DNA from: Thermaerobacter subterraneus DSM 13965
GTDB taxonomy: Bacteria; Bacillota; Sulfobacillia; Thermaerobacterales; Thermaerobacteraceae
Length of the DNA stretch: 64,000 bases
Direction of reading: 5' to 3'
Assembly (NCBI RefSeq): GCF_000183545.2
Contig: NZ_JH976535.1
Location: 2,109,837-2,173,836, forward strand
Shown here: positions 1-64,000 of the stretch, piece by piece
Position numbering within the stretch: the stretch's first letter is position 1
How the letters are laid out: each line of letters starts with the position of its first letter
Notes under the pieces: generated by a model
Seen by the model: only the letters and a program-made list of their open reading frames with translations
What the model was told of the DNA's origin: nothing
The model's database searches: none
Translations under genes and position numbers: made by a program

Positions 1-1132
1 GGATGAACCGGTACGGCCGCAGCGGCAGCCGGTCCAGCACCAGCACCAGCAGCGGTCCCGCCAGGGCAAAGAGGGCCGTCAGGCGCACAGGCCACTCGGG
101 CAGGGGGATCCAGCCCCACTGGGCCAGGGCCGGCCCAGCCACCAGGTTGAGCAGGGAGGCTGCCGCCGTCACCACCAGGTGCAGCGGCCGCGTCAGGTCG
201 AAGACGAACTCGAACTTCACCGGATCCAGCTGGCGCAGGCCGGCCCAGAGCAGCCGGGGCGCGTGGATCAGCATGACCTGGACGTTCCCCCGGGCCCAGC
301 GCACCCGCTGGCGGCAGGAGGCCACGAACCCCGTCACCTTTTCGTCGTAGATGCGGGTCTCCCGGGCGAAGGTGGTCACGTAGCCGTGCAGCAGCGCCTT
401 GGCGGAGAACTCCAGGTCTTCCGTCAGGGTGTTCACATCCCAGCCCACCCGCTCCAGCACTTCCCAGGCGATGCACATGCCCGTGCCGGCCAGGGCGCCG
501 CACAGGCCCCAGTTGTGCCGGGCCTGCAGCCGCCAGCGGTTGCTCATCCAGAAGCTGAAGGCGAAGGCCGCGGCCACCCAGCTGTCGTCGGGGTTCTTGG
601 CGTCCACGTAGGCCTGGATGATCTTCTCGCCCGCCGCCAGGTGATCGTTCATCACCTGCAGGAAGTTGGGCTGCACCAGGTTGTCGGCGTCAAACATCAC
701 CACGGCGTCGTAGCGCCGGCCCAGGCTGGCGATGCGCTCCAGGGCGTAGGCCACGGCGTACTGCTTGCCGCGCCGGCGGTGGTCGAAACGCTCCCACACG
801 CGGGCCCCCGCGGCCCGGGCGGCGGCGGCCGTCCCGTCGGTGCAGTTGTCCGCGATGACGAAGACGTCGTAGAGGTGGCGCGGGTACTCCTGGCGCCACA
901 GGCTTTCAATCAGGGGGCCGATCACGGCCTCCTCGTTGTGGGCGGGGATCAGCACCGCAAACCGCGCTCGCGGCGCGGTGCGGGGAACCGGGCGGGGATT
1001 GCGCAGCCCCCCGAGGTACACGGCCAGGTTGTAGACCACCACGAAGACCACGGCCGCTTCCAGGCCGCGCAGGAGCCACAGAGGCCAGGCCGGCGTGCCG
1101 ATCACCGTGGCCGCCGGATCCAGGTACGTCAC
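1..1132 (-). CDS. Processive family-2 glycosyltransferase (partial, C-terminus cut by window edge)
   Basis: Membrane glycosyltransferase of the cellulose/hyaluronan/poly-GlcNAc synthase type; it would polymerise a nucleotide-sugar at the cytoplasmic face and may extrude the chain. The GTG start at 1132 follows GGGAGGGAG. After an N-terminal membrane segment (about residues 15-38) come an NCTDGT motif, a FDADN metal-binding motif near residue 142, TEDLEF near residue 236, and the QRVRW signature of processive enzymes near residue 275. Hydrophobic segments then resume until the window ends. It lies 140 bp downstream of a GH2-like gene on the same strand. The sugar substrate cannot be read from the sequence. 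Confidence 0.85.
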   Translation of the reverse strand, partial: MTYLDPAATVIGTPAWPLWLLRGLEAAVVFVVVYNLAVYLGGLRNPRPVPRTAPRARFAVLIPAHNEEAVIGPLIESLWRQEYPRHLYDVFVIADNCTDGTAAAARAAGARVWERFDHRRRGKQYAVAYALERIASLGRRYDAVVMFDADNLVQPNFLQVMNDHLAAGEKIIQAYVDAKNPDDSWVAAAFAFSFWMSNRWRLQARHNWGLCGALAGTGMCIAWEVLERVGWDVNTLTEDLEFSAKALLHGYVTTFARETRIYDEKVTGFVASCRQRVRWARGNVQVMLIHAPRLLWAGLRQLDPVKFEFVFDLTRPLHLVVTAAASLLNLVAGPALAQWGWIPLPEWPVRLTALFALAGPLLVLVLDRLPLRPYRFI

Positions 1133-1272
1133 GGTTCTCCCTCCCACAGGGCCTCCTCGGCCCGCGAGCCCGGGGCGGCAACCCGGGAACTCAAGCCCAG
1201 GGCGGGGACCCCGGCGACCCGGGTCGCCTTCCGGAATTCCAGCATAGTCCGGCTGCAGGCGCCGTCAATGGG

Positions 1273-3900
1273 TTAGGACGAACGCAGCCGCTCCGGGGTT
1301 CCCCCCGGGTCCCCGGCGCCACCCGCCGCGGGCGCACCGGGGCCGGCCGGGCCGGGAAGCCAGGCCGGCAGCGGGTAGGCCGAACGGACTGCCCGCCCGC
1401 CCACCTGCAGGTCCAGGTGGAGCACCAGGGGCAAGGCCCGCGCCGGGGGGCCGGGTTCGTCCCTTCCCGCACCGGTGGCCGGCCTCGCCCAAGGCGAGGG
1501 TACGGCCTCCTGGGGCCACCGGCCGGTGATCCAGCCCACCGGCACCAGGGACCTGGCAGCGGCCCCGCAGGCCATGGTGCCGGCGGCCAGCACCTGCCGT
1601 CCCGCCACCAGCTGCCACGTCCACCGCCCTGCCAGGGGCCGGGCGGTGTCATTGACCAGCCACACCGGCAGGCGAAAGCCGCGGCCCGGGCGGCAGCGCC
1701 GGGGCCACGCCCCCACGAGCAGGCGCACCGGCGCAAGGACCTCCCGGCATGCCCGGGCCGCCTCGCGGGGCCGTCCCTCGGCCGTGTAGAGGCCGTAGGC
1801 CGGACCGCCAGGAGGGTCGTTGAGCGCAAAAAAGAACCCGCCGCTGGCCGGGTAGGGCCGCCGGCGCAAAGCATCCCCGCTATACCTTACGAATCGCGCC
1901 TGGGCAGTCTGGTCGCCCGCCGGCCAGCCAAGGGACGCGATCACCGTAACATGGGGTGCCAGGCGCCACCGCCGTTCCAAGGCAGCGGGGTCGGGGACGT
2001 CCCCCGTGGGAAAGAACCGCATCGCCCCGCCGGTTCGGGTCCAGGACGGGGCACCCGCCCGTTCCAGGACGGGCCGGCCGGGGTCCATGGCGGCCAGCTG
2101 CCGCGCCAGGCCGGCGGCCACCCGGCTGGCCGCCGCCTGCAGCCACAGGATCCGAATGCCCGGCGGCACCCGGCCGCCCACCCCCTGTAGCTGTTCTTCG
2201 GCCAGGGGCAGGGCCGGCTCCGGGCAGATGGACCAGGCGATCACCGCAGGCCAGCGGCCTGCCTCTTCCACCCAGGCCGCCAGTTGTTCCCCCAGCGCGG
2301 TCGCCGCCTCCGGGGTGGGGCACCCCACCGGAGGCAGGTCCTGACAGAGGACGACGCCCAGGCGGCTGGCCGTCTCGTAGAGGGCGGGGTGGGCCAGGTG
2401 GGCGTACACCCGCAGGGCGTTGAGCCCCAGGGCCCGGGCCCGCCGGACCCAGGCCCGGGCCTGGCGCGGGGTGATAGCCCCCGGCCAGGTAGCCAGGGGC
2501 AGCAAGCAGGCGCCCCGGAAGCGCAGGGGCTGCCCGTTGAGGTACCAGGCGCCCTCCAGCCGCCGGATGAAGCGGACGCCGGCCAGGACTTCCACCGCGG
2601 GGGCCGGCCCCCAGGCCGCTGCGGGCGAGGCGGGTTCCCCGGAGCCGGCGGAGACCAACGGCGGCTGGGCCGTCCCGCCGGCAGGCTCGAAGCCGGCCCG
2701 CAGGCGGTAGAGGTGCGGCCGGCCCCAATCCCCTACGGTCCACAGCCGTGGGGAAGGCAGCGCAAACCAGACCTCCCAGGTGCCGCCGGGCGGCCGGGCC
2801 TCCACGTCCCAGGCCGCCCGGGCACCGGGGCCATCGAACCCGTCCGGCTCGATCTCGATCCAGCACCGGCCCTGGACGGCTTCCGTGGCCAGGTAGCGCA
2901 CCCGGGCACAGCCGTACGCCACGGCCGGGCCCGGCCCGCCCGCCGGCAGGTCCGGGGTCTCCCCCCTCGCCCCGGGTCGCCAGGGGACGCGGAGGGGCCG
3001 TGGTCCCGCCGGCTCCGGCCGTGCCCATGGCCCTGCCGGACCCGGCAGCGGGCGACCGGCGGCCCTCCCGCCGCCCCGGCCCGCTGCGCCGGACCCGGAC
3101 CCCGCCCCTTCTGCTTCGTCCCGGAAGAACCAGCTCACCGCCACCGGCACCACGCCGCGGACGAACCGCAGGCGGACCGGACCCGCCAGGCCCGGTGGGA
3201 GGAACCCCGGCGGAACCGCTTCGGGCCGGGCCCAGGCACCCCAGGCCACCGCCTGGACCCCCCCGGGTCCAGCGCCTTCCTGGGCGCCGGCAAGCAAGGC
3301 CGGTCGCCGCCTTCGTCGCCGGCGGAGGCGCCGGCTTTGCCGCCCCTCCTCCCCTCCTCCCAGTGGCCCGGCCACTTCTACGACCAGCCGGTTGGTCCCG
3401 GGTCGCAGGGAGCGGGTGACGTCGAGGTCCGCGGTGACCTGGCCGGCGCCGGGGACGTCGTAGGCGTCGCCGTTGACCTGCACCCGGGCCCGGCCCAGCA
3501 CCATGGCCAGCTCCAGATAGGCCCGGACGTCCTTCCCACCCAAGAGCCCCGGCGGCACCTCCACATCCCGCCGGTAGACCACCGCCCGCGGTGGAGCCGA
3601 GCCTGGCGGGCATGGGGGCTCCTCGGGTACCCGCACCCGGACCGGCGGGCCAGCCCGGCCGGCCCAGGTGACCTCCCAGGTCCCTTCGAGGCCGATCACG
3701 GCCTGCGCACCGCCGGCCGCGGTCCCCAGCCCCGCCGGCCTGTCGGGCCGTTCCTCCCAGGGGCTGGGACGGGAGCCGCCCTGGGAGCGCGGTGCCAGGG
3801 GCCTGCGCCCGTCCCGGGGCGGTTCGGGGGCCGTCAGGGGTGAGGGGTCGCCGGTTCCGTGATCTGGCCGGTGATCTGCAGAGTCTGCCGTCCATCCCAT
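1273..3900 (-). CDS. Glycoside hydrolase family 2-like protein
   Basis: 875-residue protein with the beta-galactosidase/beta-mannosidase (GH2) layout: an N-terminal jelly-roll-like sugar-binding domain (WEVTW, then YLELAMVLGRARVQVNG), an immunoglobulin-like part, and a TIM-barrel with RFRGACLLPL and LGLNALRVYAHL. ATG at 3900 follows GGAGGTGGCAACC. The usual acid/base motif W-S-x-x-N-E reads WSICPEP here, so Glu561 is present but the preceding Asn is Pro; no clear nucleophile motif is visible. A low-complexity Arg/Gly-rich stretch sits around residues 185-300. Activity is therefore uncertain; it could be a non-catalytic relative. It probably shares a transcript with the downstream glycosyltransferase. 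Confidence 0.8.
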   Translation of the reverse strand: MGWTADSADHRPDHGTGDPSPLTAPEPPRDGRRPLAPRSQGGSRPSPWEERPDRPAGLGTAAGGAQAVIGLEGTWEVTWAGRAGPPVRVRVPEEPPCPPGSAPPRAVVYRRDVEVPPGLLGGKDVRAYLELAMVLGRARVQVNGDAYDVPGAGQVTADLDVTRSLRPGTNRLVVEVAGPLGGGEEGRQSRRLRRRRRRRPALLAGAQEGAGPGGVQAVAWGAWARPEAVPPGFLPPGLAGPVRLRFVRGVVPVAVSWFFRDEAEGAGSGSGAAGRGGGRAAGRPLPGPAGPWARPEPAGPRPLRVPWRPGARGETPDLPAGGPGPAVAYGCARVRYLATEAVQGRCWIEIEPDGFDGPGARAAWDVEARPPGGTWEVWFALPSPRLWTVGDWGRPHLYRLRAGFEPAGGTAQPPLVSAGSGEPASPAAAWGPAPAVEVLAGVRFIRRLEGAWYLNGQPLRFRGACLLPLATWPGAITPRQARAWVRRARALGLNALRVYAHLAHPALYETASRLGVVLCQDLPPVGCPTPEAATALGEQLAAWVEEAGRWPAVIAWSICPEPALPLAEEQLQGVGGRVPPGIRILWLQAAASRVAAGLARQLAAMDPGRPVLERAGAPSWTRTGGAMRFFPTGDVPDPAALERRWRLAPHVTVIASLGWPAGDQTAQARFVRYSGDALRRRPYPASGGFFFALNDPPGGPAYGLYTAEGRPREAARACREVLAPVRLLVGAWPRRCRPGRGFRLPVWLVNDTARPLAGRWTWQLVAGRQVLAAGTMACGAAARSLVPVGWITGRWPQEAVPSPWARPATGAGRDEPGPPARALPLVLHLDLQVGGRAVRSAYPLPAWLPGPAGPGAPAAGGAGDPGGTPERLRSS

Positions 3901-4227
3901 GGTTGCCACCTCCGGCCGTCCCGGACCAGTCCGGCAACGGACAACCCTGCCGGGGACAACCCTATGCGGCCTTGCCGCGGGACATGAACGGGTCGCTGCA
4001 GCTCCCCTCAACGCCCTGCCCGCCGGCCCGACATCATGGATGCGAGCTCGGGGGCCGCCGGCGGGGCGGCAACCGGGCAGGAACCGGCGGCGACCGTCAC
4101 GGGTGCGTGGGACGCGCGGGCCACGGGCAGAGGCTGCAGCCGCGACCCGGCGGCGGGCGCAGGCCGGGGCCGTCGCCGTAGCCTGGGGCCGCCACAGGGC
4201 CGGTTCGTCCCGGGAAGGAGGAGGGCG
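3901..4227. other. 327-bp intergenic region between divergent genes
   Basis: Separates the minus-strand GH2 gene from the plus-strand DUF192 gene. It holds both ribosome-binding sites at its ends and one copy of the recurrent 9-mer GGTTCGTCC at 4202. I see no convincing promoter hexamers, RNA gene or conserved small frame. Confidence 0.5.
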
Positions 4228-4632
4228 ATGCGGAAGGTTCACGGCAGGGAGGGTGGAACCGGCGCCGGGCCGCCGGGCCGGGGACCCGTGCGGGTGGTCA
4301 ACCGGACCCGGGGGACGGAACTGGGCCATGCCATTGCGGTGGCGGCCTCGTGGCGCAGCCGGAGCCGGGGCTTGCTGGACCGGGACGAACTGGCCCCCGG
4401 GGAAGGCCTCTGGCTCTGGCCGTGCCGGTGGGTCCACAGCTTGGGTATGGGTTTTCCCCTGGACGTGGTGCACCTGGACCGGTCGGGCAGGGTGGTGGCC
4501 GCCTACCGCCTGGTCCCCGGGCGGGTCGGCCCCCTGGTGTGGCGCGGCCACAGTGTGCTGGAACTGCCCGCCGGCACCCTGGCGGCCACGGGAACACGCC
4601 CCGGCGACCGCCTGGCGTGGGAACCTGCGTAG
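4228..4632 (+). CDS. DUF192 family protein
   Basis: 134-residue protein of the DUF192 family, whose biochemical role is not established. ATG at 4228 is preceded by GGAGGAGGGCG. The conserved core is visible: an N-terminal VVNRTRGTELGHAI strand region, the R-S-RGLL-R segment, GEGLWLWPCRWVHSLGMGFPLDVV (family hallmark of a H-x-x-x-M/F-x-x-x-x-D region) and VLELPAGT near the end. No signal peptide is evident, whereas many family members are exported. The gene stands alone, 149 bp before the glutaredoxin-like gene. An inverted repeat around 4730-4752 lies in that gap. Confidence 0.8.
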   Translation: MRKVHGREGGTGAGPPGRGPVRVVNRTRGTELGHAIAVAASWRSRSRGLLDRDELAPGEGLWLWPCRWVHSLGMGFPLDVVHLDRSGRVVAAYRLVPGRVGPLVWRGHSVLELPAGTLAATGTRPGDRLAWEPA

Positions 4633-4781
4633 CACCACCGACCGGCGGCAGCAGCTGCGGCTGCACCCGGGCGCCGGCGACCGGCCGCCATGCTGATTTC
4701 TGTCAACCCGTATAGCGACGGCCTCCAGGTGGCAGGATGAACCTGCCGCCCAAGCCGGAGCCCCAATGAGGAGGTGCCCGG

Positions 4782-5078
4782 ATGTTCCCGCAGGTGGAGC
4801 TTTACGTTCAACCCGGCTGAGGGGATTGCCGCCATGCGGAGGAGTTCCTCCGCCGGATGGGGGTCGAGTACACCGCCTACGACGTGCGCCGGGACCCCGA
4901 CGCCTACGACCGGCTGATCCACCGCTACCAAAGCCGGGTCACGGCCACGGTGGTGATCGGCGAGAAGGTGTTTCGCGGCTTCGGGCGCAACCGGGAGGCC
5001 ATCGAGCGGGCGCTCAGGGAGGCGGGTGTCACAGGGAGCCCGCCGGGCCCGGGCGGCGGCGATGGCGAGGGCGGCTAG
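4782..5078 (+). CDS. Glutaredoxin-like selenoprotein candidate (in-frame TGA at 4818-4820)
   Basis: 98 residues if TGA at codon 13 is read as selenocysteine. ATG at 4782 follows GAGGAGGTGCCCGG. The reading is M-F-P-Q-V-E-L-Y-V-Q-P-G-TGA-G-D-C, followed by a normal glutaredoxin fold: EEFLRRMGVEYTAYDV, TVVIGEKVFRGFGR and a terminal helix. The TGA sits exactly where family members carry the first cysteine of CxxC, which would give UxxC with Cys16. The frame stays open and family-like for 85 further codons. A perfect hairpin begins 15 nt after the TGA. The cis-Pro of the TVP loop is replaced (VTATVV). Alternatives are a pseudogene or a TGC-to-TGA sequence error, both less likely given the position and hairpin. 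Confidence 0.75.
4832..4860 (+). promoter_or_regulatory. Candidate bacterial SECIS hairpin
   Basis: GCGGAGGA (4836-4843) pairs perfectly with TCCTCCGC (4846-4853). A physically plausible form is a 7-bp stem with an AGUU apical loop containing GU. The lower stem can be extended by CCAT (4832-4835) pairing with ATGG (4857-4860) across a 3-nt bulge. The apical loop lies about 24 nt after the TGA (4818-4820), inside the window known for bacterial SECIS elements, which lie within the coding sequence just 3' of the UGA. SelB binding is inference. Confidence 0.6.
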
Positions 5079-5188
5079 CCGGTTTCGCCATGGTGTCACC
5101 GGGTTAGCTCACCGGGTTAACAGGCACGTCGAGAAGGCCGGGACAGCACGCAGGGCGGGCAACGCGAGAAAGTGGCGGGAGTCCCGGG

Positions 5189-5358
5189 CGGATCGCCCGC
5201 TGCCCGCACCTGCGCAAAAGGCCCAGGCACCGGCCCGAGCGGCTCGCCCGCTGCCCGCGCCCCTGCAGCAGGACCTGGGACCGCCCCGGGCGGATCGCCC
5301 GCTGCCCTGTCCGCTCCGCAGACCCCCGGGACCGGCCCGGGCGGCGGTCGGCTGCGGA
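5189..5358. repeat. 51-bp tandem repeat, three full copies plus a partial one
   Basis: Copies of a unit starting CGGATCGCCCGCTGCCC begin at 5189, 5240, 5291 and (degenerate) 5342, exactly 51 bp apart. Each full unit includes CGGGCG-GAT-CGCCCG or a close variant, which can form a short hairpin. The array lies in the 307-bp gap between the convergent glutaredoxin and glnA genes, immediately downstream of the glnA stop. It is open in several frames because 51 is a multiple of 3, but no start or ribosome-binding site makes a gene convincing. It may act as a weak terminator or mRNA-stabilising array; this is inference. Confidence 0.75.
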
Positions 5359-5385
5359 GACCGCCCGTCCCGGCCCGCCGGTTCA

Positions 5386-6702
5386 TCAAAAGATGGGCAG
5401 GTACTGATCCAGCTCCCACTGGTGCACCTGGACGCGGTAGATGTCCCACTCCGTCCGCTTGGCCTCCAGGTAACGGCTGAACAGGTAATCCCCCAGGGCC
5501 TCCCGCACCAGCCCGCTCAGGCGCATGTCGTCCAGGGCCTCGCCCAGGCTGCCCGGCAGCGGCTCGAGCCCCCGGGCGGCGATCTCGGCCGGGTCCAGCT
5601 CGAACACGTTCTCCTCCAGCGGCGGGGGCGGTTCCAGGCGGCGCTCCAGGCCGTCGGCACCGGCCCGCAGCAGGACGGCCAGCGCCAGGTACGGGTGGCA
5701 ACAGGGATCCGGCGCCCGCCATTCCAGCTCCCCCGCTTCCCAGCCGGCCACCAGCCGGGCCAGGGGAGCGTGGGTGTCGCGACCCCAGACCACGTACACC
5801 GGCGCCTCGAACCCCGGCACCAGCCGCTTGTAGGAATTGACCAGGGGATTGGTCACGGCGCAGAGGGGCCGCGCATGGTGGAGCAGCCCGGCCAGCCAGT
5901 GGCGGGTCACGGCGGCCCGGCTCCAGCCCGAACCCGGCGCGGGACGAACCCGCATCCGCACGTGCAGGCCCGAGCCGTGGGTGCCGGCCCGGGGCTTGGG
6001 CAGAAGGGTGGCGTGCATGCCGTGGCGCTCCGCCACGGCGTAGACGGCCCGCCGGGCGATCAGCAGGTGGTCGGCGGCCGCCAGGGGCGGCTGCCAGCCC
6101 AGATCGATCTCGTGCTGCGCCGGGGCCACGGCGTGATGGACCGACTCCACCACGATGCCCATGCCCTCCAGCGCCAGGGCGATCTCCTGCCGCACCGGCT
6201 CCCCCGCGTCCCGCACCGAGAGGTCCAGATACCCCGTCCGGTCCGGCACCCGGACCTCCGGGCGGCCCCGGCGCCGCCGCAGGAGGTAGAACTCCATCTC
6301 GAAGGCCAGCTCCACGGCGACGCCGAGCCCGTCCAGCCGGCGCACCGCGGCCTGCAACCGCTCCCGCGGGCAGCCGTCGAAGGGGCGCCCGTCGCGGGTG
6401 TAGATCCCGGCGGGCACCATGGCCACGCGGCCACCCGGCTCCCAGGGCAGGACGAACACCTGCTCCCCGCCGGCCCGCAGGCGCATCTCCCGCTCTTCGA
6501 CGCGCATGAACCCTTCCAGGGACGCCCCGTCCACCCGCACGCCGCCGTCCCAGGCGGCCGCCGCCTGCTGGACCGGCAGAGTCAGCCCTTTCTGCACGCC
6601 GAGGACGTCGGCGTACACCAGCTGCACCAGCTGGATGCCCTGCTGGGCCAGTCGCCGGGCCGGTTCGTCGGGAGGAGCCGGCTCAGCCGGCGGCCGGCGC
6701 AT
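5386..6702 (-). CDS. glnA: Glutamine synthetase, type I-like
   Basis: 438 residues, close to the 444 of Bacillus GlnA; would make glutamine from glutamate, ammonia and ATP. ATG at 6702 follows GGGGGAGGCAGGGCGCG and overlaps the 3' end of glnR by 20 bp, so the two form an operon. Visible motifs: YADVLG, DGASLEGF, EMEFYLL, HHAVAPAQHEIDL, the flap NSYKRLVPGFEAP and DPCCHPYLALAVLL. Departures from the family: the loop NGSGMH is HGSGLH, and the SRGxSTR segment before VEVR is AGWEAGELEWR, losing an active-site arginine. It may be a functional but divergent enzyme or a paralogue with another amine or acid substrate. Confidence 0.88.
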   Translation of the reverse strand: MRRPPAEPAPPDEPARRLAQQGIQLVQLVYADVLGVQKGLTLPVQQAAAAWDGGVRVDGASLEGFMRVEEREMRLRAGGEQVFVLPWEPGGRVAMVPAGIYTRDGRPFDGCPRERLQAAVRRLDGLGVAVELAFEMEFYLLRRRRGRPEVRVPDRTGYLDLSVRDAGEPVRQEIALALEGMGIVVESVHHAVAPAQHEIDLGWQPPLAAADHLLIARRAVYAVAERHGMHATLLPKPRAGTHGSGLHVRMRVRPAPGSGWSRAAVTRHWLAGLLHHARPLCAVTNPLVNSYKRLVPGFEAPVYVVWGRDTHAPLARLVAGWEAGELEWRAPDPCCHPYLALAVLLRAGADGLERRLEPPPPLEENVFELDPAEIAARGLEPLPGSLGEALDDMRLSGLVREALGDYLFSRYLEAKRTEWDIYRVQVHQWELDQYLPIF

Positions 6703-7294
6703 CGCGCCCTGCCTCCCCCGGCGCCGGCGGGTTGCGGCGGCGCTGCCAGCGGCGCACCTCGTAGAGCACGGTGGGGTCCAGGGCCGGGTACAGGCTGCGG
6801 GCGGTGCCCATACCCGGCACGGCGGGAGCCGGCCCGCGGAAGAGGCGGTCGATGCGCCCCAGGCCGGCAGGCGGCTCGGCGACCCCGGCCGCCGCGCCGG
6901 AGGCGCCCGGGCGGTCGGGCCAGCGGGACCCCGGCCAGCGGGGCGAACCCGCCCCCGGCGGGCGGTGCACCGCCGGCGTTGCCGCGGCCAGGGGCCAGGG
7001 CTCGGCCGCGGCTCGGGCCGCCGGCACGTCGGGAGGTCCCATGACCTCGTCGCGGCCGCGGCGCTCCAGCAGGCGGCGGCGGATCTCGTCCAGGTGCAGC
7101 CCCTGCTGGAGCAGCCACTTGATCTCCAGCAAAAGGTCCACGTCCGCCTGGCTGTACCGCCGCTGGTTGCCCGCCGTCCGCGCCGGGCGCAGCAGGCCCG
7201 CCTGCTCGTAGTAGCGGATGCGGCGCTCGCTCAGGCCGGTCAGGTGGCACACCGCGCCAATGGAATACAGGGGCAGGTTGCGGTGCCGCGACAC
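6683..7294 (-). CDS. glnR: MerR-family nitrogen regulator GlnR
   Basis: 203-residue MerR-type repressor. GTG at 7294 follows GGGGAGGGGGCTGGC. The N-terminal winged helix (residues 8-80: LPLYSIGAVCHLTGLSERRI, RYYEQAGLL, NQRRYSQADVDLLLEIK) aligns closely with Bacillus GlnR/TnrA. Residues 85-203 are long, Pro/Ala-rich and unlike the short Bacillus tail that senses feedback-inhibited glutamine synthetase. It overlaps glnA, matching the glnRA operon of Firmicutes. A perfect GlnR/TnrA operator lies upstream at 7537-7553, so autoregulation by nitrogen status is likely. Confidence 0.9.
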   Translation of the reverse strand: MSRHRNLPLYSIGAVCHLTGLSERRIRYYEQAGLLRPARTAGNQRRYSQADVDLLLEIKWLLQQGLHLDEIRRRLLERRGRDEVMGPPDVPAARAAAEPWPLAAATPAVHRPPGAGSPRWPGSRWPDRPGASGAAAGVAEPPAGLGRIDRLFRGPAPAVPGMGTARSLYPALDPTVLYEVRRWQRRRNPPAPGEAGRDAPAAG

Positions 7295-7536
7295 GCCAGC
7301 CCCCTCCCCTTGCCGTGGGTTCTTTCATACATATGGCGGCACCGGCAGGTCCGTTCCCCTCCGCCCGGCCTGCGGCAACCCGGGCAGGGGTGACGCGGCC
7401 GTGCTCCGGCGCCCGCAGCACGGCGTGGCAAGGGCAGGACGGCCCGGCGGGGCGTTCTTGCGCGGCGGCCGTCCCGGATCGTCCCGGAGCCGCCGGCCGG
7501 CCGCCCCGGACCTTCCGCCGGAGCTCCCGCCTCCCC

Positions 7537-7553
7537 TGTCAGGTTCCCTGACA
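7537..7553. promoter_or_regulatory. GlnR/TnrA operator (TGTNA-N7-TNACA)
   Basis: TGTCAGGTTCCCTGACA is a perfect 7-bp inverted repeat and matches every fixed position of the 17-bp GlnR/TnrA consensus. It lies in the 395-bp divergent region, 243 bp before glnR and 137 bp before the P-loop gene, so it could control either or both. I see no convincing -35/-10 pair beside it and nothing else assignable in 7295-7689 apart from ribosome-binding sites. Confidence 0.75.
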
Positions 7554-7689
7554 TTTCGGGACGCCCGCCCCGCCGCGTACAGGCACCCCGGCCCCGGCCG
7601 CCTCCATAGCGTGTAGCATCGCGCTTTCCCGATGATCCGCACGGGGTTCCGGTCACCGGCGTCTCGGGCAGCAAGAGGGGGATACCAGG

Positions 7690-8838
7690 ATGGCCACGGG
7701 TCACGGACGGGTGCGCCATTTGTTCGCCAGCGGCAACACCGGCCACGGGTTTCAGTCGTTCTTCGAATACATCGCCTGGCCCGAGCCGCGCCGGGTCTTC
7801 GTCCTCAAGGGCGGGCCGGGCACCGGCAAGTCGGCGGTCATCCGGATGGTGGCAGAGGGGCTGATGGAGAAGGGTGTGGGGGTGGAGCTGTTCCACTGCC
7901 CGTCGGATCCGTCCTCCCTGGACGGCGTCAACGCACCCGAGCTGGGGCTGGCCGTGGTGGACGGGACGCCGCCCCACGCGGTGGAGCCGCCCCTGCCCGG
8001 CCTGGTCGGCCGCCTGCTGAGCCTGGAGGCCACGGCCGGCCGGGACCTGCTGGCGTCCCGGCAGGACAGGATCGACGCTACCGGGCGGCGGGTGCGCCAG
8101 CGCTTCCAGCTGGCCCACCGCTACCTGGGACTGGCCCTGGAAGCCCTGGGCCTGTACGAGGACTTCTACGAGCATGCAGGGGCTCTTGACCTGGCGGCCC
8201 TTGACCACTCCGCCCACGAGATCGAGGCCGCCGTCTTCGAGGGGCACCGGGTCGTGCGCGCCGGGCGGCGCGGGCGGATCCGGCGCCTGTTTGCCAGCGC
8301 CGTGACCCCCGAAGGGCCCCGCCACTATCTGGACAGCCTGCTGGACCCGCTGCCCCGGCGGGTGTTCATCCGCGGCAACCCGGGCACCGGTTGCGCCACC
8401 CTGGTGGCCCGGGTGGCGGAAGCGGCCCTGCGCCGGGGCCTGGACATCGAGGCCTACCACTGCGGCCTGCACGGGCAGCGCCTGGACCACGTGCTCATCC
8501 CCGAACTGGGCGTGGCGGTGGTGCACAACGCCTACCCCCACACCTACGAACCCAAGACGGGCGACCTGGTGATCGACACGGCGGCCTTCGTCAACGTGGA
8601 AGCCCTGGAACGGTACCGGGAGGAGATGGAGGTCGCCCAGGCCCTCTTCGGGCAGGCTTTCGACCAGGGCATCTGGTACCTGCGCCGCGCCCTGATGGCC
8701 CACCAGGAGCTGGAGGCGATCTACGCCACGCCGGAGCTGCGCGCCCAGGTCGAGGCCTACGCCAGGGAGATCCTGGCGGAGGCCGGCGCCCTGATGGAAG
8801 AACAAGCCCGGCGGCGGGAGCGCCAGCAACTGGCGTGA
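7690..8838 (+). CDS. Tandem P-loop ATPase of the PRK06851 type
   Basis: 382-residue cytoplasmic protein built from two similar halves, each starting with an LFAS motif and a nucleotide-binding loop. The first half has an intact Walker A, GGPGTGKS (residues 41-48). The second has GNPGTGCA (about 229-236), in which the catalytic Lys is Cys, so only the first half should bind and hydrolyse ATP normally. Related proteins occur mainly in spore-forming Firmicutes, but their function is not established. ATG at 7690 follows AAGAGGGGGATACCAGG. Near the C-terminus a charged helix (EEQARRRERQQ) may form a coiled coil. The gene faces away from glnR across a region with a GlnR operator. Confidence 0.75.
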   Translation: MATGHGRVRHLFASGNTGHGFQSFFEYIAWPEPRRVFVLKGGPGTGKSAVIRMVAEGLMEKGVGVELFHCPSDPSSLDGVNAPELGLAVVDGTPPHAVEPPLPGLVGRLLSLEATAGRDLLASRQDRIDATGRRVRQRFQLAHRYLGLALEALGLYEDFYEHAGALDLAALDHSAHEIEAAVFEGHRVVRAGRRGRIRRLFASAVTPEGPRHYLDSLLDPLPRRVFIRGNPGTGCATLVARVAEAALRRGLDIEAYHCGLHGQRLDHVLIPELGVAVVHNAYPHTYEPKTGDLVIDTAAFVNVEALERYREEMEVAQALFGQAFDQGIWYLRRALMAHQELEAIYATPELRAQVEAYAREILAEAGALMEEQARRRERQQLA

Positions 8839-9092
8839 CGAGGTCCGCCCTGCGGCCCGGCCGGCACCACCGGGGCAGACCCGACGCAGGAGGACCGGCC
8901 AACCGGTAACGGCACCCCGGGCGGGCGGGGCCGGCTCGTCCCGGCCGCAGCCTTTCCGGCCGCGGCCGGCGCTCCCCGGGCCCCGGCGGACCCCGGAGCC
9001 CCGCTGTCCGGTCGCCGGTCCCGTAAGGTACGCTAGGTGCGGAGGCGCCTCTCTGGCAGGCGCCACGCCAGCAAGCGGCAGGGAGGGCGACC

Positions 9093-10817
9093 ATGGCCCG
9101 CGACGCGACCGTGCCCGGGCAGGAGCGAGCAGCGCAGGTGGAGGGCATCCACCACGTCACCATGATCGCCGGCGATCCCCAGGCCAACGCGGACTTCTAC
9201 GGCGGCGTGCTGGGGATGCGGCTGGTCAAGCGGACCGTGAATTTCGACGACCCGGGGACCTACCACTTCTACTTCGGCGACGAGACGGGCCGGCCCGGCA
9301 CCCTGCTCACCTTCTTCCCCGTGCCCGGCGCCGGCCGCGGCCGTCACGGCGCCGGCCAGGCCACCCTGGTGTACCTCTCCGTTCCGGAAGGAACCCTGGA
9401 CTACTGGCAAGGGCGCCTGGAAGGATTTGGCGTGGCCTGCCACCGGCGGCCGGGCCCCCTGGGCCGGCAGGCCCTGTTCTTCCAGGATCCCGACGGCCTG
9501 CCCCTGGCCCTGGTGGAGGAACCCGGCCCCGGCGGGCCGGGCTGGCCGGGCGGGCCCGTGCCCGCCACCGCCGCCATCGGCGCCGTCGCCGGCGTGCGCC
9601 TTACGGTTCGCGACATCGAACCCACGGCCAGGATCCTTCGGGAGCTCGGGTACCGGCCGGCGGGCGGCCGCTCCGGCCGGGAGCAGCCGGGATCCCAGGG
9701 GACGGATGGCGCTCCCGCCCCACCCGCCCCGCAGGAACCAGGGCCGGCCTCCCCGCCCCAGCTCTGGGTCGCCGGGCCGGGCGGCACCGGCCGCTGGCTG
9801 GAGCTGGCCGGCGACGCCCGTGCTCCCCGGGGCACCCTGGGGGCGGGCACGGTGCATCACGTGGCCTTCCGCACGCCCACGGACCGGACCCAGGCGGCCT
9901 GGCAGCAGCACCTCGCCCGGCTGGGCCTGCACGTCACGCCGGTCCAGGATCGCCAGTATTTCCGCTCCATCTACTTCCGGGAGCCGGGGGGCGTGCTCTT
10001 CGAGATCGCCACCGATCCACCGGGTTTCTTGATCGACGAGGACCGGGACGCTCTGGGCACCGGGCTGCGCCTGCCGCCCTGGTACGAACCGGCCCGGGCG
10101 GCCCTGGAGCAGGCCCTGCCGCCGCTGCACCACCCCAGCGGTTTTGGGGAGCTGGGCTTCATCCACCGGTTCGCCCGCGGTACGGATGACCCCGATCGGG
10201 CCCCGGTGCTCTTGCTCCTCCACGGCACGGGAGGCGACGAGCACGACCTGCTGCCCCTGGGTGCCCATCTGTGGCCCGGGGCCGCCCTATTGAGCCCCAG
10301 GGGCCAGGTGCTGGAGGACGGCATGCCCCGGTTCTTCCGCCGCCTGGCGCCCGGCGTGCTGGACGCCGCCGACCTGCGCCGGCGGGCCGGCGACATGGCC
10401 CGGTTCGTCACCGCGGCGGCGCGCCGCTACGGTTTTGACCCGGGGCGGGTGGTGGCGGTGGGTTACAGCAACGGCGCCAACCTGGCAGCAGCCCTGCTGC
10501 TGCGCCACCCCCGGCTGCTGGCGGGGGCGGTGCTGTTCCGGCCCATGGCCGTTCCCGTGGAGGCCCCTGAGGCGGGTGCGCTGGCGGGGCGGCCGGTTCT
10601 CGTCGCGGCCGGGCGGCAGGACCCGGTGGTGCCTCCAGAGCAGAGCCTCCAGCTGGTCCGGACCCTGGAAGCCGCAGGCGCGGCGGTCACCCTGCACCGG
10701 GCCGGCACGGGCCACCAGCTGGAGCGGGCCGAGCTGGACGCCGCCGCCCGGTGGCTGGCCGTCGAGGCCCGCTGGCCGTGGCACGGCAGCGGGGAGGGCC
10801 CCGCAGCCACGGAGTGA
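9093..10817 (+). CDS. Fusion of MhqO-like ring-cleaving dioxygenase and MhqD-like hydrolase
   Basis: 574 residues joining two enzymes that are separate genes in Bacillus (mhqO/mhqE and mhqD). Residues 15-310 are two vicinal-oxygen-chelate modules with likely metal ligands in GIHHVTM (His20/21), VHHVAF and VLFEIATDPPGF. Residues about 365-565 are an alpha/beta hydrolase of the phospholipase/carboxylesterase type: LLHGTGGDEHDL, nucleophile in GYSNGANL, Asp in GRQDPVVP and His in GTGHQLE. The likely role is detoxification of quinones or catechols by ring opening and hydrolysis of the product. ATG at 9093 follows GGGAGGGCGACC. No MarR-type regulator is adjacent. Confidence 0.85.
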   Translation: MARDATVPGQERAAQVEGIHHVTMIAGDPQANADFYGGVLGMRLVKRTVNFDDPGTYHFYFGDETGRPGTLLTFFPVPGAGRGRHGAGQATLVYLSVPEGTLDYWQGRLEGFGVACHRRPGPLGRQALFFQDPDGLPLALVEEPGPGGPGWPGGPVPATAAIGAVAGVRLTVRDIEPTARILRELGYRPAGGRSGREQPGSQGTDGAPAPPAPQEPGPASPPQLWVAGPGGTGRWLELAGDARAPRGTLGAGTVHHVAFRTPTDRTQAAWQQHLARLGLHVTPVQDRQYFRSIYFREPGGVLFEIATDPPGFLIDEDRDALGTGLRLPPWYEPARAALEQALPPLHHPSGFGELGFIHRFARGTDDPDRAPVLLLLHGTGGDEHDLLPLGAHLWPGAALLSPRGQVLEDGMPRFFRRLAPGVLDAADLRRRAGDMARFVTAAARRYGFDPGRVVAVGYSNGANLAAALLLRHPRLLAGAVLFRPMAVPVEAPEAGALAGRPVLVAAGRQDPVVPPEQSLQLVRTLEAAGAAVTLHRAGTGHQLERAELDAAARWLAVEARWPWHGSGEGPAATE

Positions 10818-10915
10818 AGGGCTCGAGGCGTCCACCCGAGAATCATTGGGGCAACGCGGAGGCCAGGGATGCGGCCTGGGCGATCCCGCGCCCTGCCGCC
10901 AGGGGGTATGCCGCC

Positions 10916-12304
10916 ATGGGCGGAACCAGGACGGCTGCTACCGGGGAGCCACCGGTGCCGGACCCGTGGGACGATCTGGAGTCCCTGTGCCGCCTTCCCC
11001 ACCGGGGCACCTGTACGCCCGAAGAGGGGCGGGCGGCCCGCTGGCTGGCGGCGCGGCTGGCGGAGCTGGGCTTTGAGGTCGACCTGCAGCCCTTCACCGC
11101 GCCGCGCCACACCCTCTACCTGGGCCCCGGCCTCACCGGCCTGGTGCTGGCGGCCCTGGGCCTGGCCGGTGCCCGCTGGGCCGGCCCCGGAGCCGGCAGC
11201 GGGCTGCTGGCCCTTATGGCCCTTGTGACCCTGGTTCCCCTGCTGGGGGAGCTGGCCTTGTGGCCCGGCGGCATCCCCGTCAGCCTGGCCTGGGTGGTGC
11301 CGCGGGGTCGTTCCCAGAATGTGGTGGCACGCTGGCCGCAAGGCGCCCCGCGGGCGGCAGCGGCCCGGCAGCCCGCCGAAGCGGGCCCGGGACCCTCGGC
11401 AGCGGGACTGCCGGCGGCCGGCCCGCAGGAGCCGCCCGGCGGCCGGCGGGGTGAGCCGGGGCCGCTGCACCTGGTGATCACCGCCCACTACGACACCCAG
11501 TGGGGCAGCTGGCTCTTCGCACCGCGCTTTCTGCCCTGGCTGCAGGCCTTTTTCGTTGCCGGGTATGCCGCCTTCGCCGCGGTGCCCCTCTTGCTGGCGG
11601 CCCGGGCCGCGGGGATGGCCGCCGCCGCGCCGCTGGCCGCGGCAGCCCTGGTTTCCGCGGCGGTGGCCGGGTTCCTCCTGCTCAGCTGGGCCACCGGGCG
11701 GCCCATCAACGGGGCCAACGACAACGGCTCCGGGGTCGCCGTGGCCCTGGCCCTGGCAAGGCGCTGGGCTGCGCGCCCCCTGCCGGGGGTCGAGCTGGTG
11801 GTGGCGTTGACGGGGGCCGAGGAGACGGGCATGCGGGGCATGGCGGCCCTGCTCTCCCACCCCTGGTTCCCGCGGCCGCGCGGGAGCCGGGTGGCGGTGC
11901 TCAACATCGACAACGTGGGTGCCGGCCGGCTCCACTACCTGACGGCCGAAGGCATGCTGCTGCCCGTGCGCTACGACGCCCGCCTGGTCCAGGAGGCCCG
12001 CCGGCTGGCGGCGGCGCTGCCGGCGGGCCGGCTGACCCCGGGGCCGCGGCCCCTCCTGCCCACCGATGCCCTGGTCCCCGCGGCGCGGCGGATCCCGGTC
12101 ATCACCTTCCTGGCGACCGGTCCCGGCGGCCGCATTCCCCATTACCACTGGCACACCGACCGCCTGGAGCACGTGGACCGTGCCCATCTGGCCGAAGTCG
12201 CCCGCGTGCTGTGGACCTACGTGGCCCAGCTGGCGGGTGAGCCGCGCGCCGGCCGTTATCCGCCCGAACGGGCTTCCGCGAACCGGCCCAGGACGTGGAC
12301 CTGA
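10916..12304 (+). CDS. M28-family zinc metallopeptidase with membrane segments
   Basis: 462-residue aminopeptidase-like protein. Metal-binding motifs are in order: HYDTQW (His191, Asp193), NGANDNGSG, AEETGMRG (catalytic Glu pair), NIDNVG and HYHWHTDRLEHV. Unlike soluble M28 enzymes, it carries hydrophobic segments at about residues 68-120 and 200-262, the second between the first two zinc motifs, so it is probably membrane-anchored. The active-site side is not clear. ATG at 10916 follows AGGGGGTATGCCGCC; an in-frame frame extends upstream to 10751 but has no comparable start signal. The last 25 residues fall in a duplicated DNA segment. Confidence 0.8.
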   Translation: MGGTRTAATGEPPVPDPWDDLESLCRLPHRGTCTPEEGRAARWLAARLAELGFEVDLQPFTAPRHTLYLGPGLTGLVLAALGLAGARWAGPGAGSGLLALMALVTLVPLLGELALWPGGIPVSLAWVVPRGRSQNVVARWPQGAPRAAAARQPAEAGPGPSAAGLPAAGPQEPPGGRRGEPGPLHLVITAHYDTQWGSWLFAPRFLPWLQAFFVAGYAAFAAVPLLLAARAAGMAAAAPLAAAALVSAAVAGFLLLSWATGRPINGANDNGSGVAVALALARRWAARPLPGVELVVALTGAEETGMRGMAALLSHPWFPRPRGSRVAVLNIDNVGAGRLHYLTAEGMLLPVRYDARLVQEARRLAAALPAGRLTPGPRPLLPTDALVPAARRIPVITFLATGPGGRIPHYHWHTDRLEHVDRAHLAEVARVLWTYVAQLAGEPRAGRYPPERASANRPRTWT

Positions 12305-12350
12305 CGGCGCGGGCCCGCCGCGCGCCGGCCGTTACCCGGCCTGAACGGGC
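12241..12350. repeat. Imperfect direct repeat of about 33 bp
   Basis: GCCGCGCGCCGGCCGTTA at 12241 recurs at 12317, followed in both copies by a similar GAACGGGC segment (12241-12273 and 12317-12350). The first copy is inside the 3' end of the M28 gene and the second lies just after its stop. This suggests a local duplication. The rest of the 320-bp gap before the cupredoxin gene holds a GC-rich hairpin near 12437-12457 and a possible -10 element TATAAA at 12577. Confidence 0.5.
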
Positions 12351-12624
12351 CCCTGCCGCGCCGGGCGGGCCCGCCGGGCGCGCTTCCGTCCCCAGGGCGG
12401 GCAGGCTATGGCTTGCGGGGACTCCGCTCGCCCGGGCCTTCGCGGCCCGGGCCCGAGTCCGGGACCAGGGCCGGGCGCGGGATCGGGTTCCGGGGCCGGC
12501 CGCGGCGCCGGCCCCGGTCGAGGGACGGGGGTTGAAATCGGTTATCCATCCGAGTGCGGGAACCTCCGGGATGGGATATAAAAGAACGGTGGACCGAAAT
12601 CCCGTAAGGAGGGACTTGCCCAGC

Positions 12625-13026
12625 ATGAAGCGCGCACGCCGTTCTCTGCTGGTGGTCGCGGCCCTGATGCTGCTGGCCCTGCCGGTCCTCGCCGCTTGCG
12701 GCGGCGGTGGCGGCGGCGGCAACGAGGGCAACGGTGGCGACCAGGCGGCCGGAAACAAGATCACGGTGACCGCCCAGAACATGTCCTTTGACCAGACGGA
12801 GATCAACCTGAAGAAGGGCCAGACCTACACCATCGAGCTGGTCAACAACGACTCCGTCCAGCATGACCTGGCGGCGGAGCAGCTCGGTCTGGAAATCGGC
12901 CTGACGGATCCCGGCAAGAGCACCTCCGTCGAGTTCACGCCCCAGCAGACGGGCGACTTCGAGTTCATCTGCACGGTGCCCGGCCACTCCGCCACGATGA
13001 AGGGCACCATCCGCGTCACCGAGTGA
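12625..13026 (+). CDS. Blue-copper (cupredoxin) lipoprotein
   Basis: 133-residue exported electron-transfer protein. The N-terminus has two Arg-rich residues, a hydrophobic core and a lipobox ending at Cys25 (VLAAC), then a Gly-rich tether. The plastocyanin-like domain has the complete type-1 copper set: His80 (SVQHDL), Cys116, His121 and Met125 (FICTVPGHSATM). ATG at 12625 follows AAGGAGGG with 10-nt spacing. TATAAA at 12577-12582 is a possible -10 with a poor -35. A strong terminator follows, so it is monocistronic. It could deliver electrons to the aa3-type oxidase encoded at 54.6-59.4 kb, whose subunit II lacks a cytochrome c domain; that link is inference. Confidence 0.9.
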   Translation: MKRARRSLLVVAALMLLALPVLAACGGGGGGGNEGNGGDQAAGNKITVTAQNMSFDQTEINLKKGQTYTIELVNNDSVQHDLAAEQLGLEIGLTDPGKSTSVEFTPQQTGDFEFICTVPGHSATMKGTIRVTE

Positions 13027-13109
13027 CGTTCCCGGGTCGCCGAGGCACAGCAGGCCTGAAGCCCGGAAGCGGTGCGCGGTAACGCGCGGATCACATCCCC
13101 GCAAGCTCG

Positions 13110-13140
13110 GGAGGCAGCCGGCAGGCTGCCTCCTTTCTTG
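13110..13140 (+). terminator. Rho-independent terminator after the cupredoxin gene
   Basis: GGAGGCAGCC (13110-13119) pairs perfectly with GGCTGCCTCC (13124-13133) around a GGCA loop and is followed by TTTCTTG. It lies 84 bp after the cupredoxin stop. Confidence 0.85.
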
Positions 13141-13328
13141 TCCTCTTGTCCCCCGCCGCCGGGTCCTTGCCCGGGCTGCCGGCGCCACCCGGGCCCCCTG
13201 GCGCGCCGCCTCCCCACGTAAGCTATATTGGTGGCGAGAACCCGCCGCCCGGCGGCCCGTCACCGGACCGGCGCCGCGCCACCAAGGTCCGGCGGGCCCC
13301 TCCCCAGGGCGGCAACGAGGTGACCCGG

Positions 13329-14048
13329 GTGCGGCCGACGCCCAGCATGGAAGACTACCTGGAGACCATCTACGAGCTCATCCGCAGCAAGGGCTACGCC
13401 CGGGTGAGCGACATCGCCCTGGCCCTGAACCTGCAGCCGTCCTCCGTCACCCGCATGGTCCAGCGACTGGACGAGCAGAACTTCGTCACCTACGAGCGAT
13501 ACCGGGGCCTGGTGCTCACGGAGCGCGGCGAGGCCATCGGCAGGGCCATGCGCCAGCGGCACGAGACGCTGGCCACCTTCCTGCGCCTGCTGGGCGTGCA
13601 CGACGAGGAGGTGGTCCAGCAGGATGTGGAGGGCATCGAGCACCACGTCAGCCGCCAAACCCTGGAGCGCATCGAGCGGTTCGTCGCCTTCGCCCGGGCC
13701 AACCCCGCGTGGATGAACCAGCTTCACGCCGCCATGAACACCGGCGGCAGCGCGGCCGGCCCTGGGAACGCCGGCGGCCCGCCCGCCGGGGAAACGGCCG
13801 GCGGGCCGGACGTCCCTGGCAGCAGGGGGAGCGGGAGGCCGGCCTGGGACGGGCCGGCGCGGGGTAGCGAGGCCCCCGCCGGGCTTGCCCGCCACCAGGC
13901 TGCCGGCAGCGGGGGCGACAACGGGGCGGGTGGTGAAATGGCGGGCGGCGACGAGGCTCGCGGGGCCGCCCGCGGCCCGGACGCCCGCAGCCAGGTGGCC
14001 GGACCGGCCGGTTCTACCCGCCCGCCTCGCAGCGGACGTAATCCTTGA
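13329..14048 (+). CDS. mntR: MntR-type manganese-responsive repressor with long C-terminal extension
   Basis: 239 residues. The first 140 match Bacillus MntR (142 residues) closely: TPSMEDYLETIYEL, GYARVSDIALAL, QPSSVTRMVQRL, YRGLVLTERG, RQRHETL, and VEGIEHH; the metal-ligand positions (Asp9, Glu12, the RH histidine and the VEGIEHH residues) are present. It would repress manganese uptake genes when Mn(II) is bound. The GTG at 13329 is chosen because GAGGTG lies 6 nt upstream and gives the Bacillus-like N-terminus; GTG at 13320 is possible. Residues 141-239 are a Gly/Ala/Pro-rich tail not seen in MntR. The end overlaps the convergent SH3b gene by 35 bp. TATATT at 13224-13229 may be a -10 element. 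Confidence 0.87.
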   Translation: MRPTPSMEDYLETIYELIRSKGYARVSDIALALNLQPSSVTRMVQRLDEQNFVTYERYRGLVLTERGEAIGRAMRQRHETLATFLRLLGVHDEEVVQQDVEGIEHHVSRQTLERIERFVAFARANPAWMNQLHAAMNTGGSAAGPGNAGGPPAGETAGGPDVPGSRGSGRPAWDGPARGSEAPAGLARHQAAGSGGDNGAGGEMAGGDEARGAARGPDARSQVAGPAGSTRPPRSGRNP

Positions 14049-14403
14049 AAACGTAACCCGTCTCGCCCCCCACCAGCTGCACCTCGGCCCAGAAACCCTC
14101 GAAGGCCATGACGATGACCGGCGTCCCGCGGCCCACCCGGGCCAGGACCTCGGACTTGCCGGAGGGCCGCTGGCGGACGTTGACGTCATCGTGGGTGACG
14201 ACGCCGAAACAATGGAACCGCTCGGGAACCCGGTCCTGGAACAGTTCGAGGCTCTGGAGCTGGAAGCGCTGGTAGTTGTACATCATCTGCGCCAGGCGCC
14301 GCTCCGTCTCCTTGGTGGCGGCATCCACCAGCTGCTTGTAGTGGTCGAGCAGGGGACGCTCCTGCTCCCGCAATTCGGCCGCCAGTTCCTTGATCCGCGA
14401 CAC
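14014..14403 (-). CDS. SH3b-domain protein with N-terminal coiled coil
   Basis: 129 residues. GTG at 14403 follows GGGGGAGGAACC. Residues 1-60 are helical and charged (IKELAAELREQERPLLDHYK and onward), probably a coiled coil. Residues 68-125 form a bacterial SH3 domain (DDVNVRQRPSGKSEVLARV, FWAEVQLVGGETGYVFKDYV), which usually binds cell-wall or protein ligands. There is no signal peptide or membrane anchor, so it is predicted cytoplasmic, which is unusual for SH3b. It overlaps mntR convergently. Function unknown. Confidence 0.75.
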   Translation of the reverse strand: MSRIKELAAELREQERPLLDHYKQLVDAATKETERRLAQMMYNYQRFQLQSLELFQDRVPERFHCFGVVTHDDVNVRQRPSGKSEVLARVGRGTPVIVMAFEGFWAEVQLVGGETGYVFKDYVRCEAGG

Positions 14404-14529
14404 GGTTCCTCCCCCTTCCGGTCAAGCGGCGTCGGCGGTGCCGGTGCACCGGCCGGCGGTGACCCGGCCGCCACCGGACCCGTATGACCCTATGCAGGGG
14501 AAGAACCGGACATGCCGGGAGGTGTTCCC

Positions 14530-15252
14530 TTGTCCCCCATGCCGGAAGCCCATCCCTTTTCCGAACCCTTCGGCTTTCTGCCGCCTCCCTCCCCGCCCTA
14601 CGGCGTGGTGGTGGCAGGAGGTGACCTGGACGAACCGGCCCTGGTGGCCGAAACGGCCCGCCTGGTGGCCGGGGCGTCCCTCTGCATCGCCGCCGACGGG
14701 GGCCTGCGCCTTCTGCGGGCAGCCAGCCTCTGGCCGCATTTGCTGGCCGGCGACTTCGACACCCTGACCGCCGCGGAAGTGGAGGCGGCCCGGGCGGCCG
14801 GCGTGGAGGTCCGGCGCGTTCCCCCCGCCAAGGACTTCACCGACACCGAGCTGGCCCTGGACCTGGCCCGGCAGCGGCTGGGCCCGGCTCCCCTCTACCT
14901 GGTGGGCGGGGTGGGAGACCGGGTCGACCACACCCTGACCAACCTGTTGATGGCCGCGCGCTGGGTGGCCGGCGGCCACGCCCTCAGGGTGCTGGCCGCA
15001 CCCGCCCACGTCGCGCCCCTGGTGGGCCCCGGCGAGGTCCGGTTCCAGGGCCGGCCGGGGCAGGTCGTCTCCCTGGTACCCCTCACCCCCCGGATGACCG
15101 GCGTGAGCACCGAAGGGCTGGTCTACCCCCTGGCGGACGCCACGCTGGCCTGGGGAACGGCCTACACCGTCAGCAACGCCCTGGCGGGTACCGAGGGGGC
15201 ATTTCGCGCCCGGACCGGGCTGGGGCTGGTGATCCTCCAGCGGCGGCACTGA
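14530..15252 (+). CDS. thiN: Thiamine pyrophosphokinase
   Basis: About 240 residues; transfers pyrophosphate from ATP to thiamine, giving thiamine diphosphate. The family motifs are all present: ADGGLRLL, AGDFDT, KDFTDTELAL, GGVGDRVDHTLTN and the C-terminal thiamine-binding part with SNALAG. TTG at 14530 is preferred because GGGAGGTG lies 5 nt upstream; ATG at 14512 is a weaker alternative. It is transcribed away from the SH3b gene and is followed by a convergent gene. I see no THI-box riboswitch upstream, consistent with a salvage kinase. Confidence 0.88.
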   Translation: MSPMPEAHPFSEPFGFLPPPSPPYGVVVAGGDLDEPALVAETARLVAGASLCIAADGGLRLLRAASLWPHLLAGDFDTLTAAEVEAARAAGVEVRRVPPAKDFTDTELALDLARQRLGPAPLYLVGGVGDRVDHTLTNLLMAARWVAGGHALRVLAAPAHVAPLVGPGEVRFQGRPGQVVSLVPLTPRMTGVSTEGLVYPLADATLAWGTAYTVSNALAGTEGAFRARTGLGLVILQRRH

Positions 15253-15420
15253 CCCGGCCGCCCGCACCCCCCAGCCTGAAAGGGCCGTGCCGTCGGCCGC
15301 CCTGGGGACGGTCCGGGTCGACCACCCGGGCACGGGCCGGAGCTGCGGTGCCGCCCCCGGCCGGCAGCCGCCCGCACCGCCGCAATCCGGACCGGAGCGG
15401 CGTTGCCCCGGCCCGGCCCC

Positions 15421-16419
15421 TCAGGGCGCCACCCGCAGGGGCACCAGCCGGTGCGGATCGCCTTCGAACGCGAGCCGCTCCGGGTAGAGCCACGCAGCCA
15501 GCCGTTCAAGGCCTTCCAGGGCCGCCGGGCCCGCCCCCAGCAGCTGGGCGGGCGGCAGGTAGAGCGCCGTGCCCACCGCCGGTCCGCCCGGCGGGACCAC
15601 GGGCGTCAAAAGCGGGGTCACCACCCGCACGGGACCTGGGTGGCCCAGGGCCCGCCACCCCTCCTCGCCCGCCTGCCAGCCCGCACCAGCCCCGGCCGGG
15701 ACGTCGAGCCGGGCCAGGCCTCCCCAGCGGCTGCCCGGGCGGTGCCACCACGCCGCAATCCCCGTCCCCCCTGCCCTTTCACCCGGCCTTCCCTCCGCCG
15801 GCAGGCGCCCCCCGGCCCGCCGCACCAGGGTGGCCACCGGGCTGCCCGGCTGCGCCCAGACCGGCGGTTGATCCCACGCCAGCACCACCACCACCGGCCG
15901 TTGCGCCTCGGGCACCCCAGCCACGGCGGCTGCGACCCGATCGAGCCGGCGCCGGTAGGCCGCGGCCAGCTCCTGGCCGCGGCCGGGCTGGTTCAACCAC
16001 CCGGCCAGGCGCCGGGCGGCAGCGGGGAGCTGGTCCACGTCCCGCCACCGCAAGGTGGCCGCCGGCCAGCCCAGGGCCCGCAATCGTGCCGCCAGCCCCG
16101 GCTGGCGGGTCACCGCCGGCAGGACCACCAGGCCTGCACCGCTCTCCCGCAGGCGCTGCTCTTCGGCTCCGGCGGGGAGGACGATGACGGCCTCCTCGCC
16201 CAGAAGCGCCCGGGCCAGGTCGCAGAGATCCCGGCCGCTGCAGGCCACGCGCCGGGGCGGGCCGGGCAGCGCCACCCGCTGGCCGAGATCGTCCCGGAAC
16301 ACCCAGCGGCCCGGCGCCGGGGCGGGGGAACGGGCGGCCGCCGCCACCCAGCCGGCGGCCAGGCCCGCAAGGGCCGCGGCCACCCAGACCCATCGCCGGC
16401 GGAAAAAGTTCACGGGCAC
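15421..16419 (-). CDS. BtuF/FhuD-like periplasmic substrate-binding protein
   Basis: 332 residues with an N-terminal membrane anchor or uncleaved signal (residues 9-30, rich in Ala/Leu) and no lipobox. After it comes FRDDLGQRVALPGPPRRVAC, the typical opening of cobalamin/iron-siderophore binding proteins, then LVVLPAV, a long helical backbone (LAGWLNQPGRGQELAAAYRRR) and a second lobe with RPVVVVLAWDQ. GTG at 16419 follows GGGAGGGGCAATCCCG. No permease or ATPase genes lie nearby, so it is an orphan component or has diverged. The ligand cannot be assigned. Confidence 0.65.
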   Translation of the reverse strand: MPVNFFRRRWVWVAAALAGLAAGWVAAAARSPAPAPGRWVFRDDLGQRVALPGPPRRVACSGRDLCDLARALLGEEAVIVLPAGAEEQRLRESGAGLVVLPAVTRQPGLAARLRALGWPAATLRWRDVDQLPAAARRLAGWLNQPGRGQELAAAYRRRLDRVAAAVAGVPEAQRPVVVVLAWDQPPVWAQPGSPVATLVRRAGGRLPAEGRPGERAGGTGIAAWWHRPGSRWGGLARLDVPAGAGAGWQAGEEGWRALGHPGPVRVVTPLLTPVVPPGGPAVGTALYLPPAQLLGAGPAALEGLERLAAWLYPERLAFEGDPHRLVPLRVAP

Positions 16420-16503
16420 CGGGATTGCCCCTCCCGGTGCCCATGGCTATGTCCCCGCCCGGCGAGAAAGACCGCGTTCTCCCGCCGGCACAGACCATCT
16501 CCC

Positions 16504-16527
16504 GCCGGCGGGTTTCAACCCGCCGGC
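16504..16527 (-). terminator. Stem-loop directly after the sugar isomerase stop
   Basis: GCCGGCGGGTT (16504-16514) pairs with AACCCGCCGGC (16517-16527), 11 bp. It begins 2 nt beyond the isomerase stop on the minus strand. No T-run follows on that strand, so termination or mRNA 3'-end protection is possible but not certain. Confidence 0.5.
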
Positions 16528-16529
16528 TT

Positions 16530-17756
16530 TCAGTTCGAAGATCCGCCCGCTCCCACCGGCAGGGCCGCCAGCCTCTCCTTGAGCCGCTGGATGCTGGCGA
16601 TGGCCGAGGGGTCAAGGCCCCTCAGCAGGGCAGCGTAGACCGAAACGAAATCGCCGAAATAGGAAAGGCTGAGCAGCTGCGCCAGGCGGCTCCGGCCGTG
16701 CCCCGCGACGGTGACCCAGCCGGCCCGGCCGTCCACCAGCTCGGCGGTGATGGCCATGCGCGTCCGGTTCCGCGGGTGGTCCGGGCCGGCCTGCAGGCAA
16801 ACCACCAGCGGCCGGTGCGATGCCCCGTCCCGCCCGCCGCTGCCGGTTCCACCCGCCGCCCCGTCCAGGGGCACTCCCTCCCAGCCCATGATCTCGTTGT
16901 GGTTGAGCTCGGGGAACGCGTGGTAGTGCGCCAGCAGCTTGGCGTTCTCGTTCAGCTGGCACTGCCAGCGGTAGGCCGCCGCCTGGCCCAGGCGCCCGGC
17001 GCCGTAGATGAACACCGGCCGCTCCAGAAGTTGCCGCGCCAGCCGGTGGGCGGGGCCTTCCGGGCCGCCGGGTTCCAGCTCGCGGGCCTGGCGGCGCAGG
17101 ACGGCGATGGCTTCTTCCACCTGGGCCGAAGGATCGCCCATGCCGGTCCAGGCGCAGGTGAGGTACAGAACCGGTAGCATCAGGTAGCCCAGGGCGGCCC
17201 GGGGCGCCAGGCCGCCGGGCACCCGGACCTGCCGGACCGGCCGCCCGGCCGCCTCCGCCGCGGCTGCCCGCTCCAGCAACGGCCCGCCGCTGGCGACCGC
17301 CACCACCGCCGCCCCCCGGGCGAGGGCTTCTTCGAAAGCGCTCAGGGTCTCCTCGGTGGCCCCGGAGTAGCTGACGGCAAAGACCAGGTCCCCGGTCCCC
17401 ACCCAGCCGGGCAGGCCGTAATCCCGGTGGACCACCACCGGGACCGGCGCTTCCGGCTCCAGAACCGCCGCCACGAAGTCGCCGCCGATGGCCGACCCGC
17501 CCAGGCCGGCCACCAGCACGGCCCGCGGGGTGCCCGCCAGGGGCCGGGGCAGGTTGGCCGCCTCCCGGCCCAGCCGCAGGGCTTCCTCCAGCTGGTGGGG
17601 GAAGGCCGCGACCGCGCCCAGCATCCCTTGCCGGTCCAGTTCCCGCAAGGCTGCCCAGTCGGGAACCACCGTCCCCGGCCCCGCGGCTGCCGGTGCCGGG
17701 GGCGGCGCCCCTTCCTCCTGCCGTGACGGGTTGCTTACCCGCTGGTTCGAATCCAT
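16530..17756 (-). CDS. Bifunctional phosphoglucose/phosphomannose isomerase (SIS family)
   Basis: 408 residues; interconverts glucose-6-phosphate or mannose-6-phosphate with fructose-6-phosphate. ATG at 17756 follows GGGAGG. The SIS domain is clear: GLGGSAIGGDFV, VSYSGATEETLSAFEEAL and ASGGPL in the first lobe; FIYGAGRL, and the catalytic region ENAKLLAHYHAFPELNHNEIMGWE with the conserved Glu and His, in the second. The length exceeds archaeal relatives because of an N-terminal Pro/Ala-rich extension of about 40 residues. It lies 133 bp after the large transcription-like gene on the same strand and could feed sugar nucleotides for envelope glycans. Confidence 0.87.
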   Translation of the reverse strand: MDSNQRVSNPSRQEEGAPPPAPAAAGPGTVVPDWAALRELDRQGMLGAVAAFPHQLEEALRLGREAANLPRPLAGTPRAVLVAGLGGSAIGGDFVAAVLEPEAPVPVVVHRDYGLPGWVGTGDLVFAVSYSGATEETLSAFEEALARGAAVVAVASGGPLLERAAAAEAAGRPVRQVRVPGGLAPRAALGYLMLPVLYLTCAWTGMGDPSAQVEEAIAVLRRQARELEPGGPEGPAHRLARQLLERPVFIYGAGRLGQAAAYRWQCQLNENAKLLAHYHAFPELNHNEIMGWEGVPLDGAAGGTGSGGRDGASHRPLVVCLQAGPDHPRNRTRMAITAELVDGRAGWVTVAGHGRSRLAQLLSLSYFGDFVSVYAALLRGLDPSAIASIQRLKERLAALPVGAGGSSN

Positions 17757-17889
17757 CCGCTGGGCCTCCCTTTGCGCCAGTCCCTCGATCCGCCGGCACC
17801 GGCCCGCTAGCCGCCCTCCCGGACCAGGGGTCCGGCAAGGGGTGCGGGGAGCCGGCCGCGGCCGGCCTCCCGGCGCCGGCCGGTAACCG

Positions 17890-20800
17890 CTACCCGTCGC
17901 GAGTGTTGCCGCCCGGTTCCGGTTCTTCCCCCAGCGCTGCGGCCTCCGCCGGGCCCCCGTCCCCCAGGGGCGGGATCACGTCGACGCGGGCCTGGGGCGC
18001 CGCGGGCCAGCCCGGGGGGGCTGCAGCGACCACCCCGGAGCCCTCCAGGGCGGCGGCCGCCGCGTCGGCCAGGTCGCCGCCGCCGGGCAAGCCGGCGGCA
18101 CCGAACCCGCCCGGCGGCACGACCAGCCGGTAAGGCATGTAGAGGCGCAGGCGCGAGCCCTCGCCCACAGGCCACAGCCCCAGGGCGAAGAGTTCCGCCT
18201 CGATCTGCACGGGGTTGGCGTCCAACCCCCGCGACCGGCACCAGTCCCCCAGAGCCTCCAGGTCGACCACCCGGTCCGGTCCCGACCAGGAGGCCACCAC
18301 GTCGGCCAGGATGGCCCAGGCCGTCGCCGGCGTCTCCACCCACGCCGCCGGCAGGTGAACGGGGCGGCGGGGCCAGAGGCGGGTCACCGCCTGGTCCCAC
18401 AAGGCGGCCCGGGCCAGGGCGCCCCGGCCGCGACCCCCGCCGGCAGCCGCCGGTTCGTCCGCCGCGGCGGCCGCTGCGGCGCCGCTGGGCTCTCCCGCCC
18501 CGCCCGCCGGTGCCACCCGCTCCGGGACCAGCAGGGAAATCCAGGGGTCGAACCAGGCGGTAACCAGCCATTGCCGGCGCAGCCGCTCCAGCAGCTCGGG
18601 GCCCGGCTCCTCCCCCCGGGCGCCGGCGGCCCGGCGGATGCGGTCCGCCAGCCAGCCGGCGGCCTGGTCCAGGGCCGGCACGGCGGACTCCCGGTGCCCT
18701 GCGGGCCCGGTTCCGCCAGCGCCCCCGTCCCCGCCCGCGGCGGCGGCGACGTCAAGGGCCGGCCCTGCATCCCCCTGGGCCAGCTGGCGGAAGGCTCCGT
18801 GGAGCACGACGGCGTGGGCGAAGGCCGGGTCGGCCAGAGCCAGGGCGGCCAGCTGGTCGATCTCGCCGCCCGCCCGGACCCACCCGTCGTTCAGGGACGT
18901 GGCCGTCCAGGTGTCCTCCACGCCCGTCAGCCAGCCCATGGTGGCCAGGTAGGCGATGACCTGCCGGGCCTGGGAACGCTGCCGCCAGCGGCCCAGGTAC
19001 GAGGTGAGTTGGGACGTGTCGTACACGTGACCGGCCAGAAGCTCGGCCAGCAGCCCGCGTACCGCCGCCAGGTTGGTGGGGCGGGGGCCATAGGCAGGCA
19101 CCCGCACCGTCCCCGCGGACCGGGGGTCCGTCGCCAGCCACGCGGCCAGGCCGAACCGGTCCCGGCCGTAGCGCAGTACGGCGGTGTCCTCGTTGAGGGC
19201 CCGGGCCACCGTCCGCCGCGGGTAGCTGCGCACCCGCTGGACGGCCGCGACCACCTGGTCCAGGCTGGCCGGCTCCCCGGCTTCGGCCAGGGCATCGCGG
19301 CACAGCTGCGCCAGGTTCCGCTCCGGCTGCCGTTCCCAGTGGCTCAGGCCGTAAATCCCCCGGTCCACGCGGCGGAAGGGCTCCCCCGACGACAGGATGG
19401 TCAACACGTGGGTCGGCGGCATCTTCCGCCCTTCGGGCAACAGCTGGTTGACCAGCCGGGTGAGCTCGGCGTAGTGCAGGGGCCGCCCGTGCCGCTGCAG
19501 CGCCTGGTAGACGTAGTCCCGGGCCCGCATCCTTCGTCCCGCGCGCCAGTTGGCAAGGCCGTAGGTCCCGCCGGGGAAGCGGGCGAAGGAAGCCTGGGTG
19601 GTCACCACCGCCCGGGCCAGCGCCTCCGCAGGGGCGGGCAGGTCCCCCATGCCTTCCTCCAGGTGGGCGGCCAGTTCGGCCAGGGCCAGCGGGCGGCCGG
19701 CCGCCGCCAGGAACTCCTGCAGGCGCCGGGCCGCCTCCGGCAGGTGCTGGGCGATCTCCGCCGTCGACCAGGTCGACCCCGCCACCCGCCGCAGCCCGGG
19801 CGTCACGTGCACCAGCAGGCCCACCAGCCGGACCGCCTGGTCGGTCGACTCGGGCACGCCCACGGTGCCGTCCTGGCGCAGGGCCTCGGCCAGCTCGGCA
19901 GGCCCCGCGGCGCCGCAGCGGGTCGCCGCAGCCCGGACCGCGTCCACCAGCGGCTGGAAGCGCTCCAGTCGTGCCCGGGCCCTGGCGCGGCGCAGCGCCC
20001 GCCCCTGCACCACGCTGACCCACTGGCGGGTGGTCTGCCAGCGCGCGGCGATGGCCGACAGGTCGTGGGCTTCCTCCCCCAGCAGGCCGTACCGCAGGGC
20101 CAGCACTTCCCGCTCCCGGTCGGGCAGCGGCTCGATCAGCTCCTGCAGCCAGTCCTCCAGCCGGCGGGGGAACGCTCCCCTGCGGCTGCACTCCTGCCGG
20201 TACTGGTGCAGGCTTTGCAGAACGGCCGCGACGCCGCTCTCCCCGAGCCCGCGCAACCGGCGCAGCCCTTCCTGCGTAAAGCCGGCCAAGGCCCCGACGG
20301 TGTGCAGCCCCGCCCGCTGCAGGGCGGTGACGACCCGGCGCGGCAGGAGCAGGGCACCGATGGGAGCCGGATCGTCCATCAGGTCGGGGGCCAGGGGGTC
20401 GCCGGTGGCACCGCCGGGTGGCGGCAAGGGCCGGCCCGATTGCAGGGCGTCCAGGCGATGGCAGATCTCCGCCAGCGAGCGGGGCCCGAGCCCTCGCAGC
20501 CGCTGCAGCCCCGGTTCCCCCAGCTCCAGCAGCTGGCCCACGGTCTGGATCCCGGCCCGGCGCAGGGCCCGGTAGGCCCGCTGGCCCAGCCCGAGATCGT
20601 CCACGGGCCGCCGGCGAACGGCCTCGGGGAACCGCTGGGGGTCGTACCGGGTGGCCCGCGCCAGCAGCTGCCGCTGGTAGGCTCCGTCGGCCATGACCCG
20701 CGCCAGCTCGGTGACCAGGGCCAGCAGGCCCCGGGTCCCCATGCCGCGGGCGGCCAGAAGCCGCGGGTCATGCCGCCAGGCGAGATCGCCCACGGTCTCG

Positions 20801-21102
20801 TAACCCCGCTGCTGGAGCGCCAGGCGGACCCGAGGCGGGATGTCCAGCAAGTCGAGGGGGATCCCCGCCAGGCCGGTCGCCGCGGCAGCGGCGCCGGGTT
20901 CGCCTTCGGCCCCGCTCCGGTCCCCGGCCCGGTGGTCACCGGGCGAACCGGCCTGCGCCGGCTCCGGCTCCGGAGCAGGGGCCGGCCCTCCGGCGGGCGC
21001 CGCCTCCTGGGGCTGGTCCAGGCGGGGCCCTGCGCCCCCGGTGTCCGGCCGTTCCAGGTGCGGTGCGCCAGGCGCCAGGGGCCCATCAGGCGCCAGTTCC
21101 AT
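17890..21102 (-). CDS. Large DNA-binding protein with alpha-CTD-like, sigma region 4-like and HARE-HTH-like modules
   Basis: 1070 residues; not recognised as a named family. ATG at 21102 follows GGAGGGGAAAGA. Residues 1-77 are Pro/Ala-rich. About 78-300 hold three helix-hairpin-helix units like the C-terminal domain of RNA polymerase alpha; the clearest has RPVDDLGLGQRAYRALRRAG, then TVGQLLEL and LGPRSLAEI. About 318-385 match sigma-70 region 4 (EPLPDREREVLALRYGL, then TTRQWVSVVQGRALRRARAR). About 440-655 hold winged-helix units resembling HARE-HTH/RpoE-delta (YVYQALQRHGRPLHYAEL, FRRVDRGIYGLSHW). The remainder is partly disordered with helical blocks. No sigma region 2, ATPase or nuclease motif is visible. 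A role contacting promoter DNA or RNA polymerase is inference. Two inverted repeats lie upstream. Confidence 0.85.
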   Translation of the reverse strand: MELAPDGPLAPGAPHLERPDTGGAGPRLDQPQEAAPAGGPAPAPEPEPAQAGSPGDHRAGDRSGAEGEPGAAAAATGLAGIPLDLLDIPPRVRLALQQRGYETVGDLAWRHDPRLLAARGMGTRGLLALVTELARVMADGAYQRQLLARATRYDPQRFPEAVRRRPVDDLGLGQRAYRALRRAGIQTVGQLLELGEPGLQRLRGLGPRSLAEICHRLDALQSGRPLPPPGGATGDPLAPDLMDDPAPIGALLLPRRVVTALQRAGLHTVGALAGFTQEGLRRLRGLGESGVAAVLQSLHQYRQECSRRGAFPRRLEDWLQELIEPLPDREREVLALRYGLLGEEAHDLSAIAARWQTTRQWVSVVQGRALRRARARARLERFQPLVDAVRAAATRCGAAGPAELAEALRQDGTVGVPESTDQAVRLVGLLVHVTPGLRRVAGSTWSTAEIAQHLPEAARRLQEFLAAAGRPLALAELAAHLEEGMGDLPAPAEALARAVVTTQASFARFPGGTYGLANWRAGRRMRARDYVYQALQRHGRPLHYAELTRLVNQLLPEGRKMPPTHVLTILSSGEPFRRVDRGIYGLSHWERQPERNLAQLCRDALAEAGEPASLDQVVAAVQRVRSYPRRTVARALNEDTAVLRYGRDRFGLAAWLATDPRSAGTVRVPAYGPRPTNLAAVRGLLAELLAGHVYDTSQLTSYLGRWRQRSQARQVIAYLATMGWLTGVEDTWTATSLNDGWVRAGGEIDQLAALALADPAFAHAVVLHGAFRQLAQGDAGPALDVAAAAGGDGGAGGTGPAGHRESAVPALDQAAGWLADRIRRAAGARGEEPGPELLERLRRQWLVTAWFDPWISLLVPERVAPAGGAGEPSGAAAAAAADEPAAAGGGRGRGALARAALWDQAVTRLWPRRPVHLPAAWVETPATAWAILADVVASWSGPDRVVDLEALGDWCRSRGLDANPVQIEAELFALGLWPVGEGSRLRLYMPYRLVVPPGGFGAAGLPGGGDLADAAAAALEGSGVVAAAPPGWPAAPQARVDVIPPLGDGGPAEAAALGEEPEPGGNTRDG

Positions 21103-21237
21103 TCTTTCCCCTCCGTACGGGCGCCGCCCAGCGGCCGCGGGAGGCCGGCCCGGCCGCCCACGGGCCATGGAGCCGCAGGGCCGGGGGTGCCGCCGGTGCG
21201 GTGACCAGTGGGGGTCGCCACCCACCGACCGCGCATT

Positions 21238-21326
21238 TTCGACAAAACCTGTCGAACGATGGCGAAAGAGGGGGCGACCACTTATATCAATCGTGTTCGA
21301 TTGTAAACTTTTCTTGACGCTTTCAA
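21238..21326 (-). promoter_or_regulatory. Promoter/operator region of the large transcription-like gene
   Basis: An AT-rich island in a GC-rich genome. It has two perfect inverted repeats: TTCGACA-AAACC-TGTCGAA (21238-21256) and CAATCG-TGTT-CGATTG (21288-21303). On the minus strand TTTACA (21307-21302) and TATAAG (21286-21281) could be -35 and -10 with a short 15-nt spacer; TTGAAA at 21326-21321 is another -35 candidate. The second inverted repeat falls between the hexamers, as expected for a repressor site. The remaining sequence of the 436-bp gap (21103-21538) holds the acsA terminator. Confidence 0.5.
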
Positions 21327-21450
21327 CCAGAGCGGATCGCAAAAAGCCTGCCCCGCCCGACCAGAGCGGTTGGCCGGGACCATGCGAAGCAACAGAGGGC
21401 ATGATCCCGGCCGGGCGTGGCGGGCGGTGGGCTGGTCATCCGCCCTCACC

Positions 21451-21485
21451 GGAAAGGGACCGGGATCCCGCAGGACCCCGGTCCC
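21451..21485 (-). terminator. Terminator after acsA
   Basis: Read on the minus strand, GGGACCGGG (21485-21477 region) pairs with CCCGGTCCC (21464-21456), extended internally, and is followed by TTTCC. It lies about 55 bp after the acsA stop. Confidence 0.65.
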
Positions 21486-21538
21486 CGGCCGGGAGCTGGC
21501 CCGGTCCGCCCGCCAGCAGCAGGCTGGTGAGCGGGTGG

Positions 21539-23512
21539 TCAGCGGGCAGGCTGGGAGGCGTACATCTGGCGCAGCTGCTCCGGAACGTCGGGATCACGCA
21601 GGGTGGTGGTATCGCCCAGCTGGCGCCCTTCCACGATATCCCGCAAGAGGCGCCGCATGATCTTGCCGCTGCGGGTCTTGGGCAGGTCGGGCACGAACAG
21701 CACCCGGTCGGGCCGGGCGATGGGGCTGATCACCTTGGCCACGTGCTCCTTGAGTTCCGCCTCCAGCTCGGGACCGCCCTGCCGGCCGGCCTCCAGGATC
21801 ACGAAGCCCACGGGCACCTGGCCCTTGACCGGGTGAGGTGCCGCGATCACCGCCGCTTCCGCCACGGCCGGGTGGGACACCAGCGCGCTCTCGATCTCCA
21901 TGGTGCTCAGCCGGTGACCCGCCACGTTCATCACGTCGTCCACCCGGCCGAGCACCCAGAAGTAGCCGTCTTCGTCGATCTTGGCGCCGTCGCCGGGGTA
22001 GTACACATCCCGGCCCCACTTGGACCAGTAGGTGTTGACGTAGCGCTCCTCGTCGCCCCAGATGCCCCGGAGCATGGAAGGCCAGGGGCGCAGGATGGCC
22101 AGGTAGCCGCCGCCTTGGCCGGGCGGCACGGGGTTGCCCTGGTCGTCCAGCACCGCCGCCTTGATCCCGGGGAAGGGCCGGGTGGCGCTGCCGGGCTTGG
22201 TGACCGTCACCCCGGGGAGCGGGGTGATCATGATGGCCCCCGTCTCCGTCTGCCACCAGGTGTCCACGATGGGGCAGCGGCCGCCGCCGATGTGCTCGTG
22301 GTACCACATCCAGGCCTCCGGGTTGATGGGCTCGCCCACGCTGCCCAGGAGGCGCAGGCTCGAGAGGTCGTGCCGCCGCGGGTACTCGGGGCCGTCGGCG
22401 GCGAAGGCCCGGATGGCCGTGGGAGCCGTATAGAAGATGGTGATGCCGTATTTCTCGATGATCACCCACGGCCGGTCCTTGTCCGGCCAGTCGGGCGCCC
22501 CCTCGTACATAACCACCGTGGCGCCGTTGGCCAGCGGGCCGTAGACGATGTACGAATGGCCGGTGATCCAGCCGATGTCGGCCATGCACCAGTACACGTC
22601 GTCTTCCTGCAGGTCGAAGACCCACTTGGTGGTGGCGTACACGCCCGTCAGGTACCCGCCCGTGGTGTGGACGATGCCCTTGGGCCGCCCCGTGGTGCCC
22701 GAGGTGTACATCATGAAGAGCATATCCTCGGCGTCCATCGCTTCGGGCGGGCACAGCCGCTCCGCCTGCTCCATCAGCTCGTGCCACCAGCGGTCCCGGC
22801 CCGGCGTGAAGGGTACCTCATGGCCGGTGCGCCGCACCACCACCACAGCCTCCACATCCTGCTTGCCCGCCAGCAGCTTGAGCGCCTCATCGGCCTGGGC
22901 CTTGAGCGGAACCACCTTCCCCCGGCGGTAGAACCCGTCAGAGGTGACGAGGAACCGGGAGCCGGCATCTTCCATGCGCGAGGCCAGGGCCTGGGGGCTG
23001 AAGCCGGCGAAGACCACCGAGTGGGGCGCGCCGATGCGGGCACAGGCCAGCATGGCGATGGGCAGCTCGGGGATCATGGGCAGGTAGATGGTCACCCGGT
23101 CGCCCTTCTTCACGCCCAGGCCCTTGAGGACGCTGGCGAACTTGTTGACTTCCCGGTAGAGGTCATAGTAGGTCAGGGTGCGGGTATCCCCCGGCTCACC
23201 TTCCCAGATGATGGCGGCCTTGTTCCGCCGCGGCCCGCGGATGTGCCGGTCGACGCAGTTCACGCTGGCGTTCAGCTTGCCGCCGAGGAACCACCGGGCA
23301 TGGGGCGGGTTCCACTCCAGCACCCGGTCCCACTTCTGAAACCACTCCAGCTCTTCCGCCCACCGGGCCCAGAAGCCCTCGGGATCCCTTTCCGCTTCCT
23401 CGTAGACCGACTCGTCCCGCACGTGGGCGCGGGCCCGGAAGGACTCGGGGGGTGCGAAACGCCGTTCTTCCCGGAGCAGGGCATCGATGGGCCTTCCTGC
23501 CGCGTCTGCCAT
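21539..23512 (-). CDS. acsA: Acetyl-CoA synthetase (AMP-forming)
   Basis: 657 residues, the normal length; makes acetyl-CoA from acetate, ATP and CoA via acetyl-AMP. ATG at 23512 follows GAGGGAGGGGACACC. Motifs in order: [35 protein letters not shown] (AMP-binding loop), [28 protein letters not shown], and [10 protein letters not shown], whose second Lys is the residue acetylated and inhibited in AcuA/Pat-regulated homologues. The region upstream has a perfect 10-bp palindrome TCTAATTAGA (23563-23572) in an AT-rich patch that may be part of the promoter. An MHS transporter gene precedes it on the same strand but has its own terminator. Confidence 0.96.
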
Positions 23513-23789
23513 GGTGTCCCCTCCCTCTGCGGGCTCGGTCCCGCCGGAATTCGTCCCCTATACCTCTAATTAGAACGGAACTCGCTCAGATCCTGCGGCC
23601 GGCGCCCAACCCCTCCTCCGCGGGGACGGCCCGAGCGGGTCCCGCACGTCCCTCCGCCCCGGGCCCCGGGGACGCGATTGACGCGAGGCGCGCCGCCGCG
23701 TCGCCGCCGCGGCGGCCGGGCATGGCGAAGCCGCGGCACCGGGAAGGCGCCGTCGCGACCCTACCGCCCGGCCCTTGCCGGCCCCGGGC

Positions 23790-23831
23790 AAAAGCCGGCC
23801 CCGCGGCGCCGCCAGGGCCCGCGGGGCCGGC
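23790..23831 (-). terminator. Terminator after the MHS-family transporter gene
   Basis: On the minus strand GCCGGCCCCGCGG (23831-23819) pairs perfectly with CCGCGGGGCCGGC (23806-23794) and is followed by TTTT (23793-23790). It begins 27 bp after the transporter stop. The rest of the 345-bp gap to acsA holds only a GC-rich stretch and the acsA upstream palindrome. Confidence 0.85.
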
Positions 23832-23857
23832 GCCCACCGGCCCGTTCGTCCGCCAGA

Positions 23858-25201
23858 TCAGTCGGCGGTGGCTTCGGTGGCATGGGTCTCCTGCCAGATG
23901 GACACCACGCTGGTCTCCTTCAGCAGGAAGGTCCCCACCACGAAGGTGATCAGGGCCACCGCCGTGGGATACCAGACGCCGGCATAGATGTTGCCCGTGC
24001 TGGCCACCAGGCTGGCCGAGATGTACGGCGTGAGGCCGCCGAACCAGCCGTTGCCCAGGTGGTAGGGCAGCGACAGGGCGGTGTAGCGGATCTTGCCGGG
24101 GAAGGTCTCGACCAGGAAGGCGGCGATGGGCCCGTAGACCATGGTGACGTAGAGCACCTGAATCCAGACCAGCAGGGTGAGCACCACCGGATTGCCGGCG
24201 TTCTGGTGCATCAGCTGGTACAGCGGATAGTAGGTCAGGGCAGCGATCAGGTTGCCTGCCATCATGATCGGCTTGCGGCCGATGCGATCCGACAGGTGGC
24301 CGAAGACGACGAAGAAGGGCGTGCCCAGGGCCAGGGCGACGGCCACGATGATGTTGGCGGTGACGAAGTCAACCTTCAGGGTATTCTGCAGGTAGACCAG
24401 GGCGTAGAACTGGCCCGTATACCAGACCACCGCCTGCCCGGCCGTGGCACCCAGCAGGGCCAGCAGGACCAGCTTCCAGTTGCGGAACGTCTCTCGAATC
24501 GGCGCCTGGGTGGTCTTGCCCTGGGCCTTGAGCTGCTGGAACAGGGGCGATTCCTGCAGGCGCATGCGCATCCACGCCGAGAGCACCAGCAGCACGGCGG
24601 AGAGCAGGAAGGGGATTCGCCATCCCCAGGCAGCAAAGGCTTCCGGGCTCATGGACAGGCGGACGATGAGGATGACACCCAGCGAAACGAACAGGCCCAG
24701 CGTGGCCGTGGTCTGGATGAAGGACGTGTAGAACCCGCGCCGGCCGTCGGGGGCGTGCTCGGCCACGTAGGTGGCCGCGCCGCCGTACTCGCCGCCCAGG
24801 GCCAGACCCTGCAGGAGCCGCAACACCAGGACGATGAGGGGTGCGGCAATGCCGATCTGGCTGTAGGTGGGTACCAGGCCGATGGCCGTGGTGGCACCGC
24901 CCATGATCAGCAGGGTCATCAGGAACGCGTACTTGCGCCCGATCAGGTCCCCCAACCGCCCGAACACCAGGGCGCCGAAGGGCCGCACCAGGAACCCGGT
25001 GGCAAAGATGGCCAGGGTGTTGAGCAAGGCGACGGTCGGGTTCCCCTTGGGAAAGAAGGCCGAAGCAATGACGGTGGAGAGGCTGCCGAAGATGTAGAAA
25101 TCATACCACTCGATGACGGTACCGCCGGCCGAGGCTGCGATGACACGCCAGATGTTCCGGCTGTCCGCAGGCCCGGCCGCAGTGGCACTGACGGCCCCCA
25201 T
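23858..25201 (-). CDS. MFS transporter, metabolite:H+ symporter (MHS) family
   Basis: 447 residues with about 12 membrane segments; a proton-coupled importer of organic acids or zwitterions, like ProP, KgtP and ShiA. ATG at 25201. MHS signatures: GTVIEWYDFYIFGSLS in helix 1, GRLGDLIGRK in the loop 2-3, LGGEYGGAATYVAEHAP in helix 5, and GHLSDRIGRKP in the loop 8-9. Immediately downstream (345 bp) is acsA, so acetate or a related short acid is a plausible substrate, but the strong terminator between them argues against a shared transcript. The upstream region has repeats and palindromes. Confidence 0.88.
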   Translation of the reverse strand: MGAVSATAAGPADSRNIWRVIAASAGGTVIEWYDFYIFGSLSTVIASAFFPKGNPTVALLNTLAIFATGFLVRPFGALVFGRLGDLIGRKYAFLMTLLIMGGATTAIGLVPTYSQIGIAAPLIVLVLRLLQGLALGGEYGGAATYVAEHAPDGRRGFYTSFIQTTATLGLFVSLGVILIVRLSMSPEAFAAWGWRIPFLLSAVLLVLSAWMRMRLQESPLFQQLKAQGKTTQAPIRETFRNWKLVLLALLGATAGQAVVWYTGQFYALVYLQNTLKVDFVTANIIVAVALALGTPFFVVFGHLSDRIGRKPIMMAGNLIAALTYYPLYQLMHQNAGNPVVLTLLVWIQVLYVTMVYGPIAAFLVETFPGKIRYTALSLPYHLGNGWFGGLTPYISASLVASTGNIYAGVWYPTAVALITFVVGTFLLKETSVVSIWQETHATEATAD

Positions 25202-25268
25202 GCAGGAAACCTCCCCTCTCGCGGTCCCTGGAACGCTCCTGGCCGGGCGCCCTGCCGGCCAGGGCCCC

Positions 25269-25380
25269 CACCGGTCCCCAGTACCGGTGCGAAGCCCCTG
25301 CCTTTCCCCGTGATGGCGCCGCCGTGATCCAGAGGGTCGTCACCGGTCCGCAGTACCGGCGCGATGCCCCTGCCTTTCCC
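25269..25380. repeat. Two 40-bp direct repeats, each with a hairpin, 72 bp apart
   Basis: 25269-25308 and 25341-25380 share CACCGGTCC-CAGTACCGG, then GCGA-GCCCCTGCCTTTCCC, with only about four differences. Each copy can form CACCGGT/ACCGGTG-type hairpins (the second with one change). They lie 68-180 bp upstream of the MHS transporter start, probably within its leader. They could be regulatory leader elements or a small repeat family; no known class was recognised. Confidence 0.65.
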
Positions 25381-25464
25381 TCCGGCTCCCGCCGGCAGCT
25401 TTCTCCCTCCCCTTCTCTTTCATCGCCCCCTTTCAGCGCCATGGCTTCCGGCCGGGGCACGCCT

Positions 25465-25585
25465 GTTCCAGGAACGTCCCATGGCACGATATGGGATGCC
25501 TAATTCCGCGCCGGCGGCCCAAATCCTGCCGGCCGCGGGTGGCGGGCACCTTCAAGACAACGAATTTCTGTTCCAGGCCTGGAAC
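25465..25585. promoter_or_regulatory. Related palindromes upstream of the transporter gene
   Basis: GTTCCAGGCCTGGAAC (25570-25585) is a perfect 16-bp palindrome. GTTCCAGGAAC (25465-25475) is a shorter one sharing the GTTCCAGG half-site, about 105 bp away. The surrounding AT-richer stretch (25490-25640) is the likeliest promoter area of the 521-bp gap 25202-25722. The regulator is unknown. Confidence 0.4.
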
Positions 25586-25722
25586 TTTAAAGCGGGTTCC
25601 GCTAGGGGGTGGGGATGAAGGGACGAAAAGCGGCGCAATAGCGGGCAGTACGGTGATTGCCGGCGGGCTTCCTGGCCGGGGCCAGGGTGCCGGCCCAGGC
25701 TGCCGGCACCGTCCAGGGGCAT

Positions 25723-26565
25723 CTAGAAGCGGCTCCTTGCCACCCGGGCGGCGAGCCACCGTGTGGCGAAGAACACGCCGACCGCCAGGGCCAGGCTGGC
25801 GGCCCCCGCCGCCAGGTAGCCCACCGTCGCGTAGGGAGCCAGGGTCGCGCGGGTGAAGGCCAGGGCCGTGTCCAGCGGCAGGGCCTCCCGCCAGCCGTGG
25901 GGGAAGCCGGCCACCATCCACTGGCCGGCCATGCCGAAGAGGTACAGGGCCAGGCGCTCCAGAAGAACCGGCCAGGCCGCGAAGGTCGCCGGGTAGAGCC
26001 AGCCCCGGCCCCCGGCGGTGCAACCCGTGTAGACGCCCGCCACCACGTAGGGAATCACCACCAGGGCCGCCGCCATCCGGCCTGCCCCCTGGGCGCCGGC
26101 GCCGAAGAGGGTGCTGCCCGCCGCGGGCACCGCGCTGTAGACCGCCGTCAAGGCGTAGGTGACCGCCAGGAGGAACCAGCCCAGGGGCGCAGGATCCACC
26201 GGGGGTGGAAGATCGCCGTCCCCGGCCGGCAAGGCTTCCCGGCCAGGGATCGCCGGGGTCGCCTGCCCTGCCTCCGGCGCCCCGGGCCGGCGCTGGAGCC
26301 GGGGAAGCCACCGGCGCCGAAGGCGCCGGGGACCCGCCTCCGCCCCCCGCGCTGCCTGTTCCCCCAGGCGCAGATCTTGTTCCACCCCCTGGGCCCGGAC
26401 GTCAGCAGGCCGGATCAACAGCAGGTCACGGCCGCCCTGCCCGCCGGCCCCGCCCTCCCCGGCTCCACCCGCCGGCCCGGGTCCGGCCGCCTTCCCCCCT
26501 CCCGCGGGCGGCCCCGCCCGGCGGCGGGACTCCTCGGGTACCTGCCGGCCGTCTGCACGGGACAT
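25723..26565 (-). CDS. Uncharacterised integral membrane protein
   Basis: 280 residues. ATG at 26565 has GGGGGAGGG 8 nt upstream; the GTG 9 bp earlier has poor spacing. Residues 1-125 are charged, Gly/Pro-rich and probably cytoplasmic and disordered. Residues 130-275 contain four to five hydrophobic segments (GWFLLAVTYALTAVYSAV, MAAALVVIPYVVAGVYTG, LYPATFAAWPVLLERLALYL, VGYLAAGAASLALAVGVFF). It resembles Yip1-like or other small permease-like proteins only in general shape. No partner genes are apparent. Function unknown. Confidence 0.6.
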   Translation of the reverse strand: MSRADGRQVPEESRRRAGPPAGGGKAAGPGPAGGAGEGGAGGQGGRDLLLIRPADVRAQGVEQDLRLGEQAARGAEAGPRRLRRRWLPRLQRRPGAPEAGQATPAIPGREALPAGDGDLPPPVDPAPLGWFLLAVTYALTAVYSAVPAAGSTLFGAGAQGAGRMAAALVVIPYVVAGVYTGCTAGGRGWLYPATFAAWPVLLERLALYLFGMAGQWMVAGFPHGWREALPLDTALAFTRATLAPYATVGYLAAGAASLALAVGVFFATRWLAARVARSRF

Positions 26566-27099
26566 CCAAGCCACCCTCCCCCGGGCGAAACCACCGCCAT
26601 CCGGGTCACGCCGTGCCCGGCACAGGTCACGCCGCGGCCGGCGCCCGACCGCCCGGACCGGGCACCCGACGCCGCCGTCCCTGCCCTCTCCCCGGGCAGG
26701 CCACGTCCCGGACCGCGTCCCCGGCGGTCCAGGCCCCGCACCGGCCGCTTCCCCGCCGGCGTCCCCCGGAGCCCGGTCCTTCCGTTGCCCGGCGTCCTCT
26801 GCCCGTCAGTTCCCTCCCGCACGGGCCGGTTCCTCCCGCCGGGCCTCCCCGTCCCGGACGACCGGACGCTCCACGGGTGCGGCGGGCATCGGGCCAGGGC
26901 CCGTGAGGTCCCGAGCCCCGGTTCGTCCCCGCGGTTCTTCCCCACAAGATCCGCGACGCCCTTGCATACATCGCATCGGAGGCCCCGGCCGGGAGGAATG
27001 GCGCGAACCCGTCCGTGTTGGGCCGGTCGGCGGCGGCCCGCCGCACCGCCCCAGCCCCCGCGCCCACCGGCCCAGCCCAGCCGGAGGAGGTGGAGGTCC
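26566..27099. other. 534-bp intergenic region between divergent genes
   Basis: Lies between the membrane protein (minus) and cwlD (plus). It is C-rich on the plus strand, contains GGTTCGTCC at 26920 and a less GC-rich patch near 26960-26975 (TTGCATACATCGCAT). No hairpin-plus-T-run, RNA gene or well-spaced promoter was seen. Confidence 0.4.
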
Positions 27100-27846
27100 G
27101 TGCATGCCCGCAGGCGGCACCCAGGCCCGGTGCGGGATTCCGGCGGGGAGACGGCACTGCTGGCCGTACTTGCGGCCGTGCTGGTGCTTGTGCTCCTGTC
27201 CCAGCGGGCCCATGCTCCCGCCCCCTCGAACCGTGACGGCCCGGTCATCGTGCTGGACCCGGGCCACGGCGGCATCGACGGCGGCACCCACCTCCAGGGG
27301 CGCATTCTGGAAAAGGACCTCACCCTGCAGCTGGCCCAGGCGATGGCGCCCCTGCTGGAAGCCTCCGGGTTCCGCGTGGTCCTGACCCGCACCGCCGATT
27401 ACGCCCTGGCCCCCGGCGACGACGACGCCAGCGTGCGCCGCGACCTGGAGGAGCGGCTGCGCATCACCCGCGACGCCCGGGCCGCCGCCCTGGTCAGCCT
27501 GCACGTCAACGCCGCCCGGGACAGCCGCCTGCGCGGCCCCATCGTCTTCTACCAGTTCGGGGACGAACCCGGCCGCCGCCTGGCGCTGGCCGTCCAGGCG
27601 AGCCTGAACGCCGCCTTCCCGCCGGAGGCCCGCAACGAGGCCCTGCCCGCCGACTTCTTCCTTCTCGCGAAGGCGGGCCGCCCCGCCGTGCTGGTGGAGT
27701 TCGCCTTCCTGACCAACCCCGCCGACCGCGCCATCCTGCTGAGCCCCCAGGGCCGCCGGCACCTGGCCGCCGCGGCGGTGGAAGGCCTGGTCCGGGGGCT
27801 GGCCCAGCTGGGTGTCCGGGCGCATGGCGTTCCCCCGGGTCGGTGA
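27100..27846 (+). CDS. cwlD: N-acetylmuramoyl-L-alanine amidase, CwlD-like
   Basis: 248 residues; cleaves the lactyl-peptide bond of peptidoglycan outside the membrane. GTG at 27100 follows GGAGGAGG. An N-terminal membrane anchor (LLAVLAAVLVLVLL, residues 19-33) precedes an Amidase_3 domain: VIVLDPGHGGIDGG (zinc His), GRILEKDLTLQLA (zinc Glu), LVSLHVNA (zinc His) and AVLVEFAFLTNP (catalytic Glu). The size and anchor match CwlD, which makes muramic-delta-lactam in the spore cortex, rather than larger autolysins. It is followed 23 bp later by a GH18-like gene, probably the same operon. Confidence 0.88.
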   Translation: MHARRRHPGPVRDSGGETALLAVLAAVLVLVLLSQRAHAPAPSNRDGPVIVLDPGHGGIDGGTHLQGRILEKDLTLQLAQAMAPLLEASGFRVVLTRTADYALAPGDDDASVRRDLEERLRITRDARAAALVSLHVNAARDSRLRGPIVFYQFGDEPGRRLALAVQASLNAAFPPEARNEALPADFFLLAKAGRPAVLVEFAFLTNPADRAILLSPQGRRHLAAAAVEGLVRGLAQLGVRAHGVPPGR

Positions 27847-27869
27847 CACTGCGGGCGGAGGGATGCCCG

Positions 27870-29090
27870 ATGAACCCGCACCCGTGTCGCCGCCGGGGGT
27901 GGAGCCTGCTGCCGCCGCGACGCAGCCCAGCCGGCGTGCCCCCCGCCCGCCCGGGACGGCGGCGGGGAGTCCCTGCCGTCACCGCCCTGCTGCTGATCGC
28001 CCTGTTCCTCGGCGCCTGCCGGGCCGGCGGCCCGGCCTCCCGTGCCCCCGCCAAGCCGGGGCCCGGCGCAGGGCCCGGCACGGGCGGCGCCGCGGACATC
28101 GTCGGCAAGGACCCCGTGGTCTACGGGTTCTACACCGAACCCGAACCGCCCCTGGCCGGCTCCTTCGAGACCATGGTCCGCCACGCCCGGGACCTGGATG
28201 TGATCGTGCCCTTCTGGTTCCGGCTGGCGGAAAGCGGGGACGGCACCATCGAAGCCTACGCCGCGCCGCCGCCCGAGCGCCGCAAGCAGGTGATCCGGGA
28301 AGCCCACCGGCGCGGCCTCAAGGTGGAACTCATCGTCCACAATCTGCTCTACGGCTCGGGCGAGCGCAGCGCGGCCACCGCCCGCCGGTTCCTCCGGGAC
28401 CCCCAGGCCCAGGAGCGGGCCGTCCGCGGCCTGCTGGACATCATGCGGCAGGAGGGCTACGACGGCATCCACATCGACCTGGAGACGGTGCCGCCGGAAG
28501 AGCGCCCGCGGCTGACGGCCTTCGTCCGCAAGGTGCGGGACGCGCTACCGGACGGCAAGCTCCTCAGCATCGCCGTCTTCCCCCGGGACCGGGACGACCG
28601 CACGGACCCCAACACGGGCGTGTACGACTACGCCGCCCTCGGTGAGGCCGTCGACTTCTTCATCCTGATGACCTACTCCGAGCACCGGGCGGACACGCCG
28701 CCGGGTCCCCTGGCGTCCCTGGACTACGTCGACCGCATGGTGCGCTACGCCCTGCGCTACGTACCGCGGGACAAGGTGATCGTGGGCCTCGGCGCCTTCG
28801 GCTTCGACTGGGGCGGCGGCACCTTCCCGCGCTACCTGGATCACGCCCAGGCGGTGCAGCTGGCCCGCCAGCAGGGCGTGGACGTGCGCTGGGACGACCG
28901 GGCCCGGGTACCCTACTTCACCTACACGGCCGAGGACGGCTCCAGCCACGCGGTGTACTTCGAAAACGCTCGCAGCTGGGCGGAGAAGATCAACCTGGTT
29001 CGGCGGCACCGGGTGCGGGGCGTCGCCATCTGGCGGCTGGGGATGGAAGACCCGGCGGCCTGGCGGGAGATCGCCCGCAGGCTCCGGTGA
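27870..29090 (+). CDS. GH18-like lipoprotein (YaaH/YdhD type)
   Basis: 406 residues. ATG at 27870 has GCGGAGGG 8-9 nt upstream. A long N-region of about 36 residues precedes a hydrophobic core and a lipobox at Cys50 (LFLGAC). The TIM-barrel (residues 80-400) has the chitinase-type motif DGIHIDLE with catalytic Glu205, plus FILMTYSEH and VRGVAIWRLGMEDP near the end. Relatives act on spore cortex or cell-wall glycans. No LysM domain is visible. Placement directly after cwlD supports a joint role in cell-wall or spore peptidoglycan processing. Confidence 0.82.
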   Translation: MNPHPCRRRGWSLLPPRRSPAGVPPARPGRRRGVPAVTALLLIALFLGACRAGGPASRAPAKPGPGAGPGTGGAADIVGKDPVVYGFYTEPEPPLAGSFETMVRHARDLDVIVPFWFRLAESGDGTIEAYAAPPPERRKQVIREAHRRGLKVELIVHNLLYGSGERSAATARRFLRDPQAQERAVRGLLDIMRQEGYDGIHIDLETVPPEERPRLTAFVRKVRDALPDGKLLSIAVFPRDRDDRTDPNTGVYDYAALGEAVDFFILMTYSEHRADTPPGPLASLDYVDRMVRYALRYVPRDKVIVGLGAFGFDWGGGTFPRYLDHAQAVQLARQQGVDVRWDDRARVPYFTYTAEDGSSHAVYFENARSWAEKINLVRRHRVRGVAIWRLGMEDPAAWREIARRLR

Positions 29091-29102
29091 ATCCGAGGCC
29101 GG

Positions 29103-29873
29103 TCAGAGGTAGATCATCTTCACCGTCATCCCGCCGTCGACCACCAGGTTCTGGCCGGTGATGAACCCGGCCTCCGGCGACACCAGAAAGGCGCAGGCGG
29201 CGGCCACGTCTTCGGGCCGGCCCACCCGGCCCACCGGATGCTGGGCGTGGTCCTGCTCCCCCACGGGCTCGTGGCCCGTGTCGATCCAGCCCGGGCTGAT
29301 GGCGTTGACCCGGATGCCGTAGCGGCCCAGGCTGACGGCCAGGGCGTGGGTCAGGGCCAAAAGCCCCCCTTTGGCCGCCGCGTAGGGCTCCCCGTCGGGT
29401 TCGGACATGAGGGCGCGGGTCGAGGCGATCTGCACGATGGCGCCCCGCCCGGCCTGCCGCATGTACGGCACCACGTGGCGGGCACAAAGGTAGGCGCCCG
29501 TCAGGTTCACCGCCAGCACCCGCTGCCAGGTGGCTTCGGCCGCCTCGTGCTCCAGGGGGACGAACCCGCCGATGCCGGCGTTGTTGACCAGGATGGTGGG
29601 CGGTCCCAGCTCCCCGGCCACCTGGGCCATGGCCCGGGCCACCGCCCCGCTGTCCGCCACGTCGGCCTCGACGGCCACGGCCCGCCCGCCCGCGCCACAA
29701 GCCTCTCCGGCCGTTCGCCGCGCCCCCGGGCCGTCGATGTCCAGCACGCCCACCGCCGCGCCTTCCGCCGCCAGCCTCAGGGCGATGGCCCGCCCGATGC
29801 CGCGGGCCGCCCCCGTCACCACCGCCACCTCCCCGGCCAGCCGACCGGCCGTCCACGGCTCCTCCTGCCGCAT
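29103..29873 (-). CDS. Short-chain dehydrogenase/reductase
   Basis: 256 residues, a classical SDR; oxidises or reduces an alcohol/ketone with NAD(P). ATG at 29873 follows GGAGGTGCCGGGCG. Motifs: VVTGAARGIGRAIAL (cofactor loop), DVLDID-type acidic end of strand 2 (VLDIDGPG) suggesting NAD preference, LVNNAGIGG, the catalytic Ser-Tyr-Lys in IAST and YAAAKGG, and NAISPGWIDTG. The end DGGMTVKMIYL is family-typical. It is convergent with the GH18-like gene (12-bp gap) and divergent from the folP-like gene. The substrate cannot be inferred. Confidence 0.88.
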   Translation of the reverse strand: MRQEEPWTAGRLAGEVAVVTGAARGIGRAIALRLAAEGAAVGVLDIDGPGARRTAGEACGAGGRAVAVEADVADSGAVARAMAQVAGELGPPTILVNNAGIGGFVPLEHEAAEATWQRVLAVNLTGAYLCARHVVPYMRQAGRGAIVQIASTRALMSEPDGEPYAAAKGGLLALTHALAVSLGRYGIRVNAISPGWIDTGHEPVGEQDHAQHPVGRVGRPEDVAAACAFLVSPEAGFITGQNLVVDGGMTVKMIYL

Positions 29874-29936
29874 CGCCCGGCACCTCCTGGTATATTGGGG
29901 AAGAACGGGCCCCGGCCGCCCGGAAGGAGGATGCCC

Positions 29937-31994
29937 TTGCGCCTGGTGGATCAGTGGCGCCGCGCCCTGGCGCGAGCCCGCCGGGGCGAGCTGGCGGTGT
30001 TGCGCCAGCCCTGGCACCGGCCCGTGCCCGGCGGGACGGTGGCCCCGTACCTGGTCAAAGTGCTCTGCGCCGACGAAGGGCGCCTGGCGGCCTGGGGCAC
30101 CCGCTACGGGCTTCCCGCCCGGGGCATCTGCCGCCACGGGAGCATCCCCCATTACGACCTCTGGGGCCCGCTGGCCGACCGGGCCTGGGCGGAACTGGCC
30201 CCCGCGACCCTGGGCACCGGACCGGATGCCGGCCCGGGTGAGAACGCTGAAGGGGCCGGGCCCGGCGCACCGCCTCCAGGCGGAAGCCCCTTTCCCCATC
30301 AAGGGTCATCTCCATCTCAAGGAGGAACGGTCTTGGACCACCGCAACCCCGAACGGCCTGCCGGCATCGACAGCCAGGCGCCCGGTCCCGCCCCGGCCGG
30401 AGGCGGGCCCGGCCCCCGGGCGGTGGTGGCCGTGCTGCGCGGCCCCTGGCCCGCCGGCGACGCCGCGGCCCGGCTGGTCCGGGCGGGCTGGCCCGGTGCC
30501 GGCGCCCTGTACGACCGCTGGCAGCACGTCCTGGAGATCGCGCCCTTGCCGCCCGAGCTGGCCCGCCGCCTGGCCCACGAGGCCGCCGGCCAGACGGGCT
30601 TCGCCACCTGGCGCCCCTACGCCGGCGCCGCCAGCCTGCTTTTGGGCGGCTCGCTGCCCCAGCTGTGGTCCCTGGCCTGCCGGTGGGGCGGTCACCCTGC
30701 GGTCCCGGACCCGGGCAGAGGCCCGGAGCCCGGAGGAACCACGGCGGGCCTCGGCGCCCCGTTCACCGGCCGTGACCAACCCGCCTCCGGCGAGGACCTG
30801 ACCCGCTCTGCCGGCCACGCCCTGGCGCGGGCTCTCCTCTCGCTGCCCCATCTCCCGCCCGGGCGGCTGGGGGCAGAGGGCGGCGCCGCCCCCTTGTCGC
30901 CCGCCGGGGTTCCTGCAGGCTCCCCGGTCGGGGGAACGGCCCCCGCCGGGCGCGGGAGGGCGGGGCCGGTTTCCGCGGCGCCGGCGGCCGGCGCCCCCTG
31001 GCCCGCCGGGGGGTTCCCGGCGGGACCCGTGCCCCTGGCCCTGGGTCCCCGCAAGGTCGACTTCCGGGGCCGCTCCCTGCTCTTCGGCCGGCGCACCCTG
31101 ATCATGGGCGTGCTCAACGTCACCCCCGACTCCTTCTCCGACGGAGGCCGCTACAACGCCCCCGACCGGGCGCTGCGCCGCGCCCTGGAGATGGTGGCCG
31201 AAGGCGCCGACCTCATTGACGTAGGGGCCGAGAGCGCCAACATCGCCGCCTCCAAACCGGAACTGGAGGAGGAACTGGCCCGGCTGGTCCCGGTGGTCGA
31301 GCGGCTGGTGCGGGAGGTGGACGTGCCCATCTCCATCGACACCTACAAGGCGCCCGTGGCCGAAGCGGCCCTCGAGGCCGGTGCCCACATCATCAACGAC
31401 ATCAGCGGCCTGCACGCCGACCCCGACCTAGCGGCCGTCTGCGCCCGCTACGGTGCCGGGGTGGTGATCATGCACCTGCAAGGCCACCCGCGGCGCCTGG
31501 CCCGGGAACCCCGCTACGACGACGTGGTGCTGGACGTCGCCCGCTACCTGGCCGAGGGCGTGCAGCGGGCCCTGGCCGCCGGCGTGCGCCCCGAAGCCAT
31601 TGTGGTCGACCCCGGCATCGGCGTGGGCAAGCGCACCCGGCACAACCTGGAGATCCTGGAGAACCTGGGCGCCTTCCGCAGCCTGGGATACCCCGTCCTG
31701 CTGGGCGCCTCGCGCACCTCGGTGATCGGGAACATCCTGGAGACGCCCATCGGCGACCGGCTGGAGGGCACGCTGGCCACCACGGCCCTGGCCGTGGTCC
31801 ACGGCGCCGACATGGTGCGCGTCCACGACGTGCGGGCCAACGCCCGGGTGGCCCGCATGGCCGACGCCCTGGTCCGCGGCTGGGACGAACCGGCCGGCGG
31901 CTGGCCCTTCGACGCCGTCACCGGCCGGCAGCGCCGGCCCCTGCGGGAACTCGGGCGGCTGCCGGTTCGTCCGGGAGATCAGTCCAGGACGTGA
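29937..31994 (+). CDS. folP: Dihydropteroate synthase-like protein with DUF4031-like N-terminal extension
   Basis: 685 residues. TTG at 29937 has GGAAGGAGG 6 nt upstream. Residues 15-95 resemble DUF4031 (LVKVLCADEGRLAAW, GLPARG, HYDLWGPLADRA). Residues about 160-260 resemble the N-terminal domain of many Firmicute DHPS proteins (LLLGGSLPQLWSL). A low-complexity linker leads to the pterin-binding barrel (about 365-665): MGVLNVTPDSFSDGG, SIDTYKAP, INDISGL, DPGIGVGK, RVHDVRA. Two DHPS loops are altered: STRPG is SANIA, and SRKS is SRTS. No stop occurs between the parts, but a second start (AAGGAGG then TTG at 30333) could give a shorter 553-residue form. It could be a diverged paralogue like mycobacterial FolP2. 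Confidence 0.78.
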   Translation: MRLVDQWRRALARARRGELAVLRQPWHRPVPGGTVAPYLVKVLCADEGRLAAWGTRYGLPARGICRHGSIPHYDLWGPLADRAWAELAPATLGTGPDAGPGENAEGAGPGAPPPGGSPFPHQGSSPSQGGTVLDHRNPERPAGIDSQAPGPAPAGGGPGPRAVVAVLRGPWPAGDAAARLVRAGWPGAGALYDRWQHVLEIAPLPPELARRLAHEAAGQTGFATWRPYAGAASLLLGGSLPQLWSLACRWGGHPAVPDPGRGPEPGGTTAGLGAPFTGRDQPASGEDLTRSAGHALARALLSLPHLPPGRLGAEGGAAPLSPAGVPAGSPVGGTAPAGRGRAGPVSAAPAAGAPWPAGGFPAGPVPLALGPRKVDFRGRSLLFGRRTLIMGVLNVTPDSFSDGGRYNAPDRALRRALEMVAEGADLIDVGAESANIAASKPELEEELARLVPVVERLVREVDVPISIDTYKAPVAEAALEAGAHIINDISGLHADPDLAAVCARYGAGVVIMHLQGHPRRLAREPRYDDVVLDVARYLAEGVQRALAAGVRPEAIVVDPGIGVGKRTRHNLEILENLGAFRSLGYPVLLGASRTSVIGNILETPIGDRLEGTLATTALAVVHGADMVRVHDVRANARVARMADALVRGWDEPAGGWPFDAVTGRQRRPLRELGRLPVRPGDQSRT
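30319..30335 (+). promoter_or_regulatory. Internal ribosome-binding site and TTG start within the folP-like gene
   Basis: AAGGAGG (30319-30325) lies 7 nt before an in-frame TTG (30333-30335), as good as any start in the window. It falls between the DUF4031-like part and the DHPS part, in a linker. It may be the true start of the DHPS protein or provide a second product. Confidence 0.55.
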
Positions 31995-32737
31995 TAGCGC
32001 AGGTAGAGCTCTCCCTCGTGGAAGAAGGCGCTGGCCAGGCTGAGGCGGACCAGGGGATCCAGGGCACGGGGCCCCATCACCATGGTCTTGTCCTCGGCGT
32101 AGCCGGCGATCTTGGGCGCCACCGTCCAGAAGAGCTCATCCACCACGCCGGCCTCCAGCATGGCGAAGTTCACCGTGGGGCCGCCCTCGCTGAGCAGGCG
32201 CTGGATGCCGTAGCGCTCCCGCAAGAGGGCCAGGGCCGCCCTCATCTCCACTTGCTCCTCCCCGGCGAAGGCCACGTCGGCCACCTGGCGCACGGCCTCC
32301 ACCTTGTCGGCGGGGGCCGCCCGGCGCGTCAGCACCAGCGGCCGCCGCGGCGCTTCCCGGAAGAACCGGGCGTCCAGGGGCAGGTCGCAGGAACCGGTGA
32401 TCACCACCGGCAGGGGCTGGGGCGGCAGGCCCCGGGCCTGCCGCCGCTCGGCGTACTCGGCGGGCACGCGCGGCGGCACGTCGTAGGCCCGGACGGTACC
32501 GGCGCCGCGCAACACGGCGTCCACCGGCGCCCGCAGCCGGGCCATGAGGCCGTGGTCCACCTTGCTGCCGATGGGCTCCTGGACGGCGCCGCGGCCCATG
32601 GTGACCTTGCCGTCCACGGTGGAGACCATGTTCACCAGCACGTAGGGACGGTGGGGTGGCCCGGCAGGAAGATCCAGGTCGTCGTAGATGGTGAGAGGAT
32701 CGGGCCACGGCCGCGCCTCCGGGAAGAGCTGCTGCAC
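31979..32737 (-). CDS. RibD C-terminal-type reductase
   Basis: 252 residues; NAD(P)H-dependent reductase of the RibD_C/DHFR-like fold, related to the pyrimidine reductase of riboflavin synthesis. GTG at 32737 follows GCAGGTG by 6 nt; GTG at 32746 is an alternative. Motifs: RPYVLVNMVSTVDGKVTMG, DAVLRGAGTV, PLPVVITGSCDLP, RLLSEGGPTVNFAMLEAGVVDELFWTVAP. There is no deaminase domain and no other rib gene near, so it may be a stand-alone reductase with another substrate. Its end overlaps the folP-like gene convergently by 16 bp. Confidence 0.83.
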   Translation of the reverse strand: MQQLFPEARPWPDPLTIYDDLDLPAGPPHRPYVLVNMVSTVDGKVTMGRGAVQEPIGSKVDHGLMARLRAPVDAVLRGAGTVRAYDVPPRVPAEYAERRQARGLPPQPLPVVITGSCDLPLDARFFREAPRRPLVLTRRAAPADKVEAVRQVADVAFAGEEQVEMRAALALLRERYGIQRLLSEGGPTVNFAMLEAGVVDELFWTVAPKIAGYAEDKTMVMGPRALDPLVRLSLASAFFHEGELYLRYHVLD

Positions 32738-32835
32738 GGGTGTCACCTGCCTTTGCCTTGCCGTAGTCCGGCTCGGGTCCGGGGCGGGCCGGCGCCAGCC
32801 CGCAACGCCCCGCCGCCAGGGCCGCCGGTCCCGGC

Positions 32836-32916
32836 CTGCCGCCCTCCGCGTCCGCCCCTGGCCTGCCGCCCGCCGCGTCCGGCCCTGGGCGCCCGCCGCA
32901 CCCAGCCCTGGGCCGC
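32836..32916. repeat. 27-bp tandem repeat, about three copies
   Basis: Units CTGCCGCCC-CCGCGTCCG-CCCTGG begin at 32836 and 32863 (27 bp each, few mismatches), followed by a degenerate copy at 32890-32916. They lie in the 587-bp gap 32738-33324 upstream of the reductase. The gap also holds the tRNA terminator. The repeats are open on the minus strand (a GGRPGPDA-type peptide), but no start signal supports translation. Confidence 0.55.
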
Positions 32917-33261
32917 CCGCCGCCGGGGGCCGCCCGCACGACCCCGCGGCTCCCCTCCCGGCGCCGGACCACGGGCGGACGGCACCGGCGTGCCGCCTGG
33001 GCGGCGCCGGCAGCACCACCTCACGGCGCGGGATCGCGCCGCATGTGACGAGGTGGCGGCGCCCGGTGCACGTCGCCGCCGGCCGGGCGCGGGCACGGCC
33101 TGGATGCCCCTTCCAGGGACGGGCTCCGGCTTGATCTTATCCTTTGCCGCAGGCCCGCGAAAGCGGCTCCGCGCCCGCGCCAGGGAGTCGCAGCAGGCGG
33201 GAGCCGGAGGCCTCAGACCCTCGGGCGAGGCCGCCCGGCCGCATCCGCGCAGGCCGGGTGC

Positions 33262-33316
33262 AGAAAGCGAGAAGGCGCCGGGCGGCGTGGCCTGGTTACC
33301 ACGCCGCCCGGCGCCT
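33262..33316 (-). terminator. Terminator after tRNA-Leu(GAG)
   Basis: An 18-bp perfect stem (33316-33299 with 33290-33273, arms CCACGCCGCCCGGCGCCT and complement) with loop CCTGGTTA. On the minus strand it is followed by TCTCGCTTTC. It begins 8 nt after the tRNA 3' end. Confidence 0.85.
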
Positions 33317-33324
33317 CTGTCCTG

Positions 33325-33407
33325 TGCGAGGGGCGGGACTCGAACCCGCACGGGATAAACCCACACGCCCCTCAAACGTGCCTGTCTGCCAGTTCCAGCA
33401 CCCTCGC
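33325..33407 (-). tRNA. tRNA-Leu (anticodon GAG)
   Basis: Cloverleaf read by eye: acceptor GCGAGGG with CCCTCGC and discriminator A; D-arm with CTGG-AACTGGCAGA; anticodon stem CACGT/GCGTG with loop TTGAGGG, anticodon GAG (reads CUC/CUU); a long class II variable arm (GTGGGTTTATCCCGT region); and T-arm GCGGG-TTCGAGT-CCCGC. The 3' CCA is not encoded. It is the second of two leucine tRNAs on the minus strand, 75 bp after the first. Confidence 0.95.
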
Positions 33408-33456
33408 ACGGCCGCCCGGCCCTTCCGGGCCAACGGCTTTCTTTCTGGACGGGAAA

Positions 33457-33480
33457 GGCGGACAGGATTTCCTGTCCGCC
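33457..33480 (-). terminator. Terminator-like hairpin after tRNA-Leu(CAG)
   Basis: GGCGGACAGGA (33457-33467) pairs perfectly with TCCTGTCCGCC (33470-33480). On the minus strand it is followed by TTTCCC. It starts 2 nt after the tRNA, between the two tRNA genes, so it may attenuate transcription of the second or act in 3'-end processing. Confidence 0.7.
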
Positions 33481-33482
33481 GG

Positions 33483-33566
33483 TGCCGAAGGTGGGATTCG
33501 AACCCACACGGGCGTAAGCCCACGGCGCCCTGAACACCGCGTGTCTGCCAGTTCCACCACTTCGGC
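33483..33566 (-). tRNA. tRNA-Leu (anticodon CAG)
   Basis: Acceptor GCCGAAG with CTTCGGC and discriminator A; D-arm with GGTGG-AACTGGCAGA; anticodon stem CGGTG/CGCCG with loop TTCAGGG, anticodon CAG (reads CUG, the dominant Leu codon in this genome); class II variable arm GTGGGCTTACGCCCGT; T-arm GTGGG-TTCGAAT-CCCAC. CCA is not encoded. A well-spaced promoter lies 37 bp upstream. Confidence 0.96.
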
Positions 33567-33602
33567 ATGCTCGCTGCCGGCTCGACCGGCTGCGCAGTTC
33601 GT

Positions 33603-33631
33603 AATATAGCACCTGCATGCGCCCGGCGCAA
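33603..33631 (-). promoter_or_regulatory. Promoter of the tRNA-Leu pair
   Basis: On the minus strand TTGCGC (33631-33626), a 17-nt spacer and TATATT (33608-33603). This is a good vegetative sigma-factor promoter; the expected start is about 30 nt before the tRNA-Leu(CAG) 5' end. Confidence 0.75.
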
Positions 33632-33684
33632 GCCCCTCCTGGCCGGCGACGGGGCAGGGCCGGTGGCGGTGAGGAAGGCCGGGC

Positions 33685-34305
33685 CTACCGGCCCAGGCGC
33701 TCTTCCACTGCCGCCGTGCCGGCCGCCGCCAGCTGCTCCACCCTGCCCCACACGGCCGGCAGGTGACGGTAGAGCCAGCGGTAGACCCGGTAATCCCGCA
33801 GCACGCCGGCGACGAAGTGGCGGGTCTCCGGAAAGGGGATCTCGCCCGGCCCCTGGGCGGGGTGCCAGTGGCCCCGCGCCATCCAGTCCGCCACCGTTCC
33901 CTCCCCACCGTTGTAGGCGGCCAGGGCGGCCACGGGATCCCCGCCGAACCTGTCCAGCAGGTATGCCAGGTACCAGCACCCGAGGCGAAGGTTGACCTCC
34001 GGCTCGAAGAGCCGGTCCGGGTGGAATCCCTCGATTCCCAGGCGGGAGGCCGCCCACGCGCCCGTCTCGGGCATGAGCTGCATCAGGCCGCGGGCGCCCC
34101 GGCTGGACACGGCGCGGGGCTCGAAACCGCTCTCCCGCCGGATCACCGCCGCCACCAGCAAGGGGTCCAGCCCGCACGCCCGGGCTTCCCGCTGAATCAA
34201 CGCCGCCATCGGCACGGGATAGGCCGCGTACAGGACGGCCATGGCGACCAGCGCGGCGACGGCCAGGGTCGTACCCCACCCCAGCCAGCGCACCATGTTC
34301 AGCAC
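33685..34305 (-). CDS. Soluble lytic transglycosylase-like protein (SLT domain)
   Basis: 206 residues; cleaves peptidoglycan glycan strands with anhydro-muramic acid formation. GTG at 34305 follows GGAGGGAGG by 6 nt. An N-terminal membrane anchor (residues 8-28) precedes the SLT domain: IQREARACGLDPLLVAAVIRRESGF with catalytic Glu, GLMQLMPETG, NLRLGCWYLAYLL and ALAAYNGGEG. Its start overlaps the coaE stop by 7 bp, so it is the last gene of a small gene-coaE-slt operon, as in many clostridia. Confidence 0.9.
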   Translation of the reverse strand: MLNMVRWLGWGTTLAVAALVAMAVLYAAYPVPMAALIQREARACGLDPLLVAAVIRRESGFEPRAVSSRGARGLMQLMPETGAWAASRLGIEGFHPDRLFEPEVNLRLGCWYLAYLLDRFGGDPVAALAAYNGGEGTVADWMARGHWHPAQGPGEIPFPETRHFVAGVLRDYRVYRWLYRHLPAVWGRVEQLAAAGTAAVEERLGR

Positions 34306-35036
34306 CCGCTGCCTCCCTCCGCACCGGTACGGCGACCGGAACCCGCCCGGTCCTCCGGACGGTCGCCGGGCCTGGAGCCCTGCCAGGTCGCGGAGCCCTC
34401 TTCACGCAACACGTGCCGGCGCCACGCTGCCTCCACCTGGCGGCGGGTCGCCTCCAGGTCGCCGCCGTTGTCGATCACCACATGAGCCCGGGCCGCCTTC
34501 TCCTCCAAGGGCATCTGCGCCGCCATGCGCCGTTCCAGCTCTTCCGGGGAGAGGTCGGGGTCCCGCTGCCGCAGGCGCTGAAGGCGCACGCCGCGCGGGG
34601 CGGTGACGACCCAGATCTGGTCGACCAGCTTCTCGGCCCCGACCTCGAAGAGCAGGGGCACGTCCCACACCACCGCCGGATGGCGTCCTGCCGCCATCAG
34701 GGCGCCGATGCGATCCCACGTGCGCTTGCGAACGGCGGGATGAACGATGCCCTCCAGCGCCTTGCGCGCCGCATCATCGCCGAAGACCCGGCGTCCCAGG
34801 GCCCGCCGGTCCAGGGTGCCGTCAGGACGCAGGATACCGGGGCCGAAGGCTTCCACCAGCCTGGCCAGGGCCGGCTCGCCGGGTTCGACTACCTCGCGGG
34901 CGATGGCGTCGGCGTCCACCACGGCGGCACCCAGGGACGCCAGCATGGCTGCCACGGAACTCTTGCCGCTCCCGATGCCGCCCGTCAGACCGATCAGCAG
35001 GGGCCGGCGGGCGGCGCGGGCGCCGCCGCCCGGCAT
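34299..35036 (-). CDS. coaE: Dephospho-CoA kinase
   Basis: 245 residues; last step of coenzyme A synthesis, phosphorylating the 3'-OH of dephospho-CoA. The P-loop is GLTGGIGSGKS (about residues 16-26), followed by VVDADAIAREV, GILRPDGTLDRRALGRRVF, HPAVRKR and DVPLLFEVG. The last 30 residues (GSRPGDRPEDRAGSGRR) are an unusual charged tail. ATG at 35036 overlaps the stop of the upstream 66-codon gene (TGATG), indicating translational coupling; the end overlaps slt. Confidence 0.95.
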   Translation of the reverse strand: MPGGGARAARRPLLIGLTGGIGSGKSSVAAMLASLGAAVVDADAIAREVVEPGEPALARLVEAFGPGILRPDGTLDRRALGRRVFGDDAARKALEGIVHPAVRKRTWDRIGALMAAGRHPAVVWDVPLLFEVGAEKLVDQIWVVTAPRGVRLQRLRQRDPDLSPEELERRMAAQMPLEEKAARAHVVIDNGGDLEATRRQVEAAWRRHVLREEGSATWQGSRPGDRPEDRAGSGRRTGAEGGSGC

Positions 35037-35236
35037 CACAGGTCGACCCGCCGGCCGCCCAGTTTCTCCAGAGAGCTCTCCCGCAACGGCTTTTCGGAGC
35101 TGATGGTCAGCCGCCAGCGGCCGCCCTCCAGGGGCTTGATGGCCAGTTCCCCCGTCACGCCCAGGTTCTGGCGCAGGCGCTGGACCGCCGCCTCCAGCTT
35201 CTTCTCGTCTTCGAATTCCAGGGCCACCACCATCAT
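35036..35236 (-). CDS. Small conserved-looking protein, 66 residues
   Basis: Not recognised. ATG at 35236 follows GGGAGGGAGG. The sequence reads as a compact alpha/beta protein: VVALEFEDEKKLEAAVQRLR (strand then charged helix), GELAIKPLEGGRWRLTISS (two strands) and a final helix ESSLEKLGG. Unlike antisense frames it has a balanced composition with many Glu/Lys/Arg. It is translationally coupled to coaE by a TGATG overlap, which suggests a real gene. Function unknown. Confidence 0.8.
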   Translation of the reverse strand: MMVVALEFEDEKKLEAAVQRLRQNLGVTGELAIKPLEGGRWRLTISSEKPLRESSLEKLGGRRVDL

Positions 35237-35455
35237 GGGGCCTCCCTCCCATCCCCGCCCGGGCGATGCCCGGCGGCCGCCACGATGATCCCGCCCGGAT
35301 TATACCGCCTGCCGGGGCCGGCGGCGAAAGCCGGATGCCAGGCCCCATGCCGGCAGCTGCCGCCGCCGGGCGCCTGCACTGAACGGACGCGAGCACCCGC
35401 TTCCTGCCTGGCCGGAGACGCCTTCCTGCCGGATGCCGATATTTTTCCTATTCTG

Positions 35456-35517
35456 TTGAACCCATGCCCGATGACCATGGATTCAATAATGCCACGTAAA
35501 TAGCGACTTTTTATAAT
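35456..35517 (+). promoter_or_regulatory. Promoter region of the first SleB-type gene with inverted repeat
   Basis: TATAAT at 35512-35517 lies 58 bp before the ATG in an AT-rich island, within the 333-bp divergent gap 35237-35569. Upstream an inverted repeat, TTGAACCCATG (35456-35466) and CATGGATTCAA (35476-35486), has 10 of 11 matched positions. No good -35 sits 17 bp before TATAAT. The segment around TATAAT resembles that upstream of the second hydrolase gene. Confidence 0.55.
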
Positions 35518-35569
35518 TTCAACGACAACCGTAGATATAAGTCCCTTTCGGAAGCAAGGAGGGAATGAA

Positions 35570-36436
35570 ATGCGGGCTACAGCGATGGAGCAGGCTACCC
35601 CGCCGGCCCGAAGCTTGACCGGCCGGGGCGGCCGGAGCCGGCGCCCGGGGCTGCCCCTGGTGGGTGCGGCCCTGGCGCTGGCCTTCGTGCTGTCCGGGCC
35701 GGCGGCGGCCCTGGCCATCGCCGCGAAGCCCTCGGAACAGGGCGGTGTCGCCGGGGCGGCAGGGTCCGGTCCGGTGGCCGTGACGGCGAAGGCAAGCCTG
35801 GCCGGGGCCGAGGACGAGAAGAGCGCCACCACGGGTGGCCTGGTGGCAGCGGTCCAGCAGGCCGAGCAGCGGGCCGCGGACCGGGCCGAGAAGGCCGGTG
35901 GGCGGAAGAACCCGGCCGGCTCGCCGGACCGGGCCGGCGCGGCAGGCGGTGACGAGCGCCAGGAGGCGGCGGCAGCCGGCTCGGCCCGGGAGCGCGGGCG
36001 CGCTGCCGGCCCGGCGCGTACGCCTGGTACCGGGCAGGCCGGTCTGCGGGCCCAGGCGCGGGAGCGCGCCATGCACCTGACTCCCCGGGAACTGCGGCTT
36101 CTGGCCCAGATGATCGAGGCGGAGGCCGGCGCGGAGCCCTACGAGGGCAAGGTGGCGGTGGGCGCCGTGATCCTGAACCGGGTGCGCAGCCCCCTGTTCC
36201 CGGACACGGTCGAGGAGGTCATCTTCCAGCCCTGGCAGTTCGAGCCCGTCCTCAACGGCTGGTTCTGGCGGGAGCCCAGCGCCGCTTCCTGGCGCGCCGC
36301 TCGCGATGCCGCCCGGGGTCTGGACCCCACCGGCGGAGCCCTTTACTTCTGGAACCCGGCCAAGTCCGGGTACCAGCCCCACCTGGAGTCCCGCCCCAGC
36401 GCCGGCTGGATCGGCAATCACCGCTTCGCCTACTGA
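35570..36436 (+). CDS. Cell-wall hydrolase, SleB/CwlJ-type (Hydrolase_2)
   Basis: 288 residues. ATG at 35570 follows GGAGGGAATGAA. A signal peptide or anchor (residues 28-50) leads to a 115-residue low-complexity Ala/Gly/Arg linker, then the Hydrolase_2 domain (about 165-288): ELRLLAQMIEAEAGAEPYEG with the catalytic Glu, VAVGAVILNRVRSPLFPDTV, WQFEPVLNG, GALYFWNP and the end SAGWIGNHRFAY. SleB-type enzymes are lytic transglycosylases of the spore cortex. No peptidoglycan-binding domain is visible. A paralogue with LysM domains follows, sharing over 70% of the catalytic domain by eye. Confidence 0.9.
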   Translation: MRATAMEQATPPARSLTGRGGRSRRPGLPLVGAALALAFVLSGPAAALAIAAKPSEQGGVAGAAGSGPVAVTAKASLAGAEDEKSATTGGLVAAVQQAEQRAADRAEKAGGRKNPAGSPDRAGAAGGDERQEAAAAGSARERGRAAGPARTPGTGQAGLRAQARERAMHLTPRELRLLAQMIEAEAGAEPYEGKVAVGAVILNRVRSPLFPDTVEEVIFQPWQFEPVLNGWFWREPSAASWRAARDAARGLDPTGGALYFWNPAKSGYQPHLESRPSAGWIGNHRFAY

Positions 36437-36450
36437 GGTTGGAGTTCGTT

Positions 36451-36484
36451 CCGGACCTCGCGAGCCAGCCCTCGCGAGGTCCGG
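36451..36484 (+). terminator. Stem-loop after the first SleB-type gene
   Basis: CCGGACCTCGCGAG (36451-36464) pairs perfectly with CTCGCGAGGTCCGG (36471-36484) around CCAGCC. No T-run follows. It begins 15 bp after the stop and precedes a second, stronger terminator. Confidence 0.6.
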
Positions 36485-36562
36485 AGTGGCTGTTGCAACG
36501 CGAGGTCCTGACCTGGCTATTGCGAGCGGTGGCTCCTTCTCGATCCCACGCGATGGCTCCAC

Positions 36563-36603
36563 CCGGGGGCGGGCGCCGTGACCGGCGCCCGCCCCCGGTT
36601 TTT
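36563..36603 (+). terminator. Strong terminator between the two SleB-type genes
   Basis: CCGGGGGCGGGCGCCG (36563-36578) pairs with CGGCGCCCGCCCCCGG (36583-36598) and is followed by TTTTT (36599-36603). It separates the transcription of the two hydrolase genes. Confidence 0.9.
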
Positions 36604-36678
36604 ACCAATCCCTTGCCATTTATCCCTCCCGGCTCTACAGGAAACATTTTGCTAATGCCTGCGAATATTGCAGTTTTC

Positions 36679-36684
36679 TATAAT
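36679..36684 (+). promoter_or_regulatory. Candidate -10 element of the LysM-SleB gene
   Basis: TATAAT at 36679-36684, 48 bp before the start codon's ribosome-binding region, in an AT-rich patch (36650-36710). The flanking AGTTTTCTATAATTCG resembles GACTTTTTATAATTTC before the first paralogue. A canonical -35 is not seen, so an alternative sigma factor is possible. Confidence 0.5.
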
Positions 36685-36731
36685 TCGTTTCGTCCATGTT
36701 ACATCCAGATTTCGTCCGGGGAGGGAGACGC

Positions 36732-37595
36732 ATGGCGAATTGTCGGTGGCGGCGCGCGCTGGCCGGCCTGCTGGCCGGGGTGAGCCTGTCCGTCCTGGCC
36801 GTGATGGGCAGCACGGTCCCGGCGGCGGCCTCCGGGGGCGGTCCGGCCTTCGTCACCCATTACGTCCAGCGCGGCGAGACCATCTGGAAGATCAGCCGCA
36901 AGTACGGGGTTCCGATGGACGACATCGTGCAGCTGAACCGCCTGCCGTCGGCCAGCGTGGTCTGGGCCGGCACCTACCTGGCGATCCCCAGGATCGACCG
37001 CTACGACATCTACACCGTGCGGCGGGGCGATACCCTGTTCAAGATCGCCGCCGCCTACGGGCTGGCGGCCGCCGAGCTGCAGCGAGCCAACGCCCTGGCC
37101 GGTGACCTGATCCTGCCCGGACAGCGGCTGATCGTGCCCCTGGGTGGTGCGACGGGCGCGCCCTCGGGCGGGACTGCCGCGGCGGCACCCGCGCCGGCTC
37201 CCTCCCGGTCGCAGGCAGGCGGGCAGGGGGTGCGCGCGACCGACTATGAACTGCGCCTGCTGGCCCAGATGGTCGAGGCCGAGGCGGCCGGCGAGCCCTA
37301 CGTGGGCAAGGTGGCCGTGGCGGCCGTGATCCTCAACCGGGTGAAGAGCCCGCTGTTCCCCGATACCGTGGCGGGCGTGCTGTTCGAGCCGTACCAGTTC
37401 GAGCCGGTGCTGAACGGGACCTTCTGGCAGGAACCCAGCGCCGAGTCCTGGCAGGCGGCCATCGACGCGGTCAACGGCTGGGATCCCACGGGCGGCGCCC
37501 TCTACTTCTGGAATCCCGTCAAGTCGGGCTACCAGCCCTTCCTGGAGAGCCGGCCCAGCGCGGGCTGGATCGGCAACCACCGGTTCGCCTACTGA
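36732..37595 (+). CDS. LysM-domain SleB/CwlJ-type cell-wall hydrolase
   Basis: 287 residues. ATG at 36732 follows GGGGAGGGAGACGC. A signal peptide (residues 8-34, cleavage likely after AAAS) is followed by two LysM domains (HYVQRGETIWKISRKYGVPM, about 42-86, and YTVRRGDTLFKIAAAYGLAA, about 92-137), an Ala/Pro linker and the Hydrolase_2 domain (170-287): LRLLAQMVEAEAAGEPYVG, VAAVILNRVKSPLFPD, YQFEPVLNG, SAGWIGNHRFAY. It is secreted and would bind peptidoglycan through LysM. It is a tandem paralogue of the preceding gene with its own promoter region. Confidence 0.93.
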   Translation: MANCRWRRALAGLLAGVSLSVLAVMGSTVPAAASGGGPAFVTHYVQRGETIWKISRKYGVPMDDIVQLNRLPSASVVWAGTYLAIPRIDRYDIYTVRRGDTLFKIAAAYGLAAAELQRANALAGDLILPGQRLIVPLGGATGAPSGGTAAAAPAPAPSRSQAGGQGVRATDYELRLLAQMVEAEAAGEPYVGKVAVAAVILNRVKSPLFPDTVAGVLFEPYQFEPVLNGTFWQEPSAESWQAAIDAVNGWDPTGGALYFWNPVKSGYQPFLESRPSAGWIGNHRFAY

Positions 37596-37744
37596 GGTTC
37601 CCTTCCGGCGGTGCCGGCCGGCGCCGGCCCTGGCGGCGGCACCATCCCGCACGGGCCCGGGGCGACGGGCGGGGTGGACGCCGGGATTGACGATGCAGGA
37701 CTCCATCGGGCACGGTCCCCGGCCGCCGGCCGGGGACCGAAGGC

Positions 37745-37773
37745 AGGGGCGGGGACTCAGGGTCCCCGCCCCT
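37745..37773 (+). terminator. Stem-loop after the LysM-SleB gene
   Basis: AGGGGCGGGGAC (37745-37756) pairs perfectly with GTCCCCGCCCCT (37762-37773) around TCAGG, followed by GGCCTTG. It is 150 bp after the stop. The rest of the 584-bp gap 37596-38179 shows a TATAGT at 37924 without a matching -35, and no other assignable element. Confidence 0.6.
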
Positions 37774-38179
37774 GGCCTTGCTCCGGCAGGTTCCAGGCCG
37801 TTGGCTGCGCGGCCGGTGGCGAAGGCCTTCCGCTCCCCCGCCGGTCTGCGCGCCCCTGCGGGCGCCCCTTGTCCCGCCCCATTGCCTTCCACGATTGGAC
37901 CGGCCTCCAGTCGGCCACGCTAGTATAGTCCAACCCCGGCCACCGGCCGCAGCGGGAACTGCCCGGGACCGGGCCGCCGCAGGGTCACGCCGGCCGCCGT
38001 CCCCGGTGGGGACGGCCCACCCCGGGCCGGCGGGTTGCCAGGCGGCGGTCCGTACGGACCCTGACCCGGGCCGGTTCCCGGCACAGATTCGACCTGCGCC
38101 ATGGAGTGCCGCCCCCTGCGGTGCCGGCGATGGGGGCGGGAACCCGAGACGGGGTGGACCGGCAAAGGAGCGGGAAGCG

Positions 38180-38665
38180 ATGACAGGACCAGATGGCAGG
38201 CCGCGCCCCGGTGAAGGTCGCGGTGCTCCGGCAAACCAGGGAGGGAGCCAGGGCGGGGCCCTGCACCCGGGCGACCCGGAGGGCGCGGCCAGCGGGCCGG
38301 CCCGGGTGAGGCCGGACGGCCGCCGCGGCCGCCCGGTTCAACCGGAAGCGGGGGCCCCTGAGCGCGACGACCTGACCGCTGCCGGCGCACCGGCCTCCTT
38401 CACCGACGACGACCGCTGGATCGACGAGCTGGAGGACCTGGCGGACAGCCAAGCCCGTGCCATGGGCATCCGGCCCCAGGTGGAATTCGAGGTGCCGGGC
38501 TTGCGGGTGACCGCGGACATCGGCGGGGAGGAACCCGGCCGCACCGCGTACGGCGCGCCGGAAGCGACCCGGCCGGCACCCGGCGAGGGCGGGCCCGCCA
38601 CGCCGCCCGGTGCCGCCCGCCGCCCCGGCACCCGCCACGGCGGTGCGCCAGGACCCCGGAGATAG
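38180..38665 (+). CDS. Hypothetical low-complexity protein with a short acidic core
   Basis: 161 residues. ATG at 38180 follows AAAGGAGCGGGAAGCG. Residues 1-70 and 120-161 are Gly/Pro/Arg-rich and probably disordered. The middle has a more protein-like segment, FTDDDRWIDELEDLADSQAR, followed by VEFEVPGLRVTADIGG, which could be a helix plus two strands. No signal peptide. It has no recognised family and closes the plus-strand block that separates mutM from coaE. It may not be expressed. Confidence 0.45.
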   Translation: MTGPDGRPRPGEGRGAPANQGGSQGGALHPGDPEGAASGPARVRPDGRRGRPVQPEAGAPERDDLTAAGAPASFTDDDRWIDELEDLADSQARAMGIRPQVEFEVPGLRVTADIGGEEPGRTAYGAPEATRPAPGEGGPATPPGAARRPGTRHGGAPGPRR

Positions 38666-38732
38666 ATCCCGGGGCCCGTCCCGCGGTTCCGATGGAGCAG
38701 GCGGCAGGGAGCCGGTTGCCAAGCCGGCGGGC

Positions 38733-39800
38733 TCAGCTTGCCGAGCCGCGCGGGACCGGGCACCACCCGGGTCCGCTCGGCTGGCAGCGAGGGCAGTAGT
38801 GGCTGGTGCGGCCGGCCAGGCGCAAGGCTGCCACGGGGGTGCCGCAGCGGGGGCAGGGGAGGCCCTCCCGGTCGTAGACCGCCAGCCGGCGGCCAAACCG
38901 GCCTTCCCGCCCCAGCCCGTCGCGGTAATCGGAGAAGGTGGTGCCACCGGCCGCCACGGCCTCCCGCAGCACGCTGCGGATGGCCCGGGCCAGGCGCGCC
39001 ACCTCCTGGCCCGTCAGGGATCCTGCCGGCCGGGCCGGGTGGATGCGGGCGCGGAAGAGGGCCTCGTCGGCGTAGATGTTGCCGAGCCCCGCCACCACCC
39101 GCTGATCCAGGAGCACGGCCTTGATGGGCGCCCGGCGCCCGGCCAGGCGCCGGCCCAGTTCGGCGGCGCCGAAGCGGCGGCTGAGGGGTTCAGGCCCAAG
39201 GGTGTAGAGGCCTTGCAGGCCGGTTCCTCCGTGGGGTCCCTCCGGGACCGTGCCCCCCGCCCGGCGCTTTGCCGGCCGGCCGCGGGCGCGGGCCAGGGGG
39301 TTGTCCGGCAGCAGGTACAGCCGGCCGAAGCGGCGCACGTCGGAGAAACGCAGTTCCTCCCACGACCGACCCGGACCGGGCTCAAGCTCGAACACCACGT
39401 GGGTGTGAGGCGGCCGCGGCTCGCCCCGCCGCGCCAGGGTAAGCCGGCCGGTCATGCGCAGGTGGATCGCCAGCCACAGCCGCCCGCCACCCGGCCCGGC
39501 CGGACGAACCCGCCTCCCGGCCGGTTCGTCCGGGAGCACGGGCGCGGTGTTGAGCCCGGACCCGGCCGCAGGATCCCCCGCCGCCCGGTGCAGCTCAATG
39601 AGCAGGTACTTGCCCCGGCGGGCAAAGCGGCCCAAACGGGTTCCCTCCAGAACGGCCCGAAAGGCCTCCGGCCCGATGGCCTCCCCCCCGGCACCGCACA
39701 CCACCTCGGGCCGCAGGACGTGGACCCGGGTGATCCGGGCGCCGGCCAGATGGCGTTCCAGGTCGCGCCGGATGGTCTCCACCTCGGGCAGTTCAGGCAC
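38733..39800 (-). CDS. mutM: Formamidopyrimidine-DNA glycosylase (Fpg/MutM)
   Basis: 355 residues against about 275 usual; excises 8-oxoguanine and FapyG and nicks the site. GTG at 39800 gives the required N-terminus PELPEVET, where the proline is the nucleophile; the start overlaps the polA stop by 8 bp. Other motifs: HLRMTGRL, the H2TH region with IKAVLLDQRVVAGLGNIYADEA, SDYRDGLGREGRFG, and a zinc finger CPRC...CPRC at the end. Extra length comes from two low-complexity loops (about residues 75-100 and 180-215). The first loop holds two copies, in opposite orientation, of the recurrent 9-mer GGACGAACC. Confidence 0.95.
   Translation of the reverse strand: MPELPEVETIRRDLERHLAGARITRVHVLRPEVVCGAGGEAIGPEAFRAVLEGTRLGRFARRGKYLLIELHRAAGDPAAGSGLNTAPVLPDEPAGRRVRPAGPGGGRLWLAIHLRMTGRLTLARRGEPRPPHTHVVFELEPGPGRSWEELRFSDVRRFGRLYLLPDNPLARARGRPAKRRAGGTVPEGPHGGTGLQGLYTLGPEPLSRRFGAAELGRRLAGRRAPIKAVLLDQRVVAGLGNIYADEALFRARIHPARPAGSLTGQEVARLARAIRSVLREAVAAGGTTFSDYRDGLGREGRFGRRLAVYDREGLPCPRCGTPVAALRLAGRTSHYCPRCQPSGPGWCPVPRGSAS
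39502..39531. repeat. Inverted pair of the recurrent 9-mer GGACGAACC inside mutM
   Basis: GGACGAACC (39502-39510) and its complement GGTTCGTCC (39523-39531) are 12 bp apart and could pair. They fall in a low-complexity loop of the MutM coding sequence. They are two of about 19 exact copies seen across the window. Confidence 0.7.
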
Positions 39801-42800
39801 CGGCGTCCACGGCCTCCATCTCGTACCAGTTGGCACCGGATTTGACCTCGACCACCAAGGGGACGTCGAGGCGGAAGGCGCCTTCCATCTCCCGGCGCAG
39901 CAGGGCGGCCACGGCCGCCACCTCCGCGTCGGGGGCTTCCACCAGCAGCTCGTCGTGGACCTGCAGCACGATGCGGGCCCGCAGCCCCTCTTCCGCCAGG
40001 GCCCGGTGGACGCGGATCATGGCCAGCTTCATGATGTCGGCGGCGGTGCCCTGGATGGGCGTGTTGATCGCCACCCGCTCGGCGTTCTGCCGGATGTGGA
40101 AGACCCGGTGCCGGATCTCGGGCACCGGCCGCCGCCGCCCGAGCAGCGTGGTCACCTCGCCCTGCTGGCGCGCCCGCCGCACCGTCTCCTCCATGTACCG
40201 CTTCACGCCGGGATACCGCTCGAAATAGCGTTCCATGAAGCGGCGGGCGTCGGCGCGGTCGATGCGCAGGGCGCGGGCCAGCCCGAAGTCCGTCTGGCCG
40301 TAGGCCAGGCCGAAGTTCACCGCCTTGGCCACCCGCCGCTGCTCGGGGGTCACCTGCTCCAGGGGCACCCCGAAGATCTCGCTGGCCGTCCGGGCGTGGA
40401 CGTCCTGCCCCTGGGCGAAGGCCTCCACCAGGCCGGGGTCGCCGCTGTAGTGGGCCAGGACCCGCAGCTCGATCTGGGAGTAGTCGGCGGCCACCAGCCG
40501 GTGTCCCGGCGGCGCCACGAAGGCGCGGCGCAGGGAGCGGCCGGGTTCGTCCCGGATGGGGATGTTCTGCAGGTTGGGCTGGGTGCTGGAGAGCCGGCCC
40601 GTGGCCGCCACCGTCTGCTGGAAGGTGGTGTGGATGCGGCCGTCGGGGCCGATGTGCTCGGCCAGCCCGTCCACGTAGGTGCCCTGCAGCTTGACCAGCG
40701 ACCGGTATTCCAGCACCAGCTCGGCGATGGGGTGGCGGGCCGCCAGGGTCTCCAGGACCTCGGCGTCGGTGGAATAGCCCGTCTTCGTCTTCTTCACCAC
40801 GGGCAGGCCCAGCCGTTCGAACAGGATCTGGCCCAGCTGCTGGGTCGAGTTGATGTTGAAGGTCTGCCCCGCCAGCTCGTAGATCTGCTCGGCCAGTTCC
40901 TGGCTGCGCCGGGTGAAGAGCCGGCCCAGCTCCTCCAGCTGGCGCCGGTCGACGGCGATGCCCGCCTCTTCCATGGCGGCCAGCACCGGCACCAGGGGCA
41001 GCTCGATCTCCCGGTAGACCCGCTCCAGCCCCCGAGCCGCCAGCTCGGCTTCCACGGCAGGGCGGAGCCGGGCGCACAGGGCCGCATCCCGACCCAGCAG
41101 GGAGGAGGTGCATACGGCGGGGTCGCCGGGGCGGTCGGCGGGTCCCTCCTCCAGGTCCCAGCCGAAGAACTGGCGGGCGGTGTCCACCAGGTGGTAACGG
41201 TTGCGTACCGGGTCCAGCAGGTAGGCGGCCAGCTTGAGATCCGTCACCGGTGCCGGAAGAACGGGCCGGACGTGCCGGACGTGCCGGCCCGCCCGGGCGG
41301 GCGGTCCTTCACCCTCCGGGCTCTGGGCGGTCTGGGCGGCAGGATCCGGGTCCTCCCCTGCCGCGCCCGCCCGGCGGAGCAGCCACCGGTACAGGGGCTT
41401 GAGGTCGAAGCCGGCCAGCGGCCGGCCGGACAGCGCCTCCCGGACGCGACCGGCCGCGTCCCCGGCGGCGTCCTCCGGCTCTCCCGCCAGCCAGGCGCCC
41501 ACCCTGCCCGCTGCGGCCAGGCCGAGCCCCGCCAGCACGGCACCGGCACCCCCCTGGGGACCTTCCGCCTCCCCCAGCCAGGCGGCGACCACCGCCACGT
41601 CACCGCCGGCCGCGGTCGCATCGGTTTCGCCCGGGTCCGGAGAACCCTGGGCAGTACCGGCGGCAAGGCGGCCCAGGGCCTCATCGAGCCAGGCGGCCAC
41701 GTCCCCGGCAGACAGCGGCTCGACCTGAACAGGCAGACCCGCTCCTTCTTCCCTGGATCCTTCTTGCCTGCCCCCCTCTCTCCGGGCTCCTGCTGCCCCG
41801 ACCTCGTCCTCCCCGGCTCCCACGCCCTCCTGGGCCACGGTGGCCGTCCCCGGCGCACCGGCAGCGCCACCTGCACCTTCACCGGGCGGTTCCGCGGCCT
41901 CCTGTCCCGCCTGGGGCGTGCGCTGGGCCAGGCCCAGGCGGTCGAGCAGGCTGCGGAACTCCAAGCGCAAGAGCAGGGGCCGCAAGAGCCCGGCATCGGC
42001 AGGCCGGCGGCACCAGCGCTGGGGGTCGAAGTCCACGGGCGCGTCGGTGCGGATCCGGGCCAGATCCCGGCTCAGGCGGGCCTGATCGGCGTACTCTTGC
42101 AGCGCCTGGGGCAGCTTCTTGCCCCCGGCCGCCTCGGGGTTGGCCAGCACGGACTCCAGATCGCCCAGCTGCTGGATCAGCTTGAGGGCGGTCTTCTCGC
42201 CGATGCCCGGCACGCCGGGGATGTTGTCCGACGGGTCGCCCATCAGCGCCTTGACGTCCAGGTACTGGGCCGGGTCGATCCCCATCTCCTCCCGGATCCG
42301 GGCGGCGTCATAGCGATGCACGTCGCTGATGCCTCGCCGGGTGAGGAGCACCTCGATGCCGTCGCCCACCAGCTGTAGCACATCCCGGTCGCCGGTCACC
42401 AGCAGCACCCTGCCCACACCCGCCTCTCGGGCGCGGCGGGCCAGGGTGCCCAGGAGGTCGTCGGCCTCGTAGCCGTCGTGTTCCACCATGGGGATCCCCA
42501 GGGCGGCCAGGATCTCCTTGACCACCGGGAACTGGCTGCGCAGGTCGTCGGGGGTTTCGGGCCGGTGGCCCTTGTACGCGGCATATCGCTCGACCCGGAA
42601 GGCGGGCAGCCCCCGGTCGAAGGCCACCACCGCGTACCGCGGCCGCTCCTCCTCAAGGAGGCGGAGCAGCATGGTGAGAAAGCCGTAGACGGCGTTGGTG
42701 GGCAGGCCGTCGGCCGTGGTCAGGGGAGGCAGGGCGAAGAAGGCCCGGTACATCAGGCTGTGCCCGTCGATCAGGACCAGCTTATCTTCGAGTTGCGCCG

Positions 42801-43011
42801 GGTCAGGCGCCAGCAGGTCCTCGGGGCGGGATGGGGCACCGGTGCCCCGGCCCTGGGAGCGCCCCGTCCCTCCCCGGCGCCCCCCGCCGGTGCTGCCCTC
42901 CTGCCCCGCCGGCGGGGTCTTCGCCCCCCCGGCCGCCCGCCGGGGCCGGGTTCCTCCTGCCCGGGTCGCGCCCGGCGACCCGGCTACCTGTGGCTGGCGA
43001 TCGGCGTCCAT
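39793..43011 (-). CDS. polA: DNA polymerase I
   Basis: 1072 residues, longer than the usual 870-930. ATG at 43011 follows GGGGAGGGGGCAGC; an upstream in-frame ATG at 43083 lacks a ribosome-binding site. Domains: 5'-3' exonuclease (about 80-360: LVLIDGHSLMYRAFFALPP, YEADDLLGTLAR, GDPSDNIPGVPGIGEKTA); a 3'-5' exonuclease-like region interrupted by Gly/Ala/Pro-rich inserts (about 400-610) with no DEDD residues evident, so probably inactive; and the polymerase domain (650-1072: DYSQIELRVLAHYSGD, KAVNFGLAYG, QVHDELLVEAP). It repairs DNA and removes RNA primers. The gene is coupled to mutM. Confidence 0.96.
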   Translation of the reverse strand: MDADRQPQVAGSPGATRAGGTRPRRAAGGAKTPPAGQEGSTGGGRRGGTGRSQGRGTGAPSRPEDLLAPDPAQLEDKLVLIDGHSLMYRAFFALPPLTTADGLPTNAVYGFLTMLLRLLEEERPRYAVVAFDRGLPAFRVERYAAYKGHRPETPDDLRSQFPVVKEILAALGIPMVEHDGYEADDLLGTLARRAREAGVGRVLLVTGDRDVLQLVGDGIEVLLTRRGISDVHRYDAARIREEMGIDPAQYLDVKALMGDPSDNIPGVPGIGEKTALKLIQQLGDLESVLANPEAAGGKKLPQALQEYADQARLSRDLARIRTDAPVDFDPQRWCRRPADAGLLRPLLLRLEFRSLLDRLGLAQRTPQAGQEAAEPPGEGAGGAAGAPGTATVAQEGVGAGEDEVGAAGARREGGRQEGSREEGAGLPVQVEPLSAGDVAAWLDEALGRLAAGTAQGSPDPGETDATAAGGDVAVVAAWLGEAEGPQGGAGAVLAGLGLAAAGRVGAWLAGEPEDAAGDAAGRVREALSGRPLAGFDLKPLYRWLLRRAGAAGEDPDPAAQTAQSPEGEGPPARAGRHVRHVRPVLPAPVTDLKLAAYLLDPVRNRYHLVDTARQFFGWDLEEGPADRPGDPAVCTSSLLGRDAALCARLRPAVEAELAARGLERVYREIELPLVPVLAAMEEAGIAVDRRQLEELGRLFTRRSQELAEQIYELAGQTFNINSTQQLGQILFERLGLPVVKKTKTGYSTDAEVLETLAARHPIAELVLEYRSLVKLQGTYVDGLAEHIGPDGRIHTTFQQTVAATGRLSSTQPNLQNIPIRDEPGRSLRRAFVAPPGHRLVAADYSQIELRVLAHYSGDPGLVEAFAQGQDVHARTASEIFGVPLEQVTPEQRRVAKAVNFGLAYGQTDFGLARALRIDRADARRFMERYFERYPGVKRYMEETVRRARQQGEVTTLLGRRRPVPEIRHRVFHIRQNAERVAINTPIQGTAADIMKLAMIRVHRALAEEGLRARIVLQVHDELLVEAPDAEVAAVAALLRREMEGAFRLDVPLVVEVKSGANWYEMEAVDAGA

Positions 43012-43571
43012 CGGCGTGCTGCCCCCTCCCCGCGACAACCGCGCCCGGCGGCTGCCGTGCCTCCGTGCCCGTCGTGTCCCCATGGGGTGACGGGGTTCGT
43101 CCCGTCCATTGTAGCACCGGCCACCGCCGCTCCGGCCGCGTTGCGGGGCCTGGGGGCGTCGCCGGTCTCGGACGGCCGTGCCGGCCTTTCCTGATCGTTC
43201 TACCGGCGGACCGGCGGACCGGCGGGCCGGCGGACCGGGACGCCCAGGATGCCCCTCAAAACCGCCGGGCCCTCCGGCCGCCTGGCCGGAGGGCCCGGGG
43301 CACCCTCGATTGGCGGGCCGGCCATGGACCGGCCTCAGGAGCTGGGCCGAGCCTGCCGGCGGCCCCTTCCCCGCGGTGACCGGTCATCCTGCGGGCCGCC
43401 ATGAACTCCCCGGCGAGCCGCAGCCCCGCCGCCCCTACCCCGCGGAGGTCCGAGACCCGTCACCCCATCCTGCACCGATCCAACGGAGACCGGTCACCGG
43501 GACCCTGCCACCCGCCGTCCTACCGGAACCGGCACGGCCGGCGGGACCCGCCACCGGACCGGCAACGGGTG
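43012..43571. other. 560-bp gap upstream of polA with short repeats and a hairpin
   Basis: Contains GGTTCGTCC at 43094, four tandem 8-bp units CCGGCGGA/G at 43203-43234, and a perfect 13-bp hairpin GGGCCCTCCGGCC/GGCCGGAGGGCCC (43267-43279 with 43284-43296). The hairpin has no T-run on either strand. No promoter for polA was recognised. Confidence 0.5.
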
Positions 43572-45470
43572 CTAACGGTAGCTGGTGTCCAGGTGGTAGC
43601 TCCCCGCGCCCGCGTAGCTGTAGACCTCCACCCGGTAGGTCCCCGTCGTCGAGGGCTGGTAGAGGATCTGCTCCTGCCGCGCCGTTCCCTCGGAGCGCGC
43701 CACCAGGCGTCCGGCCGGATCGTACAGGTAGAGGTCGAAGTCCGGGCTGCAGCTCCAGAGGCCGCAACTGGGGTTCGAGGCCATGTTCATGGTCAGGCCC
43801 AGGGGGCGGGTGGCGTCGGTGACGGTCACGCTGTAGAGGTCACCGTCGCCGCTGCCCGAAAGGGACCCCGCCCAGTAGGCGTGCTGCAGGCCGTCGCTGA
43901 AGCTGCCGCTGTACCCGCCGGCGGCCTTGACCGCGTTGTAGGCGATGCTGATGCCGGCGCCCCAGTCGATGTCCTTGCCGCCCGGGCCGAAATCCTTCAC
44001 GTTGCCCGAGGCGGTGAGCAGGTTCTTCACCTGGGAGGGCGTGAGCCCGTAGTTGGCGTCCAGCATCAGGGCCGCCGTGCCGGCGATGAAGGGCGTCGCC
44101 ATGGACGTCCCGCTGTAGGTCACGTACCCGGTGGTCGAACCGGCCTTGGCCGCGGTGATGTTGCGGCCCGGGGCGGTGACGTCGGGCTTGACGCGCCCGT
44201 CGGCCGTGGGCCCCCGGCTGGAGAACTCGGCCAGGACCCAGCCCCGCTCGCCGGGATCGTACACGGCCCCCACGGTGACGGCGCCGGCCGCCGCACCCGG
44301 GGTCCCGATGGTGCAGCGGTTGGGCCCCTCGTTGCCCGCCGCCACCATCATCACGATCCCCGCCGCCACGGCGTTGTTCACCGCCGTGGACAGCGAGTCG
44401 GTGCCGTCGGAGCAGCCGGCGGCTCCCAGGGACATGTTGCCGATGCGGATGCCGTAGGTGTCCTTGTTCCGGACCATCCAGTCGATGCCGCTGAGGATCT
44501 GGGAGGTGGTGCCGCTGCCCTGCTGGTTCAGGACCTTGATGCCCACCAGCGCCGCTCCCGGCGCCACGCCGGTGTAGGCGGCGTTCCCCTCGCCGGTACC
44601 GGCGGCGATGCTGGCCACGTGGGTGCCGTGGCCGTTGTCGTCGTAGGGGGTAGTGCGGCCCCGCACGGCGTCGTACCAGCCGATCACCTTCCCGCCGTCC
44701 AGGTCGACGTGGGTCGCGTCGATGCCCGTGTCGATGACGGCGATCACCACGTCGGTACGGGAGTAGGCGGTGGGCCGCCCGTCCCGGTCGCCCGTGACGC
44801 CGAAGTCGCTCCAGGCCTGGCGAACCCCGGTCCAGGTGGTGGCGGTGCCGAGATGGGCGCGGACAGGCCGGTCCGGCTCGATGACGGCCACCTCGGGCTG
44901 TTGGGCCAGGGCGCGGATCTGTCCGGGGGTCAGGCGCGCCGCGAATCCCTCCAGGGCGTGCTGCCAGGAGGGACCGGCCGCGAAGCTCCCCACCGCCGCC
45001 TGCCACCGGCCGACCAGCCGGTGCACGCCGCCTTCCCGCCCCAGGGTCCCGGGCCGCAGCCGGACGATCACCGCCTGGCGGTCGCCAGGTGACGCCTGGG
45101 CCAGCCAGTCCTCGAGATCCTGGCTCACCCGGTCCCCGTCGGTGTCCGTCAGGACGGGTAGAATGCCGGCGGGCCACCCCGCCCTGGCGGGCTCCTTTCC
45201 GCTTGCCGCCGCGCCGTCGCCGTCCCCACCGGCTGCCGCCCCGGGTCCGGATGGCGCCGAGGGAGCACCGGCCGCTGCGACCGTCACCGCCGAAAACAGC
45301 GGGCTGCCGGCCCCCCGGCCCGGCCCCGGCGACGCCGCCACGGCAGCCAGGGCCTGGCCGAGGGAGAGCAGGATCAGGCTCCCGGCGGCTGCCCAGGCCG
45401 CCAGCCGGTGCCGCCAGGACCGGCACCGCAGACCAACCCCTGTGGGTACGGAAGGACGCCGTGAACCCAT
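43572..45470 (-). CDS. Secreted subtilisin-like serine protease (S8)
   Basis: 632 residues. ATG at 45470 follows AAGGAGGGGATGCTGC. A signal peptide (about residues 20-45) is followed by an Ala/Gly linker, an inhibitor-type propeptide (about 120-205: QAVIVRLRPG to LAQQPEVAVIEPDRPVRA) and the catalytic domain (230-500) with Asp in AVIDTGID, His in NGHGTHVAS, oxyanion Asn in AAGNEGPN and Ser in YSGTSMATPF. The C-terminal 125 residues form a beta-sandwich like the bacterial pre-peptidase C-terminal domain (DLYLYDPAGRLVARSEG, GTYRVEVYSY). Two Cys pairs may make disulphides. An extracellular nutritional or maturation protease. Confidence 0.93.
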   Translation of the reverse strand: MGSRRPSVPTGVGLRCRSWRHRLAAWAAAGSLILLSLGQALAAVAASPGPGRGAGSPLFSAVTVAAAGAPSAPSGPGAAAGGDGDGAAASGKEPARAGWPAGILPVLTDTDGDRVSQDLEDWLAQASPGDRQAVIVRLRPGTLGREGGVHRLVGRWQAAVGSFAAGPSWQHALEGFAARLTPGQIRALAQQPEVAVIEPDRPVRAHLGTATTWTGVRQAWSDFGVTGDRDGRPTAYSRTDVVIAVIDTGIDATHVDLDGGKVIGWYDAVRGRTTPYDDNGHGTHVASIAAGTGEGNAAYTGVAPGAALVGIKVLNQQGSGTTSQILSGIDWMVRNKDTYGIRIGNMSLGAAGCSDGTDSLSTAVNNAVAAGIVMMVAAGNEGPNRCTIGTPGAAAGAVTVGAVYDPGERGWVLAEFSSRGPTADGRVKPDVTAPGRNITAAKAGSTTGYVTYSGTSMATPFIAGTAALMLDANYGLTPSQVKNLLTASGNVKDFGPGGKDIDWGAGISIAYNAVKAAGGYSGSFSDGLQHAYWAGSLSGSGDGDLYSVTVTDATRPLGLTMNMASNPSCGLWSCSPDFDLYLYDPAGRLVARSEGTARQEQILYQPSTTGTYRVEVYSYAGAGSYHLDTSYR

Positions 45471-45732
45471 GCAGCATCCCCTCCTTGCAGGATCTGGGGA
45501 TGCCAATTACGAGGTCGGCCCCCGGTCTCCTTGATGCCGCGGGCCCAAATTCGTAGGTTTGGGGTCCCGCCGCCGGCGGGAGACGGTCCCAAAAGGTGCC
45601 CTGTGAAGGTGCTTCGAGCCGGCTGAAGGCAGGTTCGCCCCGGTTCCGGGCGCGGGGGCCGCTTCCGGCCCGGCGCAGCTCCTTAGGGGCTCCGGCCGCC
45701 CAAGGGCCCCGCCCGCCCAAGGACACCACCCG

Positions 45733-47244
45733 TCAGCGTCCCCGCCACCGCCGCCAGCTGCGCCAGGCCAGCAAGGCGGCGCCGGCCAGGACGGCGTACG
45801 GCAGCACCACCGCCACCCCCACCAGCGCCAGGGTGGCCAGGGAGGCGAGAGACCGCAGCGAGGCCTGCCAGGCTAGGCGGACGCGGGTGAACAGGTCGCC
45901 GGCGGGAGGAGCAGGCTGCGGTGCCAGGGCCTCGATGGCCAGCTCGATCCGGGCCAGGCGCATGGCCTGTCCCCAGTAGCGGACCTGGCCCTCCAGCCGC
46001 TCGATCTCCCCGCGCACCCGCCAGAGCTCCTGTTCCACCTTGAGCAGCTCCTCCACGCTGCCCGAACGCCCGGCCAGCTGCCGCAGCCGTTCCTCCTGCG
46101 CCCGCAAGTTGGCCAAGCGGGCCTGGGTATCCACCCACTGCTGGGAGATGTCTTCGGCGCTCAGGGCCCTCAGGTCGACCCGGCCGTCACCGGCCAGGCC
46201 CGCCAGCCGGTCCATGGCCTCCTCCAGCCGCTGGTCGGGCACGCGGAGCACCAGGTAGGCAAAGCGGGCCGGTCCCCCGCCCTCAAGCTGCGCCTGCTCG
46301 GTGAAGCCTCCCAGGCGCCGGGCCACGGCCTGCGCCTCCCGGAAGGCGGGCTCCACGTCCGGCACGGCCAGCTCCAGGCGGCCGGAGCGGATCAGCCACG
46401 GGCCCTGCTGGTCCTGGCCGGGACCCGCAGCCAGGAGGCGGGCTTCGGCGGCGTCACCGCCCCGGGGTCCGGGAGCCGGCACGCCGGCGGGGTCCGCGGG
46501 CCCGGCTCCTTCAGCCGCTCCCGGCCCGTCCCCGAATCCCTCCGCTCCGGCCTCTGCGGCCTCCCCCGCGCCCGCCCGGTTCGCCGTCACGGCCCCGCCG
46601 TCCCGGAGCTCGTCGCCATCGGTCGCCACCGCAGGGCCGCCGGCGGGGGTGCCCGCCGTTTCCAAGGCGGGCAGGCCCTGCCGGCCCGGAGGGGTGCTTT
46701 GCGAGCCGGCCGGGCCGTCACCGGTGCCGCCGAACCGGCCGGCCAGGAGGACCAGGGCCACCATCGCCGCGGCCGCCAGCACCGCCGGCAGGGGCCCGCG
46801 CCCCGGCCCGCGCCCCGGAACCCGGCGGCGCCCCGGGCCGTGGCGGCCCCCGTGGCGGTCCCCTTGCTCCGGGCCGGGCCTTGCCGCCGGTTCGGCCCTT
46901 TCCCCGGGTGCGGGCCCCACCACCGGCCGTCCCGCTTCCGGCCGGTCTGCTGGTGCGGACGCGGCCGCGGGGGAGGGGACGCCGGCCGGGATCCCGGTCC
47001 GGGCCAGGATGGCCTCCAGCAGGCCGGGCGGCGGTTCCACCGGCTCCAGGGACGCCAGGGCCATGCGAGCCTGGGCTTCGGCTTCCGCCAGGGCCCGGCA
47101 CCGGGGGCAACGGGCCAGGTGGCGCTCGACGGCCTGCCGCCGCTGCGGCGGCAGCTGGGCGCGGGCGTCACCGTCAAGCCAGCGGACCGGGTGGAGTCCC
47201 AGGCCCGGGAAACCGGCCAGGAAGTCGATCCAGGACCATCTCAT
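45733..47244 (-). CDS. Membrane anti-sigma factor with DUF4349 domain
   Basis: 503 residues. ATG at 47244 overlaps the ECF sigma stop (ATGA), indicating coupling. An N-terminal zinc-binding anti-sigma-like motif H-x3-C-x2-C (His42, Cys46, Cys49) should hold the sigma factor. A low-complexity stretch flanks a membrane segment (about 155-172). The extracytoplasmic DUF4349 domain (about 270-480) starts IRSGRLELAVPDVEPAF, includes a coiled coil (QARLANLRAQEERL, VEQELWRVRGEIERLEG) and ends with a second membrane segment. It probably senses envelope stress and releases the sigma factor. Confidence 0.85.
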   Translation of the reverse strand: MRWSWIDFLAGFPGLGLHPVRWLDGDARAQLPPQRRQAVERHLARCPRCRALAEAEAQARMALASLEPVEPPPGLLEAILARTGIPAGVPSPAAASAPADRPEAGRPVVGPAPGERAEPAARPGPEQGDRHGGRHGPGRRRVPGRGPGRGPLPAVLAAAAMVALVLLAGRFGGTGDGPAGSQSTPPGRQGLPALETAGTPAGGPAVATDGDELRDGGAVTANRAGAGEAAEAGAEGFGDGPGAAEGAGPADPAGVPAPGPRGGDAAEARLLAAGPGQDQQGPWLIRSGRLELAVPDVEPAFREAQAVARRLGGFTEQAQLEGGGPARFAYLVLRVPDQRLEEAMDRLAGLAGDGRVDLRALSAEDISQQWVDTQARLANLRAQEERLRQLAGRSGSVEELLKVEQELWRVRGEIERLEGQVRYWGQAMRLARIELAIEALAPQPAPPAGDLFTRVRLAWQASLRSLASLATLALVGVAVVLPYAVLAGAALLAWRSWRRWRGR

Positions 47245-48248
47245 GGCGTCTCGCCTCCGGTTCCCGGCGCCCAGCCGGCGCGGATCAGGGCGTCCCGCAG
47301 CAGCAGGCGGCCACGGTGAATCCGGGACCGCACCGTTCCCGGGCGCAAACCCAGGACGGCGCCGATCTCCTCATAGGACAGGTCGTGCAGGTCACGGAGG
47401 ACGACCGCCACCCGGAACGGCTCGGGCAAGCCGGCCAGGGCGGCGGCAACGGCCTGGCGGATCTCCCCCGCCAGCACCGCCGCTTCCGGACTGGAGCCCG
47501 GAGCGAAGGGATCCGGGAACCGGGCAGGGTGCCGCGCCGCACCTGCCGCGCGGTCCCCGCTCCCGCCCCGGAGGGCGCTGCTACCGGTCCGGATGCCCCC
47601 GCCGCCAGGGTCCGGCGTGGCCCCGGCCACCGCGGCCCCGGCTACCGCGGCACCGGCGCCGGCGCCGGTGCCGCCGGCTTCAGCAGGTGCGGCGGTTGCC
47701 CCCCGGCCGGCGGGCGGCCGGGCGGGTTCGCCGGCTGGGCCGGGTTCGTCCCCTACCCCGCCTGCGGAGGGCCCGGCACCGGACCCTCCGGCGGGATCCG
47801 GACCGGACCCCAGGGCTGCGCCCCTCCTGCGGGTGGAACCCGGGTGAAGGTCGCCGTGAAGGTCGCCCCACGGCCAGGGTCGCCGGCGGCGCCGGCGCAG
47901 CTCGTCCTGGCAGGTATTGACGGCGATCCGGTAAAGCCACGTGCGGAACCGGGCCTGGCCACGGAAGTGGGCCAGCCGGGTGAACACTCGAAGAAAGACC
48001 TCCTGGGTGGCGTCGGCCGCGTCCGCCGGCTGCCCCACCAGCCTGAGACAGAGGTTGTAGACCAGCCCGTGGTGCCGCCGGACCAGTTCCGCAAAGGCAT
48101 TGTGGTCCCCCTGGCAGGCCCGCTGGACCAGGTCCTCGTCGGAGGCCTGGTCGCCGGCCGGAACCGGGGGGTTGACGGCCTCACCGCCGGGCGGGGTCCC
48201 TGCGGCCGCGGGCCCGGCAGCCAGCCGCCCGCCCTCGCCGAGGTGCAT
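47241..48248 (-). CDS. ECF-type RNA polymerase sigma factor with long linker
   Basis: 335 residues, against about 190 usual. ATG at 48248 follows GAGGAGG. Region 2 lies at about 37-121 (DEDLVQRACQGDHNAFAELV, DAADATQEVFLRVF, FRTWLYRIAVNTCQDELRRR) and region 4 at about 257-325 (LPEPFRVAVVLRDLHDLSYE, EIGAVLGLRPGTVRSRIHRG). Between them is an approximately 135-residue Gly/Ala/Pro-rich insert not found in SigW/SigM-type factors. The gene overlaps the downstream anti-sigma gene and is divergent from a glycosyltransferase. It probably controls an envelope response. Confidence 0.92.
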   Translation of the reverse strand: MHLGEGGRLAAGPAAAGTPPGGEAVNPPVPAGDQASDEDLVQRACQGDHNAFAELVRRHHGLVYNLCLRLVGQPADAADATQEVFLRVFTRLAHFRGQARFRTWLYRIAVNTCQDELRRRRRRPWPWGDLHGDLHPGSTRRRGAALGSGPDPAGGSGAGPSAGGVGDEPGPAGEPARPPAGRGATAAPAEAGGTGAGAGAAVAGAAVAGATPDPGGGGIRTGSSALRGGSGDRAAGAARHPARFPDPFAPGSSPEAAVLAGEIRQAVAAALAGLPEPFRVAVVLRDLHDLSYEEIGAVLGLRPGTVRSRIHRGRLLLRDALIRAGWAPGTGGETP

Positions 48249-48357
48249 CGCCGTCCTCCTCTCTGCACCGCCTTGGACGCCAGGATCCCGGCGCCGGTTC
48301 CCGGGGACGGCCACCATCGCCGGCGCATAGGTTCCAGGCAACGGGAGGGATGGCACC

Positions 48358-49431
48358 TTGCACGTCCTGATGCTCACGGCGGCCTTCTTCCCTTCCGGAC
48401 AGACGGCCCACGTCCTGGACCTGGCCCGGGGGCTGGTGCGGCGGGGGCACCGGGTGGACCTGTGGGTCACCCACTCCCGCGGCGGTCGCCAGGCCCACGC
48501 CAGCACGGTGGCCGCCCTGGAAGGGGCGGGGGTGGCGGTGCGTTTCCTCCCCGCCCCCGTAGTGGGCGAGCGGGCCGGCCTGCCGGGCGAGCGCTACGAC
48601 GTGGTGCATGCCCAGTCGTCCTGGTCCTTCGAACTGGGCCGCCGCCTGGCCGAGGTGCTCGGCGTTCCCCTGGTGCTGACCTGCCACGGTCTCGGGCTCG
48701 ACCAGCCGGCCTACCGGCGCGCCCTGGCAGCGGCCAGCCGGCTCATCTGCGTGGGCCCCCGCGTGGCCCGCGACCTGGGAGCCTACCGGTCGAAGATCGC
48801 CGTGGTGGGCAACGGCGTGGATCTGGAACGGTTTCGCCCCGGTATTCGCGAGCCGCACTGGACCCTCCTGTACGCCGGTCGGGTGGATCGCTGGAAGCGG
48901 CCCGCCCTGGCTGCGTTCCGGCAAGCGGTGCAGGGACTTCCCCGGGACGCCCAGGTGTGGGCGGCCAGCACCCGCCGCCTGGGAGGGGGGCGAATCCAGA
49001 ATCTGGGCTGGGTTTCCGAACTGGAGCGGGTGATGGGACGGGTGCACGTGGTCGCCGGCACGGGCCGGGTCATCCGCGAGGGGCTGGCCTCAGGAGCGGC
49101 CTGCCTGGTCCTGGGGCGGGAGTACCACGGCCCGGTGACCCCGGACCTGGTGGAACGAATGGACTTCCCCGACTTCAGCGGCACCGGCCGCGGCCTGGGG
49201 CCGCCGGATCCGGCGGCCATCCTCCAGGACCTTCTGCGGCTCTACCGGGACCGGAGGTGGCTGGCGGAGCTGATGGCCTTCGGCCGGCGCTACGCGGAGG
49301 CCCGCCTTAGCCTCGACGCGATGGTCGAGGCGACGGTGGAGGTCTACAGGGCGGCGGGCGCGGGGGCGCCGGGAGCGGGGCCAGGCCCGGGTCCTTCCGG
49401 GGCTGGACCGGAGGCTCCGGGCGGCGAGTGA
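48358..49431 (+). CDS. GT-B glycosyltransferase (group 1/GT4 type)
   Basis: 357 residues. TTG at 48358 has GGGAGGG 8 nt upstream. The N-terminal half has MLTAAFFPSGQTAHVLDLARGLVRRGH-type features, YDVVHAQSSW and LVLTCHGLGLD; the linker reads VVGNGVDLERFRPG, the usual hinge; the C-terminal half has LLYAGRVDRWKRP and REGLASGAACLVLG, in place of the common E-x7-E motif. It transfers a sugar from a nucleotide donor to an envelope acceptor. The C-terminus is a Gly/Pro tail. It is divergent from the ECF sigma gene, 110 bp away, so it could be a target of it. Confidence 0.83.
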   Translation: MHVLMLTAAFFPSGQTAHVLDLARGLVRRGHRVDLWVTHSRGGRQAHASTVAALEGAGVAVRFLPAPVVGERAGLPGERYDVVHAQSSWSFELGRRLAEVLGVPLVLTCHGLGLDQPAYRRALAAASRLICVGPRVARDLGAYRSKIAVVGNGVDLERFRPGIREPHWTLLYAGRVDRWKRPALAAFRQAVQGLPRDAQVWAASTRRLGGGRIQNLGWVSELERVMGRVHVVAGTGRVIREGLASGAACLVLGREYHGPVTPDLVERMDFPDFSGTGRGLGPPDPAAILQDLLRLYRDRRWLAELMAFGRRYAEARLSLDAMVEATVEVYRAAGAGAPGAGPGPGPSGAGPEAPGGE

Positions 49432-49545
49432 GGCGGGCCGCCAGGCAACGGGGCATGGCCGGCCGCCGGCGCGGGATGAAGCACCGGAGCAGGCACAGCA
49501 GGAGCGAAGGAGGGCAACGATGGAAACCGGCGGGGGAAATCGCGA

Positions 49546-49578
49546 AAGGGGCCGGGTCACCCCGCCCGGCCCCTTTTC
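49546..49578. terminator. Bidirectional terminator between convergent genes
   Basis: AAAGGGGCCGGG (49546-49557) pairs with CCCGGCCCCTTT (49566-49577). T-rich tails exist on the plus strand (TTTTCCTTCT), and the minus strand has TTTCGCG. It serves the glycosyltransferase (plus) and probably the M23 peptidase (minus). Confidence 0.85.
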
Positions 49579-49611
49579 CTTCTGGCCGGCTTTTGGCCGG
49601 CCGGTTCGGGA

Positions 49612-50457
49612 TCAGCCGTCCCCTTCCGCGGCCTCCAGGGCCTCCCAGTACCGGAGATAAGGGTACGGGTTCACCGGCCCCGGGTGCCCGCCCTGCCGGC
49701 GCAACTCGAAGTGGAGGTGGGGCCAGAACTTGCCCCGGGTCCCCGGTGGGCCGTAGCCCGTGTTGCCCACGTACCCCAGGACCTGTCCCGCCCGCACCCG
49801 CTGCCCCACCCGGACCTCGGGAGAGTAGCGGTTCAGGTGCGAGTAGTAGGCGGCGTAGCCCGTCCCGGCCAGTTCCACCACGATGAACCAGCCCCCGTAG
49901 GGGCTCCAGCCGCGGGCCAGGACCCGGCCCGGCCCCACCGATCGGACGGGCGTCCCCCTGGCCGCCAGCAGGTCGTTGCCCTGGTGCCGCCGGGGTCGCG
50001 GGCCCGAAGGGGTCCAGTGCCGCGGATCACCAAAGGTGTCCCGGTCGAACCGGTACCTGCCCCGGGGCAGCGGAAAACAAAAGCCGGGGCGCAGCAACCG
50101 GGGGTCGAGATCAGGGTAGCGCGGCCGCACCGTGGCCTCCCAGCGGCGCAGGGCCTGACCGGCGGCTGGGGACAGGGGAATCCGGCCCACCCGGTCTCGC
50201 TCGCCCTGCCCGGCCGGAGCGGGAACCCTGGACGTGCCGCTTGCCCCGCCCGGGGTTGAACGGGGCCTCTCGCCGCGGCCCCCCTGGGTGAGGGGGCGGG
50301 CCGGACCGGGGGCCGCGCCGCTCGCCGGGTCATGGGGCCCGGCGCCGGGGCCAGGGCCTGTGGCGGCTCCTCCGGCACCCGGGCCCCCGGTGCCACTCGC
50401 TCCGGCTCCGGCCCCGGCGGGGCCGGAGCCGGAGCACGGACCGGCGGACCGTGCCAT
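49612..50457 (-). CDS. M23-family peptidoglycan endopeptidase-like protein
   Basis: 281 residues. ATG at 50457 has GGAGGG 7 nt upstream. The first 110 residues are Gly/Pro/Arg-rich and lack an obvious signal peptide. The M23 (LytM) domain (about 145-275) contains RHQGNDLLA (zinc His and Asp), YAAYYSHLNRYS, VRAGQVLGYVGNTGYG and WPHLHFEL (zinc/catalytic His). It would cut peptide cross-links or act as a scaffold. Export without a signal peptide is puzzling; spore-specific expression in the mother cell is one explanation, since a Cys-rich coat-like gene is directly upstream on the same strand. Confidence 0.85.
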   Translation of the reverse strand: MARSAGPCSGSGPAGAGAGASGTGGPGAGGAATGPGPGAGPHDPASGAAPGPARPLTQGGRGERPRSTPGGASGTSRVPAPAGQGERDRVGRIPLSPAAGQALRRWEATVRPRYPDLDPRLLRPGFCFPLPRGRYRFDRDTFGDPRHWTPSGPRPRRHQGNDLLAARGTPVRSVGPGRVLARGWSPYGGWFIVVELAGTGYAAYYSHLNRYSPEVRVGQRVRAGQVLGYVGNTGYGPPGTRGKFWPHLHFELRRQGGHPGPVNPYPYLRYWEALEAAEGDG

Positions 50458-50521
50458 GCGGCCACCCTCCTTTCGCCTTGCCACCCGCTCGCCTCCCCTG
50501 GCAGCCGGCGCAGAAGCTGCA

Positions 50522-50550
50522 GGGGCCGCACCGCCTGGCGGTGCGGCCCC
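50522..50550 (-). terminator. Stem-loop after the Cys-rich gene
   Basis: GGGGCCGCACCG (50522-50533) pairs perfectly with CGGTGCGGCCCC (50539-50550). On the minus strand it is followed by TGCAGCTTCT. It is 22 bp after the Cys-rich gene stop. Confidence 0.7.
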
Positions 50551-50572
50551 TTGCGCCGGTGCCGCCGGTTCG

Positions 50573-51208
50573 TCAGGTCGTGGGCGGCACGCACTGCGGG
50601 GGGAACAGGTTCTCCGGCGGGCAGACCAGGGGCGGCTTGGGAAGGGTGACGCAGGGCGCCGGCACGCAGAAGCCGTAGGCCGGCACCAGCAGCTTGACCA
50701 GCGCCTTGGACTGGATCAGCAGGCACAGGTCGACCTCGCAGCAGACCTGGCCGTTGATGATCACGCACGGGCCGCAGCGCGAGCCGGCCGACTCGCACTG
50801 GATCACCGTCCCCTCCGGCGCGCAGAGCAACACCGTCTTGAGGAATCCAAAGGAATCCTCGAACTGGGCGACCACGCTGTCATTGCGCCGGATGGTGAAC
50901 TGCATGGTCACGGTGACCAGCAGGGTCACGTCGGCAAAGCCGGGATTGTTGGGATCCTCCTCCCGCGAGACCTCCTGGCAGGTGACCTGCACGATCTCAC
51001 AGGTCACCAGGTCGGAGAGCAGGATCCCCTGGAACGCGGCGGGGATGGGGAAGCACACGTTCTCCCGCCGGTCCGTCTGGAAACAGAAGTCGTACACCTT
51101 GACCGTCTCGATGCAGACGATCTCGGTGGGATCGGGGCACCCGTACACCGGGTCGCATGGCCCGGGCACCACCTGATCGACCTGCTGCACCCGCACTCCG
51201 TCGCTCAC
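50573..51208 (-). CDS. Cysteine-rich protein, possible spore-surface protein
   Basis: 211 residues with about 20 cysteines, many in pairs or C-x2-4-C spacing (CDPVYGC, VCIETVKVYDFCF, SRCGPC, VCCEVDLC, CVPAPC). GTG at 51208 follows GGAGGG by 6 nt. No signal peptide or transmembrane segment. The middle (residues 85-135) is beta-rich (DVTLLVTVTMQFTIRRNDS). The composition differs sharply from the Ala/Gly/Arg-rich neighbours. Cys-rich cytoplasmic proteins that cross-link are typical of spore coat or exosporium, so a coat role is plausible, but no family was recognised. It ends in a Pro-rich tail. Confidence 0.75.
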   Translation of the reverse strand: MSDGVRVQQVDQVVPGPCDPVYGCPDPTEIVCIETVKVYDFCFQTDRRENVCFPIPAAFQGILLSDLVTCEIVQVTCQEVSREEDPNNPGFADVTLLVTVTMQFTIRRNDSVVAQFEDSFGFLKTVLLCAPEGTVIQCESAGSRCGPCVIINGQVCCEVDLCLLIQSKALVKLLVPAYGFCVPAPCVTLPKPPLVCPPENLFPPQCVPPTT

Positions 51209-51633
51209 GACGATCCCTCCTGCCCCGTGGGCCGGTGTGTTCAGCCGGTCCCGGCAGTCCCCTTGGACCACCGGGCACCCGGCGTGTTGCGTGCGGCGGG
51301 GGCTCGCGCCCCTGCTTGCCCCCCGGCGCCCACCCATGGGTCAACCCGGCGGACCCACAAGGCCCGGCCGGTCGTCCCGCCTCGCCTGCTACCGCTATAT
51401 GAGCCGCCCTCCAGGGTGGCCACGGCCTGGTCCCAAGATTGGGTTCGTGTCCCCGGGGCGAGGCCGGTTGCACCACTCCCCTTGGGCGGTCGCCGCACCC
51501 CGCCAGGGCTTGGGCGGGCTGGGGCGGGGTCGCGCGGCCCGCTCCGCTGGGCCGCCATCCCGTGGCGCAGGGTGGCATAGCCCGGCCGGGATCGCCGTAG
51601 AAGCTTGCAGAACCTGGGGGGAGGGTGCGGCCC
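51209..51633. other. 425-bp region between divergent orphan genes
   Basis: Separates the Cys-rich gene (minus) from the 587-residue gene (plus). CATATA on the minus strand near 51396-51401 could be part of a sporulation-type -10, but no -35 partner was convincing. Otherwise only GC-rich sequence and the two ribosome-binding sites are seen. Confidence 0.35.
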
Positions 51634-53397
51634 ATGGACGTCAAGCGCCCCTGGGGCTGTGGTCCAGGGCAGGATCCCGCTGGCGAAGGCAACGGGCCGT
51701 CCCTTCCGTTGGACGAGCGGGTGGCTCCCGCCGCCCCAAAGCCTGAGCCGCAGATGGCCGGACCACCGGTCGCGGGTCGCCCCGAAGCCGAGCCCCCTGT
51801 GCGGACCGGCCAGGTCCCAGGAGGCCCGGACCCGGGCGCCGGCCTGGTCTTCCTCGGTCTTGGGCCGAAGGGGGAACCGTGGAGCTGGCAGCCCCTGCCC
51901 GGACAGCCGCTTCTGGTGGCGGGTGCCGGTGCCGCCGGAACCCCCTGGCTGGGACGAGCCAGTCCCGTGGCGGGCCGGGCGGCGGGCGGGCCGCTGGTCT
52001 GGGCCGGATGGGGCCCTGCTGCCCGGGAGACCCGGTTCCCGCATCCAGCAGCGGGGGGAACGGGCACCGCCCCGGCCGTGCCCTGGGTGGTTCTCACCCG
52101 GTGGGCACGGGGATCCGATCCGGGTGACGTGGATGTGTGGATCGATCCTGGGGGCGGCCCGGCCGGCGGGGCCCGGGTAAGGCCCCTCTGGGGCGAGCGG
52201 GTGTTGATGGCCGTTCCCTGCAGCGACCCGCGGGGACGGGCCGTGTTCGTCCCCTGGTTCCGGGCGGGACCGGCCCAGGGTATGGCCGGGATCGCGGGGG
52301 AGTGGCGTGTTCTCTGGTTTCGGCAGCGGTGGCGCGACGAGCCGGTGGTGCCCCATCCCACCGGGCCGGGGGATCCGGGTCCGGCCTCGCGCCATTCTCT
52401 CCCGGGCACGGGAAGCAGGAGGGCTGGCTTCACGGCCGCCGGTGCAGGGCCGGTGGGCCCCGTGGAGGTCCGGGACCTTCTTCCGGGACCGGCCATCCCC
52501 GCCGCCCGTGCCTCCGCCGGAGCCGCCCATGCCCCCGCCGGAGCCGAGAGCGGCCCGGTCCCCCGGCCGGCTTCGGCCGGCTGGTGCCGGGGCACGTCGC
52601 CCGTGGTGCTCCTGGTACTGCCGCGGGGAACGTGGCCGGCGCCCGCAGGGGCGACCGCCGTCCCTTCCGGGGAACGGCTCGCCGCCGAGGAACCCGCCCC
52701 GCGACCCGGCACGGCGGCGGCTCGGAAGGGCGGGCAACCTGAAGGCGCGCCTCCGGCCCGCCCTGGCGGTCCCGGGCTCTGGCTGGGGATCTGGCGGCGT
52801 CAAGGGGACGGTTACTGGCTCGCCGAATGGGTCGATCTCGACCTTTCCTCGCTTTGCCCCACCACCGGCCGGCCGGCCTCGCCCGGTGCAGGACCCGCCA
52901 CCAGGCTCCCCGCCCGTCGCCCCCCTGCCGCCTGGGCCATGGTGCGGTTGCTTGTGGCTCCCGCCGGGGGCGCCGCCCTGGTTCTGGCCGGTCCCGGTGG
53001 AACCGGGTCTGGCGGGGTGCGGCTCCTCGCCCAGATCACCCCGGAGGGGGAGCTGCGCCGGAAAGCCTGCAGCCGGCAGCCGGACGAACCGGCCCCCGCT
53101 AAGGCGGAGGCCGACCAGGCTCCGGAACCGCCGCCGCCGGTCCAGGCCGGAACCACCGTGGACATCGGCTGGCTGGCGGACCTGGGGGTGACTGCACCCC
53201 TCGGGGAGACCTCCCAGGGGACACCGCCCGCCGAGGTGGAGGCGCCCCGGATGCAGCCGCTCCCGCCCGCAGGACCTTCCGGGGAACCTGCGCCGGAACC
53301 CGTCCAGGGCGATCTGAGGCCTCCAGGGACAGTGCCGGCGGTGGGGCACGTCGCCAGGCCGGGCAGAAGCCCGTTCCCCCATGGCTCCCGCCCCTAG
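51634..53397 (+). CDS. Hypothetical protein, 587 residues
   Basis: No family recognised. ATG at 51634 has GGGGAGGG 8 nt upstream. The sequence alternates Pro/Gly/Ala-rich linkers with Trp-rich blocks: AVPWVVLTRWARGSDPGDVDVWIDPGG, RAVFVPWFRAG, WRVLWFRQRW, GLWLGIWRRQGDGYWLAEWVDLDL and LLVAPAGGAALVLAGPGG-type strands. These blocks suggest repeated beta-rich domains. Third-position GC is lower than in neighbours (roughly three quarters in a sampled stretch), hinting at recent acquisition or weak selection. No signal peptide. It sits between a possible coat protein and a CAP-domain protein. An opposing frame of 713 codons was judged a shadow. Confidence 0.6.
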   Translation: MDVKRPWGCGPGQDPAGEGNGPSLPLDERVAPAAPKPEPQMAGPPVAGRPEAEPPVRTGQVPGGPDPGAGLVFLGLGPKGEPWSWQPLPGQPLLVAGAGAAGTPWLGRASPVAGRAAGGPLVWAGWGPAARETRFPHPAAGGTGTAPAVPWVVLTRWARGSDPGDVDVWIDPGGGPAGGARVRPLWGERVLMAVPCSDPRGRAVFVPWFRAGPAQGMAGIAGEWRVLWFRQRWRDEPVVPHPTGPGDPGPASRHSLPGTGSRRAGFTAAGAGPVGPVEVRDLLPGPAIPAARASAGAAHAPAGAESGPVPRPASAGWCRGTSPVVLLVLPRGTWPAPAGATAVPSGERLAAEEPAPRPGTAAARKGGQPEGAPPARPGGPGLWLGIWRRQGDGYWLAEWVDLDLSSLCPTTGRPASPGAGPATRLPARRPPAAWAMVRLLVAPAGGAALVLAGPGGTGSGGVRLLAQITPEGELRRKACSRQPDEPAPAKAEADQAPEPPPPVQAGTTVDIGWLADLGVTAPLGETSQGTPPAEVEAPRMQPLPPAGPSGEPAPEPVQGDLRPPGTVPAVGHVARPGRSPFPHGSRP

Positions 53398-53562
53398 CCG
53401 AATTCTTCCATGGGCTTCGAAAGATGCCTGGCCGTACGGACAGCCCTCCCCGGCGGCGTCCTTTCTCTCCTCGGCCGGTACGATGCCAACTCAAGCGTTT
53501 GCCCCTCAGGCTGCAGGTCTGAACAATGGATGCTGGGTTCCACTCAAAAGGGGAGGGATTTT

Positions 53563-54408
53563 ATGGGAATGGCCTCTCTTTGGCGGCGCGCCGCCGCAAC
53601 GGCGGCGGCCCTGCTCCTGATGGCCGTTACCGCAAGCCCCGCCCAGGCATCGTGGTATCTGGTCCGGTCTCGGTCCGCACCTGCCGGGGTCCGGACCGCC
53701 AGCCCACCGGCTCCCGCCCCGGTCCAGCAGCCCCAGCAAACCGCGCCCCTCCCTGGCACGGGTAACCAGGCCGTGGACACGGCCCGCCCGGTCGCTGCCG
53801 GCTCCCCGTCCTGGTACTACGCCTGGAAACTGGCCATCCTCCGCCAGCGTTCGGCCGACGGGACGGCAGGTCCCGCCACCCAGCCGGCACCGGCAGGCGG
53901 CAGCACCCCGGCGGCCCCGGTGGCGCCGACGCCCCGCGGCAGTGGGCCGGGTTCCGCGCCGTCCACCCCTGCCCCGGCGGCGCCGTCTCCGTCCAGTCCC
54001 GCCGTACGGCCGGCCCTGACGGCCGCGGAGAAACACCTGGTGGACCTGGTGAACGACGCGCGCCGTGACCGCGGGCTCCCGGCCCTGGCCGTCGACCCGG
54101 ATCTGGTGCGGCTGGCCCGGCTGAAGGCCGAGGACCTCCGCGCCCGCGGCTACTTCGACCACGTATCCCCAACCTACGGCTCGCCCTATGAGATGGAACG
54201 GCGCGCGGGCATCTCGGCCCGGGTCATGGGCGCGGAGAACCTGGCCATGTCGCGGGACGTGGACCGGGCCCATCTGCAGCTCATGGCGAGCGAAGGGCAC
54301 CGGGCCAACCTGCTCAACCCCAGCCACGACGCCATCGGCGTGGCGGTGGTGCCCATTCCGTACGGTGTCCTGGTGGTTCAGCTGTTCCTGGGCGACCGCT
54401 ACCGGTAG
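53563..54408 (+). CDS. Secreted CAP/SCP-domain protein (YkwD-like)
   Basis: 281 residues. ATG at 53563 follows GGGAGGGATTTT. A signal peptide (residues 5-29, cleavage after AQA) is followed by a Pro/Ala/Gln linker and a CAP domain (about 155-281): LVDLVNDARRDRGLPALAVD, ARLKAEDLRARGYFDHVSP, GAENLA, SEGHRANLLNP and VVPIPYGVLVVQLF. The His, Glu and His of the CAP cavity are present (FDHVS, GAENL, GHRAN). Bacterial CAP proteins of this type are secreted or spore-associated; the biochemical role is unsettled. It lies 165 bp after the orphan gene. Confidence 0.9.
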   Translation: MGMASLWRRAAATAAALLLMAVTASPAQASWYLVRSRSAPAGVRTASPPAPAPVQQPQQTAPLPGTGNQAVDTARPVAAGSPSWYYAWKLAILRQRSADGTAGPATQPAPAGGSTPAAPVAPTPRGSGPGSAPSTPAPAAPSPSSPAVRPALTAAEKHLVDLVNDARRDRGLPALAVDPDLVRLARLKAEDLRARGYFDHVSPTYGSPYEMERRAGISARVMGAENLAMSRDVDRAHLQLMASEGHRANLLNPSHDAIGVAVVPIPYGVLVVQLFLGDRYR

Positions 54409-54469
54409 GTAGGTCCCCGGGCCAGGTAGGTGCCGGGGCGGCCACCTGTGAGATGGCCGGTGCCAAACG

Positions 54470-54497
54470 GGCGGGCGGTGCCCTGGGGCACCGCCCG
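54470..54497. terminator. GC-rich stem-loop after the CAP gene
   Basis: GGCGGGCGGTGCC (54470-54482) pairs with GGCACCGCCCGCC (54485-54497), giving a 13-bp stem with a very short loop. No T-run. It lies between the CAP gene and the convergent end of the cytochrome oxidase operon. Confidence 0.55.
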
Positions 54498-54584
54498 CCT
54501 GCACTCCGGTCCGTCTCCCCGATCCATCCATGCCCTGCCCGGCCCTGCCTGCGCCCATCCCGACCTGCCCGCGCCGTCACGGGG

Positions 54585-54794
54585 CTACGGCCTGCCGATC
54601 TGCCGGTCCCGCCCCGACGGCTCCGGCGGCCTGCCGGGATCGTCCGGCGGGCGCTGGCCACCTTTCAGCAGCCGGTAGGCGCCGATTCCCAGCAGCACGA
54701 TGAGCCCGTACGTCACGCCCAGCATGATCAGCAGGAACGCCTTGGGCAGCTGTGCGCCGCTTGTCCAGTGGCTGGCCAGTTCCAGGGGCGTCAT
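54585..54794 (-). CDS. Small single-pass membrane protein at the end of the oxidase operon
   Basis: 69 residues. ATG at 54794 has GGAGGGGG 8 nt upstream. One hydrophobic segment (AFLLIMLGVTYGLIVLLGIGAY, about 17-38) is followed by a charged, Pro-rich cytoplasmic tail. It is the last gene after subunit IV, 93 bp on, and is probably co-transcribed. By position it may be an accessory or assembly peptide of the oxidase, comparable in shape to CcoQ-type peptides, but no family was recognised. Confidence 0.7.
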   Translation of the reverse strand: MTPLELASHWTSGAQLPKAFLLIMLGVTYGLIVLLGIGAYRLLKGGQRPPDDPGRPPEPSGRDRQIGRP

Positions 54795-54887
54795 ATCGCC
54801 TTCCCCCTCCGGGAGCACAGGGCCGCGACGGGTGTCGCGGCCCTGCTCCTTCCGCAGCCGTGCCTCCGGAGAACCCTTCCCGCCCGC

Positions 54888-55196
54888 TCAGTAGTCCAGC
54901 GCCACGCCGTACCACATGATCAGCGCGAAGATCATCGGCGTGATGATGACGTAGATCATGTTGAGCTTCTCGAAACGCAGGTGCATGAAGTTGGCGACGA
55001 TCAGCACCGCCTTCAGCACCGTCATCAGCAGCAGGATGCCCACCAGCAGGGCCCGGGGCAGGTGGAACAGGACCACACCCACCTCCAGCACGGTGATCAC
55101 CAGCAGCCACAGCCACGTGGTGAAGTACAGCCGGTTGCCGTGATCGTGCTCGTGGCCGTGGCCATGCTCCAGCGCATGCTCCGTGGAACCACTCAC
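54888..55196 (-). CDS. ctaF: Cytochrome c oxidase subunit IV
   Basis: 102 residues. GTG at 55196 follows AAGGAGGGGCGCCCG. A His-rich N-terminus (EHGHGHEHDHG) precedes three membrane helices, with the family's YFTTWLWLLVITVLEVG, LKAVLIVANFMHLRFEK and YVIITPMIFALIMWYGVA. Prokaryotic subunit IV stabilises the aa3/caa3 complex. It follows subunit III by 29 bp in the operon. The His-rich stretch may bind metal, perhaps copper; this is speculation. Confidence 0.9.
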   Translation of the reverse strand: MSGSTEHALEHGHGHEHDHGNRLYFTTWLWLLVITVLEVGVVLFHLPRALLVGILLLMTVLKAVLIVANFMHLRFEKLNMIYVIITPMIFALIMWYGVALDY

Positions 55197-55225
55197 CGGG
55201 CGCCCCTCCTTCCTCGCCAGCAAAC

Positions 55226-55870
<645 letters not shown>

Positions 55871-55886
55871 GCCGACACCCCCGTCG

Positions 55887-56606
55887 TTACCAGAGAAGCA
55901 AGGCGAAAAGATAGATCCACAGCACGTCGACGAAGTGCCAGTACGTGGCGATGTTGGCCAGCGACGCCGCCCGCTGCGCCGTCGTGCCAGGCCGCCCCAA
56001 CCGCCACAGGCCGTAGATCAGCGCGCCCATGCCGCCGGCCACGTGGACCGCATGGGTACCGGTCAGCAGGTAGAAGAACGCCGCATGGGTGCTACCCGCC
56101 GCCGCGATGCCCGCAGCCAGCCACTGCAACCACGCCGTCACCTGCCCCGCGACGAAGGCGGCGCCTAGCACCAGGGTGAGGGCCAGCGCCCGCCGGGCGC
56201 CCTGGACGGCGCCACGGGCGGCCCGGCGGCGGGCCACCTCCATGATGACGCTGCTGGCCAGCAGGACCGCCGTGTTCCACCACAGCAGGGAGGGCAGGTC
56301 CTGGCGCGCCCAGCCGGGCTCCGCGCTGCGCACCACGTACGTGCTGGTGAAACCCATGAACATCAGGGTGACCGCCGCCACGACGATCCAGGTGGCCATG
56401 GTCGCGGCCCGGGCGCGGGCCGCCTCCTCGTCGCCGCCGCCGGGCGCGCGGCCGTTGCCACCGCCGCCACCCGGGCCTCCGGGCGGGATCCGGACCGGCT
56501 CACCGGCCCGGCCCCCCGGGATCACCGGCACCGGCGGCCGCCCCGCCGGGCGGCCTGGGCGGGTGCGCGGGCGGGTTCGGGACGGCTTCCGTGTCGTTGT
56601 CGCCAT
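55887..56606 (-). CDS. Cytochrome c oxidase subunit III-like protein (first of two)
   Basis: 239 residues. ATG at 56606 follows GGGGGTGAACCCG. Residues 1-65 are Arg/Pro/Gly-rich and disordered. Five or more helices follow with TWIVVAAVTLMFMGFTSTYV, SSVIMEVARRRA, LLTGTHAVHVAGGMGALIYG and the C-terminal ATYWHFVDVLWIYLFALLLW, the subunit III signature. It is shorter in its core than the next gene and differs in its N-terminal helices. Pairs of subunit III genes occur in some oxidase operons. It may assemble with the same subunit I or a variant complex. Confidence 0.85.
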   Translation of the reverse strand: MATTTRKPSRTRPRTRPGRPAGRPPVPVIPGGRAGEPVRIPPGGPGGGGGNGRAPGGGDEEAARARAATMATWIVVAAVTLMFMGFTSTYVVRSAEPGWARQDLPSLLWWNTAVLLASSVIMEVARRRAARGAVQGARRALALTLVLGAAFVAGQVTAWLQWLAAGIAAAGSTHAAFFYLLTGTHAVHVAGGMGALIYGLWRLGRPGTTAQRAASLANIATYWHFVDVLWIYLFALLLW

Positions 56607-56759
56607 CGGGTTCACCCCCTGACCTCGGCGGCAGGCCGCCGGCACCGGTACCTCCCGATTCGCCATGGCGCGTGGATGCCCTTGCACCTGGCCGTCCAGC
56701 CGGTCCCGCGGGCCCTGCCGGCACCTACCGGCATTTGGCCCGCGAATCGGGCGATGCGC

Positions 56760-58538
56760 TCACCGCGACCCGGCCCGGTCCCCACCGGCAGCGGCCAGCG
56801 CGGGTTCGGGCACCCACTGCGGGATATGGTCCACGCCCTCCGGGGCATCCTTCGGGCTGTACTCGTACGGCCAGCGGTAGACCACCGGTTCCGCCTCATC
56901 CCAGTTGCCGTGGGGCGGCGGCGACGGCGCCCACCACTCCAGCGTGTTGGCCTGCCACGGGTTCCGCTCGGCCTTCGGACCCCGGAACATGCTGTAGAAC
57001 AGGTTGTACGCGAAGATCAACTGCGCGGCGCCCAGCACGAAGGCCGAGATGGAGATCACATGGTTCAGGGTCGCCACGTCGCCCAGGAATTGATAGGCGT
57101 CCCAGTTGTAGATCCTCCGCGGCATCCCGGCCGTCCCCAGGAAGTGCATGGGGAAGAAGGTGCCGTAGATCCCCAGGAACGTCAGCCAGAAGTGGATCTT
57201 CCCCAGGCGCTCGTTCATCATCCGGCCGAACATCTTGGGGAACCAGTGGTAGATCCCCGCGAAGACGCCGAACAGCGCCGCGGCTCCCATGATGAAGTGG
57301 AAGTGGCCGACGACAAAGTACGTGTCATGGAAGTACAAGTCGACGGACGGGTTGCCCAGGATGATGCCCGTCAGGCCGCCGGTGATGAACAGCGACACGA
57401 AGCCGATGGCGTACAGCGACGCCGCCGTGAACCGCATCTTCGACCGGTAGATGGTCGCCAGCCAGTTGAACGTCTTGATGGCCGACGGGATCGCGATGGC
57501 CAGGGTCGTCGCCATGAAGGTGCTGCCCAGCGTCGGGCTCATGCCGCTGGAGAACATGTGGTGCCCCCAGACGAGGAAGCTCAAGCCCGCGATGGTCAGG
57601 ATCGACCCGACCATGTACTTGTAGCCGAAGACCGGCTTGCGGCCGTGGGCCGCCAGGACCTCGGACACGATGCCCATGGCCGGCAGGATGACGATGTACA
57701 CCTCAGGATGCCCGAAGAACCAGAAGAGGTGCTGCCACAGGATCGGGTCGCCGCCGCCCGCCGGATCGAAGAAGTGGGTCCCGCCGACCCGGTCGAAGAT
57801 CAGCATCAACGACGCCGCCATCAGGGCCGGGAAGGCGAACAGGCCGACCAGCGCCGTGACGAACAGCGCCCACACCGTCAGGGGCAGCCGGCTGAAGGAC
57901 ATGCCCTTGGTGCGCATGTTGAGGGTGGTCGTGATGTAGTTGATGCCACCCGCCAGGAACGCCAGCATCAGGATGAATACCGAGATCAGCCAGAGGGTCT
58001 GGCCGGCCGTCTCGCGGTCGCTGAGGGGCACGTAGGCCGTCCAACCGGTACCCGGCGCGCCGCCCTGGACGAAGAAGGACGCCAGGGCGAAGGCGATGGA
58101 CACCGGGAACGCCCAGAAGGACAGCATGTTGAGAACCGGGAAGGCCATGTCCCGGGCACCGATCTGCAGCGGGATCAGGAAGTTGGCGAACCCACCGCTC
58201 AGGGCCGTGGTCAGGAAGAAGAACACCATGATGGTGCCGTGCATGGTGACGGCCCCGTAGTAGAAGTCCGGGTTCATCTGCCCGCCCTTGAAGGCGTTGG
58301 GCATGATGGCCTCCAGCAACGGCCACTCCTTCCCCGGCCAGCCCAGCTGCACGCGCATCAGCATGGCCAGGAAGCCACCCACCGCCGCCATGACCAGCGA
58401 CGTCAGAAGGTACTGGATGGCGATGATCTTGTGGTCCGTGCTGAAGATGTAACGGCGCCAGAAGCTCTGCGGCTCGTGGTGGTGGGCTGCACCCGTCGCG
58501 TGCCCTGCCACCGCGGCCTGGGTTCCGCCGTGCGCCAT
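56760..58538 (-). CDS. ctaD: Cytochrome c oxidase subunit I (A-type heme-copper oxidase)
   Basis: 592 residues with at least 12 helices. ATG at 58538. The core reduces O2 to water and pumps protons. Landmarks: heme a ligand in TMHGTIMVFFF, CuB ligands and the His-Tyr cross-link in FGHPEVYIVILP, WGHHMFSSG (two CuB His), and heme a3/heme a ligands in YFVVGHFHF. The Glu in GHPEVY marks an A1-type D-channel. The hydrophilic C-terminus ends GGDRAGSR. It lies 47 bp after subunit II. Confidence 0.97.
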   Translation of the reverse strand: MAHGGTQAAVAGHATGAAHHHEPQSFWRRYIFSTDHKIIAIQYLLTSLVMAAVGGFLAMLMRVQLGWPGKEWPLLEAIMPNAFKGGQMNPDFYYGAVTMHGTIMVFFFLTTALSGGFANFLIPLQIGARDMAFPVLNMLSFWAFPVSIAFALASFFVQGGAPGTGWTAYVPLSDRETAGQTLWLISVFILMLAFLAGGINYITTTLNMRTKGMSFSRLPLTVWALFVTALVGLFAFPALMAASLMLIFDRVGGTHFFDPAGGGDPILWQHLFWFFGHPEVYIVILPAMGIVSEVLAAHGRKPVFGYKYMVGSILTIAGLSFLVWGHHMFSSGMSPTLGSTFMATTLAIAIPSAIKTFNWLATIYRSKMRFTAASLYAIGFVSLFITGGLTGIILGNPSVDLYFHDTYFVVGHFHFIMGAAALFGVFAGIYHWFPKMFGRMMNERLGKIHFWLTFLGIYGTFFPMHFLGTAGMPRRIYNWDAYQFLGDVATLNHVISISAFVLGAAQLIFAYNLFYSMFRGPKAERNPWQANTLEWWAPSPPPHGNWDEAEPVVYRWPYEYSPKDAPEGVDHIPQWVPEPALAAAGGDRAGSR

Positions 58539-58585
58539 GACCGCTCCTCCTCTCTCCGAGCCGGCGACGGTCTACAGGCTACCGA

Positions 58586-59443
58586 TCACTGAGCCGTGCC
58601 GCCGTGCTGGCCCGCATGCTGCTGAAGCCAGGCCTGCCAGTCCGTTTCCGGCAGGACCTCGATCTCGCCGCGCATCGCGAAGTGACCGACACCGCACAGT
58701 TCCGCGCAGGCGATTTCGTAGCGACCCGGCTCCGTGGGCTGCACGTAGACCTCCGTCACCCGACCGGGGACGGCGTCCATCTTCACGCGCAGATTGGGCA
58801 CGAAGAAGCTGTGGATCACGTCCCGCGAGCTCAGCTTGACCGTTACGTGATAATCCGCCGGCATCACGATGGGCCCCTTGGAGCCGTCGATCACGATGTC
58901 ATCCTTGCCAGCAGGGTCGTTGGGGTCGATGCCGAAGGGGTTCTTCTGGAAGTCGACGAACTGCGGGTCGGTCTTGCCGAACTGGCCGTCGGGACCCGGA
59001 TACCGCGCCGTCCAGAAGAACTGCTGCCCCCAGACCTCCACCACCGTCGACTTCTCCGCCGCCGCAGCCGCCGGCGTATGCAGCGTCAGCCAGATCTGGT
59101 AGCCCATCACGATGAAGACCGTCAGGATGACGGCGGTGGCCACGGTCCAGCCGGACTCCAGGCGCCTGTTCTCATGCCAGTACAGCGCCCGCGGATTGCG
59201 CGCCGCCTTCCATACGAACCAGGCCAGCAAACCCTGGGTCAGCACGAAGACAATGCCGATGCTGACCATGATGATGTTGAACAAGCGATCGATGGGCGCC
59301 GCGGCCGCCGACACCAGGGGCGGCAGCCACCAGCGCTTCGTCGCGTATACGGTGCTCGCCACACCCGCCACCAGGACGAGCCCGATGAGCAGGGTCATGA
59401 CAGCACCGGCGCGCCGGTTGTCGCGCTCGGTCGCCTGCTGCAT
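58586..59443 (-). CDS. ctaC: Cytochrome c oxidase subunit II
   Basis: 285 residues. ATG at 59443, after GGAGGCAGAGGGCGAC. Three hydrophobic segments are visible (residues 13-30, about 48-72 and 95-115), then the periplasmic cupredoxin domain with the complete CuA site: CAELCGVGHFAM plus an upstream His in DVIHSFFVPNLRVKMDAVPG. WGQQFFWTARYPG is the aromatic electron-entry region. There is no fused cytochrome c, so this is aa3- rather than caa3-type and needs a separate donor. It is the first gene of the operon and has a well-spaced promoter 130 bp upstream. Confidence 0.96.
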   Translation of the reverse strand: MQQATERDNRRAGAVMTLLIGLVLVAGVASTVYATKRWWLPPLVSAAAAPIDRLFNIIMVSIGIVFVLTQGLLAWFVWKAARNPRALYWHENRRLESGWTVATAVILTVFIVMGYQIWLTLHTPAAAAAEKSTVVEVWGQQFFWTARYPGPDGQFGKTDPQFVDFQKNPFGIDPNDPAGKDDIVIDGSKGPIVMPADYHVTVKLSSRDVIHSFFVPNLRVKMDAVPGRVTEVYVQPTEPGRYEIACAELCGVGHFAMRGEIEVLPETDWQAWLQQHAGQHGGTAQ

Positions 59444-59572
59444 GTCGCCCTCTGCCTCCAATCCCCGCTGCGGCCCGGCGGGCATTCAACCGTTCCCTCC
59501 GGACCGCAAGGCCAGAATCCGACGATCCGTCCCTGTTGCACCGGCGATGCAATAAGGTCGAAGCCCGCTTGG

Positions 59573-59601
59573 ATTGTATGGGATCCCCCCCACCGCCGCA
59601 A
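59573..59601 (-). promoter_or_regulatory. Promoter of the cytochrome oxidase operon
   Basis: On the minus strand TTGCGG (59601-59596), a 17-nt spacer and TACAAT (59578-59573). It is 130 bp before the ctaC start in the 510-bp divergent region 59444-59953, which also holds the ctaB promoter and a tandem CGTTGCGAG duplication at 59861-59880. Confidence 0.7.
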
Positions 59602-59663
59602 GGCGACAAATGACAAGACCGGCAGGCCGGCCCCTGGTGCCGCGATCCACCCAGTGCCCAGTC

Positions 59664-59691
59664 TTGCCAGCGATCCGCAAACCGGTAGAAT
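59664..59691 (+). promoter_or_regulatory. Promoter of ctaB
   Basis: TTGCCA (59664-59669), a 16-nt spacer and TAGAAT (59686-59691). It gives a leader of about 255 nt before ctaB, long enough for RNA-level control, although no known riboswitch was recognised. It is back-to-back with the oxidase operon promoter. Confidence 0.6.
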
Positions 59692-59953
59692 AGTGGCGTA
59701 ATCGTTCCTGCGCGCTCCTCTTTCCTGCAGCTCACTATCAAAAGTCCCCGAACGGGCGCTGTCCTGGCCATCGGGCTGGAAACCGATGCGCCTCGGGCTG
59801 AAGCCGGAGCAGGCACCCCTTGGGTCGCATGAACCTCCGGGTTTACGGTATTTTCTAATCGTTGCGAGTCGTTGCGAGGGCGCGGCTGGCGGAATCCGGC
59901 GGCTTCGCGATGCCTTGACCGGCGGGTTCGCCATGCCGGATGGAGGAACGAAC

Positions 59954-60895
59954 ATGAGCATGCCCAACAGCGCGGTGCTGGCGCGCGCCATCACCACCAG
60001 CCGGAGCAACGCGCTCCGCGACTACCTGACGCTGATGAAGCCGGGCGTCATGCTGCTCGTGCTGGTCACCACGGCGGCCTCCATGTGGGTCGCCCTGGGA
60101 GAGGCACCCCATCCCTGGACCCTCTTCCTGACCCTGGTGGGGACCCTGCTGGCCGGTGGCTCCGCCGCAACCCTGAATCACGTGCTGGACCGGGACATGG
60201 ATGCCGCCATGCCCCGCACCAGCCGGCGCCCCATCGCCGCGGGGCGGATCCGTCCCGGTCAGGCGACGGTCTTCGCCGTGGTCCTGGGTGTCGTGAGCTT
60301 CGCGCTGCTGTACACGCAGGTCAACCCGCTGGCCGCTTACCTGGCCGTGGGCGGCATCGCCTTCTACGTGCTGATCTATACCGCGTGGCTCAAGCGCCGG
60401 ACGCCGCAGAACATCGTGATCGGCGGCGCGGCCGGCGCCGTGGGCCCGCTGATCGGCTGGGCCGCCGCCACCGGGCGGCTGGAGGTCGCGGCGCTGGTCC
60501 TGTTCCTGATCGTGTTCTTCTGGACCCCGCCCCACTTCTGGGCGCTGGCCGTGGCTCTGCGGGACGAGTACGCCAGAGCCCGTGTCCCCATGTTGCCCGT
60601 GGTGGCCGGCGTGGAGGCCACGCTGCGCCAGGTGTACTTCTACACCTGGGTGACCGTGGCGGTTACCCTGGCCATGCTCCCTCTGGGCCAGCTGGGCTGG
60701 ACCTACGCCGTGGTGGCCGTGGTCCTGGGCGCCCGCTACCTGCGGCTCACCCGCGGGCTGCTGCGGCAGACCACCGAGGGGCGTGCCCGGGCCCTTTACG
60801 GCTACAGCATCGTGTACCTCTTCGGCGTCTTCGGGGCCATGGTGCTGGACGTGACGCTGCACCAGGTGGTCAACGCCCTGCTCGGCCGAATGTGA
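59954..60895 (+). CDS. ctaB: Protoheme IX farnesyltransferase (heme O synthase)
   Basis: 313 residues with about nine helices; adds a farnesyl group to heme b, giving heme o for the oxidase. ATG at 59954 follows GGAGGAACGAAC. UbiA-family motifs: LMKPGVMLLVLVTTAASM, NHVLDRDMDAAMPRTSRRP (substrate-diphosphate binding), YTAWLKRRTPQNIVIGGAAGAV and FWTPPHFWALA with YARARVPMLPVV. It is divergent from ctaC and followed by a strong terminator. An in-frame extension to 59786 lacks a comparable start signal. Confidence 0.96.
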   Translation: MSMPNSAVLARAITTSRSNALRDYLTLMKPGVMLLVLVTTAASMWVALGEAPHPWTLFLTLVGTLLAGGSAATLNHVLDRDMDAAMPRTSRRPIAAGRIRPGQATVFAVVLGVVSFALLYTQVNPLAAYLAVGGIAFYVLIYTAWLKRRTPQNIVIGGAAGAVGPLIGWAAATGRLEVAALVLFLIVFFWTPPHFWALAVALRDEYARARVPMLPVVAGVEATLRQVYFYTWVTVAVTLAMLPLGQLGWTYAVVAVVLGARYLRLTRGLLRQTTEGRARALYGYSIVYLFGVFGAMVLDVTLHQVVNALLGRM

Positions 60896-60949
60896 GGGAT
60901 CCGAGCGGCAAGGGGACGAGCGGGGCAAGGGACGAGAGACCCATGCAGG

Positions 60950-60990
60950 ACCAACGGCGCAGGGGCCGGCCCCCTGCGCCGTTGGTCTTT
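60950..60990 (+). terminator. Terminator after ctaB
   Basis: ACCAACGGCGCAGGGG (60950-60965) pairs perfectly over 16 bp with CCCCTGCGCCGTTGGT (60971-60986), followed by CTTT. It separates the convergent ctaB and ctaA genes. Confidence 0.85.
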
Positions 60991-61031
60991 ACGCCGGCCC
61001 TCTCCGGCCCGCGCCGGTGCTGCGACCCGGG

Positions 61032-62165
61032 TCACGCCGGCCCCGTGGGCGCCCCCGCCGGCCGGCTGCGGGCCGCCGGCGCGGCCGCCGCCGAGCCCGG
61101 CGAGCCGGCAAGGGCCGCCGGCTCCTCCGCACCGGCCGTTACCGCCGGACCCGGCAGTGAAGATGGCGGGCGCCCGGCCGCCGTCGCGACACCACCGTGC
61201 AGGGACCACGCCGGCCCCGCCGCCTCCAGTGCCAGGTGGCACAGCACGGTGAAGAGCAGGGCCATGATGCTGCTGTGCAGCATGGTGGCCGCCAGTTCCA
61301 GCCGGCTCAGGACCACGTAGGCGCCGCTGGCCGCCTGCAGGACGGCCAGGCCGGCCGCCAGCCAGGTGCCCCGGACCAGAGAGGGAAGCTCGCGACGGTG
61401 GCGGCGGGCCATCCCAACCAGGATGCCCAGCCCCACCAGCAGCGCGCCGGCTGCCAGCCGGTGGACCATCTGGACCAGCGCGGCCCCCTCCCACGCCGTC
61501 CCGCAGGCCGGCCAGGCCGGGCAGGCCAGGCTGGATTGGGTGTGGCGGACGTAAGCCCCCGTGTACACCACCAGGTACGTGTAGCCCAGCACGAGCCACA
61601 GCCCCCGGCGCAGCACGGTCGGCACGCCGTGCCCGCCGCCCGGGCCCGCCTGGCCGGCCCGTCCCGCGGGGGCGGCGGCTCCTCGCCACACCCGCAGGCT
61701 GAGCAGCGCCACCGATGCGAAGGAGACCAGGGAGATACCGAAATGCAGGGCCAGGACGGCGTCGGACTGCCCCCACAGGACCACGCCGGCACCGAGCCCG
61801 GCCTGCAGGAAAAGGAAGGCGACCGCCACCGCCGCCAGCCAGCGGGCGTCGCGGCGGCCGCCCAGGCGCCGCGGGGCCAGCACGGCCAGCGCCACCACGG
61901 CCAGGGCGGCAATGCCGGAGATGACCCGGTGACTGAACTCGATGACGGCCTGGAGGGTCCACTCCGGCGACCCGCAGAGCGGCCAGGAGCGGCCACAGCC
62001 CTCCCCCGAGCCGGTGGCCGTGACCAGAGCACCGGCGACCACCACCAGGAACATGGTCACCGTCGCCACCACCGCCAGCCAGCGCAGGCCGCCGCCGGGC
62101 CGCAAGGCGCCGCTGCCGGCCGGCGGCCTGCCCCCGTGCCCCGGAACTGCCGCGCCATCGGGCAT
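61032..62165 (-). CDS. ctaA: Heme A synthase
   Basis: 377 residues with eight helices; oxidises heme o to heme a. ATG at 62165 follows GGGGAGGG. The four heme-ligating His are in EFSHRVISG, ALHFGIS, QMVHRLAAG and TMLHSSIM. Cys pairs occur in both halves (EGCGRSWPLCG and LACPAWPACG); the first corresponds to the redox-active pair of Bacillus CtaA. The last 65 residues are a low-complexity Ala/Gly/Pro tail. With ctaB and the oxidase operon it completes heme A supply. Confidence 0.94.
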   Translation of the reverse strand: MPDGAAVPGHGGRPPAGSGALRPGGGLRWLAVVATVTMFLVVVAGALVTATGSGEGCGRSWPLCGSPEWTLQAVIEFSHRVISGIAALAVVALAVLAPRRLGGRRDARWLAAVAVAFLFLQAGLGAGVVLWGQSDAVLALHFGISLVSFASVALLSLRVWRGAAAPAGRAGQAGPGGGHGVPTVLRRGLWLVLGYTYLVVYTGAYVRHTQSSLACPAWPACGTAWEGAALVQMVHRLAAGALLVGLGILVGMARRHRRELPSLVRGTWLAAGLAVLQAASGAYVVLSRLELAATMLHSSIMALLFTVLCHLALEAAGPAWSLHGGVATAAGRPPSSLPGPAVTAGAEEPAALAGSPGSAAAAPAARSRPAGAPTGPA

Positions 62166-62542
62166 ACCCGCATCCCTCCCCTTGAAATCCGGCCGGCTCG
62201 TGGAATGCTCGTGCCCAAATGCTGGCCGAATCCAGCCTGAGACCTCCAGACAAGCCCGCAGAGCTCGCCTGGGAACGCTGGCCCTGGCCCGGGCGGGCGG
62301 CAGCCTCCCCGGCACCGGGTCCCGCCGCGGGCGCCGTACCCCGGCACCGCCGGGCCGGACCAGGACCACCGTAGCCCATGGACCCGCCGGGTGCAATGCG
62401 GCGCGGGCTCGATCCTGCATCGCCTGGCCGGTCTCGCATGGCCGGTCCGGCCCGTGGTCACCCTAACCATGATGCCTGCCGCCGGGCCGGCAGCCCTGGG
62501 GCCGCGGTCCGGCGCGCCCTCGCCAGAAGACGAAGGAGTGAG
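62166..62542. other. 377-bp region between divergent ctaA and a membrane-protein gene
   Basis: Holds the ctaA ribosome-binding site at one end and AAGGAGTGAG at the other. A TTGAAATCC at 62184 has no -10 at the right distance. No RNA element or repeat recognised. Confidence 0.35.
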
Positions 62543-63028
62543 ATGGCCGTGGCACCGGTGCGAAAGGTGGCCACCGCCCGCGTCGTGACCGCCGGACTGG
62601 TCGCCGGGCTGGTGCAGATCGCGACGGTCTACGTGCTGCAGCCCATCCTGGGCACCCAGCGCGGCGCCTTCAGCCGCTTTGTCGCCGACGGCCTGGGCAT
62701 GGGCGACGGCCGGATCACGGCCCAGGCCGCCATGTCCATCGGCGGCCTGGCGGCCCTGCTGGTGGCCGCCGTCCTCTGGGCCTTCGTGTACCGCGCCGTG
62801 GCGCCCGCCGGCAATGCGGTGACCGGTATGGCCTTTGGGCTCGCCGTCTGGGTCGCAGGGGCCCTGGTCATCCTGCCCCTGCTGTCCGCCGCCGGTGCAG
62901 CTCCGTCGCCCGGCTTCCTGGGCACGGGCTTTTCCGGGGCCCGCAGCGCCCTGGTGGCCGCCCTGGCCCACCTGGTCTACGGCGGTGTCCTGGGCGGCGT
63001 GCTGAACGGCGCCCGCCAGGAGGCCTGA
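62543..63028 (+). CDS. Uncharacterised four-helix membrane protein
   Basis: 161 residues. ATG at 62543 has AAGGAG 4 nt upstream. Four hydrophobic segments: RVVTAGLVAGLVQIATVYVL (about 12-31), MSIGGLAALLVAAVLWAFVY (64-83), AVTGMAFGLAVWVAGALVIL (91-112) and ALVAALAHLVYGGVLGGVL (135-154). The last, with GLVAG in the first and HLVYG at the end, resembles small YagU/DUF1440- and DUF6789-like proteins, but the family is not certain. No operon partner other than the downstream gene, 97 bp on. Confidence 0.75.
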   Translation: MAVAPVRKVATARVVTAGLVAGLVQIATVYVLQPILGTQRGAFSRFVADGLGMGDGRITAQAAMSIGGLAALLVAAVLWAFVYRAVAPAGNAVTGMAFGLAVWVAGALVILPLLSAAGAAPSPGFLGTGFSGARSALVAALAHLVYGGVLGGVLNGARQEA

Positions 63029-63125
63029 AACCTGCCCCCCGGGACCTGGGCAAAGCCGCCCCCTTTCCCCCGCACCCCGCCTCCGGGCCGTGCGTATGCT
63101 GACAGCGACCGGAGGAGGGGTCGCC

Positions 63126-64000
63126 ATGCAGGTGCTGGTCCGCCACCGCTGGCTGGTCGACGTGGACGACACCGCAGGCATCCCGGGCTGGGTGACCGTG
63201 CTGGAACGCCTGGGGCACCGGGTCTGGATGGGCGGCGGCGGGGACGGGCCTGCTTACGCGGCGGTCGACTCGGCCCTGCACGGGCGGACGGTGATCCTGC
63301 AGGTGACGGCGGACGAACCGGGCCCCCGCACCGCTCCGCCGGCGGCACCAGGTGGAGGGCCCGGCCCCGCTGCCCCGCAGCCCGGCGGGCCGGCGGAAAG
63401 GCTGGCCGAGGAACTCGCCACCATCCTCCAGCGGGCAGGGGTGACGGTGGTCCAGGTGCCTGCGGGCGGGGCACAGCAGGTCCCCGTCCCACAAGCCGCG
63501 CCGGCCAGGGCGGCCGGCGCGGCCCCTCCCGGGCCGGCAGCGGGCACCGGCAGCCCCTCCGGCGCCCCGGCGGGCTCCGGCGCGGCCGCCGGGAGCGGCG
63601 GCGCCGGTTCGTCCCCCGCCGCACCGGCCTTCACCCGCCTGGCAGCCGACGTCGCCCTCCACATCCACCTTGACGCCGTTTCCCTGCGGGGCCGGGTCGC
63701 CACCGCCGGTCGCCGGCCCTGGCGGGCCTGGTGGCTGGGCCGGCACCTGGCCCGGAGCCTGTGGGAAGCCGGCTGCCTGCCCGTACACCAGCGGGCCTGG
63801 CCCCGGCACAAGCTGCGCTTTCTGGTGGACCGCCCCTCCGCAGGCGGGCCGGAGCCCCTTGCCACCGCAGCCGCACCGCCCGGCCCCGCTGGACCGGCCG
63901 GCCCGCGGGCCATGGCAGGCGCGCCGGGATCCGGTCCGCCCGCCGGGGCGGTCGTCCTAGTCGCTCCCCTCGCCGCCAGCCTGACCCTGCCCGCGGGCTG
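63126..64000 (+). CDS. Uncharacterised protein, weakly amidase-like (partial, cut by window edge)
   Basis: 291 residues visible. ATG at 63126 follows GGAGGAGGGG. The N-terminus (VLVRHRWLVDVDDTAGIPGW, then RLGHRVWMGGGG) has no signal peptide. RLAEELATILQRAGVTVVQVP and LAADVALHIHLDAVS recall the helix and the zinc-His strand of Amidase_3 enzymes, but the LDPGHGG motif is missing, so it is at most a degenerate relative. Long Ala/Gly/Pro linkers separate the blocks, and GAVVLVAPLAASLTLP lies at the cut end. The function is unknown and the C-terminus is outside the window. Confidence 0.6.
   Translation, partial: MQVLVRHRWLVDVDDTAGIPGWVTVLERLGHRVWMGGGGDGPAYAAVDSALHGRTVILQVTADEPGPRTAPPAAPGGGPGPAAPQPGGPAERLAEELATILQRAGVTVVQVPAGGAQQVPVPQAAPARAAGAAPPGPAAGTGSPSGAPAGSGAAAGSGGAGSSPAAPAFTRLAADVALHIHLDAVSLRGRVATAGRRPWRAWWLGRHLARSLWEAGCLPVHQRAWPRHKLRFLVDRPSAGGPEPLATAAAPPGPAGPAGPRAMAGAPGSGPPAGAVVLVAPLAASLTLPAG

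Follow-up and report, generated by a model that had tools for sequence, protein, structure and literature searches.

A Thermaerobacter subterraneus gene that very probably encodes a selenocysteine glutaredoxin

Selenoprotein glutaredoxins and related families

Glutaredoxins carrying selenocysteine (Sec) have been in the literature since 2005-2006, with the thermophile Moorella thermoacetica included (PMC1088965, PMC1794560, PMC13188914), and known examples come, among others, from Geobacter sulfurreducens, Alkaliphilus and the same Moorella species (PMC1794560, PMC13188914). The gene described here lies in a stretch of 64,000 nucleotides of the T. subterraneus DSM 13965 genome (the window), and its predicted product resembles these PF00462 proteins in the glutaredoxin fold, in a Sec standing first in a UxxC motif and in an in-frame UGA with a hairpin after it whose apical loop contains G, but differs from them in the motif itself (GUGDC or GUADC), in an alanine at the place of the cis-proline and in a host genus that is strictly aerobic and thermophilic. 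Similar in fold is cGrx1 (PDB 7c10), the selenoprotein glutaredoxin characterised from Clostridium (Alkaliphilus) oremlandii, although its identity to the Thermaerobacter protein, known here from its sequence and a model, is just 29%. The YruB family (TIGR02196) offers the top NCBIfam model and, in BC3987 of Bacillus cereus (PDB 3zij), the top fold match at 39% identity, but BC3987 carries Cys and not Sec, and its cis-Pro site reads TP. Finally, the Uxx-star (seleno)proteins (NF041212, NF041211, NF041114 and NF047338) are glutaredoxin-like and their profiles align over the same motif, although all these models score under their cut-offs and the Thermaerobacter protein keeps the resolving Cys. 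With a probability of about 0.95, we consider that the gene at 4782-5078 encodes a selenocysteine glutaredoxin, whose UGA would be decoded as Sec with the help of a SECIS hairpin.

A glutaredoxin frame with an internal TGA

On the forward strand, the frame goes from an ATG at 4782 to a stop at 5076-5078, with no other stop besides the TGA at 4818-4820 (codon 13), and a Shine-Dalgarno-like GGAGGTG (4770-4776) stands 5 nt upstream of the ATG. With the TGA read through, the product of 98 aa would begin M-F-P-Q-V-E-L-Y-V-Q-P-G-U-G-D-C-R-H-A-E-E-F-L, where the redox motif P-G-U-G-D-C contains an intact UxxC (U13-G-D-C16), and Cys16 (codon TGC, 4827-4829) is invariant in the homologue alignment. The first-pass annotation, made from the letters alone, had placed this TGA exactly at the first Cys of a CxxC motif that retained its second Cys, and had seen the frame run on into a glutaredoxin-like fold. 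Both observations were confirmed. The Pfam Glutaredoxin profile (PF00462) matches residues 5-62, that is, both sides of the TGA, with 42.8 bits for a gathering score of 22.9, and an AlphaFold2 model built with Cys substituted for Sec (mean pLDDT 88) gives a thioredoxin fold of the glutaredoxin kind, with residue 13 just ahead of helix 1 (residues 14-26). Among solved structures, this model is best matched by BC3987 (Z 15.1, rmsd 1.0 over 75 aligned residues) and then by the dithiol cGrx1 (Z 14.2, rmsd 0.9, also over 75). The best NCBIfam models, YruB (66.2 bits) and Uxx-star NF041212 (40.7 bits), both stay under their curated cut-offs of 88.55 and 66, respectively.

Proposed catalysis and the missing cis-proline

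For this YruB-like glutaredoxin we infer a catalytic cycle, with its substrate and electron donor. In this cycle U13 would be the attacking residue and Cys16 the resolving one: the selenolate would attack a disulfide, or else a peroxide or sulfoxide, after which Cys16 would resolve the selenenylsulfide.

The cis-proline is a near-invariant residue of thioredoxin folds, and its replacement in thioredoxins can permit the binding of metal or Fe-S. At this site (window 4941-4949, residues 54-56) the Thermaerobacter protein has, in place of the TVP or TP typical of glutaredoxins, an alanine (Ala55, codon 4944-4946), and the PF00462 profile recognises it regardless. Alanine precedes strand 3 in the four Thermaerobacteraceae sequences (the window's genome, G000, together with G001, G002 and G004) and in a homologue from G311, five closest sequences that include both Sec and Cys forms, whereas proline is found there in all remaining homologues aligned (SRVTATVVI versus SYSTPTVVI). 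It is conceivable, if rather doubtful, that these proteins form a distinct subfamily of Sec redoxins with a changed chemistry, such as metal-cluster chemistry, selenide or arsenic handling or the use of an unusual electron donor, and not ordinary disulfide reduction. Its proposed markers would be GUxDC, the alanine for cis-Pro and an RGFG near the C-terminal helix, with a distribution covering Thermaerobacter and, in the Cys version, a few relatives of high GC content. In this line, the product could be a selenoprotein and still not a disulfide reductase, a reading compatible with Sec decoding that differs on function, since the protein may bind metal or selenide/arsenic species. The alanine shared by all five members of the subfamily points in that direction, as does the role of Sec as a metal ligand suggested for the related UXX-star proteins (PMC13188914), but the U/CxxC pair is complete, as in redox-active glutaredoxins, and the adjacent genes that were inspected included no metal-resistance gene; we regard this function as unlikely.

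The selenocysteine machinery

A gene of this kind needs a host able to insert Sec, and a search for selA, selB, selC and selD had been proposed as a check on the first-pass annotation. All four are present in the window's genome, which measures 2.89 Mb and is 99.96% complete: tRNA-Sec (anticodon UCA, 82.8 bits, in agreement with ARAGORN), SelB, SelA (577 bits) and SelD (401 bits). Moreover, SelD has its own in-frame TGA in the four genomes of the genus (GKAGUGCK, or GKGGUGCK in G001), at a site where Sec-type SelD proteins carry Sec. Together with the TGA of the glutaredoxin, this leaves at least two genes in the genome that would need UGA to be read as Sec. Two strong hairpins follow the TGA of selD (L029 ~1501-2436, reverse strand; G000:C1:1627908-1628843), one of them with a GGUCC loop ~33 nt past it. 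Among genomes with UGA-form homologues, selA was found in 17 of the 18 checked, the lone exception being 63% complete, although this co-occurrence is a weak test because 7 of the 10 genomes with Cys-form homologues carry selA too.

Orthologues, synteny and a clean deletion

Five genomes of the GTDB family were compared: G000, its congeners G001, G002 and G003, and G004, a metagenome-assembled genome (MAG ZC4RG37) of the sister genus. The gene is present in G001 and G002 with TGA at the same codon and 66-71% identity over full-length alignments, so a sequencing error becomes very unlikely with the same TGA in three species. The replacement of U by Cys that homologues were expected to reveal was also found, since codon 13 is TGC in G004 and the remaining homologues read have either Cys or TGA at this position; no unrelated stops or frameshifts were detected in the relatives' genes, whose frames are intact. 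Scanning 398 phylum genomes and the genome contigs brought up numerous homologues whose motif at this place is UxxC or CxxC, and many relatives in Bacillota and Desulfobacterota have UxxC. The orthologues are under purifying selection: dN between them is well below dS (0.116 and 0.407 for G000 and G002), and it is below dS also on either side of the TGA codon.

The neighbourhood is conserved as well. The same convergent glutamine synthetase gene (5386-6702, reverse strand) adjoins the glutaredoxin gene in G000, G001, G002 and G004, and a DUF192 gene (4228-4632, forward strand) occupies the opposite flank in G000, G002 and G004. Further along the window, an ATPase-like protein (7690-8838, forward strand) shows P-loop similarity to broad AAA/STAND families only. 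Both neighbours are kept in G003, which lacks this glutaredoxin gene and has almost nothing aligning to window 4652-5258 (~0.6 kb); its glutamine synthetase, at the deleted site, is 99% identical to the window's, and the DNA around the deletion is 91-99% identical. Judged from these alignments, G003 has undergone a clean deletion and does not hold a decaying gene. A short palindrome, GGCAGGATGAACCTGCC (window 4731-4747), is still present in G003 (L088). Despite the loss of the glutaredoxin gene, G003 retains tRNA-Sec, SelA and SelD. As for G004, a link between its Cys form and the loss of the Sec pathway was considered and rejected, as this genome has selA; no tRNA-Sec scored above generic tRNAs in this 91% complete MAG. 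A second glutaredoxin-like protein, divergent in sequence, is encoded in both G003 and G004 (L020 and L021, ~1501-1770, reverse strand); it has CPYT where CxxC would stand (MLELYGTRTCPYTRELREELW) and resembles UxxT Uxx-star proteins in their Cys version.

The absence of the gene from such a close congener indicates that it is dispensable, and this would suit a nonsense-mutated pseudogene, with the TGA acting as an ordinary stop in a gene under decay and no product extending past residue 12. Such a history is very improbable, however, when the same TGA has been kept in three species with Cys at the exact codon in a fourth, without further stops or frameshifts and with dN below dS at both sides of it, in a genome with complete Sec machinery, and when UGA stands at this site in numerous other families and in a different phylum. 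Hardly credible is a further alternative, in which a short peptide is terminated at the TGA and re-initiation at ATG 4857 yields 73 aa lacking UxxC: an ORF exists mechanically at 4857-5078, but its Met is encoded in neither congener (CTG in G002, CGG in G001), and the product would be devoid of the first strand and the first helix.

The hairpin downstream of the UGA

Bacterial SECIS elements are hairpins that directly follow the UGA and have G in a small apical loop (PMC1088965). The glutaredoxin gene has a hairpin of this description: the perfect self-complementary 18-mer at 4836-4853, reported by the first-pass annotation, is present, and realistically folds as a 7-bp stem (4836-4842 with 4847-4853) closed by an AGUU loop (4843-4846), 23 nt past the UGA. 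Its weight as stand-alone evidence had been overestimated, as a stem this long appears anywhere in the SECIS range in 46% of synonymous recodings (P 0.46) of this GC-rich coding sequence; hairpin length alone was therefore rejected as proof. The folding energy is mildly unusual, within the best 3% of recodings (P 0.03).

Comparative analysis gave a clearer signal. When all homologues were folded, the UGA forms repeatedly showed a stem around an AGUU, GUU or GUA loop at one fixed distance from the UGA. At this fixed place (loop AGUU/GUU ~23 nt after UGA), the mean stem was 6.1 bp in 24 UGA forms versus 2.8 expected by synonymous recoding (combined P 3e-13), and 2.3 bp in 15 Cys forms versus 2.1 expected (P 0.97), with P 1.6e-4 between both groups, values that ignore relatedness and refer to a place picked from the same set of sequences; for the window gene alone, P was 0.06. 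The occurrence of long stems at the fixed place in UGA but not in Cys homologues supports a SECIS function. The covariation sought in the hairpin was also found, with compensatory pairs among related UGA sequences (C-G/U-A, G-C/A-U and G-C/C-G). Within the family, the hairpin is identical in the three Sec orthologues, and two synonymous changes reduce the stem of G004's Cys orthologue to 4 bp.

No stem was found at the fixed place in the UGA homologues L046, L047, L049 and L072, from other families of the class, nor in L037. The first four are UGA-form glutaredoxins with GUGSC/GUSGC motifs, and a hairpin closer to the UGA (CCATC..GATGG) may serve in L046, L047 and L049. The Rfam model SECIS_1 did not match the glutaredoxin hairpin, and it is uninformative here because it matched none of the control genomes either, E. 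coli included. We make no claim for a conserved lower stem close to the UGA, since the Cys sequence forms 3 of its 4 pairs too.

Regarding decoding, we infer that SelB with Sec-tRNA-Sec would bind the hairpin at 4836-4853 during translation, and that Sec would be delivered at the UGA in 4818-4820 instead of termination. Gene, codon, pathway genes and comparative hairpin signal were all read from DNA, and the combination of a Sec pathway, a TGA conserved between congeners, a sister genus with Cys and a UGA-specific, position-specific hairpin is far beyond chance, which supports the initial proposal of a Sec-containing glutaredoxin.

Significance

Selenium glutaredoxins were already known, and the novelty of this one is therefore limited. 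Less usual are its strictly aerobic host genus and the loss of the near-invariant cis-proline. T. marianensis is a strictly aerobic thermophile (PMC3035304), and published trends indicate that the Sec trait favours anaerobes and also high temperature; Thermaerobacter goes against the first trend and fits the second. A text search of the papers available found none naming both Thermaerobacter and selenocysteine. These strictly aerobic, high-GC thermophiles have a complete Sec pathway, which would serve more than SelD, and gene callers that treat UGA solely as a stop would cut or miss the glutaredoxin gene. Moreover, one syntenic site holds, within a single family, the predicted Sec form, its Cys counterpart and a clean deletion; this makes up a compact natural experiment, which bears on why Sec is kept or lost and on the role of the cis-proline in a Sec redoxin.

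Follow-up and report, generated by a model that had tools for sequence, protein, structure and literature searches.

A chromosomal Thermaerobacter protein combining RNA polymerase alpha-CTD, sigma region 4 and HARE-HTH-type modules is a candidate DNA-binding regulator from a rare bacterial family

The window, a 64,000-nucleotide stretch of the genome of Thermaerobacter subterraneus DSM 13965 (assembly of 2.89 Mb), encodes on its reverse strand a 1070-aa protein (17890..21102) in which three RNA polymerase alpha-CTD-like units, a sigma region 4 (sigma4) and HARE-HTH-type winged helices are joined, as assigned from Pfam matches and orthologues. The gene runs from an ATG at 21102 to a stop at 17890 and is preceded by a strong ribosome-binding site, GGAGGGGA (21107..21114, reverse strand); both the start and this site are common to the orthologues, and the coordinates and length given by the first-pass annotation are correct. 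The longest mechanical ORF has 1170 aa and begins at 21402, and its additional N-terminal part lacks conservation. The gene is confirmed as real, since orthologues in all five family genomes and pN/pS values of 0.06–0.48 in the three named modules place it beyond chance. A 949-aa antisense ORF (18355–21204, forward strand) overlaps the gene and is probably an artefact of high-GC codon structure.

Approximately 140–230 bp before the gene lies a strongly conserved block (21238–21330), TTGAAA-CGTCAA...TTTACAATCGAA...CGATTGA followed by an inverted repeat, which on sequence grounds is a possible promoter or autoregulatory site. The AT-rich conserved element TTGAAAGCGTCAAGAAAAGTTTACAATCGAACACGATTGAT (21285..21330, reverse strand) is itself a probable promoter or operator of the gene. 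Between this element and the gene sits the perfect inverted repeat TTCGACA-N5-TGTCGAA (21238..21256), the arms of which are conserved across the genus with variable spacing. A scan found no consensus sigma-70 promoter. A genome-wide operator was considered and rejected: the core of the conserved element is present once in the genome, which excludes that exact sequence as a regulon site.

Pfam identifies RNA_pol_A_CTD three times in the protein (E 8.6e-24) and Sigma70_r4 once (PF04545, E 3.2e-7). HARE-HTH scores E 0.003, which is under the Pfam cut-off; the aligned relatives from Bacillota family f99 lie above it (4e-8 to 7e-10). All three module types had been proposed in the first-pass annotation, and these matches bear them out. 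Also upheld is its statement that region 2, ATPase and nuclease families are lacking, none being detected with Pfam or NCBIfam; Sigma70_r2 has no Pfam match, and the NCBIfam sigma matches are confined to the region 4 part. The NCBIfam matches shown are to alpha subunits, sigma factors, PglW, MzaA and a few others, and they fall only over the alpha-CTD or sigma4 parts. Every recognised domain of the protein is DNA-binding and none is catalytic. Within the source genome, the alpha-CTD family comprises only RpoA and the 1070-aa protein, and HARE-HTH occurs in the 1070-aa protein alone; a paralogous delta subunit was rejected on the latter search.

Following a low-complexity, poorly conserved N-terminal tail (residues 1–77; 20872..21102, reverse strand, as are all parts of the protein given below), alpha-CTD unit 1 occupies residues 81–126 (20725..20862) and is recognised by its fold and by PF03118 at 22.7 bits, slightly below the cut-off of 23.8 in the per-genome search. 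Unit 2 (residues 162–217; 20452..20619) reaches 48.7 bits and is supported by both contact residues and fold, and unit 3 (residues 247–299; 20206..20364), which adjoins sigma4, reaches 26.7 bits with a degenerate DNA-contact set. The roles of the alpha-CTD and sigma4 contact residues compared here are established, and the alpha-CTD positions are given in E. coli numbering. Unit 2 has the best preserved DNA contacts: R265, G296, S299 and E302 are kept, K298 is replaced by R, and N268 by R. Unit 1 has an R265 equivalent and has lost those of S299, E302 and N268, and unit 3 has lost the equivalents of S299, E302, N268 and K298. Because several DNA contacts are lost from units 1 and 3, these two of the three units may serve as protein–protein or structural modules. 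The R265 equivalent is retained in all 12 alpha-CTD copies of the four proteins compared, and in each protein one copy retains more DNA contacts than the others; the contact set is nearly complete in unit 2 of the f99 protein and unit 4 of the protein from family f55.

Structure prediction, suggested in the first-pass annotation as a check, supports the alpha-CTD folds. In an AlphaFold model built on a two-sequence alignment, the three units have pLDDT of about 73–85 and the remainder is lower; Foldseek matches alpha-CTD structures with target-normalised TM-scores of up to 0.93 and an rmsd of 0.7–0.8 Å for the best, the weak E-values being due to the query being a long multi-domain chain. Confidence is low for the sigma4 and winged-helix parts, which depend on the same two-row alignment and have no fold match.

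The sigma4 module spans residues 324–373 (19984..20133, the PF04545 match), and its motif LPDREREVLALRYGL is sigma-like. Its recognition helix, TTRQWVSVVQ (residues 357–366; 20005..20034), is changed at the positions that read the -35 element and is invariant in the five orthologues. The -35 readers R584, E585, R588 and Q589 correspond to R, Q, S and V, such that RQWVSV stands in place of RERIRQ and every Thermaerobacter-family copy lacks three of the four contacting residues. The helix differs by lineage: RERxRQ in f55, in the Abditibacteriota plasmid protein P0002 and in the relative from genome G191, RARIQQ in f99, and RQWVSV in Thermaerobacter. The f55 relatives combine an intact RERIRQ helix with a near-complete last alpha-CTD. 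From this comparison of contact residues across relatives, the family resembles a set of modules for reading promoters, with a sigma4 of apparently changed specificity in the Thermaerobacter branch.

Residues 386–520 (19543..19947) form a mainly helical, less conserved linker that aligns to the post-sigma4 part of the relatives and is probably a degenerate winged helix. Winged helix 1 (residues 532–588; 19339..19509), with the motif GRPLHYAELTRLVN...FRRVDRGIYGLSHW, aligns with the HARE-HTH relatives that score above the cut-off, and winged helix 2 (residues 596–656; 19135..19317) is collinear with P0002 and with the second HARE of the f99 relatives. The HARE-HTH profile has no match among PDB sequences. 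A conserved block of unassigned fold (residues 661–770; 18793..19122) is present in the Thermaerobacter-family copies only, and with pN/pS of 0.11–0.42 its constraint is about equal to that of the named domains. By alignment and pN/pS, the rest of the chain (residues 771–1070; 17893..18792) is variable with conserved islands; AlphaFold gives residues 660–1026 a mean pLDDT of 40, too poor for use.

Each of the four genomes sampled from the genus carries an orthologue, as does the MAG ZC4RG37 from a second genus of the family, giving five of five family genomes; none was found in the other genomes of the class (154 genomes examined). The gene order acs – 1070-aa gene – phosphoglucose-isomerase-type SIS gene is kept in all five. 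pN/pS is 0.06–0.44 for the alpha-CTDs, 0.08–0.36 for sigma4 and 0.08–0.48 for the HARE part, and 0.58–0.86 for the N-terminal tail; the three modules are under purifying selection, and the gene is inherited vertically with its synteny kept. A phage origin was rejected: there is no match to phage records, and scans of viral contigs were empty or matched the sigma4 part only.

When genome contigs were scanned with the 1070-aa protein alone as query, nothing was found, and a sigma4-to-HARE profile revealed additional relatives in the phylum, present in all five genomes of f55 and all five of f99. With a profile restricted to the HARE part, 15 of 398 Bacillota genomes yield full-length relatives (families f1, f55 and f99; G191). 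Most relatives have ~580–640 aa and carry two to four alpha-CTDs with sigma4 and HARE-HTH, in some cases with all three above the Pfam cut-offs, and the order is collinear with that of the window protein, with sigma4 C-terminal to the alpha-CTDs and HARE-HTH following. The first-pass annotation had suggested searching for homologues of the same domain order, and such a search reveals a small existing family in other bacteria; uniqueness of the architecture is therefore rejected. Homology of the sigma4-to-HARE stretch extends across phyla: P0002 matches residues 315–656, and 25% of positions are identical over 375 aa (E 3e-15, a single pairwise comparison). P0002 (L049:26-1732, plasmid pIAD-21, AP024153.1) is annotated as RpoD and is of the sigma4 + HARE-HTH type rather than a full sigma factor. 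Definition of the HARE-HTH domain is credited to Aravind and Iyer (2012), whose abstract reportedly names bacterial proteins that combine alpha-subunit and sigma-factor features, which would be this family. No experimental characterisation of such a protein was found in the available literature. The 1070-aa protein is a member of a rare family already present in other bacteria, which makes it a candidate regulator of interest and not a new category of protein.

The relatives have the same three module types per chain as the window protein, which is set apart by having three alpha-CTDs, changes in its sigma4 helix and 400 extra residues at the C-terminus. With the CTD of RNA polymerase alpha, the window protein shares the fold and, in unit 2, the R265, G296 and S299 contacts; unlike the alpha subunit, it has three tandem copies and no alpha-NTD, and its alpha-CTDs are identical to the organism's own at only 13–22 of 51 residues. 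The Sigma70_r4 match and overall sigma4 motif are shared with the sigma-70 family, whereas regions 1–3 are absent and the -35 readers are replaced. The likeness to the delta subunit (RpoE) is the HARE-HTH-type winged helix; the domain occurs once in delta, a small protein that also has an acidic tail, whereas several lie inside the large chain of the window protein. PglW of type-2 BREX matches over the alpha-CTD and, according to the available text of PMC12839542, likewise has an alpha-CTD-like domain followed by three wHTH; the nuclease (NERD), kinase and iSTAND domains that this text gives for PglW are absent from the window protein.

We infer, with a probability of about 0.55, that the protein is a non-enzymatic, chromosomally fixed, multivalent DNA-binding regulator made of modules with which polymerase recognises promoters. 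DNA contacts would most likely be made separately by alpha-CTD unit 2, by the helix-turn-helix of sigma4 and by two or more of the HARE-type winged helices, such that one chain could span a composite site. The output would be transcription regulation, or the protein may be a nucleoid-associated protein acting on transcription, and specificity in Thermaerobacter would have drifted away from ordinary UP/-35 promoters. The first-pass proposal of a transcription modulator or nucleoid-type factor is plausible. The occurrence of relatives in every genome of three Bacillota families supports a regulator and fits a housekeeping or regulatory gene; no shared gene neighbours tying the three families to one process were found. 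A more specific version, which we put forward only tentatively, is that the protein, fixed in three Bacillota families, acts as a global regulator that mimics, in a single chain, the upstream promoter-recognition face of the holoenzyme (alpha-CTD beside sigma4, with HARE winged helices added), and that the Thermaerobacter branch has been re-targeted to another DNA sequence or state via the sigma4 helix change.

It is unlikely that the protein is instead an accessory factor bound to polymerase, with sigma4 docked at the beta flap, the winged helices attached to polymerase as in delta, or both, acting as a holoenzyme modulator or as a split sigma with a separate region-2 protein. The sigma-like sigma4 motif, the lack of any other HARE-HTH protein in the source genome, the winged helices of HARE-HTH type in the delta subunit (PMC3767597) and the precedent of the two-subunit sigma factor SigO–RsoA of Bacillus are consistent with such a role; the chain itself lacks region 2, however, and no partner gene adjoins it, the neighbours being acs and the SIS isomerase. 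A decoy, one of the options named in the first-pass annotation, is very improbable; it would occupy UP and -35 elements and block the housekeeping holoenzyme. UP-reading and -35-reading parts are indeed both present and adjacent, and the f55 relatives retain RERIRQ in full and their last alpha-CTD almost in full, but in the Thermaerobacter family the Q, S and V that replace E585, R588 and Q589 are invariant; with three of its four -35-reading residues lost, the recognition helix speaks against a decoy aimed at ordinary -35 elements.

Relatives in BREX-like operons and the alpha-CTD/winged-helix part of PglW suggest a role in defence, as a sensor of foreign or modified DNA; we regard this as unlikely for the 1070-aa gene. 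The neighbours of the distant homologue P0002 match Eco57I methylase, DUF4007, BrxC/SspC-like ATPase, PglZ and BrxL models, which together indicate a BREX-like operon. The 1052-aa relative in G191 (L075:1930-5085, contig G191:C21; sigma4 + HARE-HTH) adjoins PAPS reductase and DUF4007 and shares its contig with PglZ, a gene set that corresponds to that described for type-4 BREX in the available text of PMC12839542, where this type of protein is not named as a component. The alpha-CTD stretch of the window protein also matches PglW at 3.4e-12. Against a defence role, PglZ is absent from the five family genomes (G000–G004) and from the three f55 genomes tested, whereas the same search is positive in G191 and in control genomes; none of the flanking proteins tested is a recognised defence gene; and the gene is fixed in three families, unlike most defence genes, which tend to be patchily distributed. 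With PglZ absent from the genome, BREX membership of the 1070-aa gene is not supported, and a BREX role is unlikely given that none of the five family genomes has PglZ.

If the favoured DNA-binding regulator binds composite promoter-like sites, the DNA-reading parts of polymerase would be reusable as a regulator outside polymerase. As the module set is shared with defence operons, it could also inform how BREX-like systems locate DNA. Comparing branches whose sigma4 helix is intact (RERIRQ) with those in which it has changed (RQWVSV) offers a ready natural experiment.

Follow-up and report, generated by a model that had tools for sequence, protein, structure and literature searches.

Which proteins read the two inverted repeats that precede a large gene assembled from parts of the transcription apparatus, and is the product of that gene among them? 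The repeats occupy a small part of the window, by which is meant the whole 64,000-nucleotide stretch analysed here, and sit between a minus-strand acetyl-CoA-synthetase-like gene (ending at 21539) and the gene that they appear to control. An initial sequence-only reading had described two perfect inverted repeats within an AT-rich island, and both parts of that description hold: each repeat is present with perfect arms, and the 89-bp stretch that carries them is 44% GC, a level of AT-richness reached in just 0.2% of all 89-bp windows across the 64 kb. The lowest-GC 89-bp window of the 64 kb begins at 35439 and is 36% GC. The gene and the repeats are laid out as follows.

17890..21102, minus strand: the controlled gene, encoding a protein of 1070 aa that has three RNA_pol_A_CTD stretches and one Sigma70_r4 (a HARE-HTH match in the window protein is below cut-off)
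21102-21100, minus strand: start ATG of the controlled gene, with a GGAGGGG ribosome site ahead of it
21238-21256: IR1, TTCGACA-N5-TGTCGAA, perfect arms with a 5-nt spacer
21250..21256, minus strand: 5' arm of IR1 in gene sense, TTCGACA, equal to the 0A box TGTCGAA on the plus strand
21238..21244, minus strand: 3' arm of IR1 in gene sense, TGTCGAA, which is the 0A core exactly and stands within TTTTGTCGAAAA
21288..21303, minus strand: IR2, CAATCG-N4-CGATTG (arms 21288-21293 and 21298-21303, perfect, with a 4-nt spacer), a palindrome over the candidate -10 and the predicted start

The ATG at 21102-21100 is preceded by GGAGGGGAAAG. This later ATG is preferred over a longer open frame from 21402, in which the repeats would be intragenic, because its ribosome site is conserved and because the length from IR1 to the ATG (135 in G000) differs by non-multiples of three between genomes and hence does not hold frame. 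The order of synthetase, controlled gene and a phosphosugar-isomerase-like gene is kept in all five genomes that carry the gene, the neighbours being named by sequence impression.

Long orthologous matches to the 1070-aa protein were found in five of 61 genomes, the window's own included, and matches in the other 56 were short and fell within the alpha-CTD or the sigma-region-4 portion. Across 154 genomes of the class, a half-protein search returned the five known orthologues and three weak partial matches (E 2e-4 to 7e-4) that were not accepted as orthologues; further orthologues numbered zero from 46 stretches and one from 116 stretches, the latter taken as the own contig of G004. The alpha-CTD/sigma-region-4 protein is restricted to the family and is lineage-specific. 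Its AlphaFold model is poor (mean pLDDT 50.7, pTM 0.26), and the 25 NCBIfam matches listed, to RpoA and sigma factors, all fall below their cut-offs. A role for the gene as a stand-in for a missing AbrB was ruled out, as an AbrB-like protein is encoded in all five genomes (an open frame of 83 aa in G000-G003 and 99 aa in G004, chosen as the best among the 6 to 11 PF04014 matches that each genome gave).

Considered as bare repeats, IR1 and IR2 are weakly unusual at best. In the 437-bp upstream region there are five perfect repeats with 7-bp arms, IR1 included, against a shuffle mean of 1.5 (at least five in 4% of shuffles), and 12 repeats with 6-bp arms against a mean of 5.1 (4.3%); the 140-bp AT-rich module has a single one with 7-bp arms (reached in 11% of shuffles) and three with 6-bp arms against a mean of 0.65 (5.3%). 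These figures, from 300 dinucleotide shuffles per region with spacers of 3-20, are not counted as evidence. The repeats stand above chance because they are conserved and rare in each genome and, in the case of IR1, also because TGNCGAA boxes cluster there.

Conservation was assessed in a small related set, in which G000-G003 represent one genus, with G000 and G002 near-identical, and G004 represents a sister genus. The repeats recur upstream of orthologues. The arms of IR1 are invariant in 5/5 on direct reading (the automatic alignment misplaces those of G004), with spacers of 5, 6, 5, 16 and 5 bp, the 16 belonging to G003; IR1 is found wherever the controlled gene is found, which tells nothing on which protein reads it. 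The arms of IR2 are invariant in the four genus genomes, and IR2 is absent from G004, so that this repeat accompanies the gene in four of five cases. Both repeats had been credited with TCGA-type half-sites; their arms in fact differ (TGTCGAA in IR1, CAATCG in IR2), and for this reason the idea that the two are duplicates of a single operator was rejected.

Each repeat is also close to unique. TTCGACA-N(0-25)-TGTCGAA is found at the controlled gene in all five genomes, a single time in each, with one extra occurrence in G002 that falls within a long open frame; its reversed control has one match in G000 and no match in the remaining four genomes. CAATCG-N(0-8)-CGATTG has one copy in each genus genome, only upstream of the controlled gene, and none in G004 (reversed control: two places in G002, zero in the other genomes); a search allowing up to three mismatches agrees. 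The block that holds the repeats is sharply bounded. Among three lineages (G000, G001 and G003, with G002 omitted as near-identical to G000), identical columns number 0/25 in the upstream flank, 29/43 up to and including the -10 and 28/43 from the -10 to IR1; the IR1 arms are fully identical, and the ungapped count beyond IR1 is 12/60. Including G002 gives 29 and 27 of 43 for the two middle stretches, and over all five genomes the stretch up to the -10 gives 24/43, the next stretch not being column-comparable with G004, which is 9 bp shorter there.

The promoter assignment had to be revised. The sequence-only reading had set possible -35 and -10 elements around IR2, and this TTTACA/TATAAG promoter was dropped: TATAAG (21281-21286) is not conserved, reading TTTAAG in the closest relative, and a sigma-70 scan of 21050-21600 returned 0 promoters. 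Two conserved elements mark the candidate promoter that replaces it.

21300..21305, minus strand: candidate -10 TACAAT, identical in 5/5 orthologues, with the start inferred near 21293
21314..21319, minus strand: CGTCAA upstream of the -10, within TGGnnGAAAnCGTCAA, picked out by sequence conservation

TACAAT would serve as the -10, and by eye the same hexamer stands at the spoIIE-like promoter in 4/4 loci. The candidate -35 is weak (TTGAAA/TGGAAA/ATGAAA at 15 bp). IR1 lies 3' of TACAAT, at a distance of 43 bp in all four genus genomes and 34 bp in G004.

Spo0A is the master switch of spore formation, and its binding site offers a ready comparison for IR1. The published Spo0A core is TGTCGAA with contacts at G2, C4 and G5 (in a passage of PMC3485338). 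IR1 supplies two exact copies of this core, with G2, C4 and G5 in place, in each of the five orthologues. All five genomes encode a Spo0A with the DNA-reading helix: the Spo0A_C profile match is over cut-off in each, and the helix SRVERAIRHAIEVAW is the same in the five translations, the copy in the window's genome being identical to that of 1FC3/1LQ1. The genus of G000-G003 is probably Thermaerobacter, of which Thermaerobacter composti is a spore former (in a passage of PMC11008173). IR1 looks like a Spo0A operator site, and is best read as such rather than as a site for the controlled gene's product. A further box stands beside it.

21260..21266, plus strand: TGGCGAA, a third box of 0A type that keeps direct 10-bp register with the one at 21250-21256, present in G000, G002 and G003 and degenerate in G001

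In gene sense, G000, G002 and G003 read TTCGCCA-N3-TTCGACA-spacer-TGTCGAA, and G004 reads TTCGACA-N5-TGTCGAA-N3-TGACGAA with its third box on the opposite side of IR1; G001 has the facing pair only. Four of the five genomes thus have an additional TGNCGAA at exactly 10 bp, which lies to one side of IR1 in the genus and to the other in the sister genus. The number of upstream TGNCGAA boxes was matched by fractions of 0.0015, 0.0165, 0.001, 0.003 and 0.001 of 2000 shuffles in the five genomes, and among the 35 TGNCGAA in the 64-kb window only these three stand less than 40 bp apart. Across the five genomes TGNCGAA-N3-TGNCGAA occurs at 11 places against one for its reversed control, four of them at the controlled gene, four near other genes and three resembling the ends of one insertion element, so that the pattern alone is no proof. 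The related pattern TTTGTCGAAA also occurs at 11 places, against two for its reversed control, with 2/11 at the controlled gene. The element-like matches (L083, L084 and L089, around 1501) carry TGACGAAACTTGGCGAA in a repeated stretch that is probably an element end and misleads searches for 0A boxes; in L084 and L089 it adjoins an IS110-like transposase frame, named by eye.

The sequence-only reading had suggested a search for further genomic copies of the repeats. Boxes of the 0A type recur at other genes of these genomes; IR2 has no other copy in the genus genomes. Upstream of spo0A, tandem boxes with one or two mismatches stand in 10-bp register in all five genomes, as found with a degenerate pattern picked after inspection. 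The spoIIGA-like genes have nTCGACA 21 bp ahead of TATAAT in 5/5 (L065-L069), and the spoIIE-like genes have TGCGACA 22 bp ahead of TACAAT in 3/4 (L078-L081), the fourth having TGTGACA there by eye; the spoIIE of G004 is left out of this count, its contig ending. The exact core is not among the boxes at the spo0A-, spoIIGA- and spoIIE-like genes. At the abrB-like gene, four of five genomes show TGTCGAG and G004 shows no such box, and the four spoIIAA-like loci show no conserved box, only unconserved one-mismatch matches. The names spoIIGA-, spoIIE- and spoIIAA-like rest on matches below curated cut-offs (over in 0/5 genomes), Bacillus subtilis being over in the same searches.

Several other occurrences deserve mention in their own right. 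The spacings of 21 and 22 bp from 0A-like box to -10 at the spoIIGA- and spoIIE-like genes may amount to a compact rule for activated promoters in the lineage. At about 1501-1527 of L093 in G003, three boxes in 10-bp register (TGTCGAA, TGGCGAA, then TGTCGGC) lie just upstream of a gene for a secreted, possibly S-layer protein, named by eye. TGCCGAAACTTGTCGAA, common to the two close genomes (G000 L086 and G002 L090, 1501-1517), stands upstream of a gene that by eye is HD-GYP-like. TTTGTCGAAAA follows directly on a -10-like element around 1501 in G002 L048 and G001 L052 and resembles a Spo0A repression site; the gene behind it would encode a lipoprotein akin to a peptide-binding protein, again by eye.

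The reading that we favour, to which a probability of about 0.6 is given, is that IR1 and its neighbouring box form a Spo0A operator acting as a roadblock on a gene transcribed from the TACAAT promoter, with IR2 as a second operator. The operator would be made up of three 0A boxes, with one pair in direct 10-bp register and one pair lying face to face. Transcription would proceed from the promoter at 21300-21305, beginning near 21293, which would put IR1 at about +38 to +56 and the three boxes together at about +28 to +56. Spo0A~P bound there would most likely be a roadblock, such that the alpha-CTD/sigma-region-4 protein is made in growth and shut down once sporulation begins. Boxes downstream of a promoter have been proposed as a roadblock at the Pv promoter of spo0A in Bacillus subtilis and are said there to be reported for abrB (in a passage of PMC12090719). 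Spo0A binding, the start site and repression of the controlled gene are what we infer from this arrangement, and the roadblock fails if the true start is elsewhere. Because IR2 has a core unlike that of the 0A boxes, its reader should be a different protein, and IR2, lying over the -10 and start, may be the operator of a distinct DNA-binding protein that has few other targets or none.

It is also conceivable, if improbable, that the boxes act positively, the gene being turned on in early sporulation through another start or through relief of an IR2-bound repressor. By analogy with Bacillus, the 0A-like boxes ahead of the -10 at the spoIIGA- and spoIIE-like genes suggest that Spo0A activates some promoters here. 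At the controlled gene, however, no box is seen by eye 21-22 bp ahead of TACAAT. Repression by Spo0A~P is preferred because IR1 lies downstream of the conserved -10, at a distance fixed in the genus, and because of the abrB and spo0A Pv roadblocks.

Autoregulation, the proposal of the sequence-only reading, would have the alpha-CTD/sigma-region-4 protein bind IR1, IR2 or both at its own promoter, and is similarly unlikely for the locus as a whole. Its premise of conserved control sites stands, the product carries DNA-binding-type modules, and the constancy of IR1 beside the gene and the solitary copy of IR2 in the genus are as such a circuit would have them. Binding of the product at IR1, on the other hand, finds no support, given that the arms are Spo0A cores and that 0A-type boxes recur at other genes, and G004 keeps both gene and IR1 with no IR2. 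Autoregulation appears most plausible at IR2, more than at IR1, and one IR2 copy per genus genome fits a dedicated or an autoregulating repressor. Least probable is an RNA hairpin formed by IR1 in the 5' leader: the arms could pair in the transcript, with a stem that by sequence reaches at least 8 bp in G001, G003 and G004 and folding z of -2.4 (G001) and -2.6 (G003; equally good folds in 4 and 3 of 200 shuffles, respectively), but z for the window's own copy is -0.3 and that for G004, the fourth sequence folded, is -1.5, the seven arm pairs are invariant without compensatory change, and three Rfam matches, all below gathering scores, were not used as evidence.

If the Spo0A roadblock is accepted, a tentative and more speculative extension is that the family-restricted protein is a growth-phase regulator removed by Spo0A~P at sporulation alongside AbrB, with IR2 the operator of this protein or of a dedicated partner. 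Under the favoured reading itself, an uncharacterised, family-restricted protein made of transcription-apparatus parts would be linked to the switch for sporulation in a lineage of GC-rich spore formers, and concrete predicted sites can be offered. The AT-containing 0A core is conspicuous in a genome of ~70% GC, and part of the Spo0A regulon may consequently be readable from sequence in these organisms.

Autoregulatory or single-target palindromic operators are a general known kind, and IR2 resembles them as a perfect palindrome over a -10 with one copy per genus genome; it differs in being missing from the sister genus. The 0A boxes of abrB run head to tail in 10-bp register, an order from which the facing pair of IR1 departs. 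With abrB and spo0A Pv of Bacillus subtilis the locus shares the TGTCGAA core, several boxes and, with TACAAT as the putative -10, a site downstream of the promoter (in passages of PMC3485338 and PMC12090719), whereas here a facing pair is separated by 5-6 bp (16 in G003), the start is a predicted one, and the target is an alpha-CTD/sigma-region-4 protein rather than AbrB or Spo0A. The spoIIGA- and spoIIE-like promoters of the same genomes likewise have 0A-like boxes, the spoIIE-like one sharing even the -10 TACAAT; at these promoters a one-mismatch box stands 21-22 bp before the -10, whereas at the controlled gene IR1 stands 34-43 bp after it.
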